Positions 1 through 64,000 of a stretch of 64,000 nucleotides of DNA are shown here, one piece after another; position 1 is the stretch's first letter, and each line of letters starts with the position of its first letter. The notes beneath the pieces were generated by a model. It worked only from the letters and a program-made list of their open reading frames with translations, made no database searches and was not told where the DNA came from. The DNA comes from Rhodococcus sp. IEGM 1381 (GTDB lineage: Bacteria > Actinomycetota > Actinomycetes > Mycobacteriales > Mycobacteriaceae), in assembly GCF_030056795.1 (NCBI RefSeq), contig NZ_JASHKQ010000001.1:1798001-1862000 (forward strand). Direction: 5' to 3'. A program made the position numbers and the translations under genes.

Positions 1-386
1 TTCAGGAACGAGAGCAGATCCGGGCCTGCGGACCGCTCAGTATCGATGTACGTCACGCCGCCCAAGTCGGTCTGCACGAAGTGGTGCTCGATGCGGCCGT
101 TGACGTCCAGGCTCAGGTTCTCGGCCGAGCTGCCGTCGGTCAGGTTCGTCACGAGTTGGCTCGAGATGGTGTTCAACCAGCTCAGGCGTTCGTCTCCGCT
201 GATGGCGACAACGAAGCGGTGCGATCGATCGATGACGGCGGCGCCGCTCACGGCGTCGCGTTGCTCGCCGAACGGATTGCCGTAGTGCCAGGCCACCCCG
301 GCGTCGACGCTGTCGTCCGGGGATCGAACGGCACCGGGAAGAGTGAGAAGAGGACTTGGGCTGATCGTCACGGAATCGGACACCAC
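1..386 (-). CDS. ygfZ: Folate-binding protein YgfZ (GcvT-like), 3' part outside window
   Basis: This is the N-terminal 128 residues of a minus-strand gene that runs off the left edge. The translation opens with two consecutive GTG codons (386 and 383). It then carries the GcvT-fold signature of YgfZ proteins: a tryptophan-containing segment WHYGNPFGEQRDAV, then AAVIDRSHRF, GDERLSWLNTISSQ and the beta-strand LDVNGRIEHHF. Family members bind tetrahydrofolate and help maintain iron-sulfur proteins such as MiaB. The C-terminal part with the conserved K-GC-GQE motif is outside the window. In mycobacteria the same family (Rv0811c) sits next to the aminodeoxychorismate lyase; here an SDF symporter gene lies between them. 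The gene diverges from the symporter across about 90 bp. Confidence 0.85.
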   Translation of the reverse strand, partial: MVSDSVTISPSPLLTLPGAVRSPDDSVDAGVAWHYGNPFGEQRDAVSGAAVIDRSHRFVVAISGDERLSWLNTISSQLVTNLTDGSSAENLSLDVNGRIEHHFVQTDLGGVTYIDTERSAGPDLLSFL

Positions 387-477
387 CCCATAGTAGGAGC
401 CTGGGGAGTCCGACGTTTTACCTACGTGCAACGCATCGGATATCCGGGGGCGATTTCCCCTGTCTAGGTTTCGAGCC

Positions 478-1776
478 GTGAAAGCTATGAGACACCCGGC
501 AGCACAAATAGGTCTGGCAGCGATCGGCGGAATCGTGTTCGGTCTGATCGTCGGTGACTGGGCCGCGAATCTGAAGTTCGTCGGCGATCTGTTCATCCGC
601 CTGATCCAGATGTCGATCGTGCCGTTGGTCATGGCATCGGTGATCGTGGCGACGGGATCCATGTCCGGAACAGGCACCGGCAAGATCGCGGTGCGAACGT
701 TCAAGTGGATGATCGGCTTCTCGTTCGTGGCAGCTGTGCTGGCGTGGCTGCTGAGCGTTCTCATCCGGCCCGGTGCAGGCATGGAATTCACTGCGCAACT
801 CGACCCGAGCCTGGAAGAGAGCGCGAGCGAGGCGCTCGGCTGGCAGGACACCTTGCTCAACTTCGTCTCGACCAATGTCTTCAGCGCGATGTCCACAGCG
901 ACGATGGTGCCGATCATCGTGTTCTCGTTGCTGTTCGGAATTGCGCTGCGCAACCACATCACCAAGACGGGCGACACCGGCGTACTGACGTTCATGGATC
1001 AGATTCAGCAGATCGTCCTGACGATGATTCGCCTCGTCATGACCATCGCTCCGGTCGGTGTCTTCTGTCTTCTCGCCGCTCTCGCCGGAGACGTCGGATT
1101 CTCCGTCGTCTCGACCGCGTTGAGCTACTTGGGGACCACCCTGCTTGGAGTGCTGATTCTCTTCGCACTGTTCGTGGTCGTGGTGACGGTACGAACCCGG
1201 TTGGATCCGAGAAGCTTGCCGAGCAAGCTCACCGAGCAGACGGCCATTGCCGTCACGACCACGAGTTCTGCAGTCACCTTCCCGACCGTTCTGAAGAACA
1301 CCGTGGAGAAGGTGGGTGTCAGCCAGAAAGTCGCCAACTTCACGCTGTCGATCGGACTCACCATGGGTTCGTACGGCGCGGTCCTCAACTACATGATCGT
1401 CGTGATGTTTCTTGCGCAGGCAGGCGACGTCGATCTCAGTGTCGGCCAGATTGCCCTCGGGATGGGTCTGGCGATCCTGCTGAACATGGGCACGATCACG
1501 GTGCCGGGTGGATTCCCGGTGATCGCGATGTTCCTCGCAACGTCGTTGGATCTGCCGTTCGAGGCGGTCGGCCTGTTGATCGCCGTCGACTGGTTCGCCG
1601 GAATCTTCCGCACCTTCCTCAACGTCAACGGCGACACGTTCGTCGCGATGTTGGTGGCCAACGCCGACGACGAGATCGACCGTGACGTCTACAACGGAAC
1701 CAAGTCGGTAGTAGCCGAGGACATCGACCTCGACGAGTACCGCGACGTGATGGCGCAGGCAGATCGAGCCGACTGA
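478..1776 (+). CDS. Dicarboxylate/amino acid:cation symporter (SDF/DAACS family)
   Basis: A 432-residue integral membrane protein of normal length for sodium- or proton-coupled glutamate/aspartate/C4-dicarboxylate carriers. It has the family layout: an N-terminal hydrophobic bundle, a serine/threonine-rich re-entrant loop (AVTTTSSAVTFP, about residue 265), and a late helix with the conserved FRTFLNVNGDTFVA stretch that carries the Asp and Asn contacting substrate and cation. The usual NMDGT motif of the seventh helix is not evident; the matching segment reads GSYGAVLNYM. That suggests a divergent substrate or coupling-ion preference, so I do not name GltP or DctA. GTG at 478 is used; ATG at 487 is the alternative. 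The next gene starts about 24 bp downstream on the same strand. Confidence 0.85.
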   Translation: MKAMRHPAAQIGLAAIGGIVFGLIVGDWAANLKFVGDLFIRLIQMSIVPLVMASVIVATGSMSGTGTGKIAVRTFKWMIGFSFVAAVLAWLLSVLIRPGAGMEFTAQLDPSLEESASEALGWQDTLLNFVSTNVFSAMSTATMVPIIVFSLLFGIALRNHITKTGDTGVLTFMDQIQQIVLTMIRLVMTIAPVGVFCLLAALAGDVGFSVVSTALSYLGTTLLGVLILFALFVVVVTVRTRLDPRSLPSKLTEQTAIAVTTTSSAVTFPTVLKNTVEKVGVSQKVANFTLSIGLTMGSYGAVLNYMIVVMFLAQAGDVDLSVGQIALGMGLAILLNMGTITVPGGFPVIAMFLATSLDLPFEAVGLLIAVDWFAGIFRTFLNVNGDTFVAMLVANADDEIDRDVYNGTKSVVAEDIDLDEYRDVMAQADRAD

Positions 1777-1799
1777 CCGTCTGCTCTACAGTGACGGCC

Positions 1800-2666
1800 A
1801 TGGCCGATTCGGTACTGGTGACGTTGGACGGCCGAGTGCACGACGCCGGGCAGCCGTTGTTGTTCGCCGACGACCTGGCTGCCGTGCGCGGCGACGGGGT
1901 GTTCGAGACACTGCTCGTGCGGGGCGGCGCAGCCTGCGCAGTGGAGTTGCACCTGGCCCGTCTGGCGGCGTCGGCGACGGCACTGGAACTGCCTGCCCCC
2001 GATCTCGACGAGTGGCGAACGGTGATCGACAAGTCCGTCGGTCTCTGGACCGAGGACTCGGTGGACGAGGCAGTGCTCCGATTGGTACTCAGTCGGGGAC
2101 GCGAGAGCAGCGGAGAGCCGACGGCGTTCGTGACGGTGGGGCCTCTTCCCGAGCGGGTGCGGACGGCGCGTGCGAACGGGGTGTCGGTGATCACGCTCGA
2201 TCGAGGCTATTCGGTCGAGTTCTCGGCGACTGCGCCGTGGCAGCTCGCCGGTGCGAAAACACTGTCGTACGCGACGAACATGGCTGCGCTGCGGCACGCG
2301 TCCGCCCAGGGGTCCGACGACGTCATCTACCTGAGCAGCGAGGGGCGGGTACTGGAAGGTCCGCGGTCCACGGTGGTGCTCGCGCGCGGTAAGACACTGG
2401 TCACACCGTCGGTGGAGCAAGGAATCCTGGCCGGAACAACCGTCGCCGGGTTGTTCCAGGTTGCCGAGACTGCCGGCTGGACCTGCGAGCACGGGCATCT
2501 GTACCCGGCGGATCTTATTGTGGCAGATAGCGTTTGGTTGGTCTCGAGTGTCACCCTCGCGGCGCGGGTGACAACGATGAACGGCGTAGTTCTCGGTCGT
2601 CCCGGGAGCGGTGAACAGGTGTCCGACATGGTCGATCGAGCCGTGGAAGTCGCCGCCACGAGATAA
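1800..2666 (+). CDS. pabC: Aminodeoxychorismate lyase (class IV aminotransferase fold)
   Basis: A PLP enzyme of fold type IV with about 288 residues. In folate synthesis it would release pyruvate from 4-amino-4-deoxychorismate to give p-aminobenzoate. The family is recognisable from GDGVFETLLVRGG near the N-terminus, the PLP lysine in GAKTLSYATNM (about residue 150) and the E-G-P-ST segment EGRVLEGPRSTVVLARG, followed by TPSVEQGILAGTT. It matches the Rv0812-type protein that lies beside YgfZ in mycobacteria. ATG 1800 was chosen; an in-frame GTG at 1791 would add three residues. A branched-chain aminotransferase or D-amino-acid transaminase has the same fold and cannot be excluded from motifs alone, but the neighbourhood favours PabC. 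Confidence 0.8.
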   Translation: MADSVLVTLDGRVHDAGQPLLFADDLAAVRGDGVFETLLVRGGAACAVELHLARLAASATALELPAPDLDEWRTVIDKSVGLWTEDSVDEAVLRLVLSRGRESSGEPTAFVTVGPLPERVRTARANGVSVITLDRGYSVEFSATAPWQLAGAKTLSYATNMAALRHASAQGSDDVIYLSSEGRVLEGPRSTVVLARGKTLVTPSVEQGILAGTTVAGLFQVAETAGWTCEHGHLYPADLIVADSVWLVSSVTLAARVTTMNGVVLGRPGSGEQVSDMVDRAVEVAATR

Positions 2667-2698
2667 GAGCCCAACGACCCTGCCGAAAGACTCTTCCC

Positions 2699-2718
2699 TA
2701 CTACTACTTGTAGTAGTA
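2699..2718. promoter_or_regulatory. Palindromic operator-like site upstream of cydA
   Basis: Two perfect 8-bp arms, TACTACTA (2699-2706) and TAGTAGTA (2711-2718), flank a CTTG centre. The site lies in the 130 bp between pabC and cydA, about 80 bp before the cydA start. Dyads built on TAC...GTA are typical of BlaI/MecI/CopY-type repressors, but no such regulator is encoded in this window, so the binding protein is unknown. An operator for a redox or copper repressor controlling cydABDC is the working idea. Confidence 0.5.
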
Positions 2719-2797
2719 CATTCGAGTTTGTCGCGGGACAACGCCCTGACCTGCGGTGTTGCCCGTCACAGCTCGGGTGGAAGAGTTCGGAGTATCT

Positions 2798-4348
2798 ATG
2801 GACGCGTTGGATGTCTCGCGGTGGCAGTTCGGTATCACCACCGTTTATCACTTCATTCTCGTACCTCTCACGATCGGCCTCGCGCCGATAGTGGCCGCCA
2901 TGCAGACCATGTGGGTGATCACCGGCAAGGACTCCTGGTACCGGCTGACCAAGTTCTTCGGCAAGTTGTTCCTCATCAACTTCGCACTCGGCGTCGCGAC
3001 CGGAATCGTGCAGGAATTCCAATTCGGAATGAACTGGAGCGAATACTCGCGCTTCGTCGGTGACGTGTTCGGCGCGCCCCTCGCACTCGAGGGGTTGGTG
3101 GCATTCTTCCTCGAGTCCACGTTCCTCGGGCTGTGGATCTTCGGGTGGAGCAGACTACCCAAACTCGTTCATCTGGCGACGATTTGGCTCGTGGCCATCG
3201 GCGTGAACGCCTCGGCCTTCTTCATCATCGCAGCAAACTCGTGGATGCAGCATCCCGTCGGCGCGATCTACAACGAAGAGACCGGCCGCGCCGAGCTCAC
3301 CGACATCTGGGCGCTGCTCACCAACAACACTGCGCTGGCGGCCTTTCCGCACGCCGTCGCAGGTGCATTTCTCACCGCCGCAACCTTCGTCGCCGGCATC
3401 TCCGGTTGGTGGATGGTGCGCGAGGCGCGGAAGAAGAAGGCCCAGAATGAGCTCGACACACTCCCGGCCAACGGGGTCACTCCGCAGGCTGCGCTCCCGG
3501 CCAATGGGGTCACTCCGCAGGCTGCGCTCCCGGCCACCGACTCGCGGACGATGTTTCGGTCGGCAGCGCGCATGTCCTTCATCGTCATGATCGTCGCGGG
3601 CGGCGCGCTCGCCGTCACCGGAGACATTCAGGGCAAGCTCATGTTCGAGCAACAGCCGATGAAGATGGCATCCGCAGAATCGTTGTGCGACACAGAAACC
3701 GGAGCCAGCTTCTCGCTCCTGACCGTGGGTACCCACAACAATTGCGAATCCGTGGTGCACCTCATCTCGATTCCCGGCCTCACCTCGTTCCTGGCGGAGA
3801 ACGACTTCGGTGCCACCGTGCAGGGCGTCAACCAGCTACAGGATCAGTACGAACAGCAGTTCGGCCCGGGTAATTACAAACCCAACCTGTTCGTCACGTA
3901 CTGGGCATTCCGGATGATGATCGGACTGGCCGCAGGCTCGGCCCTGCTCGCCGTCGCGGGCCTGTGGGTCACCCGAGGTGGCCGGATTCCCGACCAGAAG
4001 TGGTTCTCGTGGTTGTCATTGTTGGCCATTCCGACTCCGTTCCTGGCCAACAGTGCCGGCTGGATCTTCACCGAAATGGGCCGTCAGCCATGGGTTGTCG
4101 CGCCGAATCTCTCGGGAGTCGATCAGATTCGGCTCACCGTCGATCAAGGCGTCTCCGACCATCCCGTCGGCCTCGTCGTCGCCTCGCTGGTGACGTTCAC
4201 GCTGCTCTACGCCGCTCTCGGGGGCGTCTGGTTCTACCTGCTTCGGCGCTACGTCATCGAAGGACCTCTCGACCACGACGCGCACCCGCACGTCGACCCA
4301 CCGGATTCGGAAGACGAAGAGCCCAAACAGCTCTCGTTCGCGTACTAG
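2798..4348 (+). CDS. cydA: Cytochrome bd ubiquinol oxidase subunit I
   Basis: The 516-residue haem-bearing subunit of the bd-type quinol oxidase, which reduces oxygen to water at high affinity in the cytoplasmic membrane. Visible signatures are the early haem b595 histidine (TTVYHFILVPLTIG), the helices around GRQPW (EMGRQPWVVAPN, about residue 430), and multiple hydrophobic segments. ATG 2798 follows GGAG with good spacing and begins MDALDVSRWQF; the longer in-frame extension to 2756 lacks support. The loop near residues 222-247 carries a near-identical tandem repeat (LPANGVTPQAA twice, then LPA) not expected in CydA. First gene of cydABDC; cydB follows after 9 bp. Confidence 0.95.
   Translation: MDALDVSRWQFGITTVYHFILVPLTIGLAPIVAAMQTMWVITGKDSWYRLTKFFGKLFLINFALGVATGIVQEFQFGMNWSEYSRFVGDVFGAPLALEGLVAFFLESTFLGLWIFGWSRLPKLVHLATIWLVAIGVNASAFFIIAANSWMQHPVGAIYNEETGRAELTDIWALLTNNTALAAFPHAVAGAFLTAATFVAGISGWWMVREARKKKAQNELDTLPANGVTPQAALPANGVTPQAALPATDSRTMFRSAARMSFIVMIVAGGALAVTGDIQGKLMFEQQPMKMASAESLCDTETGASFSLLTVGTHNNCESVVHLISIPGLTSFLAENDFGATVQGVNQLQDQYEQQFGPGNYKPNLFVTYWAFRMMIGLAAGSALLAVAGLWVTRGGRIPDQKWFSWLSLLAIPTPFLANSAGWIFTEMGRQPWVVAPNLSGVDQIRLTVDQGVSDHPVGLVVASLVTFTLLYAALGGVWFYLLRRYVIEGPLDHDAHPHVDPPDSEDEEPKQLSFAY
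3461..3537. repeat. 33-bp tandem repeat inside cydA
   Basis: Two copies of a 33-bp unit (3461-3493 and 3494-3526) differ at one base and are followed by an 11-bp partial third copy. They are in frame and encode LPANGVTPQAA twice within a loop of CydA. The near-identity at DNA level, including wobble positions, suggests a recent duplication or insertion of a dispersed short repeat rather than ancient protein structure. Confidence 0.85.
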
Positions 4349-4357
4349 GGGATAGCC

Positions 4358-5395
4358 ATGTCACTGCCCGAATTCTGGTTCCTCATCATCGCCTTCTTCT
4401 TCGTCGGCTACTTCGTGCTCGAAGGCTTCGACTTCGGCGTCGGTATGCTCATGCCCATCCTGGGCAGGCACCCGGACGCGGCGACGGGTGAGAAGCGCAG
4501 GCGTGCCGTCCTGAATACGATCGGTCCGGTCTGGGACGGTAACGAAGTCTGGCTCATCACTGCAGGCGGCGCCCTCTTCGCAGCGTTTCCCGAGTGGTAC
4601 GCCACGTTGTTCTCGGGCTTCTACCTGCCGCTGTTGTTGATCCTGGTGGCGCTGATCCTGCGTATCTGCGCCATCGAATGGCGCGGAAAGATCGACGACC
4701 CGACGTGGCGTCGGCGCTGCGACATCGGAATCGGCATCGGCTCGTGGGTTCCGGCGGTGCTGTGGGGCGTCGCGTTCGCCAACATCGTGCGCGGAGTCGC
4801 GATCGACGAGAACAAGAAGGTCACCGCAGGGTTCTTCGACCTACTCAACCCGTACGCACTGCTCGGCGGAGTAACGATGGCCGTGGTGTTCGCACTGCAC
4901 GGTGCCGTGTTCATCGCGCTGAAGACCTCCGGCGACGTACACGAGGACTCGGTGAAAATGGCGGCGTGGCTTTCGGTTCCGGCAGTGCTCGTCGGTGGAG
5001 CCTTCGCGCTGTGGACACAACTCGCGTACGGGAAGACCTGGACCTGGGTACTCGTCGCGGTCGCAGCAGTGGCGCTGCTTCTCGTCGTCGCGCTGACGGC
5101 GAAAGTACGCGAAGGCTGGGCCTTCGTCTTCACCAGCATCGCCATCGTCGCCGTCGTCGTGCTGCTGTTCGCCGCCCTGTTCCCCAACGTCATGCCGTCC
5201 AGCACGGACGCCGCCTTCGATCTCACCATCGCGAACGCGTCGTCCAGCCCGTACACGTTGAAGGTGATGACATGGGCCGCGGCCTTCGCTGCCCCCGTCG
5301 TCATCGGCTACCAGGCCTGGACGTACTGGGTCTTCCGGCAACGCATTTCGAGCGCTCAGATACCTGATTCGATCGGACTGACGGTGAAGTCGTGA
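4358..5395 (+). CDS. cydB: Cytochrome bd ubiquinol oxidase subunit II
   Basis: The 345-residue second membrane subunit of cytochrome bd oxidase, stabilising the haems held by CydA. Family motifs are clear near the N-terminus: FDFGVGMLMP, then GPVWDGNEVWLITAGGALFAAFP, followed by eight or so hydrophobic helices. It starts 9 bp after cydA. Its stop codon overlaps the GTG start of cydD in a GTGA arrangement, which indicates translational coupling and supports one transcript for cydABDC. Length and sequence are ordinary for actinobacterial CydB. Confidence 0.95.
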   Translation: MSLPEFWFLIIAFFFVGYFVLEGFDFGVGMLMPILGRHPDAATGEKRRRAVLNTIGPVWDGNEVWLITAGGALFAAFPEWYATLFSGFYLPLLLILVALILRICAIEWRGKIDDPTWRRRCDIGIGIGSWVPAVLWGVAFANIVRGVAIDENKKVTAGFFDLLNPYALLGGVTMAVVFALHGAVFIALKTSGDVHEDSVKMAAWLSVPAVLVGGAFALWTQLAYGKTWTWVLVAVAAVALLLVVALTAKVREGWAFVFTSIAIVAVVVLLFAALFPNVMPSSTDAAFDLTIANASSSPYTLKVMTWAAAFAAPVVIGYQAWTYWVFRQRISSAQIPDSIGLTVKS

Positions 5396-7080
5396 GCGCA
5401 CCCGCCCGCTCGCGGGCACCGGTCGATCCCAGACTGTGGAAGTACTCTCACTCCGCGCGCGGCTACCTCTTCGCGACGGTCGGGCTGTCGACCGTCGTCA
5501 CCCTGTGCATCATCGTGAGTGCGCTTGCCATCGGCCGCGTTCTGGCCGGCGTCATCACCGACTCGACGGCCAGGTCGTTGTCCGATTGGACCACGGAACT
5601 GGTGGTGCTGGCATGTGCGACGGCAGTTCGCGTGGTCGCGACCGGAGCCCAGTCTCGGTACGCGCACCGGTCGGCATCGCGAGTGGTGGCCGAGCTGGAG
5701 CTCGAAGTGCTCACGACCGCAACTGGTTTCGAGCCTCGGGAGCTCGACGCCCAACGTGAAGAGCTGGCGGTCGTCGTGACTCGCGCCATCGGCGGATTGC
5801 GGGCATACCTGATCGGCTACGTACCGGCGCTGGTGCTGGCCGTCATAGTCACCCCGTTGGTCCTGATCGTCATCCTCACCCAGGACGTGACGTCGGCGGT
5901 GATCATCGCGGTGACCCTGCCGCTCATCCCGATCTTCATGATCCTGATCGGACTTCTGACCAAGGGGCGAGCGGCTGCGACGCTCACCACGATGACCCGG
6001 CTGTCGGCGCAGTTGCTCGATTTGTTGGCCGGTCTGCCGACATTGCGCGCGCTGGGGCGCGAACACGGGCCCGCAGCCCGCATCCGGGCGCTGGGCGATG
6101 CACATCGGCGAACGACGATGCATGCGTTGAAGGTTGCCTTCCTCTCGTCGATGGTGCTGGAACTGCTCGCGACCCTGTGTGTCGCGCTGGTGGCCGTCGG
6201 CATCGGACTGCGGCTGGTATTCGGGGAGATGACACTGGAGGCAGGCATCGTCGCGTTGATTCTCGCGCCCGAGGTGTACTTTCCACTGCGGTCCGTGGGC
6301 ACGCAGTTCCATGCGGCCGAGGACGGCGTCGAAGCCGCGAGCCGGGCATTCCGAGTGTTGGATCGCCGGACGGTTCGGCCGAGTGGTGGTCGAACGGTCG
6401 ACGCCTCGGCCGCGAACATCGAACTCGACGGGCTCACCGTCACGAGTCGGGACGGCGAGGCTCCGGCAGAGCTCAGTGCATTGTGCCGAGCGGGCACCGT
6501 CACGGTGCTGACCGGGCCGAACGGCGCGGGCAAATCGACTGCACTACAAGCAATCCTGGGTCTGACAACGCCATCGAGCGGCGTGGTGAGAATCGGGGGA
6601 GTGCCGGTGGCCGACCTCGACCTCGAACAGTGGTGGGCGCAGGTTGCCTGGCTTCCGCAGCGGCCGGTGTTGTTGCCCGGCACGCTGTACGAGAACGTCA
6701 CCCTGCATGGAGTGCCCGAGCCGGATGCCTTGGACGCGGCGTGCCGTTCGGCCGGCTTCGACGAGGTCCTCCGAGATCATCCGGCCGGCTGGGACACCCG
6801 CGTCGGTCAGGGCGGAGTGGGGCTGTCGCTCGGAGAACTGCAGCGTCTCGCCCTTACCCGGACCTTCGTCTCGAATGCGCCGGTGATGGTGCTGGACGAG
6901 CCGACCGCGCACCTCGATTCAGCGGGTGAAAAGACTGTGCTGCACGCTGTTCGAGCCGCGGCCGATCGAGGGGTCACCGTCGTGATGGTGGGTCACCGGC
7001 GGTCGGTGTTGCATGCCGCCGACCGCGTCGTCGAGGTGCACCGTAGTGCGCGCGCGGTGCCGGAGTTCGATCATGTCTGA
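5392..7080 (+). CDS. cydD: Thiol reductant ABC exporter subunit CydD
   Basis: A 562-residue ABC half-transporter with an N-terminal six-helix permease (about residues 20-310) and a C-terminal ATPase. The ATPase shows Walker A GPNGAGKST, a variant signature LSLGELQRLAL and Walker B VMVLDEPTAHLD. With CydC it forms the heterodimer that exports glutathione/cysteine in E. coli and is needed for bd oxidase assembly; in an actinobacterium the exported thiol could be mycothiol or cysteine. The start GTG overlaps the cydB stop by 4 bp, and the end overlaps the start of cydC by 8 bp. Confidence 0.93.
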   Translation: MSAPARSRAPVDPRLWKYSHSARGYLFATVGLSTVVTLCIIVSALAIGRVLAGVITDSTARSLSDWTTELVVLACATAVRVVATGAQSRYAHRSASRVVAELELEVLTTATGFEPRELDAQREELAVVVTRAIGGLRAYLIGYVPALVLAVIVTPLVLIVILTQDVTSAVIIAVTLPLIPIFMILIGLLTKGRAAATLTTMTRLSAQLLDLLAGLPTLRALGREHGPAARIRALGDAHRRTTMHALKVAFLSSMVLELLATLCVALVAVGIGLRLVFGEMTLEAGIVALILAPEVYFPLRSVGTQFHAAEDGVEAASRAFRVLDRRTVRPSGGRTVDASAANIELDGLTVTSRDGEAPAELSALCRAGTVTVLTGPNGAGKSTALQAILGLTTPSSGVVRIGGVPVADLDLEQWWAQVAWLPQRPVLLPGTLYENVTLHGVPEPDALDAACRSAGFDEVLRDHPAGWDTRVGQGGVGLSLGELQRLALTRTFVSNAPVMVLDEPTAHLDSAGEKTVLHAVRAAADRGVTVVMVGHRRSVLHAADRVVEVHRSARAVPEFDHV

Positions 7081-8707
7081 TCTGCGGCAGGCGTTGGGCC
7101 TGTTGGAGCTCTCGCCGCGGCGGGTGGCGGTGGCTGTTGCTGCCGGAGTGGCGACGCTCGGGAGTGCGCTGGCTCTGGCCGCGCTGTCGGCATGGTTGAT
7201 CACCCGGGCCTGGCAGATGCCACCGGTGCTGGATCTGTCCGTGGCGGTGGTCGCCGTTCGGGCGCTGGGCATTTCGCGGGGAGTGTTCCGATATCTGGAA
7301 CGACTGTCCACACACGATGCGGCGCTGCGTGGTACGACGGCAGCTCGCACCGGAATCTACGACAGGTTGGCGAACGGAAACGGGGCGATCCATCTGCGGC
7401 GCGGTGACGTTCTCGCTCGCACCGGAGCCGATGTCGACGTGCTGGGCGACGTCGTCGTTCGGGCCGTCGTACCCATCTGTGTCAGCGTCGTGATGATGTT
7501 CGCGGCGGTGGGCCTGCTCGCCGGCATTGCGCCTGCTGCCGCGTCGATCCTGGCGGTGGCGTTGCTGATCGCCGGAGTGGGCGCCCCGATGCTGGCGGCG
7601 CGGTCGGCGAGGATCGCGGAAGAGGCCGGTGCCGACGCCGACGCACGGTTCGCGGAGTCGGCTGTCCGTGCCCTCGACCATGCTGCGGAACTGCGGGTCG
7701 CAGGGCGACTCGACGCAACACTGGCCGAGGCTCGAAGCGCAGCACAGGCTTCGGTGGTTGCCCGGGATCGCGCCGCCCGTCCGTCGGCCATCGCCGACGC
7801 CGCTGGGCCGCTGTCGATCGGCGCATCGGTGATCGGGTCCTTGCTCGTCGGAATCGGGCTCTACGGACCGGACGGAGGCACCGCCGGTGGTATGACGCCG
7901 ATGGCACTGGCGATCATCGTGTTGGTTCCGCTGGCTGCCTTCGAGGCGACTGCCGCGCTCCCCGGGGCGGCAATCGCGCTGATGCGCGGCAGAATCGCAG
8001 CCACCAGAATCGTGGCCATGCTCGATGCGGCTCCGCCGCATGTGCACGACTCCCCTGATGGGTCGTTCCGCGGGCTCCACTCCCGCTGGACCCCTGCTAC
8101 GAACTTCCGTGCACATGCGCGGAGCGCTCTCATCGGGCCCAGCGGGTCGGGTAAAACGACGATGTTGCGCGCACTTGCCGAGGAATACGGCTCGGACGCA
8201 GCGTTGTTCGCCGAGGACGCGCATTTGTTCGACACCTCGATTCTGGAGAATCTGCGGGTGGTACGCGGCGACGTGAACGAGCAGGAAGCAGCGAAGGCAC
8301 TGCGGAAAGTCGGCCTCGGATCGTGGCTCGACGCGATGCCCCTCGGTGTCCACACGACCCTGGTCGGCGGCGCACAGGCGGTGTCCGGGGGAGAGAGACG
8401 CAGGCTGCTGCTCGCGCGCGCTCTGCTCGGTACCGCACCGATCGTGCTGCTGGACGAGCCGACGGAACATCTCGACAGAGTCTCCGGCGAGCGGATACTG
8501 CGCGAGCTGCTCACCACCGACGGCGGCCTGTTCGGTGCCGACCGAACCGTGGTGGTCGTCACCCATCAACTGCCGGAGAACACCGACGCCGACCAGGTGA
8601 TCGATCTCGGCGCAGATGCGAAGAAAAAACACTTTGCCGACTCGGAATCTCCGGCGTACGTTGGGAGTACACGAGAGAGGAGGTGGTCTGAAGTTGATGA
8701 ACTCTAG
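7073..8707 (+). CDS. cydC: Thiol reductant ABC exporter subunit CydC
   Basis: A 544-residue partner of CydD: permease helices in the first 300 residues, then an ATPase with Walker A GPSGSGKTT, signature VSGGERRRLLLARALL and Walker B IVLLDEPTEHLD. ATG 7073 (MSDLRQALGLLEL) is the chosen start because it overlaps the cydD stop by 8 bp; an upstream in-frame extension to 7013 would run deep into cydD. The linker before the ATPase looks short, with HSRWTPATNFRAHARSALIGPSG leading directly to Walker A. It is the last gene of the cyd operon and is followed by a branched hairpin at 8798-8858. Confidence 0.92.
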   Translation: MSDLRQALGLLELSPRRVAVAVAAGVATLGSALALAALSAWLITRAWQMPPVLDLSVAVVAVRALGISRGVFRYLERLSTHDAALRGTTAARTGIYDRLANGNGAIHLRRGDVLARTGADVDVLGDVVVRAVVPICVSVVMMFAAVGLLAGIAPAAASILAVALLIAGVGAPMLAARSARIAEEAGADADARFAESAVRALDHAAELRVAGRLDATLAEARSAAQASVVARDRAARPSAIADAAGPLSIGASVIGSLLVGIGLYGPDGGTAGGMTPMALAIIVLVPLAAFEATAALPGAAIALMRGRIAATRIVAMLDAAPPHVHDSPDGSFRGLHSRWTPATNFRAHARSALIGPSGSGKTTMLRALAEEYGSDAALFAEDAHLFDTSILENLRVVRGDVNEQEAAKALRKVGLGSWLDAMPLGVHTTLVGGAQAVSGGERRRLLLARALLGTAPIVLLDEPTEHLDRVSGERILRELLTTDGGLFGADRTVVVVTHQLPENTDADQVIDLGADAKKKHFADSESPAYVGSTRERRWSEVDEL

Positions 8708-8797
8708 GACGCGTGAGGTGGCTGTCAGCTAGCCGCTATCGCTGACGGATTCACTGCGAAGACCGCGCGAGCGGCAGGCGAATCCCAGGCAGCTACC

Positions 8798-8858
8798 CGG
8801 CCCCCGAGCCCCCGACCTGTCCGGTCGGGACCTGAAATCAGGTATGGCTCGGGGGCCG
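8798..8858. terminator. Branched (three-way-junction) hairpin between convergent genes
   Basis: A perfect 13-bp closing stem (8798-8810 with 8846-8858) encloses two further hairpins. One has a 7-bp stem (8811-8817 with 8823-8829, loop TGTCC); the other has a 4-5-bp stem (8831-8834 with 8839-8842). It lies between the ends of cydC (+) and the nitrobindin gene (-) and can form on either strand. There is no T-tract on either side, so it may be a Rho-independent terminator of the actinobacterial non-U type, an RNA 3'-end stabiliser or a small structured RNA. Confidence 0.65.
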
Positions 8859-8905
8859 TTCGCGTGCAACGAGCCGAAGTAAATAAAACGAGCCGAATGA
8901 AAGAT

Positions 8906-9649
8906 TCAGCCGATGTAGCGAGAGAGCCGTGCGGACAACCGCGGTGCGAGTGGGCCGTCGGCGACAACACGTTCCTCGACGTACGCCAGATCTCCACCCT
9001 CGACGATTCCGTACAGGCGGCGCGCTCCGCCGACCAGCGCACCCGAGGTGCTGCGGATGACGACGTCGGTCGCGAGCTCCCAGGAGGACTTGGTGAGTGC
9101 GTGTCCGTAATAGAGTTCGACCACACCGGTGCTGTGGGTCAGTAGGAGCTCGACGACTTCTTCGTCCTCGGAACCTTTGAGCCCATTGCCGCCGCTGATG
9201 CGCCAGAATCCGGTTTCGCGCAGGTCGGGGTGTGCGTAGTTGCCGTCGGAGTCGAGCCGCCACGAGCGCGACTCCCAGCTCAGGTAGCTGCCGCCGTCAT
9301 GGGTGATGACGATCTGCTGGCCGAAGGGGTAGTCGGTGCCGACCTCGGGGTCGTGACCCTCGCCCGTGCCGCGCCAGACGCCGACGAGCGGCAGCAGAGC
9401 CAGCATCGACGGGTTCAGATCGGGACCGAGCCGCAGGTTGGCGGTGTCGTCGGGATGGGGGATATCGGGCAGTACCGGGATGTTGCGCAATGACGCCTCG
9501 GCGAACTTCTGTTCGGCCGCCGCTATCGCTTCGTCACCACTGGTGATGGGGGCGTCGCGTACCTCGTCGGCACTGCCCTCGTCGGCCCTGCCCTCGTCGG
9601 CCCTGCCCTCGTCGGCACTGCCGGGTTGCCCCGCTGCCGGTTCTGTCAC
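8906..9649 (-). CDS. Nitrobindin-like haem-binding protein (FABP/DUF1794 family)
   Basis: A 247-residue protein whose C-terminal 170 residues form the ten-stranded barrel of the nitrobindin/DUF1794 family (Rv0813c/Rv2717c type). The hallmark [15 protein letters not shown] near residue 90 is followed by [20 protein letters not shown]. Characterised relatives bind ferric haem and isomerise peroxynitrite to nitrate. The first 70 residues are low-complexity, with an ADEGR-type repeat encoded by a 15-bp tandem repeat (about 9570-9620). The GTG start overlaps by 4 bp the stop of an upstream 32-codon ORF, so translation is probably coupled. The haem-ligating histidine cannot be assigned with certainty by eye. 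Confidence 0.85.
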
Positions 9650-9744
9650 GACTCGTCGTTGACCAGTCGGTAGACGACGTACAGCGAGAACGCGATGATG
9701 GCTATTGCCGCAAGCACCAGCAACAACTCGAAGAATATGACCAC
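9646..9744 (-). CDS. Small single-pass membrane peptide (32 aa) coupled to nitrobindin
   Basis: A short ORF starts at GTG 9744 and encodes 32 residues beginning [16 protein letters not shown], with one transmembrane span of about 23 residues, then a short charged tail ending RLVNDES. Its TGA overlaps the GTG of the nitrobindin gene (GTGA at 9646-9649). Hydrophobic, in-frame and tightly coupled short ORFs of this kind are often real but go unannotated. No clear Shine-Dalgarno precedes it, so a leaderless transcript is possible. Function unknown; a membrane anchor or partner for nitrobindin is a guess from position. Confidence 0.6.
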
Positions 9745-9976
9745 GAGTGCAAGTTTAACCCGCAGCCGTCTTCATCGAGAACAGCGGCCCGAATCCTGCG
9801 TGTGCCCTTGGTGACATCTACCCAAGTTCGGGGCTTTCAGTGCGCTGGATCACTCGTACGGATGGTGAAACGGCCGCGAACAGGTACCTTCTTCGGGGGG
9901 CGTCGGCACTCGATCACGAATTTCCGACGTTTTTCACTGTGTTCTGTATCAAAAGGCTGGGGAGGTCTTCGCAATA

Positions 9977-11488
9977 ATGCTGCGTCGTAAACGGGCTCTG
10001 ACAATGTCGTTCGGCTCTGTGCTTGTCAGGTCGGCGGTGGTGACCCTGGCGTTGGCTCTCGCTGCTCCCGCAGCTGCACTCGCCGCACCCGATTCGGGTT
10101 CTGCAGATTCGGGTTCTGCAGACTCCGGATCGGGGTCCTCGCAGGGCCCCAACATCGACCCCAACAACTACGCGCAGGACTGTCCGGATGTGTTGATGCT
10201 GGCCGTGTCCGGTGCCACCGACTCGGATGCGGGCCGCAATCCTCTGAACGAGGAGCCGCCCGCGATCGACTCGAATTGGGTCGGAAACGTCACGCTTCCG
10301 ACCGGTCAGGTGAACGCGGACAGCCCCGGCACGGTCGGTTGGCTCTACGTCCCCTACGCATCGACCTACGGCGTCGGTGTGCTGGACGACGTGCTGACGT
10401 ATCAGCAGAGCATCACCGACGGCATCGCCTCGACCAATCGACTGATGGACGAGTACAAGATCAAGTGCGGCGACAAGACCAAGTTCGTTCTCGTCGGCTA
10501 CAGCGTCGGCGGTGAGGTGCTCGACCGTCTGGCGGTCGACCTCGGCCATCGCGACCCCTCGGCACTGGTCAACGGTGACGACATAGCGGGCGTGATGATG
10601 ATCGGCTCGCCCTACCGCCCGACCGGTGTGCCGAACTTCGAGGACGAGCCGGGTCAATCGCTCGGCGGATTCATGGATCAGTCGCCGCGGGATTACGGAA
10701 CGCTGACCGACAAGGTCACCTGGTCGTGCCGACCGTACGATCTGGCCTGCGACGCTCCGGACAACATCGAGTTTCTTCAGTTGGCACTGGAGATCATCTC
10801 GCAGATGCGGATGACGCTGCTCAACCCGGTGCAGACCGTGGCCGACTTCGCGCGTGCCGTGACGACCATCGCCACTCGCGCGATCGTCGACATCGCAACG
10901 AACAAGTCCTGGCTCGAATCGGACGAGACCCTTCTGCAAGTTCTGGTGAAGGTGGCTGATGTGGACTACACGGTCGCCGATCAGCAGGCGGCCGCCGCTC
11001 TCACACCGGACCAGCTGCTCGCAGATCTGAACTGGGCTCTCGGACCCGGTGCCGAGACCGTGGAAGCCAAGCTGCGCGCCGAGGGCGAGGGTCTGGTGGA
11101 GAACAACAAGGGCATCGCCGACGTGGTACTCGGGCCCTACCTGTTGATCGGGTTCCTGCAGCACCTGTCGTACTGGTACAACGACCCCAACGACGGCTAC
11201 GAGTGGGAGAGCGAGAAGATCGTCGCTTGGGTCACCGACCTCGCCCGCACCGAACGGGAGAAGAACAACGCGCCCGCGCCGTCCGCACCACAGACCGCAG
11301 CCCCCGAGACCGCAGCACCCGAGACCGCACCCGAACCTCACCTGCTCCCGGTGCCAGGAACGCAGACGAGGGTCAGCGATCTCGGTGCGTTCCTCGAGTC
11401 CCAGGGCATTCCGGTGCCGGAGGGGATGTTCCCTCCTCAGTACTCGACGGTTCCCGAGCCGACCACTGCCGCACCCGTGCCCAACTAG
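9977..11488 (+). CDS. Secreted cutinase/PE-PPE-like alpha/beta hydrolase
   Basis: A 503-residue exported protein. The signal peptide has basic residues MLRRKR, a hydrophobic core and an ALA-A-type cleavage site near residue 37. A low-complexity DSGSA repeat (15-bp DNA repeat, about 10089-10130) follows. The hydrolase domain then contains the nucleophile elbow GYSVGG (about residue 175) and a downstream GSPYRPTG segment. The family includes cutinases and mycolate-actinobacterial acyl hydrolases. A Pro/Ala/Glu-rich region near residue 430 may span the cell wall. GGGGAGG-like purines lie before ATG 9977. The substrate is not predictable; a lipid or polyester is likely. The gene ends at a strong hairpin (11507-11541). 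Confidence 0.75.
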   Translation: MLRRKRALTMSFGSVLVRSAVVTLALALAAPAAALAAPDSGSADSGSADSGSGSSQGPNIDPNNYAQDCPDVLMLAVSGATDSDAGRNPLNEEPPAIDSNWVGNVTLPTGQVNADSPGTVGWLYVPYASTYGVGVLDDVLTYQQSITDGIASTNRLMDEYKIKCGDKTKFVLVGYSVGGEVLDRLAVDLGHRDPSALVNGDDIAGVMMIGSPYRPTGVPNFEDEPGQSLGGFMDQSPRDYGTLTDKVTWSCRPYDLACDAPDNIEFLQLALEIISQMRMTLLNPVQTVADFARAVTTIATRAIVDIATNKSWLESDETLLQVLVKVADVDYTVADQQAAAALTPDQLLADLNWALGPGAETVEAKLRAEGEGLVENNKGIADVVLGPYLLIGFLQHLSYWYNDPNDGYEWESEKIVAWVTDLARTEREKNNAPAPSAPQTAAPETAAPETAPEPHLLPVPGTQTRVSDLGAFLESQGIPVPEGMFPPQYSTVPEPTTAAPVPN

Positions 11489-11506
11489 CAACTCGGTAGA
11501 GAACGA

Positions 11507-11541
11507 AAGAACCCCGCACCTCTCGCAGGTGCGGGGTTCTT
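11507..11541. terminator. Bidirectional hairpin terminator
   Basis: A perfect 15-bp stem (11507-11521 with 11527-11541) with loop CTCGC, bearing an A-run on the 5' side and TT on the 3' side. It lies between the convergent ends of the secreted hydrolase gene and sseC, and so can serve both. Confidence 0.85.
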
Positions 11542-11567
11542 GTCTCTGTGGCTACGAGCGGGCCGAA

Positions 11568-11873
11568 TCAGACTCCGACGGTGACGTTCGCCGAGTGCAC
11601 GCCTGCACCCTCGGGAGCGATGACGGTGTCGCCGTTGCCCGATGCCGACAGTGCGCGCAGCGTCCACTGGCCGGGAGCGGCGAAGAAGCGGAAGTCTCCG
11701 GTGCCCGACGCGACGACCTCGGCGGTGAACTCGCCGGTGCCGTCGAGCAGACGCACGAATGCTCCTGCTACCGGCTCACCGTCGCCGGCGAGGACGCGGC
11801 CGGTGATGACCGTTTCCTTCTCGACGTCGACGCCTGCGGGGATGGTCTGGCCCTGTACGGGTGCTCCACACAT
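11568..11873 (-). CDS. sseC: SseC-type DUF1416 protein of the sulfurtransferase operon
   Basis: A 101-residue protein starting MCGAPVQGQ at ATG 11873, one base after the sseA stop region. It belongs to DUF1416, called SseC in mycobacteria (Rv0814c), where it always follows the thiosulfate sulfurtransferase gene. The sequence has a beta-sandwich character typical of carboxypeptidase-regulatory-like folds (VITGRVLAGDGEPVAGAFVRLLD, then FRFFAAPGQWTLRAL). The biochemical role is unproven, and the context points to sulfur transfer. A longer in-frame ORF to 12152 exists only because the reading frame stays open across sseA and is rejected. Confidence 0.85.
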   Translation of the reverse strand: MCGAPVQGQTIPAGVDVEKETVITGRVLAGDGEPVAGAFVRLLDGTGEFTAEVVASGTGDFRFFAAPGQWTLRALSASGNGDTVIAPEGAGVHSANVTVGV

Positions 11874-11874
11874 A

Positions 11875-12711
11875 TCAGTGAACCTCCAACTCGATGGGTG
11901 CTCCGACGAGGGAGCCGTATTCGACCCAGCTACCGTCGTAGTTCTTGACGTCTTCCTTGCCGAGGAGCTCCTTGAGGACGAACCAGGTGTGGCTCGAACG
12001 CTCACCGATGCGGCAGTAGGCGATGGTGGCCTTGTCGTCGTCGTAGCCCTTGGTCTTGTACAACTCTTCGAGCGCGTCGTCGGACTTGAACGTGCCGTCC
12101 TCGTTGGCGGTGGTGCTCCACGGGATGTTGATCGCCGACGGCACATGGCCACGCTGCTGAGCCTGCTCTTGCGGGAGGTGAGCCGGGGCGAGGATCTTGC
12201 CCGAGAACTCGTCGGGCGAACGCACGTCTATCAGGTTCTTGTTACCGATGGCGTCGATGACCTCGTCGCGGAATGCACGGATCGACAGGTCGGGAGCTTC
12301 GGCGCGGTACTGCGTGTTCTCCCGGCTGACGACGTCCTTCGACAGCGCGCGTCCGTCGAGTTCCCACTTCTTGCGTCCACCGTCGATGAGCTTGACGTCC
12401 TTGTGGCCGTAGAGCTTGAAGTACCAGTAGGCGTAGGCGGCGAACCAGTTGTTGTTTCCGCCGTACAGAACGATGGTGTCGTCGTTGCTGATGCCCTTCG
12501 CGGACAGCAGGTCCGAGAACTGCTCCTGGCCCAGGAAGTCACGGCGAACCGGGTCCTGCAGGTCCTTGCGCCAGTCGAGCTTGACCGCACCTTCGATGTG
12601 TCCGCCGTCGTAGGCGCTTGCGTCTTCGTCGACCTCGACGAAGACGGTCTTCGGTGCGTTCAGGTTCTGCTCGGCCCAGTCGGCAGAGACCAGGACGTCG
12701 GAGCGAGCCAT
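11875..12711 (-). CDS. sseA: Thiosulfate sulfurtransferase (rhodanese)
   Basis: A 278-residue two-domain rhodanese that moves a sulfane sulfur from thiosulfate to cyanide or protein thiols. The N-terminal inactive domain holds DEDASAYDGGHIEGAVKLDW. The C-terminal catalytic domain has NLIDVRSPDEFSGK and the active-site loop with cysteine in IAYCRIGERSSHTW (about residue 233). GAAAGGAAC lies just before the ATG at 12711. The gene sits between the DUF4395 gene and sseC on one strand, matching the cysA2-sseC2 arrangement of mycobacteria. The group is preceded by a cysteine-rich leader peptide (13336-13422), suggesting control by cysteine supply. Confidence 0.93.
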   Translation of the reverse strand: MARSDVLVSADWAEQNLNAPKTVFVEVDEDASAYDGGHIEGAVKLDWRKDLQDPVRRDFLGQEQFSDLLSAKGISNDDTIVLYGGNNNWFAAYAYWYFKLYGHKDVKLIDGGRKKWELDGRALSKDVVSRENTQYRAEAPDLSIRAFRDEVIDAIGNKNLIDVRSPDEFSGKILAPAHLPQEQAQQRGHVPSAINIPWSTTANEDGTFKSDDALEELYKTKGYDDDKATIAYCRIGERSSHTWFVLKELLGKEDVKNYDGSWVEYGSLVGAPIELEVH

Positions 12712-12754
12712 GGTGTTCCTTTCGGTCTTTCTTGTACGGATCGGAAGAAGGGTG

Positions 12755-13228
12755 TCAGTGCGAGGTGCTGCGCAGTCGCGCCGCGAGGGGGTAGATCATG
12801 CACCCGAGGCAGACCGCGAACGCAGCGTTGAGAAACGCCGCGAACAAGGCGAAGCCTGCTGCCACGGTGCCGACGACAGGAGAGCCGAGCGCGAAGCCGA
12901 GCACTCCCACGGCGGCGAACGCGAATCCCACCAGCTGAGCGAACTTCAACGGAGCCACCGGCTCGCGTTCGCTGGTAGGGGAGAGTCGCGGAGCGACGAA
13001 CGTCGCGTAGATCGTGCCGTACGGACTGTGCTTGGGTCCGCGAACGGCTCCGATTCCGAACACGATCGCCTGTAGCCCGAGCAGGATTGCCGCCGCGGGG
13101 ACCGAGAACGTGGTCAGGAGAAGTACGACGACCAGAACGGCCGTGGTGATCCACGCTGCGAAGCGAGGGCCGCGGACGTCGACCTGGTCGATCGTGGGGG
13201 AGTCGGTGTGGGTGTCGGGTGTCGACAT
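12755..13228 (-). CDS. DUF4395 membrane protein
   Basis: A 157-residue membrane protein with four hydrophobic segments and a central cysteine motif (VCLGCMIYPLAARL) near the C-terminus. That pattern is typical of DUF4395 proteins, which co-occur with rhodaneses and thioredoxins. It is the first structural gene of the DUF4395-sseA-sseC group. AGGAG is 9 nt upstream of ATG 13228. The CxxC pair and the neighbours suggest a role in membrane redox or sulfur transfer, but function is unproven. Confidence 0.8.
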   Translation of the reverse strand: MSTPDTHTDSPTIDQVDVRGPRFAAWITTAVLVVVLLLTTFSVPAAAILLGLQAIVFGIGAVRGPKHSPYGTIYATFVAPRLSPTSEREPVAPLKFAQLVGFAFAAVGVLGFALGSPVVGTVAAGFALFAAFLNAAFAVCLGCMIYPLAARLRSTSH

Positions 13229-13335
13229 CGAGAAGTACTCCTGTGCGAGGCCGGGGCACGCTACATGGGCAGTGCTCGGACGTGGATTCCTGTCTTGAGG
13301 CCGACATCACGCATGGGCGTGGCGGCAGAAGGAAA

Positions 13336-13422
13336 TCAGCAGCAGCGACAGCAACATCCGCCCAGTCGGCACAGATCAACCGTGCGTCGACTGGTGAGCA
13401 TCAGCTCGTGGCGGGAGAACAC
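13336..13422 (-). CDS. Cysteine-rich leaderless leader peptide (attenuator uORF)
   Basis: A 28-codon ORF beginning at GTG 13422 and ending in a cysteine cluster: ...RRTVDLCRLGGCCCRCC stop. A TAGGAT -10 hexamer lies exactly 7 nt upstream (13430-13435) and a TTCGAC -35-like element 17 bp further up, so the transcript should start at the GTG (leaderless). In mycobacteria, leaderless polycysteine ORFs before sulfur-metabolism operons act as cysteine-responsive attenuators; here the downstream operon is DUF4395-sseA-sseC, 107 bp away. An internal ATG at 13401 would give a 21-residue version. Seven cysteines in 28 residues, six of them in the last six non-Arg positions, argue against chance. Confidence 0.85.
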   Translation of the reverse strand: MFSRHELMLTSRRTVDLCRLGGCCCRCC

Positions 13423-13429
13423 GAAGAGC

Positions 13430-13458
13430 ATCCTACCCGCTACCAGCGGCGCGTCGAA
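13430..13458 (-). promoter_or_regulatory. Promoter of the sulfurtransferase operon (leaderless)
   Basis: TTCGAC and TAGGAT are separated by 17 bp on the minus strand, with 7 nt from the -10 box to the GTG of the leader peptide. This is the standard geometry of a vegetative actinobacterial promoter producing a leaderless mRNA. It lies in the gap downstream of the thioredoxin gene, so the sse operon has its own promoter. Confidence 0.7.
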
Positions 13459-13480
13459 CCGCCGGCCCGATCGGGTGCGG

Positions 13481-13900
13481 TCAGAGTGCGTCGAGCGCAG
13501 AACGCAGAGCCGCCGCGGAGGGAACCCCCGCGATTCTGGAGCGCCGACGCAAGTCGGTGTCGAGCACGAACGTGGTGGGCAACGACAGCACTCCCAGCTC
13601 GCGGGCGAGAACCGGATGGGCATCGATGTCGAGCTCCACTTCGCGGGCCCCGCTGCGATCGTTCAGTACTTGCCCTACGACGCGACGGACGGCCGCGCAC
13701 GGTCCGCACCAGTCCGCCGAGAAGTGCAGCACGGTCGCGGTGTCGGTCGTGATGCCGGCCTCGAGTAACAGTGGGCGTACAGCGTCGGTGTCGGAGCCTG
13801 TGTCTCGTACGGCGCGTACGGTGCCGGAGCGGCTTCGGAAGTACAACCCGGTAGCGACGGCAAGGACCGCCACGACCAACAATACTGTGATCCCTGTCAC
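13481..13900 (-). CDS. thiX: Membrane-anchored thioredoxin-like protein (ThiX type)
   Basis: A 139-residue protein with one N-terminal transmembrane helix (MTGITVLLVVAVLAVATGLYF) and a thioredoxin domain carrying the active-site WCGPC (about residue 68) and the cis-proline segment SLPTTFVLD. It probably faces the extracytoplasmic side or is tethered to the membrane. The GTG start overlaps the lmeA stop by 4 bp (GTGA), so the two are translationally coupled, as in mycobacterial Rv0817c-Rv0816c. It would provide dithiol-disulfide exchange next to the sulfurtransferase operon. Confidence 0.85.
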   Translation of the reverse strand: MTGITVLLVVAVLAVATGLYFRSRSGTVRAVRDTGSDTDAVRPLLLEAGITTDTATVLHFSADWCGPCAAVRRVVGQVLNDRSGAREVELDIDAHPVLARELGVLSLPTTFVLDTDLRRRSRIAGVPSAAALRSALDAL

Positions 13901-14676
13901 GGCTTCTCGATCTCGTTGAGGTCGATCGTCACGTTGTCGCCCGAACCCTCGATGACGATCTGCGACCCTTCCGCGTACACGTCGGTCGGCAGAAGTCCGA
14001 AGGGCAGGTTCTGGCGCTCGATGGTCTTGGTGAACAATCCGAGCACTGTCGGCTTGGCGAAGTCGGGAATCGTGAAATCCGCCCGACCCTCGGGGCCGAA
14101 GTAGAAGTCGGATGCCACGATGGCGACGCTGTCGCCCTCGAGCGACAGGTCGGCTTGCACGCTCACTGTCGTCTGCAGTGGGCCGACCGGCACCGTTCCG
14201 GTCAGCACGACGCCTCCGGTCGTCGTCTTGCCCGAGCCGCCGGAGCCGCCCGTGCCGTCGGACTTGTCGGCCGGTGGCGCAGAAACCTGCAGGTCGACGA
14301 TGCCGAGGAACCGGCCGAGGTCTGTCGCCTCGATGCGGACGCGGCCGTCGAGTTCGTCGACCGGAATGGCCCGGACGTTGTTGTCGATCAAGTCGGACAG
14401 GGCGATGTGCACGCCACGAAGATTGGCCTCGATCGTCGTCGAGCCGACGTATTCGGTGGGGACGTCCTGGGCCCTTATTTCGATGTTCTGGTAGCGGCCG
14501 TCCGCGGCCTGGGTCAGGAACGGGAAACCGTGCACGATCACCTGGGGGTCGGAATTGAGCTCGCCACCGGCGCGAATCGCGCGCGAGACTCGGTACTCGG
14601 AGTAGGCCGCCGCGCCGAAATCCACGACGAGCGCGAGGGCCAGCAGGCTGACGAGTCCGATGAGAAGTGTGCGCAC
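13897..14676 (-). CDS. lmeA: LmeA-like DUF2993 lipoprotein/exported protein
   Basis: A 259-residue DUF2993 protein that starts with a hydrophobic segment (RTLLIGLVSLLALALVVDFGAAAY), serving as signal peptide or anchor. In mycobacteria the orthologue LmeA (Rv0817c) promotes elongation of the mannan backbone of lipomannan/lipoarabinomannan in the periplasm. GTG 14676 was chosen because the signal sequence begins there; an ORF to 14838 would add a hydrophilic tail and overlap the glnR start. It is divergent from glnR over 130 bp. A glycine/serine-rich insert (DGTGGSGGSGKTT) lies near residue 155. Confidence 0.8.
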   Translation of the reverse strand: MRTLLIGLVSLLALALVVDFGAAAYSEYRVSRAIRAGGELNSDPQVIVHGFPFLTQAADGRYQNIEIRAQDVPTEYVGSTTIEANLRGVHIALSDLIDNNVRAIPVDELDGRVRIEATDLGRFLGIVDLQVSAPPADKSDGTGGSGGSGKTTTGGVVLTGTVPVGPLQTTVSVQADLSLEGDSVAIVASDFYFGPEGRADFTIPDFAKPTVLGLFTKTIERQNLPFGLLPTDVYAEGSQIVIEGSGDNVTIDLNEIEKP

Positions 14677-14763
14677 GCGTCCATTGTGACCGACGGGTCG
14701 CACACTGCCCGCTTCGGCCAGTTGTACGAACAAGCTAGTCTGTGTCCTTGACGAACAGTCCAA

Positions 14764-14779
14764 TCCAGCTCGAGCTGGA
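14764..14779. promoter_or_regulatory. 16-bp perfect palindrome upstream of glnR
   Basis: TCCAGCTC followed directly by GAGCTGGA makes a perfect 16-bp dyad in the 130-bp divergent region between lmeA and glnR, 28 bp before the glnR start. The position suits an operator or a 5'-UTR hairpin. The factor is unknown. Confidence 0.45.
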
Positions 14780-14806
14780 CCGGCCAGCAGCAAGAATGGA
14801 GACGCA

Positions 14807-15568
14807 GTGGAGCTCCTACTACTGACGTCCGACCCCAATCCGGAGGGCGTTCTTCCGTCCCTTGCTCTGCTGGCGCATCACGTGCGTCCGGTGCCCACCG
14901 AGGTCTCCTCGCTACTCGAAGCGGGTTCGGCCGATATCGCGCTCGTGGACGCCCGCACCGATTTGGCTGCGGCACGCGGGCTGTGTCGCCTGTTGGGCAG
15001 CACCGGATCGGCGATCCCCGTCGTCGCGGTCCTCACCGAGGGCGGGCTCGTGGCGGTCAACTCCGATTGGGGCCTGGACGACATCCTGCTTCCCGGTACC
15101 GGCCCGGCGGAGCTGGACGCGCGCCTGCGGCTACTGGTCGGGCGCAGCGGCGGCGTCGCGAGCCCGGAGACCTCGGGCAAGATCACGCTCGGTGAGCTGA
15201 TCATCGACGAGGGCACCTACACCGCACGGCTTCGCGGTCGTCCGCTGGATCTGACCTACAAGGAATTCGAGCTGCTGAAGTATCTGGCACAACACGCGGG
15301 TCGCGTGTTCACTCGCGCGCAGCTGCTGCAGGAAGTGTGGGGTTACGATTTCTTCGGTGGCACGCGCACCGTCGACGTCCATGTTCGACGCCTGCGCGCC
15401 AAGCTCGGCACCGAGTACGAATCGCTGATCGGCACCGTGCGCAACGTGGGATACAAAGCGGTCCGGCCTGCGCGCAACACCAAGGGCGGCCCCGCTGCAT
15501 CGGACGGCGCGAACGGGGATTCCGGCGATGCGGATTTCGAGTTCGAGCAGGAGAGTACTCTCTCCTAG
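14807..15568 (+). CDS. glnR: GlnR-family response regulator (nitrogen control)
   Basis: A 253-residue OmpR-type regulator with an N-terminal atypical receiver domain (about residues 1-115, with the aspartate in LVDARTD) and a C-terminal winged helix containing [33 protein letters not shown] and [14 protein letters not shown]. In actinobacteria GlnR is an orphan regulator activating glnA, amtB and nitrate/urea genes under nitrogen limitation. Start GTG 14807. The tail (about residues 225-253) is acidic and low-complexity. The mshD start codon follows the stop codon immediately, as in the Rv0818-Rv0819 pair. No partner kinase is nearby. Confidence 0.88.
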
Positions 15569-16474
15569 ATGAGTTCGGATACTGCGTTCGGCGTCCATCC
15601 CATCGACGGCGACGCACCGTCTTCTCGAGTCTCCGACGAGGTTCATCGGATCCTTTCTCGCGCAACGGAAGTCGACGGTACCGCGCCTCTTTCGGAGCAG
15701 GCGGTGAAGGCGGTCGACGCCGGCGAGAACGTCGTTCGTCTCGTCGCCACCGACGGTGATCGCGTCGTGGGCTACGCCGGAATCGCCGACGGGATGGCCG
15801 AGGCGGTGGTCGATCCTTCTTCCCGCGGTCGCGGCATCGGTCGCGAATTGGTATCTCGCGCACTCGATATCGGGTCCGGTACGCGAATCTGGGCGCACGG
15901 CAATATCGCCGCGGCGCAGTCCGTTGCATCTCGTCTGGAGCTGAAGGTGGTTCGGGAATTGCTGCAGATGCGTCGGGCATCGGCCAGTCCTGATCTTCCC
16001 GATGTTGTTGTACCGGAGGGTATTACGCTGCGAACCTATCGTGGCCATCAGGACGACGCAGAGCTGCTGCGGGTGAACAATGCGGCATTTTCGTGGCACC
16101 CCGAGCAGGGCGGCTGGACCGACCGCGACATTGCCTCGCGACGAGACGAGCCCTGGTTCGATCCGGCGGGCCTGTTCCTGGCGTTCGAGGAAGGCAGCGA
16201 CCACCTACTGGGATTTCACTGGACGAAGGTTCATCCAGCGGAGAGTGCCGAGCCGCCCACCGGTGAGGTGTACGTGGTCGGCATCGATCCGCAGTCCCAG
16301 GGCCGTGGTCTCGGTCGAGTACTGACGCTGGCGGGCTTGCACTACCTGCGTAGCCGCGAACTGGGTCAGATCATGCTGTACGTCGAGGCCGACAACACTG
16401 CGGCGGTGCACACCTACACCAAGCTCGGATTCGAGAACTATCACGTGGACGCCGCGTACGCGCGCACCGTCTAA
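15569..16474 (+). CDS. mshD: Mycothiol synthase
   Basis: A 301-residue tandem GNAT acetyltransferase that acetylates Cys-GlcN-Ins with acetyl-CoA, the last step of mycothiol synthesis. Both GNAT domains show acetyl-CoA loops: VVDPSSRGRGIGREL in the N-terminal half and GIDPQSQGRGLGRVLT in the C-terminal half. LYVEADNTAAVHTYTKLGF near the end is characteristic. It begins directly after the glnR stop, suggesting coupling. Its presence confirms an actinobacterium that uses mycothiol as main thiol, consistent with the thiol exporter and sulfur-transfer genes nearby. Confidence 0.93.
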   Translation: MSSDTAFGVHPIDGDAPSSRVSDEVHRILSRATEVDGTAPLSEQAVKAVDAGENVVRLVATDGDRVVGYAGIADGMAEAVVDPSSRGRGIGRELVSRALDIGSGTRIWAHGNIAAAQSVASRLELKVVRELLQMRRASASPDLPDVVVPEGITLRTYRGHQDDAELLRVNNAAFSWHPEQGGWTDRDIASRRDEPWFDPAGLFLAFEEGSDHLLGFHWTKVHPAESAEPPTGEVYVVGIDPQSQGRGLGRVLTLAGLHYLRSRELGQIMLYVEADNTAAVHTYTKLGFENYHVDAAYARTV

Positions 16475-16494
16475 ACGGACATTTCCAGCGCGGT

Positions 16495-16538
16495 GTTCAT
16501 CTTCCGTTCACCCACGCGGGGGTAAACGTCTACCACCT
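16495..16538 (+). promoter_or_regulatory. PHO-box-like direct repeats upstream of pstS
   Basis: Two adjacent 11-nt units, GTTCATCTTCC (16495-16505) and GTTCACCCACG (16506-16516), match the PHO-box consensus of Streptomyces PhoP (GKTCAYYYRSG); the second unit matches all 11 positions. More degenerate units continue to 16538. The second unit also forms half of an inverted repeat with GGGTAAAC (16520-16527). A PhoP/RegX3-type regulator probably activates the pst operon here during phosphate starvation. Confidence 0.65.
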
Positions 16539-16675
16539 GCCCTTACCTTTCTCTCTGGGCGGCAACCTACGCCGCCTGGTGCGAGGTTTCTTTCGAGCCG
16601 GCACCCACACAGTCACTGCTCGGCCCGATCAGGCCCGAGGCGTGAACACGGCCCAAGATTCCTCGGAGGAAACAG

Positions 16676-17776
16676 GTGAACCTCAAGCGCAACGGTGCTC
16701 TCATGAGTGCAGTGGCAGTCAGTGCCATGTTGCTGGCCGCATGCGGTAGCGACGCGAACGTCGCCACCACGGACGGCGCATCAGAGTCCTCGGCTACCTG
16801 CGAAGGTAAGTCCCCGCTGACCGGTGAAGGCTCGTCCGCTCAGCAGAACGCCATGTCCAACTTCACCTCGATCTACTCCGGCGTCTGCGCCGGAAAGGCC
16901 GTCGAATACACCACCAGCGGCTCGGGCAACGGCCGTACGCAGTTCGTCGCCGGTCTGGTCGACTTCGCCGGCTCCGATTCGTCCATCAAGGACGCGCAGG
17001 CAGCCGAAGCGGCCACCCGCTGCGCCAACAACCCGGCCTGGAACCTGCCCCTGGTCTTCGGACCGGTCGCAGTGGCCTACAACCTCGACGGTGTCGAGAA
17101 CGTTGCGCTGAACCCGGATGTCATCGCGCGCATGTTCACCGGACAGATCACCACCTGGAACGATCCCGCGATCGCCGCCCTCAACGAAGGCGTCGAACTG
17201 CCGGCCACCCCGGTCACCCCGGTCTACCGCTCCGATTCCTCGGGCACCAGCGACAACTTCCAGCGCTTCCTCGCAGCTTCCGCTCCCGAAGCGTGGACCC
17301 TCGACCACAGCTCCGACTGGGCCGGCGGCGTCGGCGAAGGTGCCAACGGATCCTCGGGCGTAGCCCAGGCCGTGGCCGCTACCCCCGGCTCGGTCACCTA
17401 CGTCGAGAAGGGCTTCGCCGATCAGGAAAGCCTCGGCACAGCTGCCGTCGACTTCGGCAACGGACCGGTCGAGCTCAGCACCGAGACTGCGGCCGCCGCA
17501 ATCGACGCGGCCACGTTCTCCGGCGAGGGCAACGACCTGGTCATCGACATCGACGCGCTGTACGCCAGCAAGGAAGCCGATACCTACCCGTTGGTCCTCG
17601 CGACCTACGAGATCGTCTGCTCCAAGGGCTACGACGCCGACACCACGGCAGCAGTCAAGTCGTTCCTGCTCAGTGCAGCCAACGAAGGCCAGCAGGGCCT
17701 CGAGGAGGCCGGTTACGTGCCGCTCCCCGATTCCTTCAAGGAACGTCTGGTCACCGCTATCGAAGCGATCGCCTGA
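16676..17776 (+). CDS. pstS: Phosphate ABC transporter substrate-binding lipoprotein
   Basis: A 366-residue phosphate-binding protein. A lipobox (LLAACGS, Cys about residue 23) follows a hydrophobic signal, so it is a membrane-anchored lipoprotein. The phosphate-binding motifs of the family are present: TSGSGNGRTQFVAG, FAGSDSSI and RSDSSGTSDNFQRFL. GGAGGAAACAG precedes GTG 16676 closely and fixes the start. It is first in the pstSCAB operon behind a PHO-box-like site. A strong hairpin between pstS and pstC (17792-17829) probably keeps pstS expression above that of the permease genes. Confidence 0.95.
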   Translation: MNLKRNGALMSAVAVSAMLLAACGSDANVATTDGASESSATCEGKSPLTGEGSSAQQNAMSNFTSIYSGVCAGKAVEYTTSGSGNGRTQFVAGLVDFAGSDSSIKDAQAAEAATRCANNPAWNLPLVFGPVAVAYNLDGVENVALNPDVIARMFTGQITTWNDPAIAALNEGVELPATPVTPVYRSDSSGTSDNFQRFLAASAPEAWTLDHSSDWAGGVGEGANGSSGVAQAVAATPGSVTYVEKGFADQESLGTAAVDFGNGPVELSTETAAAAIDAATFSGEGNDLVIDIDALYASKEADTYPLVLATYEIVCSKGYDADTTAAVKSFLLSAANEGQQGLEEAGYVPLPDSFKERLVTAIEAIA

Positions 17777-17791
17777 TTCAATGAGACGTGA

Positions 17792-17829
17792 TCCTGCTTC
17801 GGCTCGTGGCAACGCGAGCCGAAGCAGGA
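17792..17829 (+). terminator. Intra-operon hairpin between pstS and pstC
   Basis: A perfect 15-bp stem (17792-17806 with 17815-17829) with an 8-nt loop and no T-tract. In pst operons such hairpins usually cause partial termination or protect the pstS mRNA 3' end, so that the abundant binding protein is made in excess. Confidence 0.75.
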
Positions 17830-17863
17830 CCGTCCTCGACCTCCACACGAGACAGTGAGCGGT

Positions 17864-18901
17864 ATGAGCGACACCCACTCGATGACCGGCGTCCCCTCCG
17901 CGGCTACCGTGCCCGCCGCGGGTGCCGCGCACAAACCGGAAGAACCACAATTGTCAGACAAGAAAACATCGGGGACCGTCACTCGACCCGGTGACAGGAT
18001 CTTCTCCGGCCTCGCCACGGGCTCGGGAATCTTCATCATCGCCCTGATCGCCGCCGTGGGTATCTTCCTGGTCTGGCGCGCGATCCCCTCACTGTCGAAC
18101 AACACGGTCAACTTCCTGACCTACAACGGTGCCTGGGACACGTCCAATACCTCGGCCATGGCGTTCGGTGTTCTGGATCTGTTTCTGGTCACCGTCACGG
18201 TGTCTCTGTTCGCGCTGATCCTCGCGATGCCCGTCGCACTCGGCATCGCCATCTACCTGACGAACTACGCACCCAAGCGAGTCGCCGGACCGCTCGGCTA
18301 CATCATTGACCTGCTGGCCGCAGTTCCGTCGATCGTCTTCGGTCTCTGGGGTCTCTACGTCCTCGCGCCCGCCATCAGCCCCTTCGCAGAATGGCTGAAC
18401 TCGTCGCTGAGCTGGTTCCCGCTCTTCAGTACCGGCTCGGTCTCGATCGCCGGTGGCGGCACCATCTTCACCGGCGGCATCGTGCTTGCCGTCATGATCC
18501 TGCCGATCATCGCGGCGGTCACTCGCGAGGTGTTCATCCAGACGCCGAAGGGCCAGGTCGAAGCAGCCCTCGCGCTCGGAGCCACTCGCTGGGAGGTCGT
18601 GCGCACCACGGTCATTCCGTTCGGCAAGTCCGGCTTCGTTTCCGGTTCGATGCTCGGTCTCGGCCGCGCACTCGGTGAGACCATCGCTCTGTACATCATC
18701 ATCCGCAGCACCCAGGCGACATTCGGTGGAACGTTGTTCGACGGCGGTTCCACGTTCGCGACCAAGATCGCGCTGGCCGCGGGCGAGTTCAACAACCCGC
18801 TGCAGGCCGGTGCCTACATCGCCGCTGGTCTGGTGCTCTTCATCCTGACGTTCGTCGTCAACGCCGGTGCCCGCGCCGCCATCGCCGGAAAGAAGGACTG
18901 A
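17864..18901 (+). CDS. pstC: Phosphate ABC transporter permease PstC
   Basis: A 345-residue inner-membrane permease with six transmembrane helices and the EAA loop ALALGATRWEVVRTTVIPFGKSG, followed by LGLGRALGETIAL as expected for PstC. The N-terminal 50 residues are hydrophilic. ATG 17864 was chosen; an in-frame GTG at 17855 would add three residues. pstA follows 3 bp after the stop codon, so the permease pair is co-translated. It works with PstA and PstB to import phosphate captured by PstS. Confidence 0.94.
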   Translation: MSDTHSMTGVPSAATVPAAGAAHKPEEPQLSDKKTSGTVTRPGDRIFSGLATGSGIFIIALIAAVGIFLVWRAIPSLSNNTVNFLTYNGAWDTSNTSAMAFGVLDLFLVTVTVSLFALILAMPVALGIAIYLTNYAPKRVAGPLGYIIDLLAAVPSIVFGLWGLYVLAPAISPFAEWLNSSLSWFPLFSTGSVSIAGGGTIFTGGIVLAVMILPIIAAVTREVFIQTPKGQVEAALALGATRWEVVRTTVIPFGKSGFVSGSMLGLGRALGETIALYIIIRSTQATFGGTLFDGGSTFATKIALAAGEFNNPLQAGAYIAAGLVLFILTFVVNAGARAAIAGKKD

Positions 18902-18904
18902 CCC

Positions 18905-19813
18905 ATGACTGCAACCATGGACAAGCCCGTCAAGGAACCCACGTTCCAGGGCGTCAGCGCTCGGCGCAAGGCATCCAACCTCTCGGCGACGATCCTGGTC
19001 AGCCTCTCGGTGCTGGTCGCACTCGTACCGCTGATCTGGGTGCTCTACACGGTGATCTCCCGCGGTCTCTCTGCCGTGGTCTCACCCACCTGGTGGCAGA
19101 ACTCGCAGGCAGGCGTCACTCAGTTCATCGCGGGCGGCGGTGCTTACCACGCCATTATCGGCACGCTCCTGCAAGGACTGTTCTGCGCCGTCATCTCCAT
19201 CCCGATCGGCATCTTCGTCGCCATCTACCTCGTCGAGTACGGGGTGGGCACGCGACTGGCCCGGGTCACCACCTTCATGGTCGACATTCTCACCGGTGTG
19301 CCGTCCATCGTCGCGGCCCTGTTCATCTACTCGCTGTGGATCGCTACCTTCGGATTCCAGCGCTCCGGCGTGGCCGTCGCATTCGCCCTCGTTCTCCTGA
19401 TGATCCCCGTGATCGTGCGCTCGGCCGAGGAAATGCTGCGCATCGTCCCCCAGGACTTGCGCGAGGCGTCCTACGCGCTCGGCGTGCCGAAGTGGATGAC
19501 CATCGCCAAGATCGTCATCCCCACCGCGCTGTCCGGAATCGTCACCGGAATCATGTTGGCCTTGGCCCGCGTCATGGGCGAGACGGCACCGGTGCTGATC
19601 CTGGTGGGATCCGCGACCGCTATCAACTTCAACATCTTCGAAGGGCCGCAGACGTCTCTGCCGCTCATGATGGTCGACCTGCAGAAAGCAGGAACCGGCG
19701 TGCTCACCGCTGAGCGCATGTGGGGAGCAGCCCTGACGCTGATCCTGATCGTCGCAATACTCAACATCGGCGCGAAGTTGGTCTCGAAGTTCTTCTCGCC
19801 CAAGAACTTCTGA
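18905..19813 (+). CDS. pstA: Phosphate ABC transporter permease PstA
   Basis: A 302-residue permease with six hydrophobic segments and the EAA-type loop SYALGVPKWMTIAKIVIPTALSG followed by LALARVMGETAPVL, the PstA signature. It starts 3 bp after pstC and is followed 37 bp later by pstB. Normal length, nothing unusual. Confidence 0.94.
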   Translation: MTATMDKPVKEPTFQGVSARRKASNLSATILVSLSVLVALVPLIWVLYTVISRGLSAVVSPTWWQNSQAGVTQFIAGGGAYHAIIGTLLQGLFCAVISIPIGIFVAIYLVEYGVGTRLARVTTFMVDILTGVPSIVAALFIYSLWIATFGFQRSGVAVAFALVLLMIPVIVRSAEEMLRIVPQDLREASYALGVPKWMTIAKIVIPTALSGIVTGIMLALARVMGETAPVLILVGSATAINFNIFEGPQTSLPLMMVDLQKAGTGVLTAERMWGAALTLILIVAILNIGAKLVSKFFSPKNF

Positions 19814-19850
19814 CCCACCCGACTCCAGCGAACCGTAAGGAACGAAGAAC

Positions 19851-20627
19851 ATGGCAAAGCGTCTCGATCTCAAAGACGTCAACATCTACTACGGCAAGTT
19901 CCACGCCGTTTCCGACGTCACCCTGGCCGTGCCGCCGCGCAGCGTCACCGCGTTCATCGGACCGTCCGGCTGCGGTAAGTCGACCGTCCTGCGATCGCTC
20001 AACCGCATGCACGAGGTAACCCCCGGTGCCCGCGTCGAGGGTTCGGTGCTGCTCGACGGCGAGGACATCTACGGCAACGGCGTCGATCCGGTGGGTGTGC
20101 GCCGCACCATCGGCATGGTCTTCCAGCGCCCCAACCCGTTCCCGACGATGTCCATCAAGGACAACGTCGTCGCGGGCCTGAAGTTGCAGGGCGGCCGCGG
20201 CAAGAAGGAACTCGAGGAGATCGCCGAGCGCTCACTCAAGGGTGCCAACCTCTGGAATGAGGTCAAGGACCGTCTCGACAAGCCCGGTGGCGGCCTTTCC
20301 GGTGGTCAGCAGCAGCGTCTGTGCATTGCTCGTGCCATCGCCGTCTCGCCCGACGTGCTGCTGATGGACGAGCCCTGCTCGGCTCTCGACCCCATCTCCA
20401 CTCTTGCCATCGAAGATCTGATCCAGGAACTCAAGCAGGACTTCACGATCGTGATCGTCACGCACAACATGCAGCAGGCTGCTCGTGTGAGCGATCAGAC
20501 CGGCTTCTTCAACCTCGAGGCGACCGGCAAGCCCGGCAAGCTCATCGAGATCGACGACACCGAGAAGATCTTCTCCAACCCGACGCAGAAGGCCACCGAG
20601 GACTACATCTCCGGCCGCTTCGGATAG
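19851..20627 (+). CDS. pstB: Phosphate ABC transporter ATPase PstB
   Basis: A 258-residue ATPase driving phosphate import. Walker [10 protein letters not shown] (about residue 40), Q-loop in [12 protein letters not shown] (PstB-specific), signature [16 protein letters not shown], Walker [13 protein letters not shown] and H-loop IVTHNMQQA are all intact. AAGGAACGAAGA lies before ATG 19851. Last gene of the operon; a terminator follows at 20640. Confidence 0.95.
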
Positions 20628-20639
20628 CCACATACCGCG

Positions 20640-20684
20640 AAGAGAACCCCCGCCGAGCGAAAGCTCGACGGGGGTTCTTCTCGT
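20640..20684 (+). terminator. Terminator of the pst operon
   Basis: A long stem with GAGAACCCCCG on the left and CGGGGGTTCTTCTC on the right, plus an upper CGAGC/GCTCG helix closed by a GAAA tetraloop and one internal mismatch. It begins about 13 bp after the pstB stop and ends in TTCTTCTC, a partial T-tract. Confidence 0.85.
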
Positions 20685-20706
20685 TGTGCGCCTGCCCTGA
20701 TACGGA

Positions 20707-20764
20707 CGCCGAGTAGCGCTGCTGGGCAGCGCTACTCGGCGAGAGCGGTACTCGGCGAGAGCGG
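20707..20764. repeat. 16-bp perfect hairpin followed by a 16-bp tandem repeat
   Basis: A perfect 16-bp inverted repeat (20707-20722 with 20726-20741, loop TGG) is followed by two identical 16-bp direct copies (20733-20748 and 20749-20764); the first copy overlaps the right arm. It lies just beyond the 3' end of phoU on the minus strand and probably terminates phoU, while the direct repeats look like slippage duplication. Confidence 0.75.
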
Positions 20765-20766
20765 TA

Positions 20767-21441
20767 CTACGAGGTGGGAATGTTGTTCTGGTGTAGGTCG
20801 ACCGGAAGCTGGCCGGTGACCAGGAAGACGACTCGGCGGCCGACCTCGACAGCATGATCGGCGAAGCGTTCGTAGAAGCGACCCAGCAGGGTCACGTCCA
20901 CCGCAGCCGCGACGCCATGGCTCCACTCACGGTCCATCAGAACCGTGAAGAGGTGACGGTGCAGATCGTCCATCGCCTCGTCCTCCTCCTGCAACTTCGC
21001 AGCGCGCTCGGGGTCGCGTGTCTCGAGGACCTCGCGAGCGGACGCGCCGATCTGGACGGCGAGGCGTCCCATCTCGGCGAAGTACCCGTTGACGACCTCG
21101 GGGAGGGCGTGGTTCGGGTGCCTGCGACGGGTGATCTTCGCGACGTGCAGGGCAAGTGCGCCCATCCGGTCGATGTCGGCAACGATCTGAATGCCGGCCA
21201 CCACCGAACGGAGGTCGCCTGCGACCGGAGCTTGGAGGGCGAGGAGTGTGAAAGCCTTCTCCTCGCACACCGCACTGAGCTCGGTGATCTTGTCGTGCTC
21301 GGAAATGACCTGCTCGGCGAGCACCAGGTCTGCTTGGAGGAGTGACTGGGTGGCCTTCTCCATGGCCGTACCAGCCAGGCTCGCCATCTCTCCGAGGAGA
21401 TCGGCAAGCTCGTTCATCTGTTCGTTGTAGGCGACGCGCAT
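20767..21441 (-). CDS. phoU: Phosphate signalling complex protein PhoU
   Basis: A 224-residue protein made of two repeated three-helix PhoU domains (about residues 15-105 and 120-210), with the metal-binding-type segments [38 protein letters not shown] in the first and [19 protein letters not shown]-like [19 protein letters not shown] in the second. PhoU inhibits the phosphate sensor kinase when Pst imports enough phosphate. It is convergent with pstB rather than inside the operon, as with phoY2 in mycobacteria. Confidence 0.93.
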
Positions 21442-21507
21442 GAGCGAAGTTTAGTAGGTCACACCGACCTGTTCCCTGTCCCGAGGGTTAACGGAGCATG
21501 AATGAAG

Positions 21508-23427
21508 TCAGGCACACGTGTCGTCGGCGGCATTGGTGAACGAAAGATCTTCCGGGAGCGGCGCGCTCTCGGTCGACCCCTCCACCTGGGTGGCATCGAT
21601 CGCGGTGCCGAACGCCGTCGGGGATTGCGTGTATCCGGGGTAATTGGAGCCGAGTACCACCTCGACGACGTTGTTCAGGCTCGGAGCCAGCTCGATGGCT
21701 GCGCCGGGGATCGCCGACGCAACGGTCGCTGCGGCCGCTTCCTGGTCCTGGGAGTAACGCACGACGGTCTGGGCGGCGGATCCCGAGAAGTTGCCCACCG
21801 TCAGGATCTGGAATCCGTAGGTCGCGAGCTCGTTGGATGCAGTTTGAGCCATTCCGGCGATATCGGACGCGTTGGATACCTGGAGGGACACTGTGCCTGG
21901 TTCGACGGCCAGAAGCGGGGCTTCGGGGGCGGCAGGGGGAGCCGAGGATTCGGGGGCCACCGGCTCTGCGCGTTCCTCGCCGGGCAGCGGATCGTCGTCG
22001 ATGATGGCCTGAAAGATTGCGCCGATCGCGTCGTCGTTGGGGATCTCGTTGCCGTAGTCGTTGGTGCCGGTGGTGGGGATGGTGAGGAAGGTGACCGCGC
22101 CGGCGTCCACGTTCTGCAGCGATCGGCCCAGCGTCACCAGGTCCTGGGTCTTGACGTTCTCCACGAACGTGTCCGAGGTGAACGCGTTGACGAACCCGTT
22201 CAACTTGCCCGGGTCGAGCAATACCTTGTTCGAGAGTGCTGACCTGAGCAAGGACGACAGGAAGCGTTGTTGCCGTTTGATGCGGCCGTAGTCGCCGTTG
22301 CCCTCGGACTCGACGTTGCGAGCCCGGACGTAGTTCAGCGCGGTGCGCCCGTCGATGCGTTGCGTACCGGGGTTGGGCAGCACGTCTCCGAGTTCGTAGT
22401 CGATCAATGGTTGCGCGGTGCAGACCTCGACGCCGCCGACCTCGTCGACCATGGACTCGAATCCGGCGAAATCCATACCTACGAAGTGACCGATGCGTAG
22501 ACCGGAAATCTTCTGGATCGTCTTGACCAGGCATTTGGGGCCGCCGAGGGCGTAGGTGGCGTTGAGCTTGTCGCCGTACGCCTCGGGGAACATCTCACCG
22601 GTGTAGGTATTGGTGTCGTTGTCGAACTGCTCGCACTCGGGGCGCGTCACATCGAGATCGCGGGGAAACGAGACGGCGACGACGCGGCTGCGATCGGCCG
22701 GGATGTTGACGAGCATGACCGTGTCCGAGCGGGCACCCTCGGCGTCGGCGACGGTGCCTGCACCCACCTCGCCGCTGGCCCCGGTGCGGGTGTCGGTACC
22801 GACGATCAGGTAGGTCTCGTCGCCGTATTGGCCCGCGGCGTCGACGACGTCCGTCGAGTCGGGATCGAGCGCAGCGACCTGAAGAAATCCTTGGTCGGTA
22901 TTGCGGAGATATCCCCACACCACTCCGGTCAGTGCCACCGAAAGAATCGCGATGACGGACACCAGACTCCGGCCGACCATCCGCAGTCGCCTGCGTCGTC
23001 GCACCCGGCTCATGGCCAACCGCGTCAGTGCCGGGCGGTCCGAGGCGGGCGCGCCCACTGGTTCCGGTACTGCATGCGGGGGCGTCGGTGGTACTGCCCG
23101 GGAGGGTGGGGGCGTGGAATCGGTGATCGGGGCGATGATCTCGGTGGGTTCTTCGGTCTCGGGCCGTTCGGTCGGTACCCGACGACTCGATCCCGACCGC
23201 GACATCTTGTCCACCAACTCGGCCACCGAGACGGTGTCGGCATTACGCGGCGATCGTTTGCCGAGTCTGCCGCTGTCGCCGGGCTGCGGTGGTGAATCCT
23301 GGTCCGGTGTGGACGGGCGTTCGGAGCGAGGCCGATGCTCTCCGTTTTGTCTGATTGAGGAAAGCGGGCGCTCCCATGGGGCGCGACCCTCGGGCACAGA
23401 CGGGCCCGACTCTCGATCGTCTCCCAC
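21508..23427 (-). CDS. LytR-CpsA-Psr (LCP) ligase with LytR_C domain
   Basis: A 639-residue envelope protein. A basic, Pro-rich cytoplasmic tail of about 155 residues precedes one transmembrane helix (SVIAILSVALTGVVWGYL), an extracellular LCP domain (about residues 200-400) and a C-terminal LytR_C domain (LQVSNASDIAGMAQTASNEL). LCP hallmarks are GTDTRTG, ARSDTVMLVNI, SFPRDLDV and the RARNVESEGNGDYGRIKRQQRF arginine cluster. LCP enzymes transfer undecaprenyl-linked glycans onto peptidoglycan; in mycolic-acid bacteria this joins arabinogalactan to peptidoglycan. Start GTG 23427; the length of the cytoplasmic tail is the least certain part. Confidence 0.88.
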   Translation of the reverse strand: MGDDRESGPSVPEGRAPWERPLSSIRQNGEHRPRSERPSTPDQDSPPQPGDSGRLGKRSPRNADTVSVAELVDKMSRSGSSRRVPTERPETEEPTEIIAPITDSTPPPSRAVPPTPPHAVPEPVGAPASDRPALTRLAMSRVRRRRRLRMVGRSLVSVIAILSVALTGVVWGYLRNTDQGFLQVAALDPDSTDVVDAAGQYGDETYLIVGTDTRTGASGEVGAGTVADAEGARSDTVMLVNIPADRSRVVAVSFPRDLDVTRPECEQFDNDTNTYTGEMFPEAYGDKLNATYALGGPKCLVKTIQKISGLRIGHFVGMDFAGFESMVDEVGGVEVCTAQPLIDYELGDVLPNPGTQRIDGRTALNYVRARNVESEGNGDYGRIKRQQRFLSSLLRSALSNKVLLDPGKLNGFVNAFTSDTFVENVKTQDLVTLGRSLQNVDAGAVTFLTIPTTGTNDYGNEIPNDDAIGAIFQAIIDDDPLPGEERAEPVAPESSAPPAAPEAPLLAVEPGTVSLQVSNASDIAGMAQTASNELATYGFQILTVGNFSGSAAQTVVRYSQDQEAAAATVASAIPGAAIELAPSLNNVVEVVLGSNYPGYTQSPTAFGTAIDATQVEGSTESAPLPEDLSFTNAADDTCA

Positions 23428-23545
23428 GAATTCGAACCTGGCCTTCCATCACACGCACGCGTTGCCTACTCGGCAATCCAAGCCATAGTACTGACTCGAG
23501 CGGCATGGTCCACTTCGTGCGAGGTGAGGGCCGGTCAGCTGGGGA

Positions 23546-24685
23546 TCAGCCGCCCGAGTGCATCAGGTCGGCACCGGCCGGGACGCAGATGTCCTCCGGA
23601 TCGTCCAGCCAGCCGTCGGGCAGCGCAACCGCACCCGGAGAACCCTGTCGTCCGCGGGGCCCCTCCGCGTCCTTGGGGAACGGAACGCTCGGATCGAGTT
23701 GCGCCAGTAGGTCGTCCAGCTCGCCGAGTGTGGACACCAGCGCCATCGAGACTCGAAGGTCCGATCCCGCCGGGAAGCCGCGGAGATACCAGGAGACGTG
23801 CTTGCGCAACTCGCGTAGGCCCTTTTTCTCCCCGTGATGTTGGGCGAGCAATTCGGCATGGCGGGCGATGATCGTGGCCACCTCTCCGAGGGTGGGGGGA
23901 ACGGGCTCGGGTCGGCCGTTCAGGCGGGCGCTGAGTTCGGCGAACAGCCACGGCCTGCCCAGGCAACCTCGCCCGACGACGACCCCGTCGCAGCCGGTCT
24001 CGGCCATCATCCGTACTGCGTCGGAGGCGGAGAAGATGTCTCCGTTGCCCAGCACCGGGATACCGGTGACGTGTTCCTTGAGTCGCGCGATCTCGTTCCA
24101 GTCCGCGGTACCGGAGTAACGCTGCGACGCGGTTCTGGCATGCAACGCCACCGCGGCGGCACCCTCGTCGGCGGCGATTCGGCCCGCGTCGAGGTGCGTG
24201 TGGTGGTTCTCGTCGATGCCGACGCGGAACTTGACGGTGACCGGAATGTCGGTGCCCTCGGTCGCCTTGACGGCCGCGGCGACGATGCGACCGAACAGGT
24301 TGCGTTTGTAGGGCAGAGCGGCCCCGCCGCCCTTGCGGGTGACCTTCGGCACCGGGCAGCCGAAGTTCATGTCGATGTGGTCGGCCAGATCGTCGTCGAC
24401 GATCATTTTCGCCGCGGCATACGTGGTGTCCGGATCGACGGTGTAGAGCTGCAGCGACCGCGGAGTTTCGGTGGGGCCGAAGGTCGTCATGTGCATCGTG
24501 GCGGGCTGTCTTTCGACCAGCGCGCGGGCGGTCACCATCTCGCAGACGTACAGGCCCGACGTGCTGCCTGCCCGCTGGAGTTCCTGCTCCCGGCACAGAG
24601 TCCGGAAAGCCACATTGGTGACGCCCGCCATCGGTGCCAGGACGACGGGGCTGCGCAACTCCAGAGAGCCGATCTGCAATGTCAT
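23546..24685 (-). CDS. dusB: tRNA-dihydrouridine synthase
   Basis: A 379-residue FMN enzyme reducing uridines in the tRNA D-loop. It begins SLELRSPVVLAPMAGVTNVAFR, has the catalytic cysteine in MNFGCPVPKVTRKGGGAAL (about residue 110), and HARTASQRYSGTADWNEI and GNGDIFSASDA in the TIM barrel. The family call is firm; DusB is the usual actinobacterial type and matches Rv0823c next to the LCP gene. The C-terminal 60 residues form the helical tRNA-binding domain. Confidence 0.92.
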   Translation of the reverse strand: MTLQIGSLELRSPVVLAPMAGVTNVAFRTLCREQELQRAGSTSGLYVCEMVTARALVERQPATMHMTTFGPTETPRSLQLYTVDPDTTYAAAKMIVDDDLADHIDMNFGCPVPKVTRKGGGAALPYKRNLFGRIVAAAVKATEGTDIPVTVKFRVGIDENHHTHLDAGRIAADEGAAAVALHARTASQRYSGTADWNEIARLKEHVTGIPVLGNGDIFSASDAVRMMAETGCDGVVVGRGCLGRPWLFAELSARLNGRPEPVPPTLGEVATIIARHAELLAQHHGEKKGLRELRKHVSWYLRGFPAGSDLRVSMALVSTLGELDDLLAQLDPSVPFPKDAEGPRGRQGSPGAVALPDGWLDDPEDICVPAGADLMHSGG

Positions 24686-24721
24686 GGAAGAGCCTTTGGA
24701 ACGGAGGGAGAACTTTCAGGA

Positions 24722-24761
24722 TAAAAAGCGGGTGCCCGGCACCGAAATCGGTACCGGGCAC
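24722..24761 (-). terminator. Intrinsic terminator of desA1
   Basis: An 8-bp GC stem (24732-24739 with 24754-24761) extended by an inner ACCG/CGGT helix around AAAT. On the minus strand it is followed by GCTTTTT, a true T-tract, 17 bp past the desA1 stop. One of the few classical Rho-independent terminators in the window. Confidence 0.88.
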
Positions 24762-24777
24762 ACCAGTCGAGCGAAGC

Positions 24778-25734
24778 TTACGACGCGCGTGCTTCGGCCT
24801 TGGCGCGTTCGCGGGCGAGGGAGCGGTCTCGCATTTCCTCGAACTTGGTGGCTTGGCGTTCGAGGTCTTCGAGGAACGCGGCGAGTTCTTCGCGCTTGTT
24901 CTCTCCGCGGGCGGTGAAGTCGTTGCGCTCGAAGACGTTCCATTTGCGCAGCACCGGCCAGACGACGTCTTCGAGGTGCTGACGCAGATCGTAGATACCG
25001 TGCTTGGCCATGAGCACACCGTTGCGGCGGAAGTTCGGCATCCCGGCACCGGGCATGACGAAGTTCATCACGATGTCCGAGACGGCCTGCAGCGTCTGGT
25101 CGGGGGAGATGTCCATCGCTGCGCCGGTGATGTTGCGGTAGAAGATCATGTGCAGGTTCTCGTCGGCAGCGATGCGCTGGAGCATCCGGTCGGCGATCGG
25201 GTCGTCGCAGACCTTGCCGGTGTTGCGGTGCGAGACGCGGGTGGCGAGCTCCTGGAAGGTGACGTACGCGACCGAGTGCAGTAGTCCGACCTGTGTTCCG
25301 GCGGGGGAGGCGTAGCCGTTGGTCATGTGGATCATGCGGGCTTCTTCGAGGGCGACGGGGTCGACGCCGCGGGTGACGACGAGGTAGTCGCGCATGACGA
25401 TGCCGTGGCGGTTCTCTTCGGCGGTCCAGCGGCCGACCCAGGTGCCCCAGGCGCCGTCGCGGGAGAAGTTCTCGGCGATCTCACGGTGGTAGGAGGGCAG
25501 GTTGTCCTCGGTGAGCAGGTTGGTGATCATCGCGGCTTGGGCGACGTCGGAGAGCTTGGACTGCTCCGGGTCGTAGTCCTGGCCGCCGAGGGCGGCGAAG
25601 TTGCGGCCTTCGTCCCACGGCACGTAGTCGTGGGGATGCCATTCGCGTGCCATCGTGATGTGACGGTTCACGTTGTCTTCGGCAGTGGGTACCAGCTCCT
25701 GCAGAAGCTCGAGCTGTGTCAAATCCCTCGCCAT
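24778..25734 (-). CDS. desA1: Acyl-ACP desaturase (DesA1-like di-iron protein)
   Basis: A 318-residue ferritin-like di-iron protein of the plant-type acyl-ACP desaturase family. The iron-binding motifs are EENRHG (about residue 105) and DENLHM (about residue 190), with a further glutamate in LTEDNLPSYHREI. It introduces a double bond in acyl-ACP; DesA1 (Rv0824c) acts in mycolic-acid meromycolate or unsaturated fatty-acid synthesis in mycobacteria. The C-terminal 40 residues form a charged helix. It is preceded by an inverted repeat (25841-25884) and followed by a strong terminator, so it is probably a single-gene transcript. Confidence 0.9.
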   Translation of the reverse strand: MARDLTQLELLQELVPTAEDNVNRHITMAREWHPHDYVPWDEGRNFAALGGQDYDPEQSKLSDVAQAAMITNLLTEDNLPSYHREIAENFSRDGAWGTWVGRWTAEENRHGIVMRDYLVVTRGVDPVALEEARMIHMTNGYASPAGTQVGLLHSVAYVTFQELATRVSHRNTGKVCDDPIADRMLQRIAADENLHMIFYRNITGAAMDISPDQTLQAVSDIVMNFVMPGAGMPNFRRNGVLMAKHGIYDLRQHLEDVVWPVLRKWNVFERNDFTARGENKREELAAFLEDLERQATKFEEMRDRSLARERAKAEARAS

Positions 25735-25840
25735 TAGATCGCCTCCATAGATTGCGTACGACCGGTCCAGCTTACGGCACCGTAGGTTCGGTGTGAACCG
25801 TGTCGCGCCTGTTCACCTGCTGTTCCGGCGGTCGTGATGT

Positions 25841-25884
25841 CCGGTGTCGACCGACGTGAATTCCCCGAATGTCGGTCGACCGGT
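25841..25884. repeat. Inverted repeat upstream of desA1
   Basis: GTCGACCGAC (25846-25855) and GTCGGTCGAC (25871-25880) form a perfect 10-bp stem, extended imperfectly by CCGG...CCGG, around a 15-nt A+T-richer loop with GAATTC. It lies in the 263-bp gap between desA1 and tRNA-Lys, about 110 bp upstream of the desA1 start. It may be an operator or a 5'-UTR hairpin. I see no ORF in the gap. Confidence 0.5.
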
Positions 25885-25997
25885 CGGCCTTCGCGACTGT
25901 TGCAGTTCCCCCTGCACGTCGCTCTGTCTCGGCCGATCGTTACTGCCGAGTGTACGTACCGGGCAGGTGTGATCACCGTTGCCCGGGATGTATGTGG

Positions 25998-26070
25998 TGC
26001 CCCCAGTAGGACTCGAACCTACGACCTGCGGATTAAAAGTCCGTAGCTCTACCAACTGAGCTATAGGGGC
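25998..26070 (-). tRNA. tRNA-Lys (anticodon UUU)
   Basis: A 73-nt cloverleaf with acceptor stem GCCCCTA/TGGGGGC plus discriminator A, D-arm GCTCAGTTGGTAGAGC, anticodon loop CTTTTAA with UUU, and T-arm with GGTTCGAGTCC. No CCA is encoded. It lies between the secreted lipase gene and desA1, all on the minus strand. Confidence 0.97.
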
Positions 26071-26137
26071 GCGGCTCGAAAGTCTAACGGGCCGCGCAGC
26101 GCCGACGGCATGTACCCCCGACAGTGCTACCGACGCG

Positions 26138-27391
26138 TCAGCGTCCGAAGCTGCTGCATCCACTCGGCGCAGGAATACCGGCCAGGCGGTCGTCGATCCA
26201 GGCGAACGCACCGGGCATTCCGGTCACCGCGACCACGAGGTGCTCGCCGACGTATTCCTCCAATCGGACGCTCGCGCCGTTGGCGCACCACTCGTCGTAC
26301 AGGTTCTCGGCCCCTTCCGCGGGTATCCAGAACTCTTGCTGCCCGTGATAAATGAAGACGGGGGCGGTCGGTGTCTTGTCTCCACCCATGCGCGTCGACG
26401 CGATGATCTGCTCGGCGATCGACGTCCGATCGACGTCCGGAATGTCCGAAAGGGCCTGTGCTGGAATGGGAGCCACCAGGCCTCCCGGGGCAGTGAGATA
26501 GATGCACATGTCCTTGGCGATGGTGGCCAGGCGCAGACCGTTGGCGTTCATCAACGAGAACATCTCGGGATACTCTCGGGCCACTCCGAGCGTGGCCGAC
26601 AGGAACAGGGTCGACCCCACCGTTCCGTTGAGCGAATGCAGGAGAATGCGGTAATCGGTGGGTGCACCGCCGAACGCCACGCCGACGAGATTCACGTCCG
26701 GGGCGTAGGTGGGAGCCAGCTGCGCAGCCCATCCGGAAGCGATGGCACCCCCGGAATATCCCGTCGCGGCGATCGGAGACTCTGCAGGCAAGCCCAGCTC
26801 GGGCAGTTTCACCATGGCGCGGAGGGCGTCCAGGATGGCGTGGCCCGCCATCGTTCCCGACGCGTATCCCTGGCGCGGCCCCTGATGATCGGTGACGACG
26901 ACGGCGTAGTTCTTCGCCAGGAACGACTGCACCGGAACGATCTCCGGTGCGATTCCGCGAGGGAGGGTCCACGACGGAGCGCAGGTGTTTCCGAGTGAAT
27001 CGATGGCCATGTTGTACGCCACTACCGGCCGGCTCCCGGGTCCCGTCCACGGTGCCGAGGGCACGATGATCGTGGTGACACCCGCGACCGGCCGATCCTT
27101 GGAATCGGTGGTGCGGAACAGGATTTGCGTCGACCTGACGGGGGTCAGCAGCGGCCCGACGGTGACGTGTCGAGTTGCCAGGACGGAACCGGGTGGTTGC
27201 TGTTCGTAGCCGGCGGGCGGATCGAACCAGGGCTCGCCGAGCGGGGTGGGCAAGTAGAGGGCAGGATCGGGAACGGGGGCCACGAAGTTGCCGATCGGGT
27301 CTGCGATTGCCGTGCCGGTTGTGGGAAGCATCAGAAGCGAAACTGCGAAAACTGTTGTCACGGAACGAAATAGTCGGATGTATCCCCTCAT
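26138..27391 (-). CDS. Secreted triacylglycerol lipase (LIP family)
   Basis: A 417-residue exported lipase. An N-terminal signal peptide (about 31 residues, cleavage near AIA-DP) is followed by the secretory-lipase domain with oxyanion-region VVAYNMAIDSLG, VVVTDHQGPRQGYASG and the nucleophile elbow GYSGGA (about residue 200). Candidate acid and histidine residues lie in VFIYHGQQEFWIP and EEYVGEHLVV. The family hydrolyses long-chain acylglycerols outside the cell. It is monocistronic, with A+T-rich upstream DNA suggesting a strong or regulated promoter. Confidence 0.85.
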   Translation of the reverse strand: MRGYIRLFRSVTTVFAVSLLMLPTTGTAIADPIGNFVAPVPDPALYLPTPLGEPWFDPPAGYEQQPPGSVLATRHVTVGPLLTPVRSTQILFRTTDSKDRPVAGVTTIIVPSAPWTGPGSRPVVAYNMAIDSLGNTCAPSWTLPRGIAPEIVPVQSFLAKNYAVVVTDHQGPRQGYASGTMAGHAILDALRAMVKLPELGLPAESPIAATGYSGGAIASGWAAQLAPTYAPDVNLVGVAFGGAPTDYRILLHSLNGTVGSTLFLSATLGVAREYPEMFSLMNANGLRLATIAKDMCIYLTAPGGLVAPIPAQALSDIPDVDRTSIAEQIIASTRMGGDKTPTAPVFIYHGQQEFWIPAEGAENLYDEWCANGASVRLEEYVGEHLVVAVTGMPGAFAWIDDRLAGIPAPSGCSSFGR

Positions 27392-27852
27392 GGCAGCACT
27401 CGTTTCCGATAGGCAGAGCCGGCTGTGTGATGCAGTTCACAGTAAAGTGATGCGGTCGCGAATGATGCGAGATACGGCGAAAGTATTGAAAACGTTATCT
27501 ACTGATCTGTTCGACATCGATTATCCAACATGATGTTTGGCTGTATTCGAAATATGTATGCGTGTAAAATACTGGTGTGCAACAGATTTAATTTGCTAAC
27601 GAGCCTGGCGAATCGATTGATCTCGAGACTTGTTACGGGCAAATGTAATTCGGCTGTCAACTGAAAGCGAGGCACGTGCCCGAGACTGTCGGGCAACGCG
27701 TCGGCGGTTCCGTTCTCGAGGTGTCGATCGGGCGATGCGCGCGCTTTCGGCTTCGGATCCGGTGACGGCACGGGTAGTCGCGGTAGAGGTGCGATGCGGC
27801 GGCGGTGCGATGCGGACAGGTGGTTGTGGGTGGGCGGTGCCCCGGCAGTGAA

Positions 27853-27892
27853 GCGGCTCGAGTGCGCACCCCCTGCAGCGCACTCGAGCCGC
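27853..27892. repeat. 15-bp perfect inverted repeat in gene-free DNA
   Basis: Arms at 27853-27867 and 27878-27892 (GCGGCTCGAGTGCGC and its complement) are perfectly paired around a 10-nt loop. No gene ends within 450 bp on either strand, so it is not an obvious terminator. It could be the end of an unannotated small RNA or a dispersed palindromic element. Confidence 0.7.
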
Positions 27893-27998
27893 GCAGACCA
27901 TACCATCGGGCTTGTTTCGGTTGCCTAATCAAATATTCTGTCGGCAGTGTCCGTCGAACCGAACCGCTGGTGAGTCGACTCGTGTGTCGTTCGGGTGA

Positions 27999-28017
27999 AG
28001 TACTCTCTATCTGTACT
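27999..28017. promoter_or_regulatory. Operator-like dyad before the ScbR-like regulator
   Basis: AGTAC (27999-28003) and GTACT (28013-28017) form an inverted repeat with a 9-nt spacer, about 45 bp upstream of the TetR start. Autoregulation is usual in this family, and the position would overlap the promoter. Inferred from sequence symmetry only. Confidence 0.4.
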
Positions 28018-28061
28018 ACCTGTGGATACGCAGGGCGCTTGGGCTCGGAGGCACGAAGTAA

Positions 28062-28730
28062 ATGGCACAACAGGAGCGCGCACGGCGGACCCGGGCGGCC
28101 ATCGTAGAGGCGGCGGCGGCGGAGTTCGCCAAGCGCGGATATGCAGCAGCATCCGTCAACACCATCTTGGAAGGCTCGAACGCCACCAAGGGGGCGATGT
28201 ATTTCCATTTCCAATCCAAGGAGGATCTGGCCAGAGCGGTGCTCGCGGCCGGGTTGGATCGGTACGTGGCGATAACGGAGAAGTGGGCCGACACCACTGC
28301 ACACCCCTTCTATGTCATCCGGGGGATCGTGGACGACATCGCGCAGAACTTTCAGAACGACGTGATCGTGCGCGCAGAATTTCGGCTGATAGTCGAGCCC
28401 GAGTTCTACGCCGAGGTTCATTCCGGCGGCGGTCGAGTCTGGGGAGCGCAAGGTCACATGCAGGCCGAGCGCGCTCTGGCGATGGGGGACCTCAAGCCGG
28501 AGTTCGAAGCGGCCAAGTTCGTCCGCGTGCTCGCCGCGTCGATGGCAGGTCAGCGCTACATGTCCGATCTGGTCGCCGACCACGCCGACCTGCGCGAGCG
28601 GTTCGAGGAGTCCGTCGAGGTCGTTCTGTTGGCGATGGCGTCGGAACGTTGGCTTGCCGAATTCAAACTGCACGGGTGGGAACAGTTCGGCGAGAACTAC
28701 GCAAAAACCACCTCTGACCTGCCGGTTTGA
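28062..28730 (+). CDS. TetR-family regulator of the ScbR/ArpA (butyrolactone receptor) type
   Basis: A 222-residue repressor. The N-terminal TetR helix-turn-helix reads RAAIVEAAAAEFAKRGYAAASVNTILEGSNATKGAMYFHFQSKEDLARAVL. The N-ATKGAMYFHF-SKE-LA pattern is typical of gamma-butyrolactone-receptor homologues of Streptomyces. Ligand-domain tryptophans (WGAQGHMQAERAL) are also present. No butyrolactone synthase (AfsA) gene is visible nearby, so the ligand is unknown. A dyad at 27999-28017 may be its own operator. The gene is isolated, followed by tRNA-Glu. Confidence 0.8.
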   Translation: MAQQERARRTRAAIVEAAAAEFAKRGYAAASVNTILEGSNATKGAMYFHFQSKEDLARAVLAAGLDRYVAITEKWADTTAHPFYVIRGIVDDIAQNFQNDVIVRAEFRLIVEPEFYAEVHSGGGRVWGAQGHMQAERALAMGDLKPEFEAAKFVRVLAASMAGQRYMSDLVADHADLRERFEESVEVVLLAMASERWLAEFKLHGWEQFGENYAKTTSDLPV

Positions 28731-28809
28731 GATTTGCTGGGAAAGTGTCCTAAGCTATCCCAGCTCCCAACGGAACGCCGTTGAGGGTAACGTCGAAGCA
28801 GTTCGGCGG

Positions 28810-28882
28810 GCCCCCTTCGTCTAGCGGCCTAGGACGCCGCCCTTTCAAGGCGGTAGCGCGGGTTCGAATCCCGTAGGGGGTA
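28810..28882 (+). tRNA. tRNA-Glu (anticodon UUC)
   Basis: A 73-nt cloverleaf: acceptor GCCCCCT paired with AGGGGGT, D-arm GTCTAGCGGCCTAGGAC, anticodon arm CCGCCCTTTCAAGGCGG with UUC, and T-arm CGGGTTCGAATCCCG. No encoded CCA. First of three clustered tRNA genes. Confidence 0.97.
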
Positions 28883-29006
28883 CGTAGGAAGAGATCGGTT
28901 TGACAACCCGGTCGGCAGTAAAGCAGTCTTCGTCTCACTCTTCACGGGGTGCGGATTTGCAGTTCGGAGAGTTACTGCGCTAGAAATAGCGCGGCAACAA
29001 CAGCAA

Positions 29007-29080
29007 GGCCCTGTGGCGCAGTTGGTTAGCGCGCCGCCCTGTCACGGCGGAGGTCGCGGGTTCGAGTCCCGTCAGGGTCG
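29007..29080 (+). tRNA. tRNA-Asp (anticodon GUC)
   Basis: A 74-nt cloverleaf: acceptor GGCCCTG with CAGGGTC and discriminator G, D-arm GCGCAGTTGGTTAGCGC, anticodon loop CTGTCAC with GUC, and T-arm CGGGTTCGAGTCCCG. No encoded CCA. Confidence 0.97.
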
Positions 29081-29136
29081 CAACATCGGTGCGAAATCAC
29101 CGACATTGCGATGGCATTGTTTCACCGGTGCCGCCC

Positions 29137-29213
29137 GGCCAGGTAGCTCAGTTGGTACGAGCGTCCGCCTGAAAAGCGGAAGGTCGTCGGTTCGATCCCG
29201 ACTCTGGCCACCA
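29137..29213 (+). tRNA. tRNA-Phe (anticodon GAA), CCA encoded
   Basis: A cloverleaf with acceptor GGCCAGG/TCTGGCC, anticodon loop CTGAAAA with GAA, T-arm GTCGGTTCGATCCCGAC and a genomically encoded CCA at 29211-29213. The D-loop (GTTGGTACGAGC) is one base longer than the common actinobacterial form. The Glu-Asp-Phe order is typical of Mycobacteriales. Confidence 0.97.
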
Positions 29214-29238
29214 CGGTTTTGGATCGACATGCACGACG

Positions 29239-29271
29239 AAAGCCCCTTCCGGTACCCGGGAGGGGCTTTTT
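29239..29271 (+). terminator. Terminator after the tRNA cluster
   Basis: A 14-bp stem (29239-29252 with 29256-29269, one G-U pair) with a 3-nt loop, ending in a five-T tract. It closes the tRNA-Phe transcript 26 bp past its CCA. Confidence 0.93.
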
Positions 29272-29330
29272 CGTGGTCACGACGCCTCCGTGCTGTGACG
29301 ACAGTGCCCATCGAGCGATATGGTCGACGC

Positions 29331-29903
29331 GTGGACGTGATCGATCGAGCGCAAGAGGATCTGGCGCGTGGAGACATCGTCGGTGCTCGGGATCGGCTCG
29401 TTCGCGCCCTGCGTCGAAACCCGGCCTCGCCGGGCATTCTCGAACTGCTCGCGTACACCCATCTGGTGCTCGGCGATCGCGCGGCCGCAGGCGCGGCATG
29501 GTTCCTCACCGACAAATCCGACGACGATCCAACGGCGTCGGCTGCATTGGCCGCACTGGAGAAGCGGTACCGGTCACCGTTGGCCCTCGCCGAGGCCCTT
29601 CCCATCCACGCGCCCTCGGACTGGTATCCGGCCCGGGCTCGGATGCGCCTCGAACGACTTCAGGCCGCCGTCGAAGCCAATGGTCAGCGCTGGGTGCCGC
29701 CGCGTGACGTCGTCTACTTCGACGAGGACGGGCTGAACTCCGACGACTTCTACGATTCGACCATCGATTCTGATGCCGAATACGACGGCGACCGAACCGG
29801 GTCGAGCTACCGCTCGGTGCGACAGCGTGCGATCGCGGCTGCCATCGTCATCGCCATCGCGGCCACGTCGGCATCGGTAGTCCTGGCGCTGATCTTCGGG
29901 TGA
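29331..29903 (+). CDS. DUF6584-like protein with C-terminal membrane anchor
   Basis: About 190 residues from GTG 29331 (VDVIDRAQEDLARGD). The first 85 residues resemble a TPR-like helical repeat (ARDRLVRALRRNPASPGILELLAYTHLVLGDRAAAGAAWFLTD), as in DUF6584 proteins. An acidic stretch (SDDFYDSTIDSDAEYDGD) precedes one C-terminal transmembrane helix (IAAAIVIAIAATSASVVLALIF), giving a tail-anchored topology. An open frame continues upstream through tRNA-Asp and tRNA-Phe but cannot be coding there. Function unknown. Confidence 0.75.
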   Translation: MDVIDRAQEDLARGDIVGARDRLVRALRRNPASPGILELLAYTHLVLGDRAAAGAAWFLTDKSDDDPTASAALAALEKRYRSPLALAEALPIHAPSDWYPARARMRLERLQAAVEANGQRWVPPRDVVYFDEDGLNSDDFYDSTIDSDAEYDGDRTGSSYRSVRQRAIAAAIVIAIAATSASVVLALIFG

Positions 29904-29988
29904 CGAACGGTTCCTGGACGGGAGACTCGGCGCTGAGCGTAGAGTCGCGTAGGAAATTCTGGCCGACGACCGAGGGCGACTTCTTTCC

Positions 29989-30288
29989 ATGGGCACAGTG
30001 AACGGCGCATCCTCACCACCGAGGGACGACAACTATGCCGTCAACCTCGAACAGGCAAGGGTCTTCGCCCGAGGGTTGGCCGAACACATCCAGACGTGCT
30101 CGGCGTCCATAGAAAGTGCGCAGTCGAAGGCGTTTCGGGCTCGCGCGGACCGCGCAGAATCCCGGGCCCGAGCGTTCGAGTCCGAGGCGTCGGCGCTCCG
30201 GGCCGAGCTCTACGAGATGTACCGCCACATCGATGCGATGACGGCCCGGTTTCCGGAACTGAGCACCGATCCGGCTGTGCGCGGCTAG
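29989..30288 (+). CDS. Small coiled-coil protein, function unknown
   Basis: A 99-residue hydrophilic protein. After a flexible N-terminus (MGTVNGASSPPRDDN), residues 20-85 are an almost unbroken amphipathic helix rich in Ala, Arg and Glu (AFRARADRAESRARAFESEASALRAEL), a likely coiled coil. ATG 29989 starts the ORF. It converges on the ANTAR gene, whose stop is 12 bp away. I do not recognise the family. Confidence 0.6.
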   Translation: MGTVNGASSPPRDDNYAVNLEQARVFARGLAEHIQTCSASIESAQSKAFRARADRAESRARAFESEASALRAELYEMYRHIDAMTARFPELSTDPAVRG

Positions 30289-30300
30289 TGCCCCGGCCTA

Positions 30301-30600
30301 TCAGACGGCTGCGGAATCGGTGACCGAGCCGAAGGTCGCCTCTGCGCCCCGGCGGCCGAGCGCTGATCCCCACACCTCGAACACCGCATCGGTGGCAGAC
30401 GAACGCTCGATGTCGCGTCCCTCCGCGACGGTGATGAGTGTGCGGGAGAGCTCGAACAGACTGACTCGGTGTTTTCTCGCGGTCGTGAACAGCTCGTCGA
30501 TGGCGTCGGCGACGGATCCGCCGTGGATGCCGATGAGCACTCCGGTTGCGATGTCCACGTGGGTGCGAGATGCAGGCGATTCGGGCAGTCTGTCGGTCAT
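30301..30600 (-). CDS. Stand-alone ANTAR-domain protein
   Basis: A 99-residue protein. Residues 13-65 fit the three-helix ANTAR RNA-binding domain: SRTHVDIATGVLIGIHGGSVADAIDELFTTARKHRVSLFELSRTLI, with the expected A-GVL and final aliphatic residues. ANTAR domains bind paired hexaloop hairpins in nascent RNA and act as antiterminators. It has no GAF or receiver sensor domain, so the signal input must come from another protein or the domain acts constitutively. The RNA target is unknown. Confidence 0.75.
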   Translation of the reverse strand: MTDRLPESPASRTHVDIATGVLIGIHGGSVADAIDELFTTARKHRVSLFELSRTLITVAEGRDIERSSATDAVFEVWGSALGRRGAEATFGSVTDSAAV

Positions 30601-30690
30601 CTTTTTCCTCGAGATGGTGTGGTCGGTGCGGATGACCGAAGCGGATTCTGGCGTCGAGCGGGCTTCACTGTCTCACACGGACATGACATT

Positions 30691-31275
30691 TCATACCGTC
30701 GGTTTTGCCCGTACGTGCATCCGCTCGCCCTGGGGTCCGAACAGGCTCAGCAGCTCCACCGGACGGTTCCCGACGGCACCGAACCAGTGCGGTACCCGGG
30801 TGTCGAATTCTGCTGCCTCACCGGGTTTCATCGTCAGATCGTGCTCGCCGAGAATCAGTCGCAGGGTGCCGTCGAGAACGTAGAGCCACTCGTACCCTTC
30901 GTGCGTTCTGGGGCGAGGCTCGGAGTCCTCGGGTCGAACCAGAAGCTTGTAGGCCTGCAGTCCGCCCGGACGCAGGGTCAGGGGAAGAATGGTCACGTGT
31001 TCGCGAACAGTGGCCGTCGTGCGTACCCGAGGGTCGGCGACGGGCGGCGCGGTCACCAGATCGTCGAGCGCCATCTGATGGGCCCGGGCTATCGGCCACA
31101 GGAGTTCCAGGCTCGGCTTGCGGTCGCCGGATTCGAGACGCGAGAGCGTGCTGATCGAGATTCCCGTGGTCTCGGACAGTGACGCCAGGGTGGTGTTCTT
31201 CTCCATCCTGATGCGCTTGAGACGGGGACCGAGGCCGGCGATGACCTCGTCGAGGCTTGCCACTGCTTCCTTCAT
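30691..31275 (-). CDS. XRE-family regulator with C-terminal cupin domain
   Basis: A 194-residue regulator: an N-terminal helix-turn-helix (LKRIRMEKNTTLASLSETTGISISTLSRLESGDRKPSLELL, residues 18-60) joined to a C-terminal cupin_2 barrel (THEGYEWLYVLDGTLRLILGEHDLTMKPGEAAEFDTRVPHWFG). Such proteins sense a small ligand through the cupin and repress catabolic or efflux genes. It begins at ATG 31275 with A+T-richer DNA upstream. No obvious target operon lies adjacent, so autoregulation or a distant target is likely. Confidence 0.88.
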   Translation of the reverse strand: MKEAVASLDEVIAGLGPRLKRIRMEKNTTLASLSETTGISISTLSRLESGDRKPSLELLWPIARAHQMALDDLVTAPPVADPRVRTTATVREHVTILPLTLRPGGLQAYKLLVRPEDSEPRPRTHEGYEWLYVLDGTLRLILGEHDLTMKPGEAAEFDTRVPHWFGAVGNRPVELLSLFGPQGERMHVRAKPTV

Positions 31276-31348
31276 CCCTTCATTGCAGTTTCGGCAAATG
31301 AATTTGTCAAGTCACGCCGGTGAACCGGTGGCAAGCTGCGCATCGGAA

Positions 31349-32281
31349 TCAGATGCGTCCAGGTGCTCCTGCCGTCGGTAGTTGCGCAGGCGGATCGAGA
31401 CTCCGATTGCTCTCGAACCGTCGGGTCAGGCCAGTGAGTGGATCGACGAATTCGATCGAGCGGGCCAGCAGCCGGAGCGGATCGGAGTAGTCGTCGTGGG
31501 CGACCTCACGGAACGACGGATAGAAGTTGTCACCGACGATCGGAATGCCCAACGAGCACAGATGAACCCGAAGTTGATGCGTCTTCCCGGTACGGGGGTG
31601 CAATCGATACAGGCCGTAGGATCCGACGGTGTCGACCAGATCCACGAGTGTCTCGGCGTTGGGTTCACCCGGTACCTCTCGGGCCTGAAGAACGCTGCGC
31701 TCTTTGATGATTCGACTGTGCACCGTCAGCGGAAAGTCGAGATCCTGCGAGAGTGGGGCGATTGCCTCGTATTGCTTGGTGATGGTGCGTTGAGCGAACA
31801 GCTCCTGGTACGGCCGGCGAGCCTGTTGCCGCACGGTGAACACCAGAACCCCCGCGGTGAGCCTGTCCAGACGGTGCGCCGGGCTCAGCTCGGGCAGGTC
31901 GAATCGGCGTCGGAGCAGAACGAGGGCCGAGCGAGCGACGTATGCGCCGCGCGGAGTGGTGGCCAGAAAATGCGGCTTGTCGACCACCAGTAGATTCTCG
32001 TCGCGATGGAGTACGTCGAGGGAGAACGGAACCGTCGGCTCCACCGGCGGATCGCGGTAGAGGTAGATGTCGGCGCGTGGTCTCGCGAGCGTCGCCGAAT
32101 CGATGGGTATGCCTGCCGCGTCGACGATTTCACCGCCTGACACCTTCTCGGTCAGCCTCACCGCGTCCTGCGGAAACCGTGCACGCAGGTACTCGAGCAC
32201 GGTGGCCCCGGTTGCGATATCGGGCATCCGGACCCGAGTGGGGTCGAGGCCGTCGCGCAACGGCAGGGGAGCGGCGGGCAT
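31349..32281 (-). CDS. RluA-family pseudouridine synthase
   Basis: A 310-residue enzyme converting uridine to pseudouridine in rRNA or tRNA. The catalytic aspartate is in SPAHRLDRLTAGVLVFT (about residue 140), and RTGKTHQLRVHLCSLGIPIVGD follows in the C-terminal half, both RluA signatures. The first 80 residues may be an S4-like or family-specific extension. ATG 32281 (MPAAPLPLRDG) is used; the longer frame to 32494 runs through the neighbouring terminator and gene and is rejected. Confidence 0.88.
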   Translation of the reverse strand: MPAAPLPLRDGLDPTRVRMPDIATGATVLEYLRARFPQDAVRLTEKVSGGEIVDAAGIPIDSATLARPRADIYLYRDPPVEPTVPFSLDVLHRDENLLVVDKPHFLATTPRGAYVARSALVLLRRRFDLPELSPAHRLDRLTAGVLVFTVRQQARRPYQELFAQRTITKQYEAIAPLSQDLDFPLTVHSRIIKERSVLQAREVPGEPNAETLVDLVDTVGSYGLYRLHPRTGKTHQLRVHLCSLGIPIVGDNFYPSFREVAHDDYSDPLRLLARSIEFVDPLTGLTRRFESNRSLDPPAQLPTAGAPGRI

Positions 32282-32310
32282 GGTCACGACTGTAATCGGT
32301 CGGCATGGAA

Positions 32311-32341
32311 ACACCCCGGCCGGAAATTCCGGCCGGGGTGT
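32311..32341 (-). terminator. Terminator of the NADP-dependent oxidoreductase gene
   Basis: A perfect 13-bp stem (32311-32323 with 32329-32341) with a 5-nt AT loop; on the minus strand it is followed by TTTCC. It lies 30 bp past the stop of the 32371-33366 gene and just upstream of the pseudouridine synthase start. Confidence 0.85.
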
Positions 32342-32370
32342 GGTCTGCGGTGGAACCGTTCGGGTCCGAC

Positions 32371-33366
<996 letters not shown>

Positions 33367-33378
33367 GGTGATGTGTCC

Positions 33379-33800
<422 letters not shown>

Positions 33801-33804
<4 letters not shown>

Positions 33805-34259
33805 GATTCTCCTTCTGTCGTGCGCGAATCGGTGTGATGCAGAGCGCTCGTCAATGCGTCGAGCGCTTCCTTGAGCCTGACGAGATCGTCGATTCCCATG
33901 CCGGTCTTCTCGGCCAGCTTGCGTGGGAGGTCGAGTGCCTTCGCGCGCATGGCGCTGCCGGTCTCGGTGAGGTGGATTTCGACGCGGCGTTCGTCGGTGC
34001 TCAGTCGTCGACGCTCGATGAAACCGAGGCCTTCGAGTCGCTTGAGCATCGGCGAGAGAGTGCCGGTGTCCAGCTCGAGTTCGGCGCAGATCTCCTTGAC
34101 GCCGCGCCCGTCCTTCTCCCACAGCACCAGCAGCACGAGGTACTGCGGATACGTGACGCCGAGCTCGTCGAGCATCGGGCGATACACCGCGGTCGTAGCC
34201 CGCGATGCGGAGTACAGCGCGAAGCACACCTGACGGTCGAGTGCGAGTTCGTTGATCAC
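33801..34259 (-). CDS. ohrR: MarR-family organic-peroxide sensor OhrR
   Basis: A 152-residue MarR repressor with the peroxide-sensing N-terminal cysteine in LDRQVCFALYSASRA (about residue 11) and the winged helix VKEICAELELDTGTLSPMLKRLEGLGFIERRRLSTDERRVEIHLT. Oxidation of the cysteine releases DNA and derepresses ohr. The minus-strand promoter reads TTGCGC, 17 bp, TACTGT just upstream of the start, with a dyad-like GTTGCGCACAAC overlapping its -35, a plausible autoregulatory operator. Confidence 0.9.
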
Positions 34260-34307
34260 CTCACGTACAGTAGTGCACGGTTAAGTTGTGCGCAACCTAT
34301 CTCTCCG

Positions 34308-34351
34308 ATGTGCATGGAACTTCGTAGCCTGCTAAGAAGTTCCATGCACAT
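34308..34351. terminator. Hairpin between the siderophore-binding protein gene and ohrR
   Basis: Perfect 16-bp arms (34308-34323 and 34336-34351) around a 12-nt loop, located 6 bp past the stop of the minus-strand lipoprotein gene and upstream of the ohrR promoter. Most likely the terminator of the lipoprotein gene. Confidence 0.8.
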
Positions 34352-34357
34352 GGGCGG

Positions 34358-35404
34358 TCAGCTCTGCAGGGCACTCTTCAGGCCGTCGAGCACGATCGTT
34401 GCCGCGGTCGGGCCGGCGTTGAGGTACCACGGGTCGTCGTCTACGCGCACTATGTGGTTCTCGGTGGCTGCGCTCATACCCGTCCAGAGCGGGTTGGTGG
34501 TGTACGACGCGGCGCTCGAATCGGCCCCCGCGTCCTGGCTCGATACGAACACCCAGTCGGCGTTCGCGAGCTGTATCTCCTCCTCGCTGAAGTCCTGCGA
34601 GGTCTTGTCGAACTGTTGACTTTCCGGCCGAGCCAGACCGGCGTCCCAGGCGATGTAGCCGGCGAAGGAGGGAACGCCGAACACTCGCGCGCGATCCGCG
34701 GTGAAGCGGACGAAGGAGACCGTCGGAGTGCCGCTGCTGCCGGCAACCGAGTTACCGAGTGCCGCCGCGTCGGAGACGAAGGTGTCATTGAAGGTCTGCG
34801 CTTGCTCGGTTCGGCCCAACGCGTCGGCGAGCAGCAGGAAGTCCTGCTTCCAGTTCACTCCGGTGCCTTCGGTGAGCACGGTCGGTGCGATGGTCGAGAG
34901 CGTCGGGTATATGTCCTCGGAGCCGGTCTTGTTCGCCAGGATGAGGTCGGGTTCGATGGCGGCGATGGCCTCGATGTCGACGCTCTGGCGGTTGCCCACG
35001 TCCACCACTTGGCTCAGCTGGTCCGTGTATTGGGGGAACGAGAAGCTGATGTAGTCGGGCACCAGTGCGGCACCGTCTCCGTAGGCGACTCCGGTGGGTA
35101 CGACGCCCAGTGTGAGGGCTGCATCGAGCTGACCGGTGGCGATCACGACGATCTTCTTCGGTTCGGCAGGGATCTCGGTGGAGCCGCCGAAGTGGCCGAC
35201 GGTGCGTGGAAACACTCCGTCGGCCGCTCCCGAACCCATGCCGTCGGGGACGCCGGTCGGTCCCGGTGCGTCCGTCACGGCGTCGCCGGTGGCCGACTCT
35301 GCGCTGGTGGAGGGAGTGGTGGTCTGCTCGGCGGTGCCGGCGCAGGCGACCGTGGTCAGCGCGGTGACTGCGGCGATCGTGGTGGCCAGGAGTAGACGTT
35401 TCAC
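34358..35404 (-). CDS. Iron-siderophore ABC transporter substrate-binding lipoprotein
   Basis: A 348-residue FepB/FecB-type binding protein. A lipobox (VTALTTVACAG, Cys about residue 21) is followed by a flexible Thr/Ser/Gly linker, then the two-lobed TroA-like fold with PKKIVVIATGQLDAALTLGVVPTGVAYGDG and IAAIEPDLILANKTG. It would capture a ferric siderophore at the cell surface. An IdeR/DtxR-like iron box lies at 35433-35451, so repression by iron is likely. No permease or ATPase gene is adjacent; these must be elsewhere. Confidence 0.88.
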   Translation of the reverse strand: MKRLLLATTIAAVTALTTVACAGTAEQTTTPSTSAESATGDAVTDAPGPTGVPDGMGSGAADGVFPRTVGHFGGSTEIPAEPKKIVVIATGQLDAALTLGVVPTGVAYGDGAALVPDYISFSFPQYTDQLSQVVDVGNRQSVDIEAIAAIEPDLILANKTGSEDIYPTLSTIAPTVLTEGTGVNWKQDFLLLADALGRTEQAQTFNDTFVSDAAALGNSVAGSSGTPTVSFVRFTADRARVFGVPSFAGYIAWDAGLARPESQQFDKTSQDFSEEEIQLANADWVFVSSQDAGADSSAASYTTNPLWTGMSAATENHIVRVDDDPWYLNAGPTAATIVLDGLKSALQS

Positions 35405-35432
35405 TTCGTTCTCTTTCGCAGGGCGGGCGTAG

Positions 35433-35451
35433 GCAGGTAAGCCTAGCCTGT
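35433..35451 (-). promoter_or_regulatory. IdeR/DtxR-type iron box
   Basis: On the minus strand the 19-mer reads ACAGGCTAGGCTTACCTGC, close to the IdeR consensus TTAGGTTAGGCTAACCTAA (dyad AGG-TAGGCT-ACCT retained). It lies 29 bp upstream of the siderophore-binding lipoprotein start. Confidence 0.8.
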
Positions 35452-35463
35452 ACCTGACGAACG

Positions 35464-35507
35464 AGGTGAGCGGAACTTCGTGGCAGGGGTCGAAGTTCCG
35501 CTCACCT
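35464..35507. terminator. Terminator after metE
   Basis: Perfect 17-bp arms (35464-35480 and 35491-35507) around a 10-nt loop, 5 bp past the metE stop. No T-tract. It also separates metE from the iron-regulated promoter downstream. Confidence 0.85.
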
Positions 35508-35511
35508 GGGG

Positions 35512-37767
35512 TCAGCGCAGCGCGGCCGCCGCCTGCACCATGTTTCTCAGCGACCGCTCCACCTCGGCCGCCCCGCGGGTCTTGAGTCCGCAGTCTGGAT
35601 TGACCCAGAGTCGTTCGGCAGGAACGGCTTTCAATGCCGCACGCAGCGATTCGGTGATCTCGTCGACACTCGGCACCCGCGGTGAATGGATGTCGTACAC
35701 GCCGGGGCCGACACCGAGGTCGAATCCTACCGAGTTCAGGTCGTCGAGTACTTCCATGTGCGAGCGGGCCGCCTCGATGGACGTCACGTCTGCGTCCAGG
35801 TCGACGATCGCGTCGATGATCTCACCGAACTCCGAGTAGCAGAGATGCGTGTGAATCTGCGTGTCGTCGGACACGCCGGATGTCGAGATCTTGAACGATC
35901 TCACGGCCCACTCCAGGTATGCCGCTGTATCTTTCGAGCGCAGCGGGAGGAGCTCGCGAAGGGCAGGTTCGTCCACCTGGACTATGCGAATACCCGCTTC
36001 CTCCAGATCGATCGTCTCGTCGCGAATCGCCAGGGCGATCTGAGCTGCGGATTCGTCCAACGGTCGGTCGTCTCGGACGAACGACCACGCGAGAATCGTC
36101 ACCGGGCCGGTCAGCATGCCTTTGACCGGCTTGCCGGTGAGCGACTGCGCATACTCGGACCAGTGCACGGTCATCGGTTTCGGACGCGAAACGTCGCCGT
36201 ACAGGATCGGCGGCCGAACGCATCGAGATCCGTACGACTGGACCCAGCCGTTCGACGTGGCCGCGAAGCCGCTGAGCTGCTCGGCGAAGTACTGCACCAT
36301 GTCGTTTCGCTCGGGCTCGCCGTGTACCAGCACGTCGAGGCCGATCTTCTCTTGCAGTGCCACGACATCGGCGATCTCGGACTGCATCCGGGATACGTAT
36401 TCGGTTTCGTCGATCTGGCCTGTGCGCAGGGCTGCCCGAGCGAGTCGAATCTGCGTGGTCTGCGGATACGAGCCGATGGTGGTCGTCGGCAGCGAAGGCA
36501 AGTCCAGTCGCACAGCCTGAGCCCGACGACGTTCCTCGGCCGGGGTGCGGTCGACGGAGACCCCCGCCTCGAGACGTGCCCGGATGGTCGCGTCGTGCAA
36601 GCGGGGGTCGGTGCGACGACTCTCGAGCGCGGCTCGGGCCTGATCGAGCTCGGACGACACCGATTCGGTCCCGTCTCGAAGCGCCCTCGCGAGGACTGTC
36701 ACCTCGGCAACCTTCTCGGCACCGAACGCCAGCCAGGATCGGAGCGGATCGACGATGTCGGTCTCCCCGTCGAGGGTGTACGGAACATGCAGCAGCGAGC
36801 ACGAACTCGACACCGCAAGCGTTCCGGCGCTGCCCATCAGGCTCGCCAACGTTGCCAGCGCCCGGTCGAGATCCGTCCGCCAGATGTTGCGCCCGTCCAC
36901 GACGCCCGCGACTATGTGTTTGCTCGCGAGCGCAGGCACCACAGCAACGTGCTCGACGGTGCCCGGCACCGTCAGATCGATCGACAATCCCTCGATGCCG
37001 GTCGATGCGAGCACGGGCAGCGCAGCACCGAGGTCACCGAAGTACGACGCCAGCAATATGGCGGGCCTCGTCGACACAGCGCTCAGAAAGTCGTAAGCCC
37101 TTTTTGCACAGTCGATCTCGCTCTGGGTGCGATCGGCTACGAGCGCCGGTTCGTCGATCTGGACCCACTCCGCCCCGGCATCGGCGAGGGTCGTCAGCAG
37201 CTCCGCATACAGCGGCAGAATCTCGTCGAGGCGGTCCAGTAGCGGGGCGCTGCCGCCGACTGCCTTCGACAGCAACAGGAACGTCACCGGTCCTACGACG
37301 ACCGGTCGAGCCGGGACATCGAGCGCGCGAGCCTCTTCGAGCTCGGCCAGCACTTTCTCCGGGTGCAGGGAAAAGGTTGTCGCGGGGGAGATTTCGGGCA
37401 CGAGGTAGTGGTAGTTGGTGTCGAACCACTTGGTCATCTCGAGTGGTGCGACGGTCTCGTTGCCGCGGGCAGCGGCGAAATAGCGGTCCAGTTCGCTGCC
37501 GATGCCTCGAACCCGCTCCGGTAGTGCGCCGAGCATGACTGCGGTGTCGAGCACGTGGTCGTAGTACGAAAAGGTGTTCACCGGAACGGAATCGAGTCCA
37601 GCGGCGACGAGTTCTCGCCAGGTGTTCTCGCGCAATGTTCGCGCAACGGATTCGAGTGCGGCTGCGTCGAGCGTTCCGGCCCAGTAGGATTCGACGGCTT
37701 TCTTCAGTTCGCGGTTCGGTCCGATACGGGCCGAGCCGAGCACGGTGGCGGTGAATTCGATACTCAC
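35512..37767 (-). CDS. metE: Cobalamin-independent methionine synthase
   Basis: A 751-residue two-barrel enzyme that methylates homocysteine from methyl-tetrahydrofolate polyglutamate without B12. The C-terminal zinc-site motifs are [12 protein letters not shown] (about residue 640) and NPDCGLKTR near the end; the substrate loop SYPQTTQIR is also present. GTG 37767 ([23 protein letters not shown]) with GGAG 7 nt upstream is the start. The frame stays open to 37908 into the riboswitch, which is rejected as coding. A cobalamin riboswitch (37905-38085) should turn it off when B12 allows MetH to work. Confidence 0.95.
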
Positions 37768-37904
37768 GGTAGTTCTCCAGGTGACTGCTGCATCGACGGT
37801 GCACCGCCTTCTCGGGCGCGCATCCCGGAGAGCCCCACGAGCAGCCGTACCAGGGTTACGCGCCCATTCCACGAGGCGGTGAACCGCTGCGCACGGCGTG
37901 CACA

Positions 37905-38085
37905 GCACAGACGGCAGGTATTCGGACTCGCGGGCACGTGGACGAAGAGCCCACTCCTACTGGCCGTCGCTTCCCGAAGAGGCCTCTTCAGTGCTGTTGA
38001 CGGCGGTCGTTCCTGCATACCGCTGCGGGACAGTCCCGGATTCTCACCGGGTTCCCTCTCGCGACGCGCCGAACTGCACGCATCG
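37905..38085 (-). promoter_or_regulatory. Cobalamin riboswitch controlling metE
   Basis: On the minus strand the leader has the conserved cobalamin core GGGAACCCGGTGAGAATCC, followed by GGGACTGTCCCGCAGCGGTA, and near the 3' end the B12-box-like AGTCCGAATACCTGCCG. Spacing and order fit the AdoCbl/MeCbl riboswitch class. About 140 nt separate it from the metE GTG, leaving room for an expression platform (stems around 37800-37880). The outer boundaries are estimated. Confidence 0.9.
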
Positions 38086-38176
38086 CTTCGACGCCGTGGT
38101 GAACTTCGGGGCTCCTCATGACCACCTGGCGAACCGACTGCAGGGACGAGCATAGATCCATCGACGACGCATCTGT

Positions 38177-38189
38177 TACGGTGCTCTCC
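38177..38189 (+). promoter_or_regulatory. -10 element for the aromatic leader transcript
   Basis: TACGGT (38177-38182) lies exactly 7 nt before the ATG of the leader peptide at 38190, as in leaderless actinobacterial transcripts. The -35 region is weak. Confidence 0.55.
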
Positions 38190-38258
38190 ATGCAGCGCGC
38201 GTATTTCTGGTTTAGCAGGCCGGCCCCGGGTGGGTCAGCCAGCGACGCCGTGCGCTGA
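38190..38258 (+). CDS. Aromatic leader peptide upstream of DAHP synthase
   Basis: A 22-codon ORF, MQRAYFWFSRPAPGGSASDAVR minus its last residues in brief: codons 5-8 read Tyr-Phe-Trp-Phe. That run includes all three aromatic amino acids made from the shikimate pathway, whose first enzyme is encoded 83 bp downstream. The ATG is 7 nt after a -10 box, so it is probably leaderless. Downstream RNA can form mutually exclusive stems (see attenuator entry). A ribosome stalled at the aromatic run would sense charged tRNA levels. This matches classical peptide-leader attenuation, though no experimental record of this exact leader is known to me. Confidence 0.8.
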   Translation: MQRAYFWFSRPAPGGSASDAVR

Positions 38259-38323
38259 CCTCCACCCCACGAGCCGGATACAGACCGGCTCGAAGTGCGC
38301 GTGGAGCATGCTGAGCCGGCCTG
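38216..38323 (+). promoter_or_regulatory. Putative attenuator RNA between leader peptide and DAHP synthase
   Basis: Stems visible by eye: CAGGCCGGC (38216-38224) with GCCGGCCTG (38315-38323); CTCCAC (38260-38265) with GTGGAG (38301-38306); GAGCCGG (38271-38277) with CCGGCTC (38285-38291). A second GAGCCGG at 38313-38319 can compete for the same CCGGCTC. The first arm lies directly behind the Tyr-Phe-Trp-Phe codons and would be covered by a stalled ribosome. No T-tract follows, so control may be translational or Rho-dependent. Confidence 0.6.
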
Positions 38324-38341
38324 GGAACAGGAAACCCTCTC

Positions 38342-39433
38342 ATGACGCTCTCCCTCGACACCCCGTCACTCGATGATCAACGGACGATCAGCATCAGTCC
38401 GCTGGTTGCCCCCTCGGTCGTGCGCCGCGAACATGCGGTCGACGACGCGATCGCGGCGAGTGTCCGTACCGGACGCTCCGGTGTCGTCGACATTCTCGAC
38501 GGCCGGGACGATCGACTGATCGTCGTCGTCGGCCCGTGTTCGGTGCACGACACCGATGCTGCCCTCGATTACGCCCGGCGCCTCGCCGCGACGGCAGCCG
38601 AACTGGGCGATCGACTGCACATCGTCATGCGGGTCTACTTCGAGAAGCCCCGGACGACGCTGGGGTGGAAGGGACTGATCAACGACCCGCACCTCGACGG
38701 CAGCTTCGACATCAACGCCGGACTACGGGTGGGACGTCAACTGCTGCTCGATATCTCGGCGCTCGGCCTGCCTGTCGGATGCGAATTCCTCGACCCGATC
38801 ACTCCGCAGTACATCGCAGATCTGGTGAGCTACGGCGCGATCGGTGCCCGGACCGCTGCGAGCCAGGTGCACCGCCAGCTGTGCAGTGCGCTGTCGATGC
38901 CGGTGGGGATCAAGAACTCCACCGAGGGCGACATCCAGGTAGCGGTCGACGGCACCCGGGCCGCCGCCGCGAGCCATGTCTTCCCCGGCACCGATCTGGA
39001 CGGCCAGGCAGCGCTCATCCGTACCGTCGGAAACCCGGACTGCCACGTCATTCTCCGCGGGGGCGTCGACGGACCGAACTACGACGTCGAGTCGGTCGCC
39101 GATACCGTTGCGCGGCTGCGTAAGTCGGGTCTGCCGGAGCGCGTCGTCATCGACGCAAGTCACGGCAACAGCCGCAAGGACCACAACAAGCAGGTCGACG
39201 TGGTCACCGATGTGGCCGGCCGAGTCGCAGCAGGCGAACACGGCATCGTCGGGCTCATGCTCGAAAGCTTCCTGGTGGCGGGGCGTCAGGATCTCGAACT
39301 CGGACACCGCGACGACCTGGTGTACGGGCAGTCGATCACCGATGCCTGCCTCGACTGGGATACGACGGCAACACAATTGAACGTGTTGGCTGCAGCGGTC
39401 GAGGAGCGCCGGAACACGAGAACCTCGCGCTAA
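38342..39433 (+). CDS. 3-deoxy-7-phosphoheptulonate synthase, class I
   Basis: A 363-residue DAHP synthase of the AroF/AroG/AroH type, condensing phosphoenolpyruvate and erythrose 4-phosphate in the first step of aromatic synthesis. Motifs: VVVGPCSVHD, MRVYFEKPRTTLGWKGLINDP, GARTAASQVHRQL, VGIKNSTEGD and IDASHGNSRKDH. GGAAA lies a few bases before ATG 38342. This differs from the class II enzyme (AroG) of mycobacteria; actinobacteria often carry both. A Tyr/Phe/Trp leader peptide upstream suggests control by aromatic amino acids. The specific isozyme cannot be named. Confidence 0.93.
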   Translation: MTLSLDTPSLDDQRTISISPLVAPSVVRREHAVDDAIAASVRTGRSGVVDILDGRDDRLIVVVGPCSVHDTDAALDYARRLAATAAELGDRLHIVMRVYFEKPRTTLGWKGLINDPHLDGSFDINAGLRVGRQLLLDISALGLPVGCEFLDPITPQYIADLVSYGAIGARTAASQVHRQLCSALSMPVGIKNSTEGDIQVAVDGTRAAAASHVFPGTDLDGQAALIRTVGNPDCHVILRGGVDGPNYDVESVADTVARLRKSGLPERVVIDASHGNSRKDHNKQVDVVTDVAGRVAAGEHGIVGLMLESFLVAGRQDLELGHRDDLVYGQSITDACLDWDTTATQLNVLAAAVEERRNTRTSR

Positions 39434-40050
39434 CGAACCCCGCGCGGTCGGAACTGCGCGCTGATGCGTGGGCCGGTCGCGCGGGTGGACTTGGGAATCG
39501 CGTGTTCCCACGTGCGTTGACACGAGCCTCCCATCACCACCAGATCGCCGTGCCCGAGCGTGAACTTCAGCGACGTACCGCCGCCGCGAGGTCGAAGCAT
39601 GAGTTGTCTTGTCGCACCGAGCGAGACGATCGCCACCATGGTGTCCTCAGTGGCGCTGCGGCCGATGTTGTCGCCGTGCCAGGCGACGCTGTCGGAGCCG
39701 TTGCGGTAGTGGCACAGACCGGCGGTGGCGAAGGACTCGCCGAGTTCGGCGCGGTAGTGATCGTCGAGCGCGTCCCGCGCCTCGTACAGTGCCGTGTGCG
39801 GCCAGTGCTCGCGCTCGGCGTAGAACCGGACCAGGCGTGGCACATCGACCACGCGGTCGTACATCTGTCTGCGTTCGGCGCGCCAGTCGACGTCGGTCAC
39901 CAGCGAGTCGAAGAGATGGGTATCGGACAACCAGCCCGGGCGCACGTCGATCCAGGCACCGAGCGTCAGCTCCCGTCGGGTGACGGACTGCAGCGACCCG
40001 ACGCCACCGTCGTCGTCACCGAACAACGAACCTTGCATCGCGAGCGACAT
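39430..40050 (-). CDS. AlkB-like 2-oxoglutarate/Fe(II) dioxygenase
   Basis: A 206-residue dioxygenase of the AlkB family that repairs N-alkylated bases in DNA or RNA by oxidative demethylation. The iron site is visible as HGDN (SVAWHGDNIG, about residue 137) and the downstream HAIPKS histidine, and R-x-S-x-x-FR at the C-terminus (RISAQFRPRG) is the 2-oxoglutarate arginine. ATG 40050 (MSLAMQGSLFGDDD) is preferred to the longer frame at 40110, which crosses into the promoter of the VOC gene. Its 3' end overlaps that of the DAHP synthase by 4 bp. Confidence 0.87.
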   Translation of the reverse strand: MSLAMQGSLFGDDDGGVGSLQSVTRRELTLGAWIDVRPGWLSDTHLFDSLVTDVDWRAERRQMYDRVVDVPRLVRFYAEREHWPHTALYEARDALDDHYRAELGESFATAGLCHYRNGSDSVAWHGDNIGRSATEDTMVAIVSLGATRQLMLRPRGGGTSLKFTLGHGDLVVMGGSCQRTWEHAIPKSTRATGPRISAQFRPRGVR

Positions 40051-40108
40051 GAAGCGACTGTATCGAACAGGTGTTCCCATTTCCACTACACGGCGGTATC
40101 TTCTTCCC

Positions 40109-40534
40109 ATGGGCTATCGATTTCAGGTCGTCGTGGACAGCGCCAACCCCCATGCGCTGGCGAAATGGTGGGCACAGACGCTGGGTTGGCAGTCCGAACC
40201 CAGCAACGAGGACTTCATTCGCGAGATGGTCTCCGCGGGGCATGCTCGCGAGGAGGATACGACCACCTTCGAAGGCGTTCTCGTGTGGCAGGCGGGCGCG
40301 GGAATCGTCGATCCCGACTCGCCCGGCTCCCCGCGGGTGCTGTTCCAGTCGGTAGTCGAGCCGAAATCGGTGAAGAATCGCTTGCACCTCGACATCCGCG
40401 TCGGTGACGAGCGTGAGTCGGTGGTGACGGAACTCGAAGCGCGGGGTGCGTCGGTACTTCATCGGGGAAATCAGGGTCCCAGCATCTGGATCACCATGAC
40501 CGACCCCGAGGGCAACGAATTCTGCGTCAGCTGA
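40109..40534 (+). CDS. Glyoxalase/VOC-superfamily protein
   Basis: A 141-residue single-module VOC protein: MGYRFQVVVDSANPHALAKWWAQTLGW begins the first beta-alpha-beta-beta-beta unit, and LHLDIRV plus WITMTDPEGNEFCVS the second. Similar proteins occur as glyoxalases, dioxygenases or antibiotic-binding proteins, so the substrate is open. ATG 40109 was chosen; the frame is open to 39980 but that extension runs into the divergent alkB gene. Tail overlaps the AraC gene by 8 bp. Confidence 0.78.
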   Translation: MGYRFQVVVDSANPHALAKWWAQTLGWQSEPSNEDFIREMVSAGHAREEDTTTFEGVLVWQAGAGIVDPDSPGSPRVLFQSVVEPKSVKNRLHLDIRVGDERESVVTELEARGASVLHRGNQGPSIWITMTDPEGNEFCVS

Positions 40535-41552
40535 GACGGTACGAGCCGGGGGTCTGACCGGTCCAGCGCTTGAAGGCACGGCGGAACGCGCTTGGCTCGG
40601 AGAAGCCCAGACGAGCGGAGATGTCGTCGACACTGTCTCCGCGGCTCAAACCGGAAATCGCTGCATCGCGCAGCACTTCTTCGCGCAGTTGGTTGATCGA
40701 GGTGCCCTCCTGGCGAAGGACGCGGCGAAGGTGCGGCGGGCTGATGTTGAGCATCGCCGCGATGTCCTCGGTGCCCGGTGCGCCGCCTTTGAAGCCGGTT
40801 TCGAGCGCCCGGCGAACCTGGCTCGACGCAGTGCTGTCGTAGTCTCGGGACGAGAACAGCAGATTGGGTGACTCGGCCAGATACTCGGCGAGGGTCTCCT
40901 CGGTCTGCACTATCGGTGCTCGCATCACACCACTGTCGAATTCCAATGTCGCGCGGTCGGTTCCGAACTCGACATGGGTTCCGAAGATGGTGTCGTACAT
41001 CTTGCCTGCTTCGGGTCCGGGTAGCGAGTACGGCAGTTGCACCGACAGCAGCTTCACCCGATTGCCGATGAGCCACGCCGCGAACCGGTGCAGCAGAATC
41101 AACAGAAAATCGGTGAGTAATCGCTCGGCGAGTTCGTTGGCTTCCGCGCTCAGATGAGTCGTGGGCGTGACGTGCACCGTCAACACCGTGGATTCTTCGG
41201 TGCGGTCCAACGTCATGGGGCGAACAGGAATCAGCACCCGCATGGTTTCGGACATCCTGATCAGAGCCGCCCAGAGGTTCTCCGAATGAATCAGCGTCTG
41301 GCAAATGACGCGAAAGCTGCCGCGGCGCACCGGTACTGCGGCGAGGCCGAACAGCTCGTCGCCGGTCATCGCCCAGACCGCCTGAGTGAAGGCAGTGACT
41401 TGGCGGGTGGTCAGGCGTTCCGCCGGGTTTCCGAGAATGGTGGGCACGATGCCGGCCATCGACAACGGGTAGGTCAAGTCCATCCCGCCGCTCGTCGCGA
41501 GGTCGACGGCCTGCCTCACGAAGTACGCCGGGATCGTCGGTTGCGGAGTCAC
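40527..41552 (-). CDS. AraC-family regulator with arabinose-binding-like domain
   Basis: A 341-residue regulator. The N-terminal 200 residues match the OruR/ArgR-associated ligand domain (PF12625 type: QAVDLATSGGMDLTYPLSMAGI, TRQVTAFTQAVW), and the C-terminal 90 the AraC double helix-turn-helix (VDDISARLGFSEPSAFRRAFKRWTGQTPGSYR). GTG 41552 overlaps the aminotransferase stop by 4 bp (GTGA), so the two are translationally coupled. The regulator may control, or be regulated together with, amino-acid turnover by the upstream enzyme. Confidence 0.88.
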   Translation of the reverse strand: MTPQPTIPAYFVRQAVDLATSGGMDLTYPLSMAGIVPTILGNPAERLTTRQVTAFTQAVWAMTGDELFGLAAVPVRRGSFRVICQTLIHSENLWAALIRMSETMRVLIPVRPMTLDRTEESTVLTVHVTPTTHLSAEANELAERLLTDFLLILLHRFAAWLIGNRVKLLSVQLPYSLPGPEAGKMYDTIFGTHVEFGTDRATLEFDSGVMRAPIVQTEETLAEYLAESPNLLFSSRDYDSTASSQVRRALETGFKGGAPGTEDIAAMLNISPPHLRRVLRQEGTSINQLREEVLRDAAISGLSRGDSVDDISARLGFSEPSAFRRAFKRWTGQTPGSYRLS

Positions 41553-42721
41553 AATCTCCGTAACCTCTCGGCTGCGTCGGCGAGTACCTCGTCTTGCTTG
41601 CAGAAAGCGAAGCGTACCAACGACTTCCAGGGAGCTGGTTCGTCGACGAAGGCGGTGACCGGGACCGCAGCGACGCCCACCAGATCCGGCAGGGAGCGGC
41701 AGAATTCGTACGCGTCCCCACGCCCGATCGGCGCGATGTCGGCGCACACGAAATATGTTCCCGCGCTGTACTTCACGTCCGCGCCGGCGGCGGCAAGTGC
41801 GGCCGAGAGCGTGTCCCGCTTGCGTTGCAGACCGTCGCGCATCGAGGTGATCCACGCCTGCTCGTGCTCGAGGGCGTAGGCGACGGCAGGTTGGAAAGGG
41901 GTGCCACCGACGAAGCTCATGAATTGTTTGGCGGCGCGCACGGCATCGATCAATTCGGCCGGGCCCAGCGCCCACCCCGTCTTCCACCCCGTTGCGTTGA
42001 AGGTTTTCGCCGCACTGGAGACGGTGACGGTGCGCTCGAACATCCCCGGCAGGGTCGCGATCGGCGTGTGCACCTTGTCGTCGAAGGTCAGGTGCTCGTA
42101 GACCTCGTCGGTCAAGACGAGCAAGTCGTGTTCGACGGCGATCTCGGCGATACGGACCATGGTGGCGCGGTCGAAGACGGTACCGGTGGGGTTGTGCGGG
42201 GAGTTGACGATCAGCATGCGTGTTCGGGGGCCGACGGCACGATCGAGGGCGTCGGTGTCGACCGTCCACCCGTTGCCGTCGGAAACCAGTGGCACGGCGG
42301 TGCGGGTCGCTCCGGCAAGGGCGATGGCGGCCGCGTACGAGTCGTAGAACGGCTCGATCAGCAGCACCTCGTCGCCCGGCTCGATCAGGCCGAGCAGCGA
42401 TGCCGAGATCGCCTCAGTGGCACCGACGGTGACCAGTACCTGCGAGTCGGGGTCGTAGTGCAGCCCGAATCGCCTTTCCCGGTCGGCTGCGACGGCACCC
42501 CGCAGCACCGGCATACCGGGGCCGGGGGAGTACTGATTGAGTCCGCTCGCAATGGCCTCACGTGCGGCCTCGAGCATGGCAGGCGGCCCGTCGGTGTCGG
42601 GAAAGCCCTGCCCCAGGTTGACGGCATTCTTCGCCACCGCGAGAGCGGTCATTTCGGCGAATATCGTCGATGCGAACGGGCGCAGGCGCGCCACTGTGCG
42701 CGAGGGCGGCATCTCGGACAT
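41549..42721 (-). CDS. Class I/II PLP aminotransferase (DapC-like)
   Basis: A 390-residue fold-type I aminotransferase. Recognisable segments are NLGQGFPDTDGP, the asparagine in NSPHNPTGTVF (about residue 175), DEVYEHLTFD, and the PLP lysine in SSAAKTFNATGWKTGWA (about residue 230). It resembles Rv0858c, annotated as N-succinyldiaminopimelate aminotransferase DapC, but kynurenine/methionine aminotransferases are close relatives. ATG 42721 (MSEMPPSRTV) was chosen; GTG 42739 would add six residues. It is coupled to the downstream AraC gene and divergent from the F420 oxidoreductase. Confidence 0.82.
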   Translation of the reverse strand: MSEMPPSRTVARLRPFASTIFAEMTALAVAKNAVNLGQGFPDTDGPPAMLEAAREAIASGLNQYSPGPGMPVLRGAVAADRERRFGLHYDPDSQVLVTVGATEAISASLLGLIEPGDEVLLIEPFYDSYAAAIALAGATRTAVPLVSDGNGWTVDTDALDRAVGPRTRMLIVNSPHNPTGTVFDRATMVRIAEIAVEHDLLVLTDEVYEHLTFDDKVHTPIATLPGMFERTVTVSSAAKTFNATGWKTGWALGPAELIDAVRAAKQFMSFVGGTPFQPAVAYALEHEQAWITSMRDGLQRKRDTLSAALAAAGADVKYSAGTYFVCADIAPIGRGDAYEFCRSLPDLVGVAAVPVTAFVDEPAPWKSLVRFAFCKQDEVLADAAERLRRL

Positions 42722-42783
42722 TCGTCCAGCGTAGTTCACCGGCCTGAACCGGGCTTTCGCCCTGCATCTGTACTGTGCCTGTC

Positions 42784-43770
42784 ATGCGATTCGGATTGTT
42801 CGTTCCACAGGGTTGGCGCCTGGATCTGGTCGGTATCGATCCCGCCCGGCACTGGAATGTGCTGCGTGACCACGCGCTCGCCGCCGAGGCCGGTCCGTGG
42901 GAGTCCCTGTGGGTGTACGACCATTTTCACACCGTTCCCACCGCAACCGACGAGGCGACGCACGAGGCATGGTCGCTGATGTCCGCACTGGCCGCGAGCA
43001 CCTCCCGGATCAGGCTCGGGCAGATGTGCACTGCGATGTCGTATCGCAACCCGGCCTACCTCGCCAAAGTTGCTGCCACGGTGGACATCATTTCCGGCGG
43101 ACGCGTCGAGATGGGCATCGGCGGCGGCTGGCACGAGCACGAGTTCCGCGCCTACGGTTACGGATTTCCCTCTGCGGGTGAACGATTGGGTCGACTCGAC
43201 GAGGGCGTGCAGATCTTCAAGCAGGCATGGACGACCGGAGAGGTGTTTCTCGACGGAAAGCACTACCAGATCGACGGTGCCGTGGTTCGCCCGCTCCCGC
43301 TGCAGGAGGGCGGAATCCCGCTGTGGATCGCGGGCGGAGGCGAGAAGGTGACGCTGAAGATCGCCGCGAAGTACGCCAACTACACCAACTTCGATGGAAC
43401 CCCCACCGGATTCGCTGCCAAATCGGCTCTGCTGCGTGAGCATTGCTCCGCCGTGGGCACCGACTTCGATGCCATCGTCCGCTCGGCGAACTACAACGTC
43501 GTCATCGGGGCGACCGAGTCCGAAGTGGAAGACAAGCTCCGCGCCCTGGAGAGTCGGCTCACCGACTACGTGGGCGCGGACAAAGCAGAAGGAGCGCTGG
43601 CGGCGTTCCGCGGTATGCCGGCCGTCGGAACCCCGGAACAGATCGTCCGGAATCTGACGGCGCTGCAGGAGCAGGGGATGACGTACGGAATCTTCTACTT
43701 CCCCGAAGCTGCCTACGATCGCTCCGGAATCGAACTCTTCGAGCGCGAGGTCATTGCGGCTCTTCTGTAG
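42784..43770 (+). CDS. LLM-class F420-dependent oxidoreductase
   Basis: A 328-residue TIM-barrel protein of the luciferase-like monooxygenase superfamily, F420 type. Characteristic pieces are ESLWVYDHFHTVP, TSRIRLGQMCTAMSYRNPAYLAKVAATVDIISGGR and EMGIGGGWHEHEFRAYGYGFPS, followed by PLWIAGGGEKVTLKIAAKYANYTNF. It probably uses reduced F420; the substrate is unknown. ATG 42784 is chosen, 9 bp into the open frame. Its 3' end overlaps the convergent DUF3239 gene by 20 bp. Confidence 0.85.
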   Translation: MRFGLFVPQGWRLDLVGIDPARHWNVLRDHALAAEAGPWESLWVYDHFHTVPTATDEATHEAWSLMSALAASTSRIRLGQMCTAMSYRNPAYLAKVAATVDIISGGRVEMGIGGGWHEHEFRAYGYGFPSAGERLGRLDEGVQIFKQAWTTGEVFLDGKHYQIDGAVVRPLPLQEGGIPLWIAGGGEKVTLKIAAKYANYTNFDGTPTGFAAKSALLREHCSAVGTDFDAIVRSANYNVVIGATESEVEDKLRALESRLTDYVGADKAEGALAAFRGMPAVGTPEQIVRNLTALQEQGMTYGIFYFPEAAYDRSGIELFEREVIAALL

Positions 43771-44440
43771 CTCGTCTCAGGTCGTCGGGAAGATCCGCCG
43801 GATCGATCAGTAGCTGTTGGTTCTTGGCCTTGCGTACCTTTTCGGACAAGCCGATGTTCGCGTGCAACAGCGCCCACTCGCCCTCGGTGATCTCGTCGGT
43901 TGCGCGTGCGAGAACCATTGCATCGGGGGTGCCCCAGGCGATGGGCATCGCCGAAACCAGCTGCCAGGTTCGCCCGCCCGTGTTCGTTCCGCGGTCGGCG
44001 AGAACCGACACCGAGGGCACCTTCGCTCCCCGCTCCATCGCGTGGCCGGGCAATGCTCGCACGACCCGGGTGATCAACACGTAGTGCGGTTCTTCGACAC
44101 CCGGCTTCGCGATGTCGACCAGGGCCAGCAACAGCGCTCCGCTCGGTAGTTTCTCGGCCACCATCGCAGGAACCAGATCGCCTGCAGCGTATTGCGCTTC
44201 GATGGACCCCATCTTGCGCGGTGCCCACAGCATCACCCACAGCGAGGTGGCCGCACCGATGCAGAACACCGCGCCGAGGATGTACGACCACGGGGTTGCG
44301 ATCCAGATGAACCACACCCCCAGAGCAGTCAGGATCGCTGCCGTGAGCGCCGCAGAGGCGCGCAGCCGCCGAAGCTCGGTGAACGTCTCGTTCACCGACT
44401 TCGCGTGGGCTACGTCTACTGGGAACTGGAATCGGCGCAC
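43751..44440 (-). CDS. DUF3239 membrane protein
   Basis: A 229-residue protein with two adjacent transmembrane helices (about residues 28-70: ASAALTAAILTALGVWFIWI and SYILGAVFCIGAATSLWVML) and a cytoplasmic or external C-terminal domain of about 150 residues. It matches the actinobacterial DUF3239 family, of unknown function. It lies 39 bp downstream of the XPB helicase gene on the same strand and may be co-transcribed. Confidence 0.78.
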   Translation of the reverse strand: MRRFQFPVDVAHAKSVNETFTELRRLRASAALTAAILTALGVWFIWIATPWSYILGAVFCIGAATSLWVMLWAPRKMGSIEAQYAAGDLVPAMVAEKLPSGALLLALVDIAKPGVEEPHYVLITRVVRALPGHAMERGAKVPSVSVLADRGTNTGGRTWQLVSAMPIAWGTPDAMVLARATDEITEGEWALLHANIGLSEKVRKAKNQQLLIDPADLPDDLRRATEEPQ

Positions 44441-44479
44441 ACAACTATTCCTAGCACGCCGCCCATGCCGACAGAAGCG

Positions 44480-46135
44480 TCAGATCGCCGGACCGAGCAA
44501 GTCGTCCGCGTCGGTGATGCGGTACGCGTACCCCTGCTCGGCGAGGAAACGCTGACGGTGCGCGGCGTACTCGGCGTCGAGGGTGTCGCGGGAGACCACC
44601 GAGTAGAAGTGCGCCTGACCGCCGTCGTGCTTGGGTCGGAGCAGTCGGCCGAGGCGCTGCGCTTCTTCCTGCCTCGATCCGAACGTTCCCGAAACCTGAA
44701 CTGCGACAGACGCTTCCGGGAGGTCGATCGAGAAGTTCGCCACCTTGCTCACCACGAGCGTCTCGATCTCGCCCTTGCGGAAGGCGTCGAAGAGCACCTC
44801 GCGTTCCTTGTTTTTGGTCGAGCCCTGAATGACCGGTGCGTTCAACGCCTCACCGAGTTCGTTGAGCTGGTCGAGGTACGCTCCGATCACCAGCGTCGGC
44901 GCGCCCTTGTGTTTGGCGAGGATCGACTTCACGACGGCAACCTTGGTATGAGCCGTCGAGCACAGCTTGTAGCGTTCTTCGGGTTCGGCTACGGCATACG
45001 ACATGCGCTCGGCATCGGTGAGAGTGACGCGAACCTCGATGCACTCCGCCGGTGCGATCCACCCTTGCGCCTCGATGTCCTTCCACGGCGCGTCGTACCG
45101 TTTGGGTCCGATCAGCGAGAAGACGTCACCCTCGCGCCCGTCCTCGCGGACGAGCGTCGCGGTGAGGCCAAGGCGTCGACGCGATTGCAGATCGGCCGTC
45201 ATGCGGAACACCGGCGCGGGGAGGAGATGCACCTCGTCGTAGATCACCAGACCCCAGTCGCGGGAATCGAACAGTTCCAGGTGCTTGTATTCACCCTTGG
45301 TACGACGCGTGATCACCTGGTACGTGGCGATTGTCACAGGGCGAATCTCTTTGCGCTCTCCCGAATACTCGCCGATCTCCTCCTCGGTGAGCGAGGTGCG
45401 CGCGATCAGCTCGCGCTTCCACTGCCTACCGGCGACGGTGTTGGTGACCAGAATCAGCGTGGTCGCCTTGGCTTTGGCCATGGCGGCCGCGCCGACCATC
45501 GTCTTGCCGGCTCCACACGGCAGCACCACGACGCCCGAGCCACCGGCCCAGAACGAATCCGCCGCCATCTCCTGGTAGTCGCGCAGTGTCCACTTGCCGC
45601 CCTCGGTGTCGAGTTCGATGGGGTGCGCTTCGCCGTCCACGTAGCCGGCCAGGTCCTCGGCCGGCCAGCCGATCTTGAGCAACATCTGCTTCACGTGGCC
45701 GCGCTCGCTGGGGTGGACGATGACGGTGTCCTCGTCGACCATCGCGCCGAGCATGGGCGCAATCTTCTTGTGCCGCATCACCTCTGTGAGCACTGCACGG
45801 TCGAGGCTGATGAGCACCAGCCCATGGACAGGGCTCTTGACCAACTGCAGTCGGCCGTAACGCGCCATGGTGTCGACGATGTCGACCAGCAGCGGCTGCG
45901 GTACCGCGTAACGCGAGAAATTCACCAGCGCGTCGACCACCTGCTCGGCGTCGTGGCCCGCGGCCCGCGCGTTCCACAGGGCCAACGGGGTGATGCGATA
46001 GGTGTGCACGTGCTCGGGGGCACGCTCGAGTTCCGCGAACGGTGCGATGGCCGCCCGCGCAGCACCCGCGAGTTCGTGATCGATCTCGAGCAACAGCGTT
46101 TTGTCGGACTGAACGATCAGCGGGCCGTCGGTCAC
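44480..46135 (-). CDS. XPB/Ssl2-like DNA helicase
   Basis: A 551-residue SF2 helicase of the XPB type. Domains: an N-terminal damage-recognition-like region (residues 1-190), the helicase core with Q-like LRDYQEMAADSF, motif I LPCGAGKT, motif II YDEVHLL, motif III GLTATLVRED and motif VI QRLGRLLRPK. Bacterial XPB proteins unwind DNA 3'-5' and may act in repair. GTG 46135 is fixed by AGGAGGAACC directly upstream; the frame to 46192 is rejected. It is 89 bp downstream of a helicase-associated protein gene, as in the Rv0861c-Rv0862c pair. Confidence 0.9.
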   Translation of the reverse strand: MTDGPLIVQSDKTLLLEIDHELAGAARAAIAPFAELERAPEHVHTYRITPLALWNARAAGHDAEQVVDALVNFSRYAVPQPLLVDIVDTMARYGRLQLVKSPVHGLVLISLDRAVLTEVMRHKKIAPMLGAMVDEDTVIVHPSERGHVKQMLLKIGWPAEDLAGYVDGEAHPIELDTEGGKWTLRDYQEMAADSFWAGGSGVVVLPCGAGKTMVGAAAMAKAKATTLILVTNTVAGRQWKRELIARTSLTEEEIGEYSGERKEIRPVTIATYQVITRRTKGEYKHLELFDSRDWGLVIYDEVHLLPAPVFRMTADLQSRRRLGLTATLVREDGREGDVFSLIGPKRYDAPWKDIEAQGWIAPAECIEVRVTLTDAERMSYAVAEPEERYKLCSTAHTKVAVVKSILAKHKGAPTLVIGAYLDQLNELGEALNAPVIQGSTKNKEREVLFDAFRKGEIETLVVSKVANFSIDLPEASVAVQVSGTFGSRQEEAQRLGRLLRPKHDGGQAHFYSVVSRDTLDAEYAAHRQRFLAEQGYAYRITDADDLLGPAI

Positions 46136-46224
46136 GGTTCCTCCTAGAGACTTCCGCTGCGCCCGAAAGAGCGCAACTTCTCCATTGTCCACAGGTACGG
46201 GCGCGCGTGCACGTGAGCGTCGAA

Positions 46225-48516
46225 CTACTCGACCAGAGCGACCGAGGTGATGCGATGCAGGGTGAAGCGCCGCACCCCTCCCGTGGCGGGGTCGAACGCG
46301 TCGAGTTGACCGCCGCCGATGCTGATCGGATCGACGATCCGGTGGGTCGCGACCCCCTGTGCATCGACGTAGCCGATGCTGACGCTGCGTTTGACCTTGG
46401 CTGCGGTCTGCAGCAGCGTCATCGTCGCGGTACTGCTCGCGCGCGACCCGTCGGCGCGCACCACCGCGCCGCCGTTGCCTGCGGCCCGGTCGGCTGCGCG
46501 CATCCCACGCACCAACGAACCGAGCTGTTCGTCGGTAGGGACAGCCGGAGTACGGAACGTCTGGCGTGGCCGCCTCGCCGATACCCGCGACCCGCGGGCG
46601 CGCAGATCGACGATGGTGCCGGACGAGTCTTCACCCGCAGGGGCGAACCCGGCCCCGGCCAGCACCGTGAGCACCTCGGCGAGCGGGGCCTGCGAGATCG
46701 CGACGGTCGGGGCGAGGGCTCGAAGGGCAAGCGACTCGGCTGCGGGCGAGGCCATCACCTCGGCCAACAGTGCGGGATCCTCGCATCGGACGAACGAGGC
46801 GGCGACGCCTGCTCGCAAGCGGCCGTGTCGACGCGCCACGTCGTCGATCAGGTAGGTCAAGGCCTGCGGCACCGGCGTGCGTGAGTGGGTCGCGAACAAC
46901 GCGTGCAGCTCCGACGCGCTCAATCCCACATCGAGGGCGCGGCGCAGGCTCGTGTCGCTGATGCGGTACATCGTCGCCGCGCCTGCCGATTCGACATCGG
47001 CAACCAGCGCGATCCGATCCTGCAGGTCCGGCTCCAGCGGACCGGGTGCCACCAGTGTGAGGTCGGCTTGGACCAGCACGTAGTCGATGGGTTCGGGCAG
47101 GGCCGCGCGCATGTCGGCCTCGGCGTTGCCGTCGTGCAGCAACGAGCGTCCCGGGGTCGACATCGCTCCGCGGGCGACGATTCCCAGTGCGGTTGCTTCG
47201 GCGATGACGTGTCCGACCGGTGTGACGCCGAATCGTCCGGACCATCGGGGACGACGCCACGCCAGGATCCGGGCGAGATCCGCCGGCTGGGCCGAGTGTC
47301 CGCTGCCGAGTTCGGTGAGCAGTTCCAGGATCATCCGTCGATCCCGCGGTGCTGCCGGAGAGCGGACTTCCTCGGACAGGGCGGCGATGGGCTTGTCGTT
47401 GGGGTCGCGCATCCCGATGACCCACGGTGCCCGCGGCACCTCGAGCCAGGCGGAGGCGAGCGTGTGCCAGCGGGCCGCCGGGGCAGCGGTGAGCCAGGCG
47501 TCGACCGCGGGTGTGGGAGCCCAGTAGTCGTCGCCGGTGTCGGACGCGGGAACTGGGTCCGGTGTTCCGCTGGAGATCAGATGCGCTGACGCGAGCAGTT
47601 CGACGAGAATGCTGACTCGGTCGTCGTCGAGGCCGGTTGCCTTGGTGATCTTGCGGAGCTCGCGCACGCCCAGTCCGCCTGCCTTGAGAGCAGGGGCAGG
47701 CGAGCTGGACAGGGCTTCGATGATCAGGACGCAGTGCCTGCCCAGTTCGAGGGCCTCGCCTGCGGCAGCGGCATCGACGTCGGTGAGCGACTGTGTCTTG
47801 GTGGTGAGCTTCGGCTCGGCGAGCGACCGTGGATCGGACATCGGCTCGCCGCGCAGAATCTGACCCACCTGGACGGGCAGCTCGACGGTTTGCTCGTCCA
47901 ACCAGATCAGCAGGCCGGCGGCGAGCAGCTTCTGGACGGGCCGGTCCGGCGGAGTGCCCGGTGCCGCGTCTCTGGTGCGGCCGGTCGGGGACGATCTGGC
48001 GAGGGTGTCGAGCAGATTGCGTTCCCCCTCGCCGAGTTCGGCGAGAGCTGCGGTGATGTGTGATTCGGTGAGATTGTCGACCGGATCGAGCGCGCGTCCG
48101 ATGCGCCACGGCACGGCGTCCGCGGCGGCCGCGCTGATCCGGAGGCCGGACGCGTCGCCCCACACCAGCAACCGCTCGCGGAGCTGGGCCAGCGCCTTGT
48201 CGACGCTCTTGGCCGGTGCCCGTTTGGCCACGACGGCCAGTAGTGCGGTGCGAGTGACAGGCCGTTCGTAGGCCTCCTCGATGGCTAGGATCTCGAGGAC
48301 GGTCAAGGCGAGTGTGTCGAGGGTGTCCGCGGTGTGCAGAATCGACCGTCGCTGCTCGGCCCGTCCGGCGAGTACGGCCAGGGAGGCGGGCGGCGGCGCG
48401 GTCAGATCCGGACGCAGAGACATGGCCTTGATCAGCTCGGCGTCGGAGCGAGCTGCGATCCACTGGGGTAGATCGGGGGGCGTGTCGGTGTGTCGAGGCA
48501 CAGTCGTGTCGGTCAT
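46225..48516 (-). CDS. Helicase-associated protein with XPB-like and WYL-like domains
   Basis: A 763-residue protein of the Rv0862c type (helicase C-terminal/XPB-associated domain family). It opens with [37 protein letters not shown] and is Ala/Leu-rich with several winged-helix-like stretches. Residues 480-560 ([34 protein letters not shown]) match the conserved helicase-associated block. The last 60 residues ([31 protein letters not shown]) look like a WYL domain, which senses nucleic acids or nucleotides. No ATPase motifs are present, so it is a partner rather than a helicase. It precedes the XPB gene. Confidence 0.8.
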
Positions 48517-48577
48517 CGCCTATCAGATTAGAGACCTGGGCTGGTGCTCGCCGCAGTGCAGGTGTCAAAATAGGCGC

Positions 48578-48766
48578 ATGGTGAACAAGTCGAAGAAGCC
48601 CTATGTCGATCCAGGCTGGCCGGACACCGCTCGCGGTGACCATGCGGTGACCGAACTCTCGTCCGCTCGATCGGGTGGCTTGTCGCCCTTCGGCGAGGAC
48701 ACGGAGTTCCCGCTGCCCGTCGAAGACCTGCCCTATGCGCATCCGGTGACCGTGGTCAACCGCTAG
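48578..48766 (+). CDS. Small conserved hypothetical protein (Rv0863-like)
   Basis: A 62-residue hydrophilic protein starting [34 protein letters not shown] at ATG 48578 and ending in a proline-rich [17 protein letters not shown]. It matches the position of Rv0863, between the helicase pair and moa/rpfA genes. The mRNA may be leaderless (CAAAAT about 6 nt before the ATG). Divergent from the helicase-associated gene and followed by a strong terminator. Function unknown. Confidence 0.7.
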
Positions 48767-48785
48767 CAAAGGCCACGCAGTACCG

Positions 48786-48816
48786 AAAAAGCCCCCGACG
48801 ATGTCGGGGGCTTTTT
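48786..48816. terminator. Bidirectional terminator
   Basis: A perfect 14-bp stem (48786-48799 with 48803-48816) with a 3-nt loop; an A5 run on one side and T5 on the other give a classical terminator on both strands, between the small hypothetical gene (+) and rpfA (-). Confidence 0.95.
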
Positions 48817-48844
48817 CGTACGAGATGCGAACCGTCGCGGGCGC

Positions 48845-49692
<848 letters not shown>

Positions 49693-49936
49693 CTGCGGAC
49701 CGGAGTTCGGCCGAACTTTCCGGCCGCTGCTGACCGTACTGAAATTCCCGGCTTACGTCACTATTTGGTAACTGTCGATTTCGCGGCATCGTCGCGAGCA
49801 CATTTCTCAGCCCTTTCAGGCCTCTCGCGTCTGCCCAGCTAGTGGACGTGGCGGGCAGTGAACCCCGGTCCGTTGCCGACCCGTTACCCCACCGTTATGT
49901 GATGGAAGTCACAGCGGCCGAGAGCCATCCGGAAGA

Positions 49937-50311
49937 TCACCGAACGGCAACGATGTCCTTGCCGAGGGGCATCAGTGATACGGGGATCAACTTCAGGTTC
50001 GCGATCGCGAGTGGAATGCCGATGATGGTGATCGCCATTGCGATCGCGGTGACCACGTGAGTCAGTGCCAACCACCATCCGGCGAGGATCAACCAGAGCA
50101 CGTTCCCGATGAGCGCGCCGGACCCGGACCCTGGCTTGTCGACGATCGTCGACCCGAACGGCCACAGTGCGTACACACCGATACGGAACGACGCGATGCC
50201 GAACGGGATGGTCACGATCAGGATGCACAGCAGAAGACCGGCGAAGAAGTAACCGATGGCCAGCCACAGTCCACCGAAGACCAGCCAGATGATGTTCAGA
50301 AGCAATCGCAT
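49937..50311 (-). CDS. YccF-domain membrane protein
   Basis: A 124-residue membrane protein with two copies of the YccF motif: LLNIIWLVFGGLWLAIGYFFAGLLLCILIVTIPFGIASFRIG and VLWLILAGWWLALTHVVTAIAMAITIIGIPLAIANLKLIP. Each copy has two hydrophobic helices and the conserved W and P-x-G/A residues. Function is unknown in all bacteria. It lies 3 bp downstream of a second small membrane-protein gene on the same strand, likely co-translated. Confidence 0.87.
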   Translation of the reverse strand: MRLLLNIIWLVFGGLWLAIGYFFAGLLLCILIVTIPFGIASFRIGVYALWPFGSTIVDKPGSGSGALIGNVLWLILAGWWLALTHVVTAIAMAITIIGIPLAIANLKLIPVSLMPLGKDIVAVR

Positions 50312-50314
50312 GAG

Positions 50315-50533
50315 CTACCGGGCCCGCCGTCCGGACGCCAGCGCGTACACCAGAGCCAGCACGAACCCGGCCGGTGCCGAGAACATGGCCGTCAGATACA
50401 GGCTCAGCGGGGGCTTGGCGTCGGAGAAGATCGGAAACAGCAGGATCGCGACGATGGCGACGAGGCCTATCGCGAACAGTACGAGCGCGATGCGCAGCAG
50501 AACGGTGCTGCTCTTACGGGTCGGTGTGTCCAC
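50315..50533 (-). CDS. Small two-helix membrane protein
   Basis: About 72 residues from GTG 50533 (VDTPTRKSSTVLLRIALVLF), with two predicted transmembrane helices (RIALVLFAIGLVAIVAILLFP and LYLTAMFSAPAGFVLALVYAL) and a basic C-terminus. An alternative GTG at 50539 adds two residues; the frame to 50779 would overlap the divergent cold-shock gene and is rejected. Immediately upstream of yccF. Function unknown. Confidence 0.65.
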   Translation of the reverse strand: MDTPTRKSSTVLLRIALVLFAIGLVAIVAILLFPIFSDAKPPLSLYLTAMFSAPAGFVLALVYALASGRRAR

Positions 50534-50721
50534 GTGCACCACGGTAGTGCGAAGTGCGGGGTGCGAAGAACTCGAATGCTCTATCGGGACCCACCGCGCT
50601 AGACTGGTGTATTCGCGTCCTACGTTTTCGTGGGGCGCGAAATTTGTGCAGACCGCAGGTCCGAACATCGGGCCGGCGAACAACGAAACGACCGACAGCA
50701 ACAGATGAACGGGTGAGCTCA

Positions 50722-51138
50722 GTGCCGACCGGCAAGGTGAAGTGGTACGACGTCGACAAGGGATTCGGATTCCTCTCACAGGAGGAAGGCGAGGACGTCT
50801 ACGTGCGTTCGTCGGCGTTGCCGGAGGGCGTCGAGGGCCTCAAAGCCGGTCAGCGCGTCGAATTCGGCATGGCCGCGGGCCGTCGCGGACCGCAGGCGCT
50901 GAGCTTGAAGGTGCTCGAGCCGGCACCATCGTTGCGGCAGAACACCGGTAGCACCCGCCGTGAACCCGTCGAGCGCAAGCACACGCCCGACGAGCTGCAC
51001 GGGATGGTCGAGGACATGATCACACTGCTCGAGGCGACGGTGCAGCCCGAACTCCGCAAGGGCAAGTACCCCGATCGCAAGATCGCGCAGCGAATCTCCG
51101 AGGTCGTTCGCGCCGTCGCCCGTGAGCTCGACAGCTGA
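50722..51138 (+). CDS. cspB: Cold-shock domain protein with C-terminal extension
   Basis: A 138-residue protein: an N-terminal cold-shock domain ([33 protein letters not shown]) with the RNP1-like KGFGFL and RNP2-like VYVRSS motifs, then a conserved helical C-terminal half ([52 protein letters not shown]) found only in the Mycobacteriales (Rv0871) type. It binds single-stranded nucleic acid. GTG 50722 gives the family N-terminus; a GTG at 50713 is an alternative. The long untranslated leader contains a hairpin (50612-50642). Confidence 0.88.
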
Positions 51139-51150
51139 TATCCACCGAAA

Positions 51151-51663
51151 CTACGGGCGGGTGCCGATCGACCAGATGGCGTGGCTGACGAACCCTTCTT
51201 GATTGGTGTCGGTATCGATGATGCCGGTCGGCAAGCGCACCTCGATGCCGAGCAGCGTCCGGTTGCTGTCGTCCTTCGTGGGAACCGTGACGCTGAGCTT
51301 GGTGTCCGGCTCGTTGAACTCGGCGTTCTCCACCACATCGCCACTGTCGTCGCCGTAGACCACGGCGAGCACCCACGGTGCGGAGTAGATGGGGGCCGGC
51401 AGCGAGAGCTGCACGGTCCTGGCGGTGCCTACCTGGATCTCGGTGGTCTCACCGACGTTGGTGCACAGCGGGTCGCTGACCGCGCAGTACAGATACGGCT
51501 CCACCACGACGGCGCGTCCGTTTGCGTATGCGGTGACGGTCGGTTCCTTCTCCGGTGCTTTCCCGATCAGCAGGGCGAGCACCGCGACGAACGCGACGGC
51601 GATGACGACGAGACCGGCGGCGGTGATCGCCGCGATCTTCTTGGTGCGGGGAGCGAGATTCAC
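51151..51663 (-). CDS. DUF2771 exported/membrane-anchored protein
   Basis: A 170-residue protein with one N-terminal hydrophobic segment (KIAAITAAGLVVIAVAFVAVLALLIG, signal anchor) and an extracytoplasmic beta-rich domain containing a cysteine pair (PYLYCAVSDPLCTNVGE). It belongs to DUF2771 of mycolic-acid actinobacteria. GTG 51663 overlaps the MFS stop by 4 bp (GTGA), indicating translational coupling; the neighbour relation matches Rv0876c-Rv0875c. Function unknown; a partner of the transporter is plausible. Confidence 0.8.
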   Translation of the reverse strand: MNLAPRTKKIAAITAAGLVVIAVAFVAVLALLIGKAPEKEPTVTAYANGRAVVVEPYLYCAVSDPLCTNVGETTEIQVGTARTVQLSLPAPIYSAPWVLAVVYGDDSGDVVENAEFNEPDTKLSVTVPTKDDSNRTLLGIEVRLPTGIIDTDTNQEGFVSHAIWSIGTRP

Positions 51664-53339
51664 TTGGTCACGTTTTCGCCGAAGGAGCCGTCGGACATTT
51701 CTTGTTCGACGTGATCGGGGCGGTTGCCGCCGAAGCCGGGTAGAAGCGATTTGCCGCGGTAGGTGAGGAAGGTCTGCACGAGGCCGATCGTAAGCAACAC
51801 CGACACGACGGTGAAACCGAGCCAGTATTCGGTGGGCAGCAGCACACCGAGCGTGCCGCCCAGAACCCAGCACAACTGCATGACGGTTTCCGAGCGGCCG
51901 AATCCCGACGCGATCGACTCCGGCGGCAGATCGGCCTGTAGGGATGCATCCAGCGAGACCTTGGCCAGCGCGCTGGCGCTCGACGCCACCAGCGCTGCCA
52001 CGGCTGCGGTGAGCAGGCTGTCGGTGATCGCAGCGACGACTGCCACCACCGTCACCGCGATGGTGCACCGCAAGACGACCAACGACGGCCGGCCGAGCTT
52101 GATCCTGGCACCGAGCGCGTTGCCCCCGAAGTTGCCGAGACCGGCGGCGGCTCCGACGAGTCCGAGCATCGCGGCCTGCTGCAGCGGTTCGTGTTCGGTG
52201 CGGGATTTGGCAACGAACGCGATGTAGAGCGTCAGGAAGCCGGTGAGGATACGGATGGTGCCGTTTCCCCACAGTCCCACGATGACGGCCCGTCCCAGGG
52301 GCTGTCTCCGGTTCTTGGTGCTGCTCGGCGGCGTGCGGCGCAGATTTTCTGTCGGGGCACTGCTTCCGGCGAAGTCGCTGCCGCTGTGCTGTTCGGCGTG
52401 GTAGCTCAGGGTGGCCGGCACTTCACCCTCGGTGATCTCGACCCAGGACGGGATCTGCATGCTGAGGTAGCCGCCGAGCACCGTGATCGCGGCGACGAAC
52501 CACAGCGTGCCGGGTGAGCCTGCGACAAACGCGATGCCGCCGGCGACGGCCCCTGCCGCGATGGTGCCACCGAGCAGGCCGAAGACCGTGAGCCGAGAAT
52601 TGACGCGGACGAGGTCGATCTCCGGCGGTAGCACCCTCGGTGTCACCGCACTCTTGAGGACTGCAAACGACTTGCTGAGCACGAGCATGCCGAGCGCGGC
52701 GGGGTACAGCACCCAACTGTCGAAGTTGAACACCAGCACCACCGCCAGCACTGTGCGCAACCCGAACGACGTGGCCAGCGCGATGCGTCGACCGTGTTGA
52801 AGGCGGTCGAGCAGCGGCCCGATCAACGGGGCGATCAAAGCGAAAGGCGCGATGGTGATGACGAGATAGAGCGCGACCTTGGTCTTGTCCTCACCGGTGG
52901 CCGCAGAGAAGAAGAGTGTGTTGGCCAAGGCGATGGCCAACGCCGCGTCCGACGCGAAGTTCGCCATGGTCGCGTAGGTCAGCGCCGTCAATCCGGACTT
53001 GTCGGCACCGTCGGCTTTCGCCGCTCGCTGGAACGATGCGATGCCCTTGCCGGTGAGCTCGCGGCCGCGCATGGCGGCGACGCGCGTGACGGTCAGCTTC
53101 TTGGGCATCGGCGGGGGCTTGCGAGTGCCGGTCCGGCCACGCGGAGCGGTGATCTTCTCGGTCCGCGGCGGATGCAGAGGCGGCAACGGTTCGCGGCGAC
53201 TCGGAACATGGGCGGAGGCAGCAGTCGGGTAGTTGGCCAGACCCGGATGATCCGAATGATCAGGAGCGGAGCCTGCGGAGTGAACCTGTTCGGGGTCGTC
53301 CGCACCCGGTGGGGTGTGGGGGAGACGGGGATCGGTCAC
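51660..53339 (-). CDS. MFS transporter with long disordered N-terminus
   Basis: A 559-residue major facilitator with about 12 transmembrane segments (from residue 115). The first 85 residues are Pro/His/Asp-rich and hydrophilic, then a basic segment (TGTRKPPPMPKKLTVTRVAAMRGRELTGKG). Repeated loops of MFS type are seen (GPLLDRLQHGRRIALATSFGLR, GNALGARIKLGRPSLVVLR). It matches the Rv0876c conserved transporter; the substrate is unknown. A hydrophilic insert near residue 305 (HSGSDFAGSSAPTENLRRTPPSSTKNRRQPLG) sits in the central loop. Confidence 0.82.
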   Translation of the reverse strand: MTDPRLPHTPPGADDPEQVHSAGSAPDHSDHPGLANYPTAASAHVPSRREPLPPLHPPRTEKITAPRGRTGTRKPPPMPKKLTVTRVAAMRGRELTGKGIASFQRAAKADGADKSGLTALTYATMANFASDAALAIALANTLFFSAATGEDKTKVALYLVITIAPFALIAPLIGPLLDRLQHGRRIALATSFGLRTVLAVVLVFNFDSWVLYPAALGMLVLSKSFAVLKSAVTPRVLPPEIDLVRVNSRLTVFGLLGGTIAAGAVAGGIAFVAGSPGTLWFVAAITVLGGYLSMQIPSWVEITEGEVPATLSYHAEQHSGSDFAGSSAPTENLRRTPPSSTKNRRQPLGRAVIVGLWGNGTIRILTGFLTLYIAFVAKSRTEHEPLQQAAMLGLVGAAAGLGNFGGNALGARIKLGRPSLVVLRCTIAVTVVAVVAAITDSLLTAAVAALVASSASALAKVSLDASLQADLPPESIASGFGRSETVMQLCWVLGGTLGVLLPTEYWLGFTVVSVLLTIGLVQTFLTYRGKSLLPGFGGNRPDHVEQEMSDGSFGENVTK

Positions 53340-53343
53340 GGGG

Positions 53344-54216
53344 TCAATTCTGTCCTACGGGCGCGGTATCGGTGAATCGCACCTCGAAGATCTTGGGCCA
53401 GAATTTTCCGGTCACGAGGAATCGGTCTGTACCCGGGATCTGCGCGATGCCGTTGAACACGTCGGCTCCGCCTCGATCGGCTGCAGACATCGAATCCCAC
53501 AGGGGTGTGCCGTCGATGACGGCCGTCACCTTCCCGGTCTCGGGGTCGATGCGCATGATGTCGAATGTCTGCCACACATTGGCGTAGATCGAGCCGTCCT
53601 CGGCACATTCGAGCTCGTTGAGGCGTTCCACCGGTTTGCCGTCGAGCGTGACGTCCACCGTGTCGACGGCGTCGAAAGAGGTGGGGTCGCGGAAGGTCAG
53701 AGTGGATGTGCCGTCGCTCATGACGAGGCGGACGTTCGGTGTTCCTCGACCCTGTGTTCCTCGGCCCTCGGTGCAGAGTCCCCAGCCTTCGCCGTCGTAG
53801 TTCACTCGACGCTGCTCGGTCAGGGTGTCCCGGTCGCGGGCGATGGCGACTCCGTCTTGCCAGGTGATCTGCCACAGGGTGTCCCCGTCCACGGTGATCC
53901 CTTCGCCGAAGAGGTCGGACGGCAGATCGACCCGCTCCAGCTCGGTCATGTTCTCGAGTGAGGTGCGCCTGACGAACGACGAGCCTTCCAGCCCGGTGCC
54001 CTCGTAGAGCACATCACCGTCGATCTCGAATCCCTGGGTGAACGCGTCGTCGCCGCGGTCGTATTCACGCACGACTTCTGCAGTCAGGGTCGGCACCGAG
54101 TCGGAGGTCGTCGGAGCTGCGGTCGTCGATCCCGATGTCGACGAGCAGGCGGTGACCGCCAGTGCAGAGGTCAGGACGGCGGCGAAGGTGCGGGCACGGA
54201 CGGTCATTGCATCCAT
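53344..54216 (-). CDS. Glutaminyl-peptide cyclotransferase-like lipoprotein
   Basis: A 290-residue protein. A lipobox-like LAVTACSS (Cys about residue 24) is followed by a Thr/Ser linker and the five-bladed propeller of glutamine cyclotransferases (PF05096): FTQGFEIDGDVLYEGTGLEGSS, LPSDLFGEGITVDGDTLWQITWQ, RLNELECAEDGSIYANVWQTFDIMRIDPETGKV and DVFNGIAQIPGTDRFLVTGKFWPKIFEV. The enzyme turns N-terminal Gln of proteins or peptides into pyroglutamate. ATG 54216 is used; ATG 54207 is equally possible. It lies 4 bp upstream of the MFS gene start. Confidence 0.85.
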   Translation of the reverse strand: MDAMTVRARTFAAVLTSALAVTACSSTSGSTTAAPTTSDSVPTLTAEVVREYDRGDDAFTQGFEIDGDVLYEGTGLEGSSFVRRTSLENMTELERVDLPSDLFGEGITVDGDTLWQITWQDGVAIARDRDTLTEQRRVNYDGEGWGLCTEGRGTQGRGTPNVRLVMSDGTSTLTFRDPTSFDAVDTVDVTLDGKPVERLNELECAEDGSIYANVWQTFDIMRIDPETGKVTAVIDGTPLWDSMSAADRGGADVFNGIAQIPGTDRFLVTGKFWPKIFEVRFTDTAPVGQN

Positions 54217-54266
54217 GATGGCAGCCCGAACTGGGCGTCACCGAGTCGATGCGGCAAACTGAATGT

Positions 54267-55244
54267 GTGAGTTTCGTATCTTCTCCAGAGCTCGATTTCA
54301 TCCGCCCCGTCTTGGCCGATGCCGTGGACCTCGCGCGGCAGGCTCTGCTCGACCTGGGAGAGGGCGGTGTCGGCGAGTATCTCGGGGTCACCGTCGAGGA
54401 CGCCAGCGCGGCCACTCACCGGTTCGCCAGCGATCTCGAGGGCTATCGGGGGTGGCAGTGGGCCGTCGTGGTCGCGGCCCCGGAGGACGCCGATCGCGCC
54501 ACGGTCAGTGAGCTGGTTCTGCTGCCTGGCCCCGACGCTCTGGTGGCACCGTCCTGGGTGCCCTGGGACGAACGCATCCGTCCCGGCGATCTGGGACCGG
54601 GCGATCTGCTGTCTCCGCGGCAGGACGACCCACGGCTCGTCCCGGGCTACGTCGGCTCCGGTGATCCCGCCATCGACGATGTTGCCGGCGAGATCGGTCT
54701 CGGGAGAACGAAGGTCACCAGCCTCGAAGGACGTCTCGACGCTGCCCAACGCTGGCACGACGGTGATTTCGGTCCCGATGCCGAGATGGCCAAGGCTGCG
54801 CCGTCGACGTGTGGGCTCTGCGGCTTCTACCTGCCCATCGCCGGATCGTTGTCTGCCGCATTCGGAGTGTGCGGCAACGAATTCGCAGCCGACGGGCACG
54901 TGGTGCATGCCGAGTACGGTTGCGGTGCGCATTCCGATACCGAATTGCCGACCGGAGCAGGATCACCGCAGTTCGAGCCGTACGACGACGCGGCTCTCGA
55001 CGTCACCGTAGCGCCGACGCCTCCGGCCGAGACGAGTTCTCCGGACGAGTCCAGTGCGTCGCACGAGACAACCGACAGTGCCGACCCGAGCGACGCGCCG
55101 ACAGGCACAGCCGATGCGCAGATCGAGGCAACGGCACCGCAGGACGAGGCGCTCGAGCTGGAGGACACGACGGCTGCGGAAGTTCCCCACTCCGATGTGA
55201 CAGAAGATGCTGTGCACGAAGAGGATTCGGTATCTCCGAGCTGA
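54267..55244 (+). CDS. DUF3027 protein with zinc-ribbon-like cysteines
   Basis: A 325-residue protein matching the Rv0877/DUF3027 family. The first 250 residues are globular: GYRGWQWAVVVAAPEDADRATVSELVLLPGPDALVAPSWVPW, then STCGLCGFYLPIAGSLSAAFGVCGNEFAADGHVVHAEYGCGAHSDT, with C-x2-C, C, and YGCGAHS forming a probable metal site. The last 75 residues are acidic and disordered. GTG 54267 (VSFVSSPELDF) gives the family start and may be leaderless. It is transcribed toward the large ATPase gene, whose coding frame begins at its stop codon. Confidence 0.82.
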   Translation: MSFVSSPELDFIRPVLADAVDLARQALLDLGEGGVGEYLGVTVEDASAATHRFASDLEGYRGWQWAVVVAAPEDADRATVSELVLLPGPDALVAPSWVPWDERIRPGDLGPGDLLSPRQDDPRLVPGYVGSGDPAIDDVAGEIGLGRTKVTSLEGRLDAAQRWHDGDFGPDAEMAKAAPSTCGLCGFYLPIAGSLSAAFGVCGNEFAADGHVVHAEYGCGAHSDTELPTGAGSPQFEPYDDAALDVTVAPTPPAETSSPDESSASHETTDSADPSDAPTGTADAQIEATAPQDEALELEDTTAAEVPHSDVTEDAVHEEDSVSPS

Positions 55245-57970
55245 TCGACCCGTTCGATACCGGGTCGCTGCGCGAGTCGATTCTCGCGGCCTGGGGCTCG
55301 TCGCCCACGCGGCTTCGCGAGGATTCGGCGTCCGAATCCGATTTGGTGCGCGGAGGCTACCGCGATCGGCTGTTGACCGAGCTCGCGCAGAACGCTGCGG
55401 ACGCGGCGTCGCGGGCGGGTGTTGCGGGCCGGTTGGCCGTGTGGACCGATGATGCCGGTTGCATTCACATCGCCAATACCGGTGCTGCGCTCGATGTTTC
55501 GGGTGTACATGCACTGACGGCGCTGAGAGCGTCGGCCAAGACTGCTGTAGATGGCGGCGTCGGGCAGTTCGGAGTCGGTTTCACCGCGGTGCGATCGGTG
55601 TCCGACGAGATCGAGGTGCGATCGCGTGACGGCGGTGTGCTGTTCAGTGCGCGGCGCACCTCGGCCGCGCTGCGCGAGCGCGGGATGGCCATGCCCGAGG
55701 CAGGCGTGCCGGTACTGAGGTTGGCATGGCCGGTGGAGGAACCCCCCGCTGCGGGGTTCGACACCGAGATCGTGTTGACACCGCGAGCGGCTCCGGACGC
55801 GGAGTCCTTCGTGTCCGGATATGCGGACGAGGCTGTCGATTTGCTGCTCGAACTCGAAGCGCTCGACTCGATCGACATCGAAGGCGATGTGATCGACTGC
55901 GTCAGAACGATACTCGACGCCCAGAGTGCCGACATCGCGATCGGGTCGCGAACATGGCGACAGTTCACCACCCCTGCCGCGCGATGGCTGGCTCCGGTTG
56001 TTGACGGTTTACCCGTTCCTGCGTCGCCCGACGTGTTGCGGGCTCCCACCCGGTCGGACGAGCTGTTGTCGTTGCCCGCGTTGGTGATTGCCGATGTGCC
56101 GATGCAGCCGGACCGGCGACGCGTGCTGCCGGGTGTCTCGTTCGATGCGGTGGCACGCGGGTACGCGGATTTCGTAGCGTCACTGCCGGCAGCGTCGAGA
56201 GTGTCGTTCGTGCCCGAGGTCGTATTCGCTCGAAGCGAGGTCGATGGGCATTTGCGAGAGCTGATCTTCCGCCGATTGTCCAGCGCACCATGGCTTCCCG
56301 GTGCACACGGGCATGACCTCGTGCCCGAGCGGTCGAATGTCGTCGCGGACGCCTCCGAGGAACTCGCCTCGGTATTGATCGACGTCGTACCCGATCTGGT
56401 CGACGCGACGCTGTCGGGGGCGCGCCACGCGTCGGCGCTCTCAGCGGTGGGGGTGCACCGGATCGGATTGGCCGCTCTGGCGGAGATGCTCGGTGGTCTG
56501 GGCCGTGAGCCGCAGTGGTGGCAGCAGCTGTACGACGCGTTGACACCCCTCGTCGTCGACGGCGTCGCTGCGGAAGAGCTTGCTGCCCTCCCTGTTCCGC
56601 TGGCAGACGGCCGCACGGTGACCGGTGCGCGAACAACGGTGATCGGCTCCGACGCCTCGGCGGCGGTGACGTGGGTGCGTCTGGTGCATCCGGGTGCAGT
56701 GAGTCCGCTGCTGACGCGGCTCGGTGCCCGCGCGGCTACCGCATCCGAATTGCTGACGGACCCGGCCCTCGAGTCGGCGCTCGACGATCTCGACTGGGAC
56801 AGCCGCGACGACGTCGAGACCCTGGTCGATGCCGTTCTCGCCCTGGCCGCGGAGGCGGGTGAACTACCTGGCTGGATCGGTGGCCTGCCACTCGAAGACG
56901 AGCACGGCGAGCTGCGTAGTGCCGACGAATTGTTGCTTCCCGGAGCGCCGTTGGCGGATCTGCTGGTGCAGGATTCACCGTTCGGCGTACTCGCGCCGGC
57001 GGTGGTGACGAGGTTCGGTGAGCGGGCGCTGCGTGCGGTGGGCGTCGGGTGGGGTTTCTCGGTGGTGCGCGACGAGCTGCCGACCGGGCCGGATCACGAC
57101 CTCGACGACGAGTCGGCGTGGTGGTCCGGCCTGTCCGCGGAACCGGAGACGCTGCTCGCAGTCCGAGATCTCGATCTCGTTCGTTCGGACGCGTGGTCCG
57201 AGGCGTTGACCGTTCTGCTCGACGATCCGAGTACCGGCGCGGCACTGACCGATCGCGACGGCTACACCGCGTGGTGGCTCAGGCGTCATGCGCGGATGCA
57301 GAGGGTGCCCCTGAGTGCGTTCCGAGCGCCGTCCGACGAGACATTCGCAGGCCTGCTCGATCCGCTGGATCACCCGCGCGCCGACGAGCTGTCGGCCGTA
57401 CTCGGCGCATCGACCTGCAACAGCGTCGAGACCGCCCGGACACTGATCCAGGCTCTGTCGGATCCACGGCGGAGTCCGACCCCGGCGGTGATCGCACGTA
57501 CTCACACGCTGATTGCGACCGCGGTTGTCGACGGTCTCATCGACATTGCCGACATCGACCCACCGGATCGAGTCCGCACTCTCGGCGGAGCGGTCATCGA
57601 CGCGTCGGATGCGTTGGTGATCGACACGCCGTGGCTGGCAAGCGTCGTACCGCCGGAGGCTGCAGTTCTCTCGGACATGGCTACCGCGGCCGCTTTGGCA
57701 GACGTTCTCGACATCAGGCCGGCGTCGAAGGTAGTCAGCGGAGAAGTGCTCGGAGTCGGACGCGTCAGCTCTTGGGACCGCGAACCCGGAGCGGTATTGG
57801 CCTGTGCAGTAATGGGATCGACGCTGCCATCCGGAGGGGTGGTGGTGCACCGGGAACTGGTGGTCCGATTGACCGGGGACATCAGTGGTGACCACGCCGT
57901 GCCTGTATGGGTTACCGCAGACGGAACCGTGCACTGCGCGGAGAGTTGGGAGCGACCTCGTGGGCTTTGA
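55241..57970 (+). CDS. Large HSP90/sacsin-type ATPase-domain protein, start codon unresolved
   Basis: About 909 residues. The N-terminal GHKL ATPase fold is of the sacsin/HSP90 kind: N-box LLTELAQNAADAASRAG (about residue 48), then WTDDAGCIHIANTGAALD, and VDGGVGQFGVGFTAVRSVSDEIEVRSRDGG as the lid/G2 region. The rest is a long helical region without known motif. Conserved sequence (ELIDPFDTGSLRESILAAWGSSP) begins right at the DUF3027 stop. No ATG, GTG or TTG lies in frame between about 54926 and 55344. The first possible starts near the homology are ATC 55232 (6 nt after AGAGGA) or CTG 55241 (CTGA overlap). The stop overlaps the PAP2 gene by 11 bp. Confidence 0.75.
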   Translation: MIDPFDTGSLRESILAAWGSSPTRLREDSASESDLVRGGYRDRLLTELAQNAADAASRAGVAGRLAVWTDDAGCIHIANTGAALDVSGVHALTALRASAKTAVDGGVGQFGVGFTAVRSVSDEIEVRSRDGGVLFSARRTSAALRERGMAMPEAGVPVLRLAWPVEEPPAAGFDTEIVLTPRAAPDAESFVSGYADEAVDLLLELEALDSIDIEGDVIDCVRTILDAQSADIAIGSRTWRQFTTPAARWLAPVVDGLPVPASPDVLRAPTRSDELLSLPALVIADVPMQPDRRRVLPGVSFDAVARGYADFVASLPAASRVSFVPEVVFARSEVDGHLRELIFRRLSSAPWLPGAHGHDLVPERSNVVADASEELASVLIDVVPDLVDATLSGARHASALSAVGVHRIGLAALAEMLGGLGREPQWWQQLYDALTPLVVDGVAAEELAALPVPLADGRTVTGARTTVIGSDASAAVTWVRLVHPGAVSPLLTRLGARAATASELLTDPALESALDDLDWDSRDDVETLVDAVLALAAEAGELPGWIGGLPLEDEHGELRSADELLLPGAPLADLLVQDSPFGVLAPAVVTRFGERALRAVGVGWGFSVVRDELPTGPDHDLDDESAWWSGLSAEPETLLAVRDLDLVRSDAWSEALTVLLDDPSTGAALTDRDGYTAWWLRRHARMQRVPLSAFRAPSDETFAGLLDPLDHPRADELSAVLGASTCNSVETARTLIQALSDPRRSPTPAVIARTHTLIATAVVDGLIDIADIDPPDRVRTLGGAVIDASDALVIDTPWLASVVPPEAAVLSDMATAAALADVLDIRPASKVVSGEVLGVGRVSSWDREPGAVLACAVMGSTLPSGGVVVHRELVVRLTGDISGDHAVPVWVTADGTVHCAESWERPRGL

Positions 57971-58511
57971 CGCCACAGTGCTGGACTGGATGGTCGAGCA
58001 TCGAGTCGACTGGCTCACTACGGTGTTCTGGATCGTCACCACACTCGGCAACACGGTGTCGATGTTTCTGTTGTCCGCGGTGGTCGTCGTTGCGGTGCTT
58101 CGCCTCGGACGCAGATCGGATGCCGTTGTCGTCGCGGGTTCGATGCTCACCGGCTGGGGTCTGATGAATGCGCTCAAATTCGCATTCGCGCGGGAGCGTC
58201 CACCGATTCCGGAGCGGCTGGTGGATATTGCGAGCCATTCGTTTCCGTCTGGCCACGCGATGATGTCGATGTTGCTTGCCACGGTGGCGATCGCGGTGAT
58301 ACTGCGATCGTCCACTCCGTGGCTGCATCGGCCGGTACTGCGTGCGCTACCGGTGGTCGCGGCCCTGCTGATCGGATTCTCTCGGATCTATCTGGGTGCG
58401 CATTGGACCACGGACGTACTGGCCGGCTGGGTGTTCGGTGCCCTGTGGGGGCTGGGATGGATCTATGCCGTCAAGCTGATCAGCGCGAGAAATCCGAGCG
58501 CTGGGCGATGA
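57960..58511 (+). CDS. PAP2-superfamily membrane phosphatase
   Basis: A 183-residue protein with six hydrophobic segments and all three PAP2 motifs: KFAFARERPP (K-x6-RP), PSGHAM, and SRIYLGAHWTTDV (SR-x5-H). It dephosphorylates lipid phosphates such as undecaprenyl or phosphatidyl glycerol phosphate, or related substrates, at the membrane. GTG 57960 lies 11 bp inside the ATPase gene and starts VGFDATVLDWMVEH; upstream starts would overlap more. Likely co-transcribed with DUF3027 and the ATPase. Confidence 0.88.
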   Translation: MGFDATVLDWMVEHRVDWLTTVFWIVTTLGNTVSMFLLSAVVVVAVLRLGRRSDAVVVAGSMLTGWGLMNALKFAFARERPPIPERLVDIASHSFPSGHAMMSMLLATVAIAVILRSSTPWLHRPVLRALPVVAALLIGFSRIYLGAHWTTDVLAGWVFGALWGLGWIYAVKLISARNPSAGR

Positions 58512-58671
58512 CGAGCAGCTCGTCGCGCATGGCCGGGCTGGAGACAGCGTTGGCGCGTGCGTAGAGGGCGCGGAGCGAGCGGACGTGGTTACGGCGATTG
58601 CGGTACTGAGCGACGATCTTCATGGCCTGGCTTTCGTGGATCGAGAGGTTATCTGAACTGACATAACCCAT
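58480..58671 (-). CDS. Small basic hypothetical protein
   Basis: A 63-residue basic protein from ATG 58671: MGYVSSDNLSIHESQAMKIVAQYRNRRNHVRSLRALYARANAVSSPAMRDELLVIAQR (shown in pieces by motif: Arg-rich RNRRNHVRSLRALYARAN in the middle). It overlaps the PAP2 gene end by 32 bp tail-to-tail. No known domain is recognised. The helical, arginine-rich centre could bind nucleic acid. Real coding is likely but not proven; codon use looks ordinary. Confidence 0.55.
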   Translation of the reverse strand: MGYVSSDNLSIHESQAMKIVAQYRNRRNHVRSLRALYARANAVSSPAMRDELLVIAQRSDFSR

Positions 58672-58763
58672 GGTCCACGTTAACTTTGTGTTACTCAACC
58701 GGCTGAGGGGTTAGTTTGCCCACGTCAGGGCGGTGTGGTGATCGAGCTAACGTGATGCTGGTC

Positions 58764-59003
58764 TCAATCGAGGCCGCGCTGGGCGGTTTTACTTCCGCGA
58801 CGTGACGCCGCTCTCTGTATCAGGAAGATTCCGAAGCCTACGGCACCGACCGCCAGTCCCGACCAACATGTCGCGAGTGCGTCATCGGTGCGGTCTCCGG
58901 TGGCGGTGAACACCACCAGCGCGACGATCCAGCCGAGTATGCCGATCGCCAACACCGGCACCGGATCGGTGAGGCTGCGCGGGATCTGGGGGAGGTCGGC
59001 CAC
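58764..59003 (-). CDS. DUF2530 membrane protein
   Basis: A 79-residue protein with two transmembrane helices (VLAIGILGWIVALVVFTATG and LAVGAVGFGIFLIQRA) and a basic C-terminus. It belongs to the actinobacterial DUF2530 family, found in Rv0879c. It is divergent from the purine permease gene, with 59 bp between their starts. Function unknown. Confidence 0.82.
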   Translation of the reverse strand: MADLPQIPRSLTDPVPVLAIGILGWIVALVVFTATGDRTDDALATCWSGLAVGAVGFGIFLIQRAASRRGSKTAQRGLD

Positions 59004-59062
59004 AAAATCACGCTACGCCACCATATTTCCCCAAGTCTCGCAGTGTGCTTTATCGTTCGCTC

Positions 59063-60514
59063 ATGCAATTGTCGTCGCGGCTACTCGACAACTACTTCAA
59101 GATCACCGAGCGCGGCTCGACGGTGGGGTCCGAGGTGCGGGGAGGCGTGGTCACTTTCGTGGCCATGGCCTACATCGTCGTCCTGAATCCGTTGATCCTC
59201 GGTAGTTTCTCAGCCGACGACGCAGCGGCCAAGACCGACGTGCTCGGCAACATCCTGCCGGTGGCCCAGGTTGCCGCCGTGACAGCGCTGGTCGCCGGGT
59301 TCATGAGCATCGCATTCGGCATCATCGCGAACTACCCCTTCGGTATCGCGGCGGGCCTTGGCATCAACACGTTGCTTGCCGTGACCATCGCACCGCAGGT
59401 GACGTGGCCCGAGGCGATGGGGCTGGTGGTCATCGACGGCATCATCATCGTGCTGCTGGCCGTCACCGGATTCCGCACGGCGGTCTTCAACGCGATCCCG
59501 GCGGAGCTCAAAGCTGCGATCGCCGCCGGTATCGGCGCGTTCATCGCGTTCATCGGGCTGGTCGACTCCGGCTTCGTGCGCCGTATCCCCGACGCCGCAG
59601 GTACGACGGTTCCCGTCGGGCTCGGCATCGACGGGTCGATTGCGTCGTGGCCGACGGTCATCTTCGTGTTCGGGCTGTTGCTCATGGGTGTACTCGTAGT
59701 GCGCAAGGTCCGCGGGGGACTGCTGATCGGCATCGTCGTCACGACGATCTTCGCGGCGATCATCGAGGCCGTCACCGATGTGGGGCCCTCCAACGGCGTC
59801 GACCCCAAGGGATGGAATCTGTCGGTGCCGCAGTTGCCGAGTCAGTTGGTGCAGTCTCCCGATTTGTCGCTGGTCGGCAACGTCGATCTCTTCGGAGCGT
59901 TCACTCGCATCGGCGTACTGGCCGCAAGCCTGTTGGTCTTCACGCTCGTGCTCGCCAACTTCTTCGATGCGATGGGCACGATGACCGGCCTGGGCAAAGA
60001 AGCGAATCTGGACAAGGATGGAAAACTGCCGAACATCGGCAAGGCTCTGGTGGTCGAGGGTGCCGGAGCGATCGTCGGTGGCGGTGCGTCGGCGTCGTCG
60101 AACACAGTGTTCGTGGAATCGGCGTCCGGAATCGCCGAGGGTGCCCGCACCGGGCTGGCCAACGTGGTTACTGGACTGCTGTTCTTGCTGGCCATGTTCT
60201 TCACTCCGCTCACGGCCGTCGTCCCGATCGAAGCGGCCGCTCCGGCCCTGGTCGTGGTGGGTGCGCTGATGATCGGGCAGGTACTCGATATCGACTTCAA
60301 GCGCTTCGATTACGCGCTGCCCGCCTTCTTGACCATCGTGGTGATGCCGTTCACGTATTCGATCGCCAACGGGATCGGCGTCGGTTTCATCACCTGGGTC
60401 GTGCTGGCAGTCGGTTCCGGCCGCGCTAAGTCGGTACATCCCCTGTTGTGGATTGTTGCACTGCTGTTTGTTGCATATTTCGCGGTCGGACCCATCACCG
60501 AGGCGGTTACATGA
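59063..60514 (+). CDS. NCS2-family purine/xanthine permease (AzgA type)
   Basis: A 483-residue transporter with about 12-14 transmembrane segments. It begins SRLLDNYFKITERGSTVGSEVRGGVVTFVAMAYIVVLNPLIL, typical of AzgA/PbuG-type adenine/hypoxanthine/guanine permeases. The substrate motifs NFFDAMGTMTGLGKEAN and GGGASASSNTVFVESASGIAEGARTGL are present. ATG 59063 follows TATCGT at a distance suited to a leaderless start, while the frame is open to 59045. It lies 34 bp upstream of the MarR gene on the same strand. Confidence 0.9.
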   Translation: MQLSSRLLDNYFKITERGSTVGSEVRGGVVTFVAMAYIVVLNPLILGSFSADDAAAKTDVLGNILPVAQVAAVTALVAGFMSIAFGIIANYPFGIAAGLGINTLLAVTIAPQVTWPEAMGLVVIDGIIIVLLAVTGFRTAVFNAIPAELKAAIAAGIGAFIAFIGLVDSGFVRRIPDAAGTTVPVGLGIDGSIASWPTVIFVFGLLLMGVLVVRKVRGGLLIGIVVTTIFAAIIEAVTDVGPSNGVDPKGWNLSVPQLPSQLVQSPDLSLVGNVDLFGAFTRIGVLAASLLVFTLVLANFFDAMGTMTGLGKEANLDKDGKLPNIGKALVVEGAGAIVGGGASASSNTVFVESASGIAEGARTGLANVVTGLLFLLAMFFTPLTAVVPIEAAAPALVVVGALMIGQVLDIDFKRFDYALPAFLTIVVMPFTYSIANGIGVGFITWVVLAVGSGRAKSVHPLLWIVALLFVAYFAVGPITEAVT

Positions 60515-60535
60515 CGCGCGGTCGGTACCAAGGCG

Positions 60536-60548
60536 TATTCTCTGCGCT
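60536..60548 (+). promoter_or_regulatory. Leaderless promoter of the MarR gene
   Basis: TATTCT (60536-60541) lies exactly 7 nt before GTG 60549, suggesting a leaderless transcript starting at the GTG; ATGACG-like bases near 60511 may be the -35. The MarR and following MFS genes thus have a promoter independent of the permease. Confidence 0.6.
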
Positions 60549-60995
60549 GTGACGTCGGGAAACATAGTTAAAGACAATCGGGAATTGGCAAGCGATCTGT
60601 CGCTTGCGGTGGTGAGGTTGACTCGTCACCTTCGGGGTAGGCGAGTGGACTCGCAAGTGTCACTGACTCAGCTGTCCGCTTTGGCCACGCTGAGTCGGGA
60701 GGGCGACATGACGCCCGGTGCGTTGGCTGCGCGGGAGAAGGTGCAGCCGCCGTCGATGACGCGGGTGATCGCGTCGTTGGCCGAACTCGGCCTCGTGGTG
60801 CGCACGCCGCACCCCACCGATGGACGCCAGGTGATCGTCTCGCTGTCGCCTGCCGGTCAGGAGCTGATCGCCGACGAGGCGAGCGCGCGCGAGGCATGGA
60901 TGACCGCGCAGCTCGCGGGCCTCACGGCCGAGCAGCTCGGCGTTCTGCGTGACGCGGTGAACATCATCGGTGCCCTGGTGAGCGACTCCGAGTAG
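60549..60995 (+). CDS. MarR-family regulator
   Basis: A 148-residue MarR protein: winged helix from LTQLSALATLSREGDMTPGALAAREKVQPPSMTRVIASLAELGLVVRTPHPTDGRQVIVSLSPAGQELI with the DGR wing. It matches the Rv0880 position after the permease. It is followed 21 bp later by an MFS gene on the same strand, which it probably represses together with itself. GTG 60549 follows a -10 box at leaderless spacing. Confidence 0.88.
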   Translation: MTSGNIVKDNRELASDLSLAVVRLTRHLRGRRVDSQVSLTQLSALATLSREGDMTPGALAAREKVQPPSMTRVIASLAELGLVVRTPHPTDGRQVIVSLSPAGQELIADEASAREAWMTAQLAGLTAEQLGVLRDAVNIIGALVSDSE

Positions 60996-61016
60996 TTACC
61001 TAGGTTTATTATTTGA

Positions 61017-62324
61017 ATGGTGGCCCCTGCTTCCTCTACGTCCGGTTCGTCGATGTTCGCTGCTCTGAAGACTCGCAACTACCGATTGTGGGCGTCAGGG
61101 CAGATCGTCTCGCTGGTCGGAACGTGGATGCAGCGGGTTGCCCAGGACTGGCTCGTGCTGACGCTGTCCGGCGGCAACGGCTTCGCCGTCGGCATCGTCA
61201 TGGCCCTGCAATTCGGGCCGACGCTGTTTCTCTCGGTGTGGGGCGGAGTACTCGCAGACCGGTACGACAAGCGCAAGCTCCTCATGATCACCCAGGTGTT
61301 CGCCGCAGTCTGCGGTCTGGTGCTCGGCGTGCTCGACGTCGGCAACATGGTCGAGCTGTGGCACGTCTACGTCATTGCCTTCATCCTCGGCTGCTCGTCC
61401 GCCATCGACGCGCCGGTGCGCCAATCGTTCACCATCGAGATGGTCGGCAAGGAAACTCTCTCCAACGCGATCGCGTTGAACTCGATGACCTTCAACATGG
61501 CGCGGATCGTCGGGCCTGCAGTGTCCGGGGTGCTGATCACCCTCGTCGGTACCGGCTGGGTGTTCCTGATCAACGCGGTGTCGTTCGCCGCGGTGTTCGG
61601 TGCCCTGGTGGCGATGAACGTCGGACAACTGTTCCGTGTCGAACCGGCCCCGCGAGCCAAAGGTCAGGTGCGGGAGGGCTTTCGGTATGTCTGGGGGCGG
61701 GGAGACCTGCGAGTGTTGCTGGCGACGGTGTTCATGGTCTCGACGTTCGGTCTCAACTTCCCCCTGAGTCTGTCGGTGTTGGCGCGCAACACGTTCGGTA
61801 GCGGTGCCGACGCATACGGATTGCTCTCGACCACCCTCGCGGTCGGCACGTTGGCGGGAGCGACCCTGGCGGCCCGGCGTGCCACGGCCCCGCGATTGCG
61901 GCTCTTCATCGGTGCAGTCATCGCGTTCGGGCTGTTCGAGCTACTCGTGGGGTTGATGCCCACTTACGTTCTGGTGGCAATCCTGTTGGTGCCCACCGGC
62001 GCATTGACGCTGACGTTCACGACGTCGGCGATGAACATTCTGCAGATGTCGGTACCGTCCGACATGCGCGGACGCGTGATGGGCATCTACATGCTGTGCT
62101 TCCTGGGCGGAACCCCGCTGGGCAGCCCGGTGCTCGGCTGGCTCGCCGACGTCCTCGATCCACGCGCACCGCTCGTGTTCGGCGGCGTCATCTCACTGGC
62201 CACGGGGCTGTTCGCAGCCGTGTATCTGCTGCGGCACAACAACTTGCGGATCACCGTGTTGCCGCCCGCCGACGGTCACCGGCTGCCCACCCTCGACACG
62301 GTGGCCGTCGGAAGCAAGGTCTGA
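61017..62324 (+). CDS. MFS exporter (EntS-like, MFS_3)
   Basis: A 435-residue major facilitator with 12 helices. MFS_3 hallmarks include FAALKTRNYRLWASGQIVSLVGTWMQRVAQDWLVL, GGVLADRYDKRKLLMITQ and the central SNAIALNSMTFNMARIVGPAVSGVLI; LQMSVPSDMRGRVMGIYMLCFLGGTPLGSPVLGWLAD in the C-terminal half. The family exports siderophores, drugs or macrolides. ATG 61017 lies 21 bp past the MarR stop, so the pair resembles a regulator-efflux operon. Converges with the response-regulator gene 6 bp away. Confidence 0.88.
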   Translation: MVAPASSTSGSSMFAALKTRNYRLWASGQIVSLVGTWMQRVAQDWLVLTLSGGNGFAVGIVMALQFGPTLFLSVWGGVLADRYDKRKLLMITQVFAAVCGLVLGVLDVGNMVELWHVYVIAFILGCSSAIDAPVRQSFTIEMVGKETLSNAIALNSMTFNMARIVGPAVSGVLITLVGTGWVFLINAVSFAAVFGALVAMNVGQLFRVEPAPRAKGQVREGFRYVWGRGDLRVLLATVFMVSTFGLNFPLSLSVLARNTFGSGADAYGLLSTTLAVGTLAGATLAARRATAPRLRLFIGAVIAFGLFELLVGLMPTYVLVAILLVPTGALTLTFTTSAMNILQMSVPSDMRGRVMGIYMLCFLGGTPLGSPVLGWLADVLDPRAPLVFGGVISLATGLFAAVYLLRHNNLRITVLPPADGHRLPTLDTVAVGSKV

Positions 62325-62330
62325 CGCTCG

Positions 62331-62936
62331 TCAGATCCAGCCGTGACGCCGGGCCAGTGCGCAGGCCTCGTGCCGATTCGCCGCGCCGAGCTTCGCAGCG
62401 GCGGCGGACAGATAGTTGCGAGTGGTCCCCGGCGACAGATGCGCGCGTTGTGCGATCTCCGCGATCGATGCGCCGTCGGCGGCGAACTCGAGCACATCGG
62501 CCTCACGAGGTGTGAGCGGTGAGTCCCCGGCCCCGATGGCTTCCGCGGCGAGCGTCGGATCGACGTAGCGCCCGCCGCCGTGCACGGTGCGCACCACCTC
62601 GGCCAGGGTGGCGGCCGAGGTGGTCTTCGGCAGGAACCCGCGCACTCCGGCCTCCAGTGCCTTCTTCAGGTAGCCCGGTCGACCGTGGCTGGTGACGATG
62701 ATCGACGCACAGGAGGGCAACGTCTCGGCAATCTTCTGGGCCGTCTCGATGCCGTCGATCCCGCCCATCTGCAAGTCCAGCACCGCCACGTCGGGTGTGA
62801 GTGCGGCCGCCGCGGTCAGTGCCATCTCTCCGGAGTCGGCTTGACCGACGATCTCGATATCGTCCTCGAGGTCGAGCATGGTCGCCAGCGCCGATCGAAT
62901 CAGATTCTCGTCGTCGGCCAACAGGACTCGGATCAT
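62331..62936 (-). CDS. LuxR-family two-component response regulator (DesR-like)
   Basis: A 201-residue NarL/DesR-type regulator: receiver domain with acidic DDE (residues 9-11), phosphorylation Asp in AVLDLQMGGIDG (about residue 54) and KTTS lysine; LuxR helix-turn-helix LTPREADVLEFAADGASIAEIAQRAHLSPGTTRNYLSAAAAKLG at the C-terminus. Its start overlaps the kinase stop by 4 bp, giving translational coupling. Signal unknown; membrane-fluidity or cell-envelope stress is common in the family. Confidence 0.92.
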   Translation of the reverse strand: MIRVLLADDENLIRSALATMLDLEDDIEIVGQADSGEMALTAAAALTPDVAVLDLQMGGIDGIETAQKIAETLPSCASIIVTSHGRPGYLKKALEAGVRGFLPKTTSAATLAEVVRTVHGGGRYVDPTLAAEAIGAGDSPLTPREADVLEFAADGASIAEIAQRAHLSPGTTRNYLSAAAAKLGAANRHEACALARRHGWI

Positions 62937-64000
62937 GTTGTGGTCCTAGGGTTCTGGGGCGATGTCGGCAACGTCGCCGTGAGGGAGAAGTCGTCGCTGG
63001 TCTTTTCCGCGGTCAAGGTGCCGCCCACTGCGACCAACCTTTCGCGTAGGCCGCTCAGGCCGGTGCCGTCGTCGCGGCCGGCCGATGGTTGCGGATGATC
63101 GTTGATCAGTCGAATGCTGTTGTCGGTCAGCTCGATTCGGCAGTAGGTGGCCTCGGAATGTCGCAGGATGTTCGTGACTCCCTCGCGGACCACCCAGGCG
63201 GCCGCCTCGGCCGCGCGCTCGGACAGGACCGATGTCTCGCCGACCAGTTCGGTGGAGATGCCTGCGGCGGACAGCAGCGATCGAGCTCCGTCGAGTTCCG
63301 ACGCCACATCGACCGATCGGTAGCCCCGCACCAGCTTTCTGGCGTCGGCCATGGATTCCTGGGCCAGGAGGCGAACCTCGTCCATCTGGCCTGCCGCTCG
63401 GTCGTCACCCCGACGAGCCAGCGTGGCGGCGAGTTCGCTCTTGACGGCGATGGCCGAGAGTGCGCGTCCGACGACATCGTGCAGATCTCGCGAGAATCGC
63501 AAACGCTCCTCGGCAACCGAGAGTGCGGCGGCGGCGTCGCGGGTGGCGTCGAGTTCGGTGACGATGCGCAGCAACCAGGCCGACAATTGGGCGGTGCAGG
63601 CCATCGCGCCGATGAAGCCGCCCACGAGTATGGCGTCGGGCATCGGTGTTCCCAGGGCCATAGCGACGGCAGCGACGAGGACGGAGGCCATCAGGTACCA
63701 CCGCAGCGCAAGCACGGTTCCCGCCGCGCTTGCGAGGATGACCACGGCGCCGAGCCTGGTGGTGGTGTCGCCGATCACCATAGCGACGGCGGCGGCGACA
63801 CACATGATGGCCAACGGGATCCGAGGGCTTGCCTTCGACGCGCCTCCGAGCGCGGCAGTTCGTTGCACGGTCGCGAAACCTGCTGCAGCGCAGACGCCGA
63901 TTGCCGTGACCGACAGGTAATCCTCGTTCGTCACCGACACCGCTATGGTTCCGACGGCGATGGCGACGATGATCAGCAGAAACGATTGGCGGGTGTACAC
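62933..64000 (-). CDS. Sensor histidine kinase (HisKA_3), possibly cut by window edge
   Basis: At least 355 residues. Five or six hydrophobic helices (residues 1-140) are followed by the dimerisation/phosphoacceptor helix FSRDLHDVVGRALSAIAVKSELAATLARRG with the phosphorylated His, and a HATPase domain with VREGVTNILRHSEATYCRIEL (N-box) and DDGTGLSGLRERLVAVGG (G2). The first codon at the right edge (GTG 64000) may be the start, or the gene may extend further. It overlaps the response regulator by 4 bp and forms a DesK/DesR-like pair. Confidence 0.88.
   Translation of the reverse strand: MYTRQSFLLIIVAIAVGTIAVSVTNEDYLSVTAIGVCAAAGFATVQRTAALGGASKASPRIPLAIMCVAAAVAMVIGDTTTRLGAVVILASAAGTVLALRWYLMASVLVAAVAMALGTPMPDAILVGGFIGAMACTAQLSAWLLRIVTELDATRDAAAALSVAEERLRFSRDLHDVVGRALSAIAVKSELAATLARRGDDRAAGQMDEVRLLAQESMADARKLVRGYRSVDVASELDGARSLLSAAGISTELVGETSVLSERAAEAAAWVVREGVTNILRHSEATYCRIELTDNSIRLINDHPQPSAGRDDGTGLSGLRERLVAVGGTLTAEKTSDDFSLTATLPTSPQNPRTTT

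Follow-up and report, generated by a model that had tools for sequence, protein, structure and literature searches.

A probable cysteine-responsive leader peptide before the DUF4395-sseA-sseC operon of Rhodococcus sp. IEGM 1381 and a recurrent TGT codon in its relatives

The window, a 64,000-nucleotide stretch of contig NZ_JASHKQ010000001.1 from Rhodococcus sp. IEGM 1381, carries on its minus strand a short open reading frame (ORF) that opens with the GTG at 13422-13420 and runs for 28 codons to the TGA at 13336, encoding MFSRHELMLTSRRTVDLCRLGGCCCRCC according to the sequence and the list of ORFs. The original prediction had placed a promoter (TTCGAC and TAGGAT, 17 nt apart, with the GTG following after 7 nt) in front of this ORF, and this arrangement was confirmed on the minus-strand sequence. 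The 28-codon leader ORF, the spacer of 107 nt from its stop codon to the ATG of the DUF4395 gene (13228) and the DUF4395-sseA-sseC order behind it were likewise confirmed, by the sequence and by Pfam. A thioredoxin-like gene upstream of the leader ends at 13481. The elements of the locus are as follows:

13453..13458, minus strand: -35-like element TTCGAC, seen in the sequence and visibly not conserved among relatives
13430..13435, minus strand: -10 box TAGGAT, separated by a 17-nt spacer from TTCGAC and lying 7 nt before the GTG, seen in the sequence
13336..13422, minus strand: leaderless-type leader ORF, from sequence, NCBIfam matches and its retention in relatives
13375..13389, minus strand: core RRTVD of the leader, codon 0 to codon +4 of alignment A1
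13348..13350, minus strand: TGT codon 25 of the leader, which is codon +13 and Asp+9, a Cys codon in 83/83 family leaders
13238..13241, minus strand: GGAG, the Shine-Dalgarno (SD) core before DUF4395, embedded in GCACAGGAGTA, seen in the sequence
12755..13228, minus strand: DUF4395 protein, the first gene after the leader (Pfam PF14340, 140.6 bits)
11875..12711, minus strand: sseA, a rhodanese-type sulfurtransferase (Pfam PF00581)
11568..11873, minus strand: sseC, a DUF1416 protein (Pfam PF07210, 145.6 bits)

The best NCBIfam match of SseA is 3-mercaptopyruvate sulfurtransferase, at a score under the cut-off of that model. We take the DUF1416 gene at 11568..11873 to be sseC from general knowledge; its PF07210 scan used 11568-11870, and the upstream ATG was taken from the ORF list. 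The leader had been described as ending in six cysteines. Six Cys codons are indeed present, at positions 18, 23, 24, 25, 27 and 28, but five of them lie within the last six codons and the remaining one belongs to DLC; codons 23-24-25 read TGT-TGC-TGT. A sigma-70 promoter scan called no promoter at the leader locus, and neither the Pfam search of the leader ORF nor the Rfam search at the leader returned a match.

A DUF4395 match was found in all 37 genomes of the genus and in 181 of the 201 family genomes searched, and we read 90 family loci, 50 returned by the search and 40 picked by hand. An ORF with the pattern RRxVDLCR lies upstream of DUF4395 in 83 of these 90 loci, and a looser search added L060 and L061, which carry RRALDQGR, so that the leader is present in 85/90 family loci and in 85 of the 86 with close DUF4395 matches. 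The loci without it are L042, a close match whose genome has a leader of this kind at another place (L118), and L085-L088, which are remote DUF4395 matches with 32-36% identity. In a second, named collection, the leader was found by the pattern VDLCR in 77 of 80 loci (not in L168, L200 and L208), from the genera Rhodococcus, Rhodococcoides, Mycobacterium and Mycolicibacterium. The start codon of the 83 RRxVDLCR leaders is GTG in 82 cases and ATG in one; a TANNNT element lies exactly 7 nt before it in 76/83 loci and 6-8 nt before it in all 83, compared with 29 of 8300 random positions, a spacing that argues for a leaderless arrangement. Two single leaders that were recognized by their Cys content alone have another residue in place of Asp, namely Glu in L236 and Gly in L237.

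Alignment A1 comprises 81 of the 83 rows, L062 and L063 being left out; the rows here and throughout are related, and p-values therefore overstate. The comparison of relatives bears out the predicted leader in its place before DUF4395 (85/90 loci) and shows a Cys codon at +13 (83/83 family leaders), and the emphasis laid on the Cys run fits the family, but many relatives outside the family lack such a run. Codon +13 is TGT in 64 and TGC in 19 of the 83 leaders, or TGT in 49 and TGC in 16 of the 65 distinct ones. Codon +11 is stricter, with TGT in 59 and TGC in 2 distinct leaders (n = 61), and codons +6, +12, +15 and +16 are mostly TGC.

The window leader was matched by two curated models. NF042934 (cis_reg_atten, 'putative leader peptide') gave 28.4 bits (E 8.7e-07), above its cut-off of 27, and NF042933 (leader_Ms5788A, an equivalog) gave 39.2 bits (E 4e-10), below its cut-off of 45; formally, the leader is therefore a member of NF042934 only. 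In an NF042934 scan of its own genome, the same leader scored 26.6, or 27.3 with neighbours. NF042934 is a motif model without a stated mechanism, the profile of which ends with a Cys at Asp+9, as found in the window leader.

Place and sequence suggest that the window leader is the counterpart of the Ms5788A leader. The Ms5788A/cysA2 sORF and the window ORF are both short ORFs of the leaderless type, which for the window is judged from the spacing behind the -10 box alone, and both have a cluster of Cys codons at their end, near the stop. A sulfurtransferase operon follows in both, the mycobacterial gene order being taken from general knowledge. The window differs from Ms5788A in its NF042933 score (39.2 vs 45 bits) and in an SD that shows no clear complementarity with the Cys codons. 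The leader kind itself is already known from mycobacteria, and the mycobacterial cysteine attenuator is thereby placed in Rhodococcus-type genomes. Shell 2015 (PMC4633059) describes, ahead of cysA2/Msmeg_5788, an sORF in which Cys codons cluster at the C-terminal end, together with robust ribosome occupancy of this sORF and the downstream genes at the M. smegmatis locus. PMC13236596 cites Canestrari 2020 for cysteine genes of M. smegmatis being under translation attenuation, and PMC9094748 likewise cites it for cysteine-dependent regulation. Seliverstov 2005 (PMC1262725) predicted leaders with a Cys run ahead of cys operons in Mycobacterium and P. acnes and ahead of cbs in B. longum; as in the window, the Cys codons lie near the stop and no terminator was found, and Rho was proposed there, a prediction that the authors themselves termed weak. 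The LEU element before leuA in the same paper is similar inasmuch as a run of codons for the sensed residue is suggested to base-pair with the first gene's SD, but it concerns leucine, involves a pseudoknot and precedes other genes.

In our view the window ORF probably encodes a cysteine-sensing leader peptide of the Ms5788A/cis_reg_atten kind, through which translation of DUF4395-sseA-sseC would be controlled. Ribosomes would start on the 5' GTG of the leader and, as long as Cys-tRNA is plentiful, finish the leader and depart, after which the 3' end of the leader, or another stretch of it, might pair with the SD and keep translation of the operon poor. When Cys-tRNA is short, the ribosome would wait with a Cys codon in the A site, probably the UGU of codon 25 or 23, and the waiting ribosome would cover the pairing stretch, leaving the SD free for the sulfur genes to be made. 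In the mycobacterial system, the work of Canestrari 2020 (Mol Microbiol) is said to have described an anti-SD in the leader that is masked by the stalled ribosome. The conserved place and sequence, the promoter spacing, the NF042934 score above the cut-off and the absence of a terminator-like site support the attenuator reading, which is weakened by an SD accessibility equal to that of controls, by the lack of an SD signal in the window's clade and by the unreached NF042933 cut-off. The mycobacterial analogy drawn in the original prediction has thus kept its core, which is backed by the conservation of the leader, the leaderless-type spacing, the place before the operon and the curated models, but two particulars are not supported, the role given to RLGG and the anti-SD in the spacer.

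On the RNA side, no terminator-like site was found in 13100-13700 (0.3 in shuffles), and thus no intrinsic terminator of the classical-attenuator type between leader and first gene. Pairing and accessibility of the SD were computed for 80 family rows, with loci having spacers >200 nt left out. Pairing between SD core and poly-Cys tract has a mean probability of 0.37 compared with 0.10 in SD-flank shuffles, with higher values in 59/80 rows, whereas the unpaired SD amounts to 0.210 versus 0.220 in shuffled controls (39/80 rows higher, p 0.41); with accessibility not reduced relative to these controls, the SD appears to be differently paired rather than more buried. The duplex energy between SD and poly-Cys tract is better than the shuffle mean in 61/73 rows (L065 was left out because of a misassigned SD), and 17 of the 73 reach p <= 0.05 singly against their own shuffles. 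By group, this holds for 45/47 rows outside the genus, 12/16 in one part of the genus and 4/10 in the window's clade. The window itself shows no gain (-14.4 vs -15.4 in shuffles), and pairing of the SD with the poly-Cys tract in its clade is 0.067 vs 0.075 in the control. No conserved SD partner was found for the window's clade, which leaves the anti-SD structure expected in the 107-nt spacer without support; the window SD folds mostly with its own spacer, and the full 219-nt leader has an unremarkable fold stability (z -1.08). A modelled stall at Cys24 raises SD accessibility from 0.21 to 0.26 over the family rows, with a rise in 51/80, and lowers it slightly in the window (0.23 to 0.22). SD sequestration is thus plausible for this kind of leader, the window copy being without an SD signal. 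Outside the family, shuffles that keep the SD core were beaten in 26 of 32 rows (the 34 leaders described below minus L249 and L252, which have no SD-like start). The leader ends with YCCTGA in 19/32 of these rows and UCAGGA occurs in the SD region in 18/32, so that the stretch that may pair with the SD often lies at the leader stop codon, where it would be expected to be covered by a ribosome that has stalled a few codons upstream.

Within the leader mRNA, two local hairpins were examined:

13396..13407, minus strand: short hairpin GAGC-UGAU-GCUC, 98.8% of cells paired, no covariation
13369..13385, minus strand: hairpin GCACGG-UUGAU-CUGUGC, which an outer stem encloses in this genus, 100% of cells paired in 60 distinct rows

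Together, 99.5% of the cells of both hairpins are paired, without improvement on shuffles and without any double compensatory change. Local structure of the leader mRNA nonetheless exceeds that of synonymous controls (mean z -1.8 in the family, 37/37 below; -0.91 outside, 22/29), and part of the conservation may therefore reside in the RNA, since this structure goes beyond what the peptide dictates. CUGUGC, the codons of DLC, was considered as an anti-SD and dropped, with a mean SD pairing of 0.0004 vs 0.0025 in the control; it pairs instead with the leader's own GC[AG]C[AG]G. The dinucleotide CA precedes GGAG in 76/81 leaders and in 0/19 control genes of the window, a comparison of little weight, since control starts were picked mechanically and a good number of them may be incorrect; L032 and L065, with misassigned SDs, were left out of two family comparisons including the SD context. 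Each half of the downstream SD region, GCACAGGAGT in the window and GCGCAGGAGC in many relatives, has a look-alike in the 5' arm of one of the two hairpins (GAGC and GC[AG]C[AG]G), as if these arms were decoys of the SD. Clade-specific stem-loops follow directly 3' of the leader stop in L049, L071, L073, L074, L075, L089 and L090, and examples of spacer stem-loops seen by eye are CGGTCGGC...GCCGACC and GGAACAGC...GCTGTTCC.

Outside the family, we read 49 DUF4395 loci (9 returned by the search and 40 picked to spread, with 22 families among the matches) and counted as a leader an ORF in which R[RA]x[VI]D is preceded by Leu and a stop comes within 28 codons, requiring no Cys. Leaders by this motif were found at 34 of the 49 loci; the 15 missed by the strict motif include L241, regained by a looser search, and all five loci of family f4. 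The Cys run is absent in these 34 leaders, which contain one (11 leaders), two (9), three (12) or four (2) Cys codons from codon 0 on. Codon +13, or Asp+9, is a Cys codon in 33/34, and in all 33 it is TGT; it is the sole Cys codon from codon 0 on in 10/34, and L265 has its single Cys elsewhere. The remaining 40 Cys codons of the same ORFs comprise 35 TGC and 5 TGT, giving a Fisher p of 1.2e-15 for the bias at +13, uncorrected for phylogeny, and the Cys codons of the available DUF4395 genes behind these leaders are TGC in 58 and TGT in 10 cases. In L241, which reads RRLAVD, the TGT stands at Asp+9, keeping its spacing from Asp and changing that from RR, and TGT is likewise found at Asp+9 in L060 and L061, the family leaders with RRALDQGR. 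The constancy of R0, [VI]3 and D4 in the 34 leaders follows by construction because these positions were part of the search motif. Arg1 occurs in 34/34 even though Ala was allowed, Arg7 in 32/34, Leu12 in 28/34 through three codons (CTC 17, CTG 7, TTG 4), and codon 8 is V in 22/34 and otherwise L, A, M or T. Positions outside the motif that are kept as residues via several codons show selection on the residues. The residues after DxxR vary outside the family, which argues against RLGG as the stalling or pausing context that had been proposed. In arrest peptides such as SecM and TnaC, the stall codon stands at a set distance from conserved residues. A fixed spacing between residues and codon is found here as well, with Asp+9 as the putative stall codon; the window kind would differ in having cysteine limitation as the trigger and in an arrest that is so far presumed.

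Leaders of other operons were collected with NF042934, and TGT at Asp+9 was set as the expectation beforehand. The set of 63 leaders, mostly from other operons and genera, consists of 23 of 28 loci beyond the own genome and 40 of 44 further matches; L117, L119, L129, L131 and L142, all DUF4395 leaders of the family, were left out (the first four having TGT, TGT, TGC and TGC at Asp+9). Of the 63, 57 have TGT at Asp+9 and none has TGC; they amount to 52 distinct peptides, 47 of them with TGT. The six misses are stop codons in L309, L310 and L311, GGG in L306, and L121 and L132, in which the Asp was misassigned and the match is probably false, respectively, both being counted as misses. A Cys residue at Asp+9 is circular in this set because NF042934 ends with that Cys, but the preference for TGT over TGC is not; the crude background of Cys codons in the set is TGC 127 and TGT 78. 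Over the phylum, NF042934 matched in 17 of 246 genomes at E <= 0.001, with 13 above the cut-off, and the claim of a wide spread therefore rests on the DUF4395 loci. In the own genome, the scan gave seven matches at E <= 10, of which five were kept, including the window's leader; the four others score 18.6-24.1 bits, below the cut-off, and the same loose scan matched in 10 of 14 control genomes. These four are:

L111, own genome G000, C20:12478: before a family-5 solute-binding protein
L112, own genome G000, C27:85263: before a nitrite/sulfite reductase
L113, own genome G000, C41:123552: close to a gene that gave a partial FMN-monooxygenase match
L114, own genome G000, C36:40950: before a symporter of the Na:dicarboxylate family

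All five own-genome leaders have TGT at Asp+9, and the four listed form a candidate set of cysteine-controlled loci. The two other matches were regarded as chance: L115 at E 0.27, in which Asp+9 was read by eye as Ser, and L116 at E 4.5. A DLCR-like pattern occurs 19 times in the own genome compared with 6 times in the reversed control, and among these matches the window's alone looked like a leader.

How the leader might act can be read in several ways. A peptide that matters as a product, that is, a small Cys-rich protein serving as a metal or persulfide carrier and not as a sensor, could account for amino acids being kept over most of the ORF, but the TGT/TGC choice at Cys positions is fixed beyond the need of a protein, and 32 of the 34 outside-family leaders contain only 1-3 Cys, which is unsuited to a metal-binding cluster; we regard this as very improbable. 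That the ORF is short and has no Pfam match might even suggest chance or annotation noise, a reading refuted by the conservation, with the promoter spacing and the curated models also against it, and of practically negligible probability. Transcription attenuation, in which a stalled or absent ribosome would determine whether transcription terminates (intrinsically or through Rho) or continues into DUF4395, follows the proposal of Rho for Cys-run leaders in Seliverstov 2005 (PMC1262725), described as weak by its own authors; it is unlikely in view of the 0 terminator-like sites in 13100-13700 (shuffles 0.3) and of the SD complementarity in most relatives, which points to translation.

A further reading refines the cysteine-attenuator explanation and does not exclude it. 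Inside the exit tunnel, a nascent chain of the type [LF]-x-[KRQS]-R-R-x-[VIL]-D-x-x-R might prime a pause at the UGU at Asp+9, which low Cys-tRNA would turn into a stall, the Cys run being a later elaboration of the family; the constant spacing between Asp and the codon is in keeping with action of the nascent chain inside the tunnel, and we rate this reading somewhat below an even chance. It draws on the Asp+9 TGT in 33/34 leaders outside the family, found with a motif silent on Cys, on its retention in L060, L061 and L241, on TGT in 57/63 and TGC in 0 of the other-operon leaders and TGT in all five own-genome leaders, on the predominance of TGC at the remaining Cys codons of the outside-family ORFs (35 vs TGT 5), on Leu12 kept through three codons in 28/34, and on the stop codons exactly at Asp+9 in L309, L310 and L311. 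Several observations weigh against it: R0, [VI]3 and D4 were search criteria, and L236 and L237 have Glu and Gly for Asp; in the family, +11 is more strictly TGT (59/61) than +13 (49/65); the leader mRNA has structure beyond that dictated by the peptide, so that part of the conservation may be RNA; and the NF042934-found leaders are circular for the Cys residue at Asp+9, with GGG in L306.

UGU is the Cys codon read by wobble. Extended to the whole bacterial class of the source organism, the nascent-chain reading would put sulfur operons under one kind of leader, in which RRxVD, once it sits some 9-13 residues back from the residue added last, primes a stop at a single UGU (not UGC) at Asp+9, the Cys run is dispensable and the stalled ribosome masks an anti-SD at the leader end; a few leaders would have replaced the UGU by a stop codon at the same place. 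We put this class-wide reading forward tentatively, with the balance of probability leaning against it. If true, it would describe a nascent-chain-gated aminoacyl-tRNA sensor that is read at one wobble-decoded codon, and the run of codons for the sensed residue would be the form that a wider sensor takes in one family. The working parts to which it points are the UGU nine codons behind the conserved Asp and the RRxVD motif, and why UGU and hardly ever UGC stands at Asp+9 would become a question of one base. In the literature covered, we did not find the UGU/RRxVD rule and the Asp+9 codon pattern in print; Canestrari 2020, which lay outside this coverage, may discuss them.

Family searches gave no clear family for the genes behind L309, L310 and L311. 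The stop codon that stands exactly at Asp+9 in these leaders (with the locus centre at ~601-660 in match orientation) is TAG in L309 and TGA in L310 and L311, and arrest possibly occurs here at termination rather than at a cysteine codon. In family f4, none of the five DUF4395 loci read (L269, L270, L279, L285 and L287) has a leader before DUF4395. Genomes of f4 carry the leader before a rhodanese-type gene, recognized by Pfam at L314 and by the same N-terminus at L316, L317 and L319, and in these genomes the leader seems to follow the sulfurtransferase.
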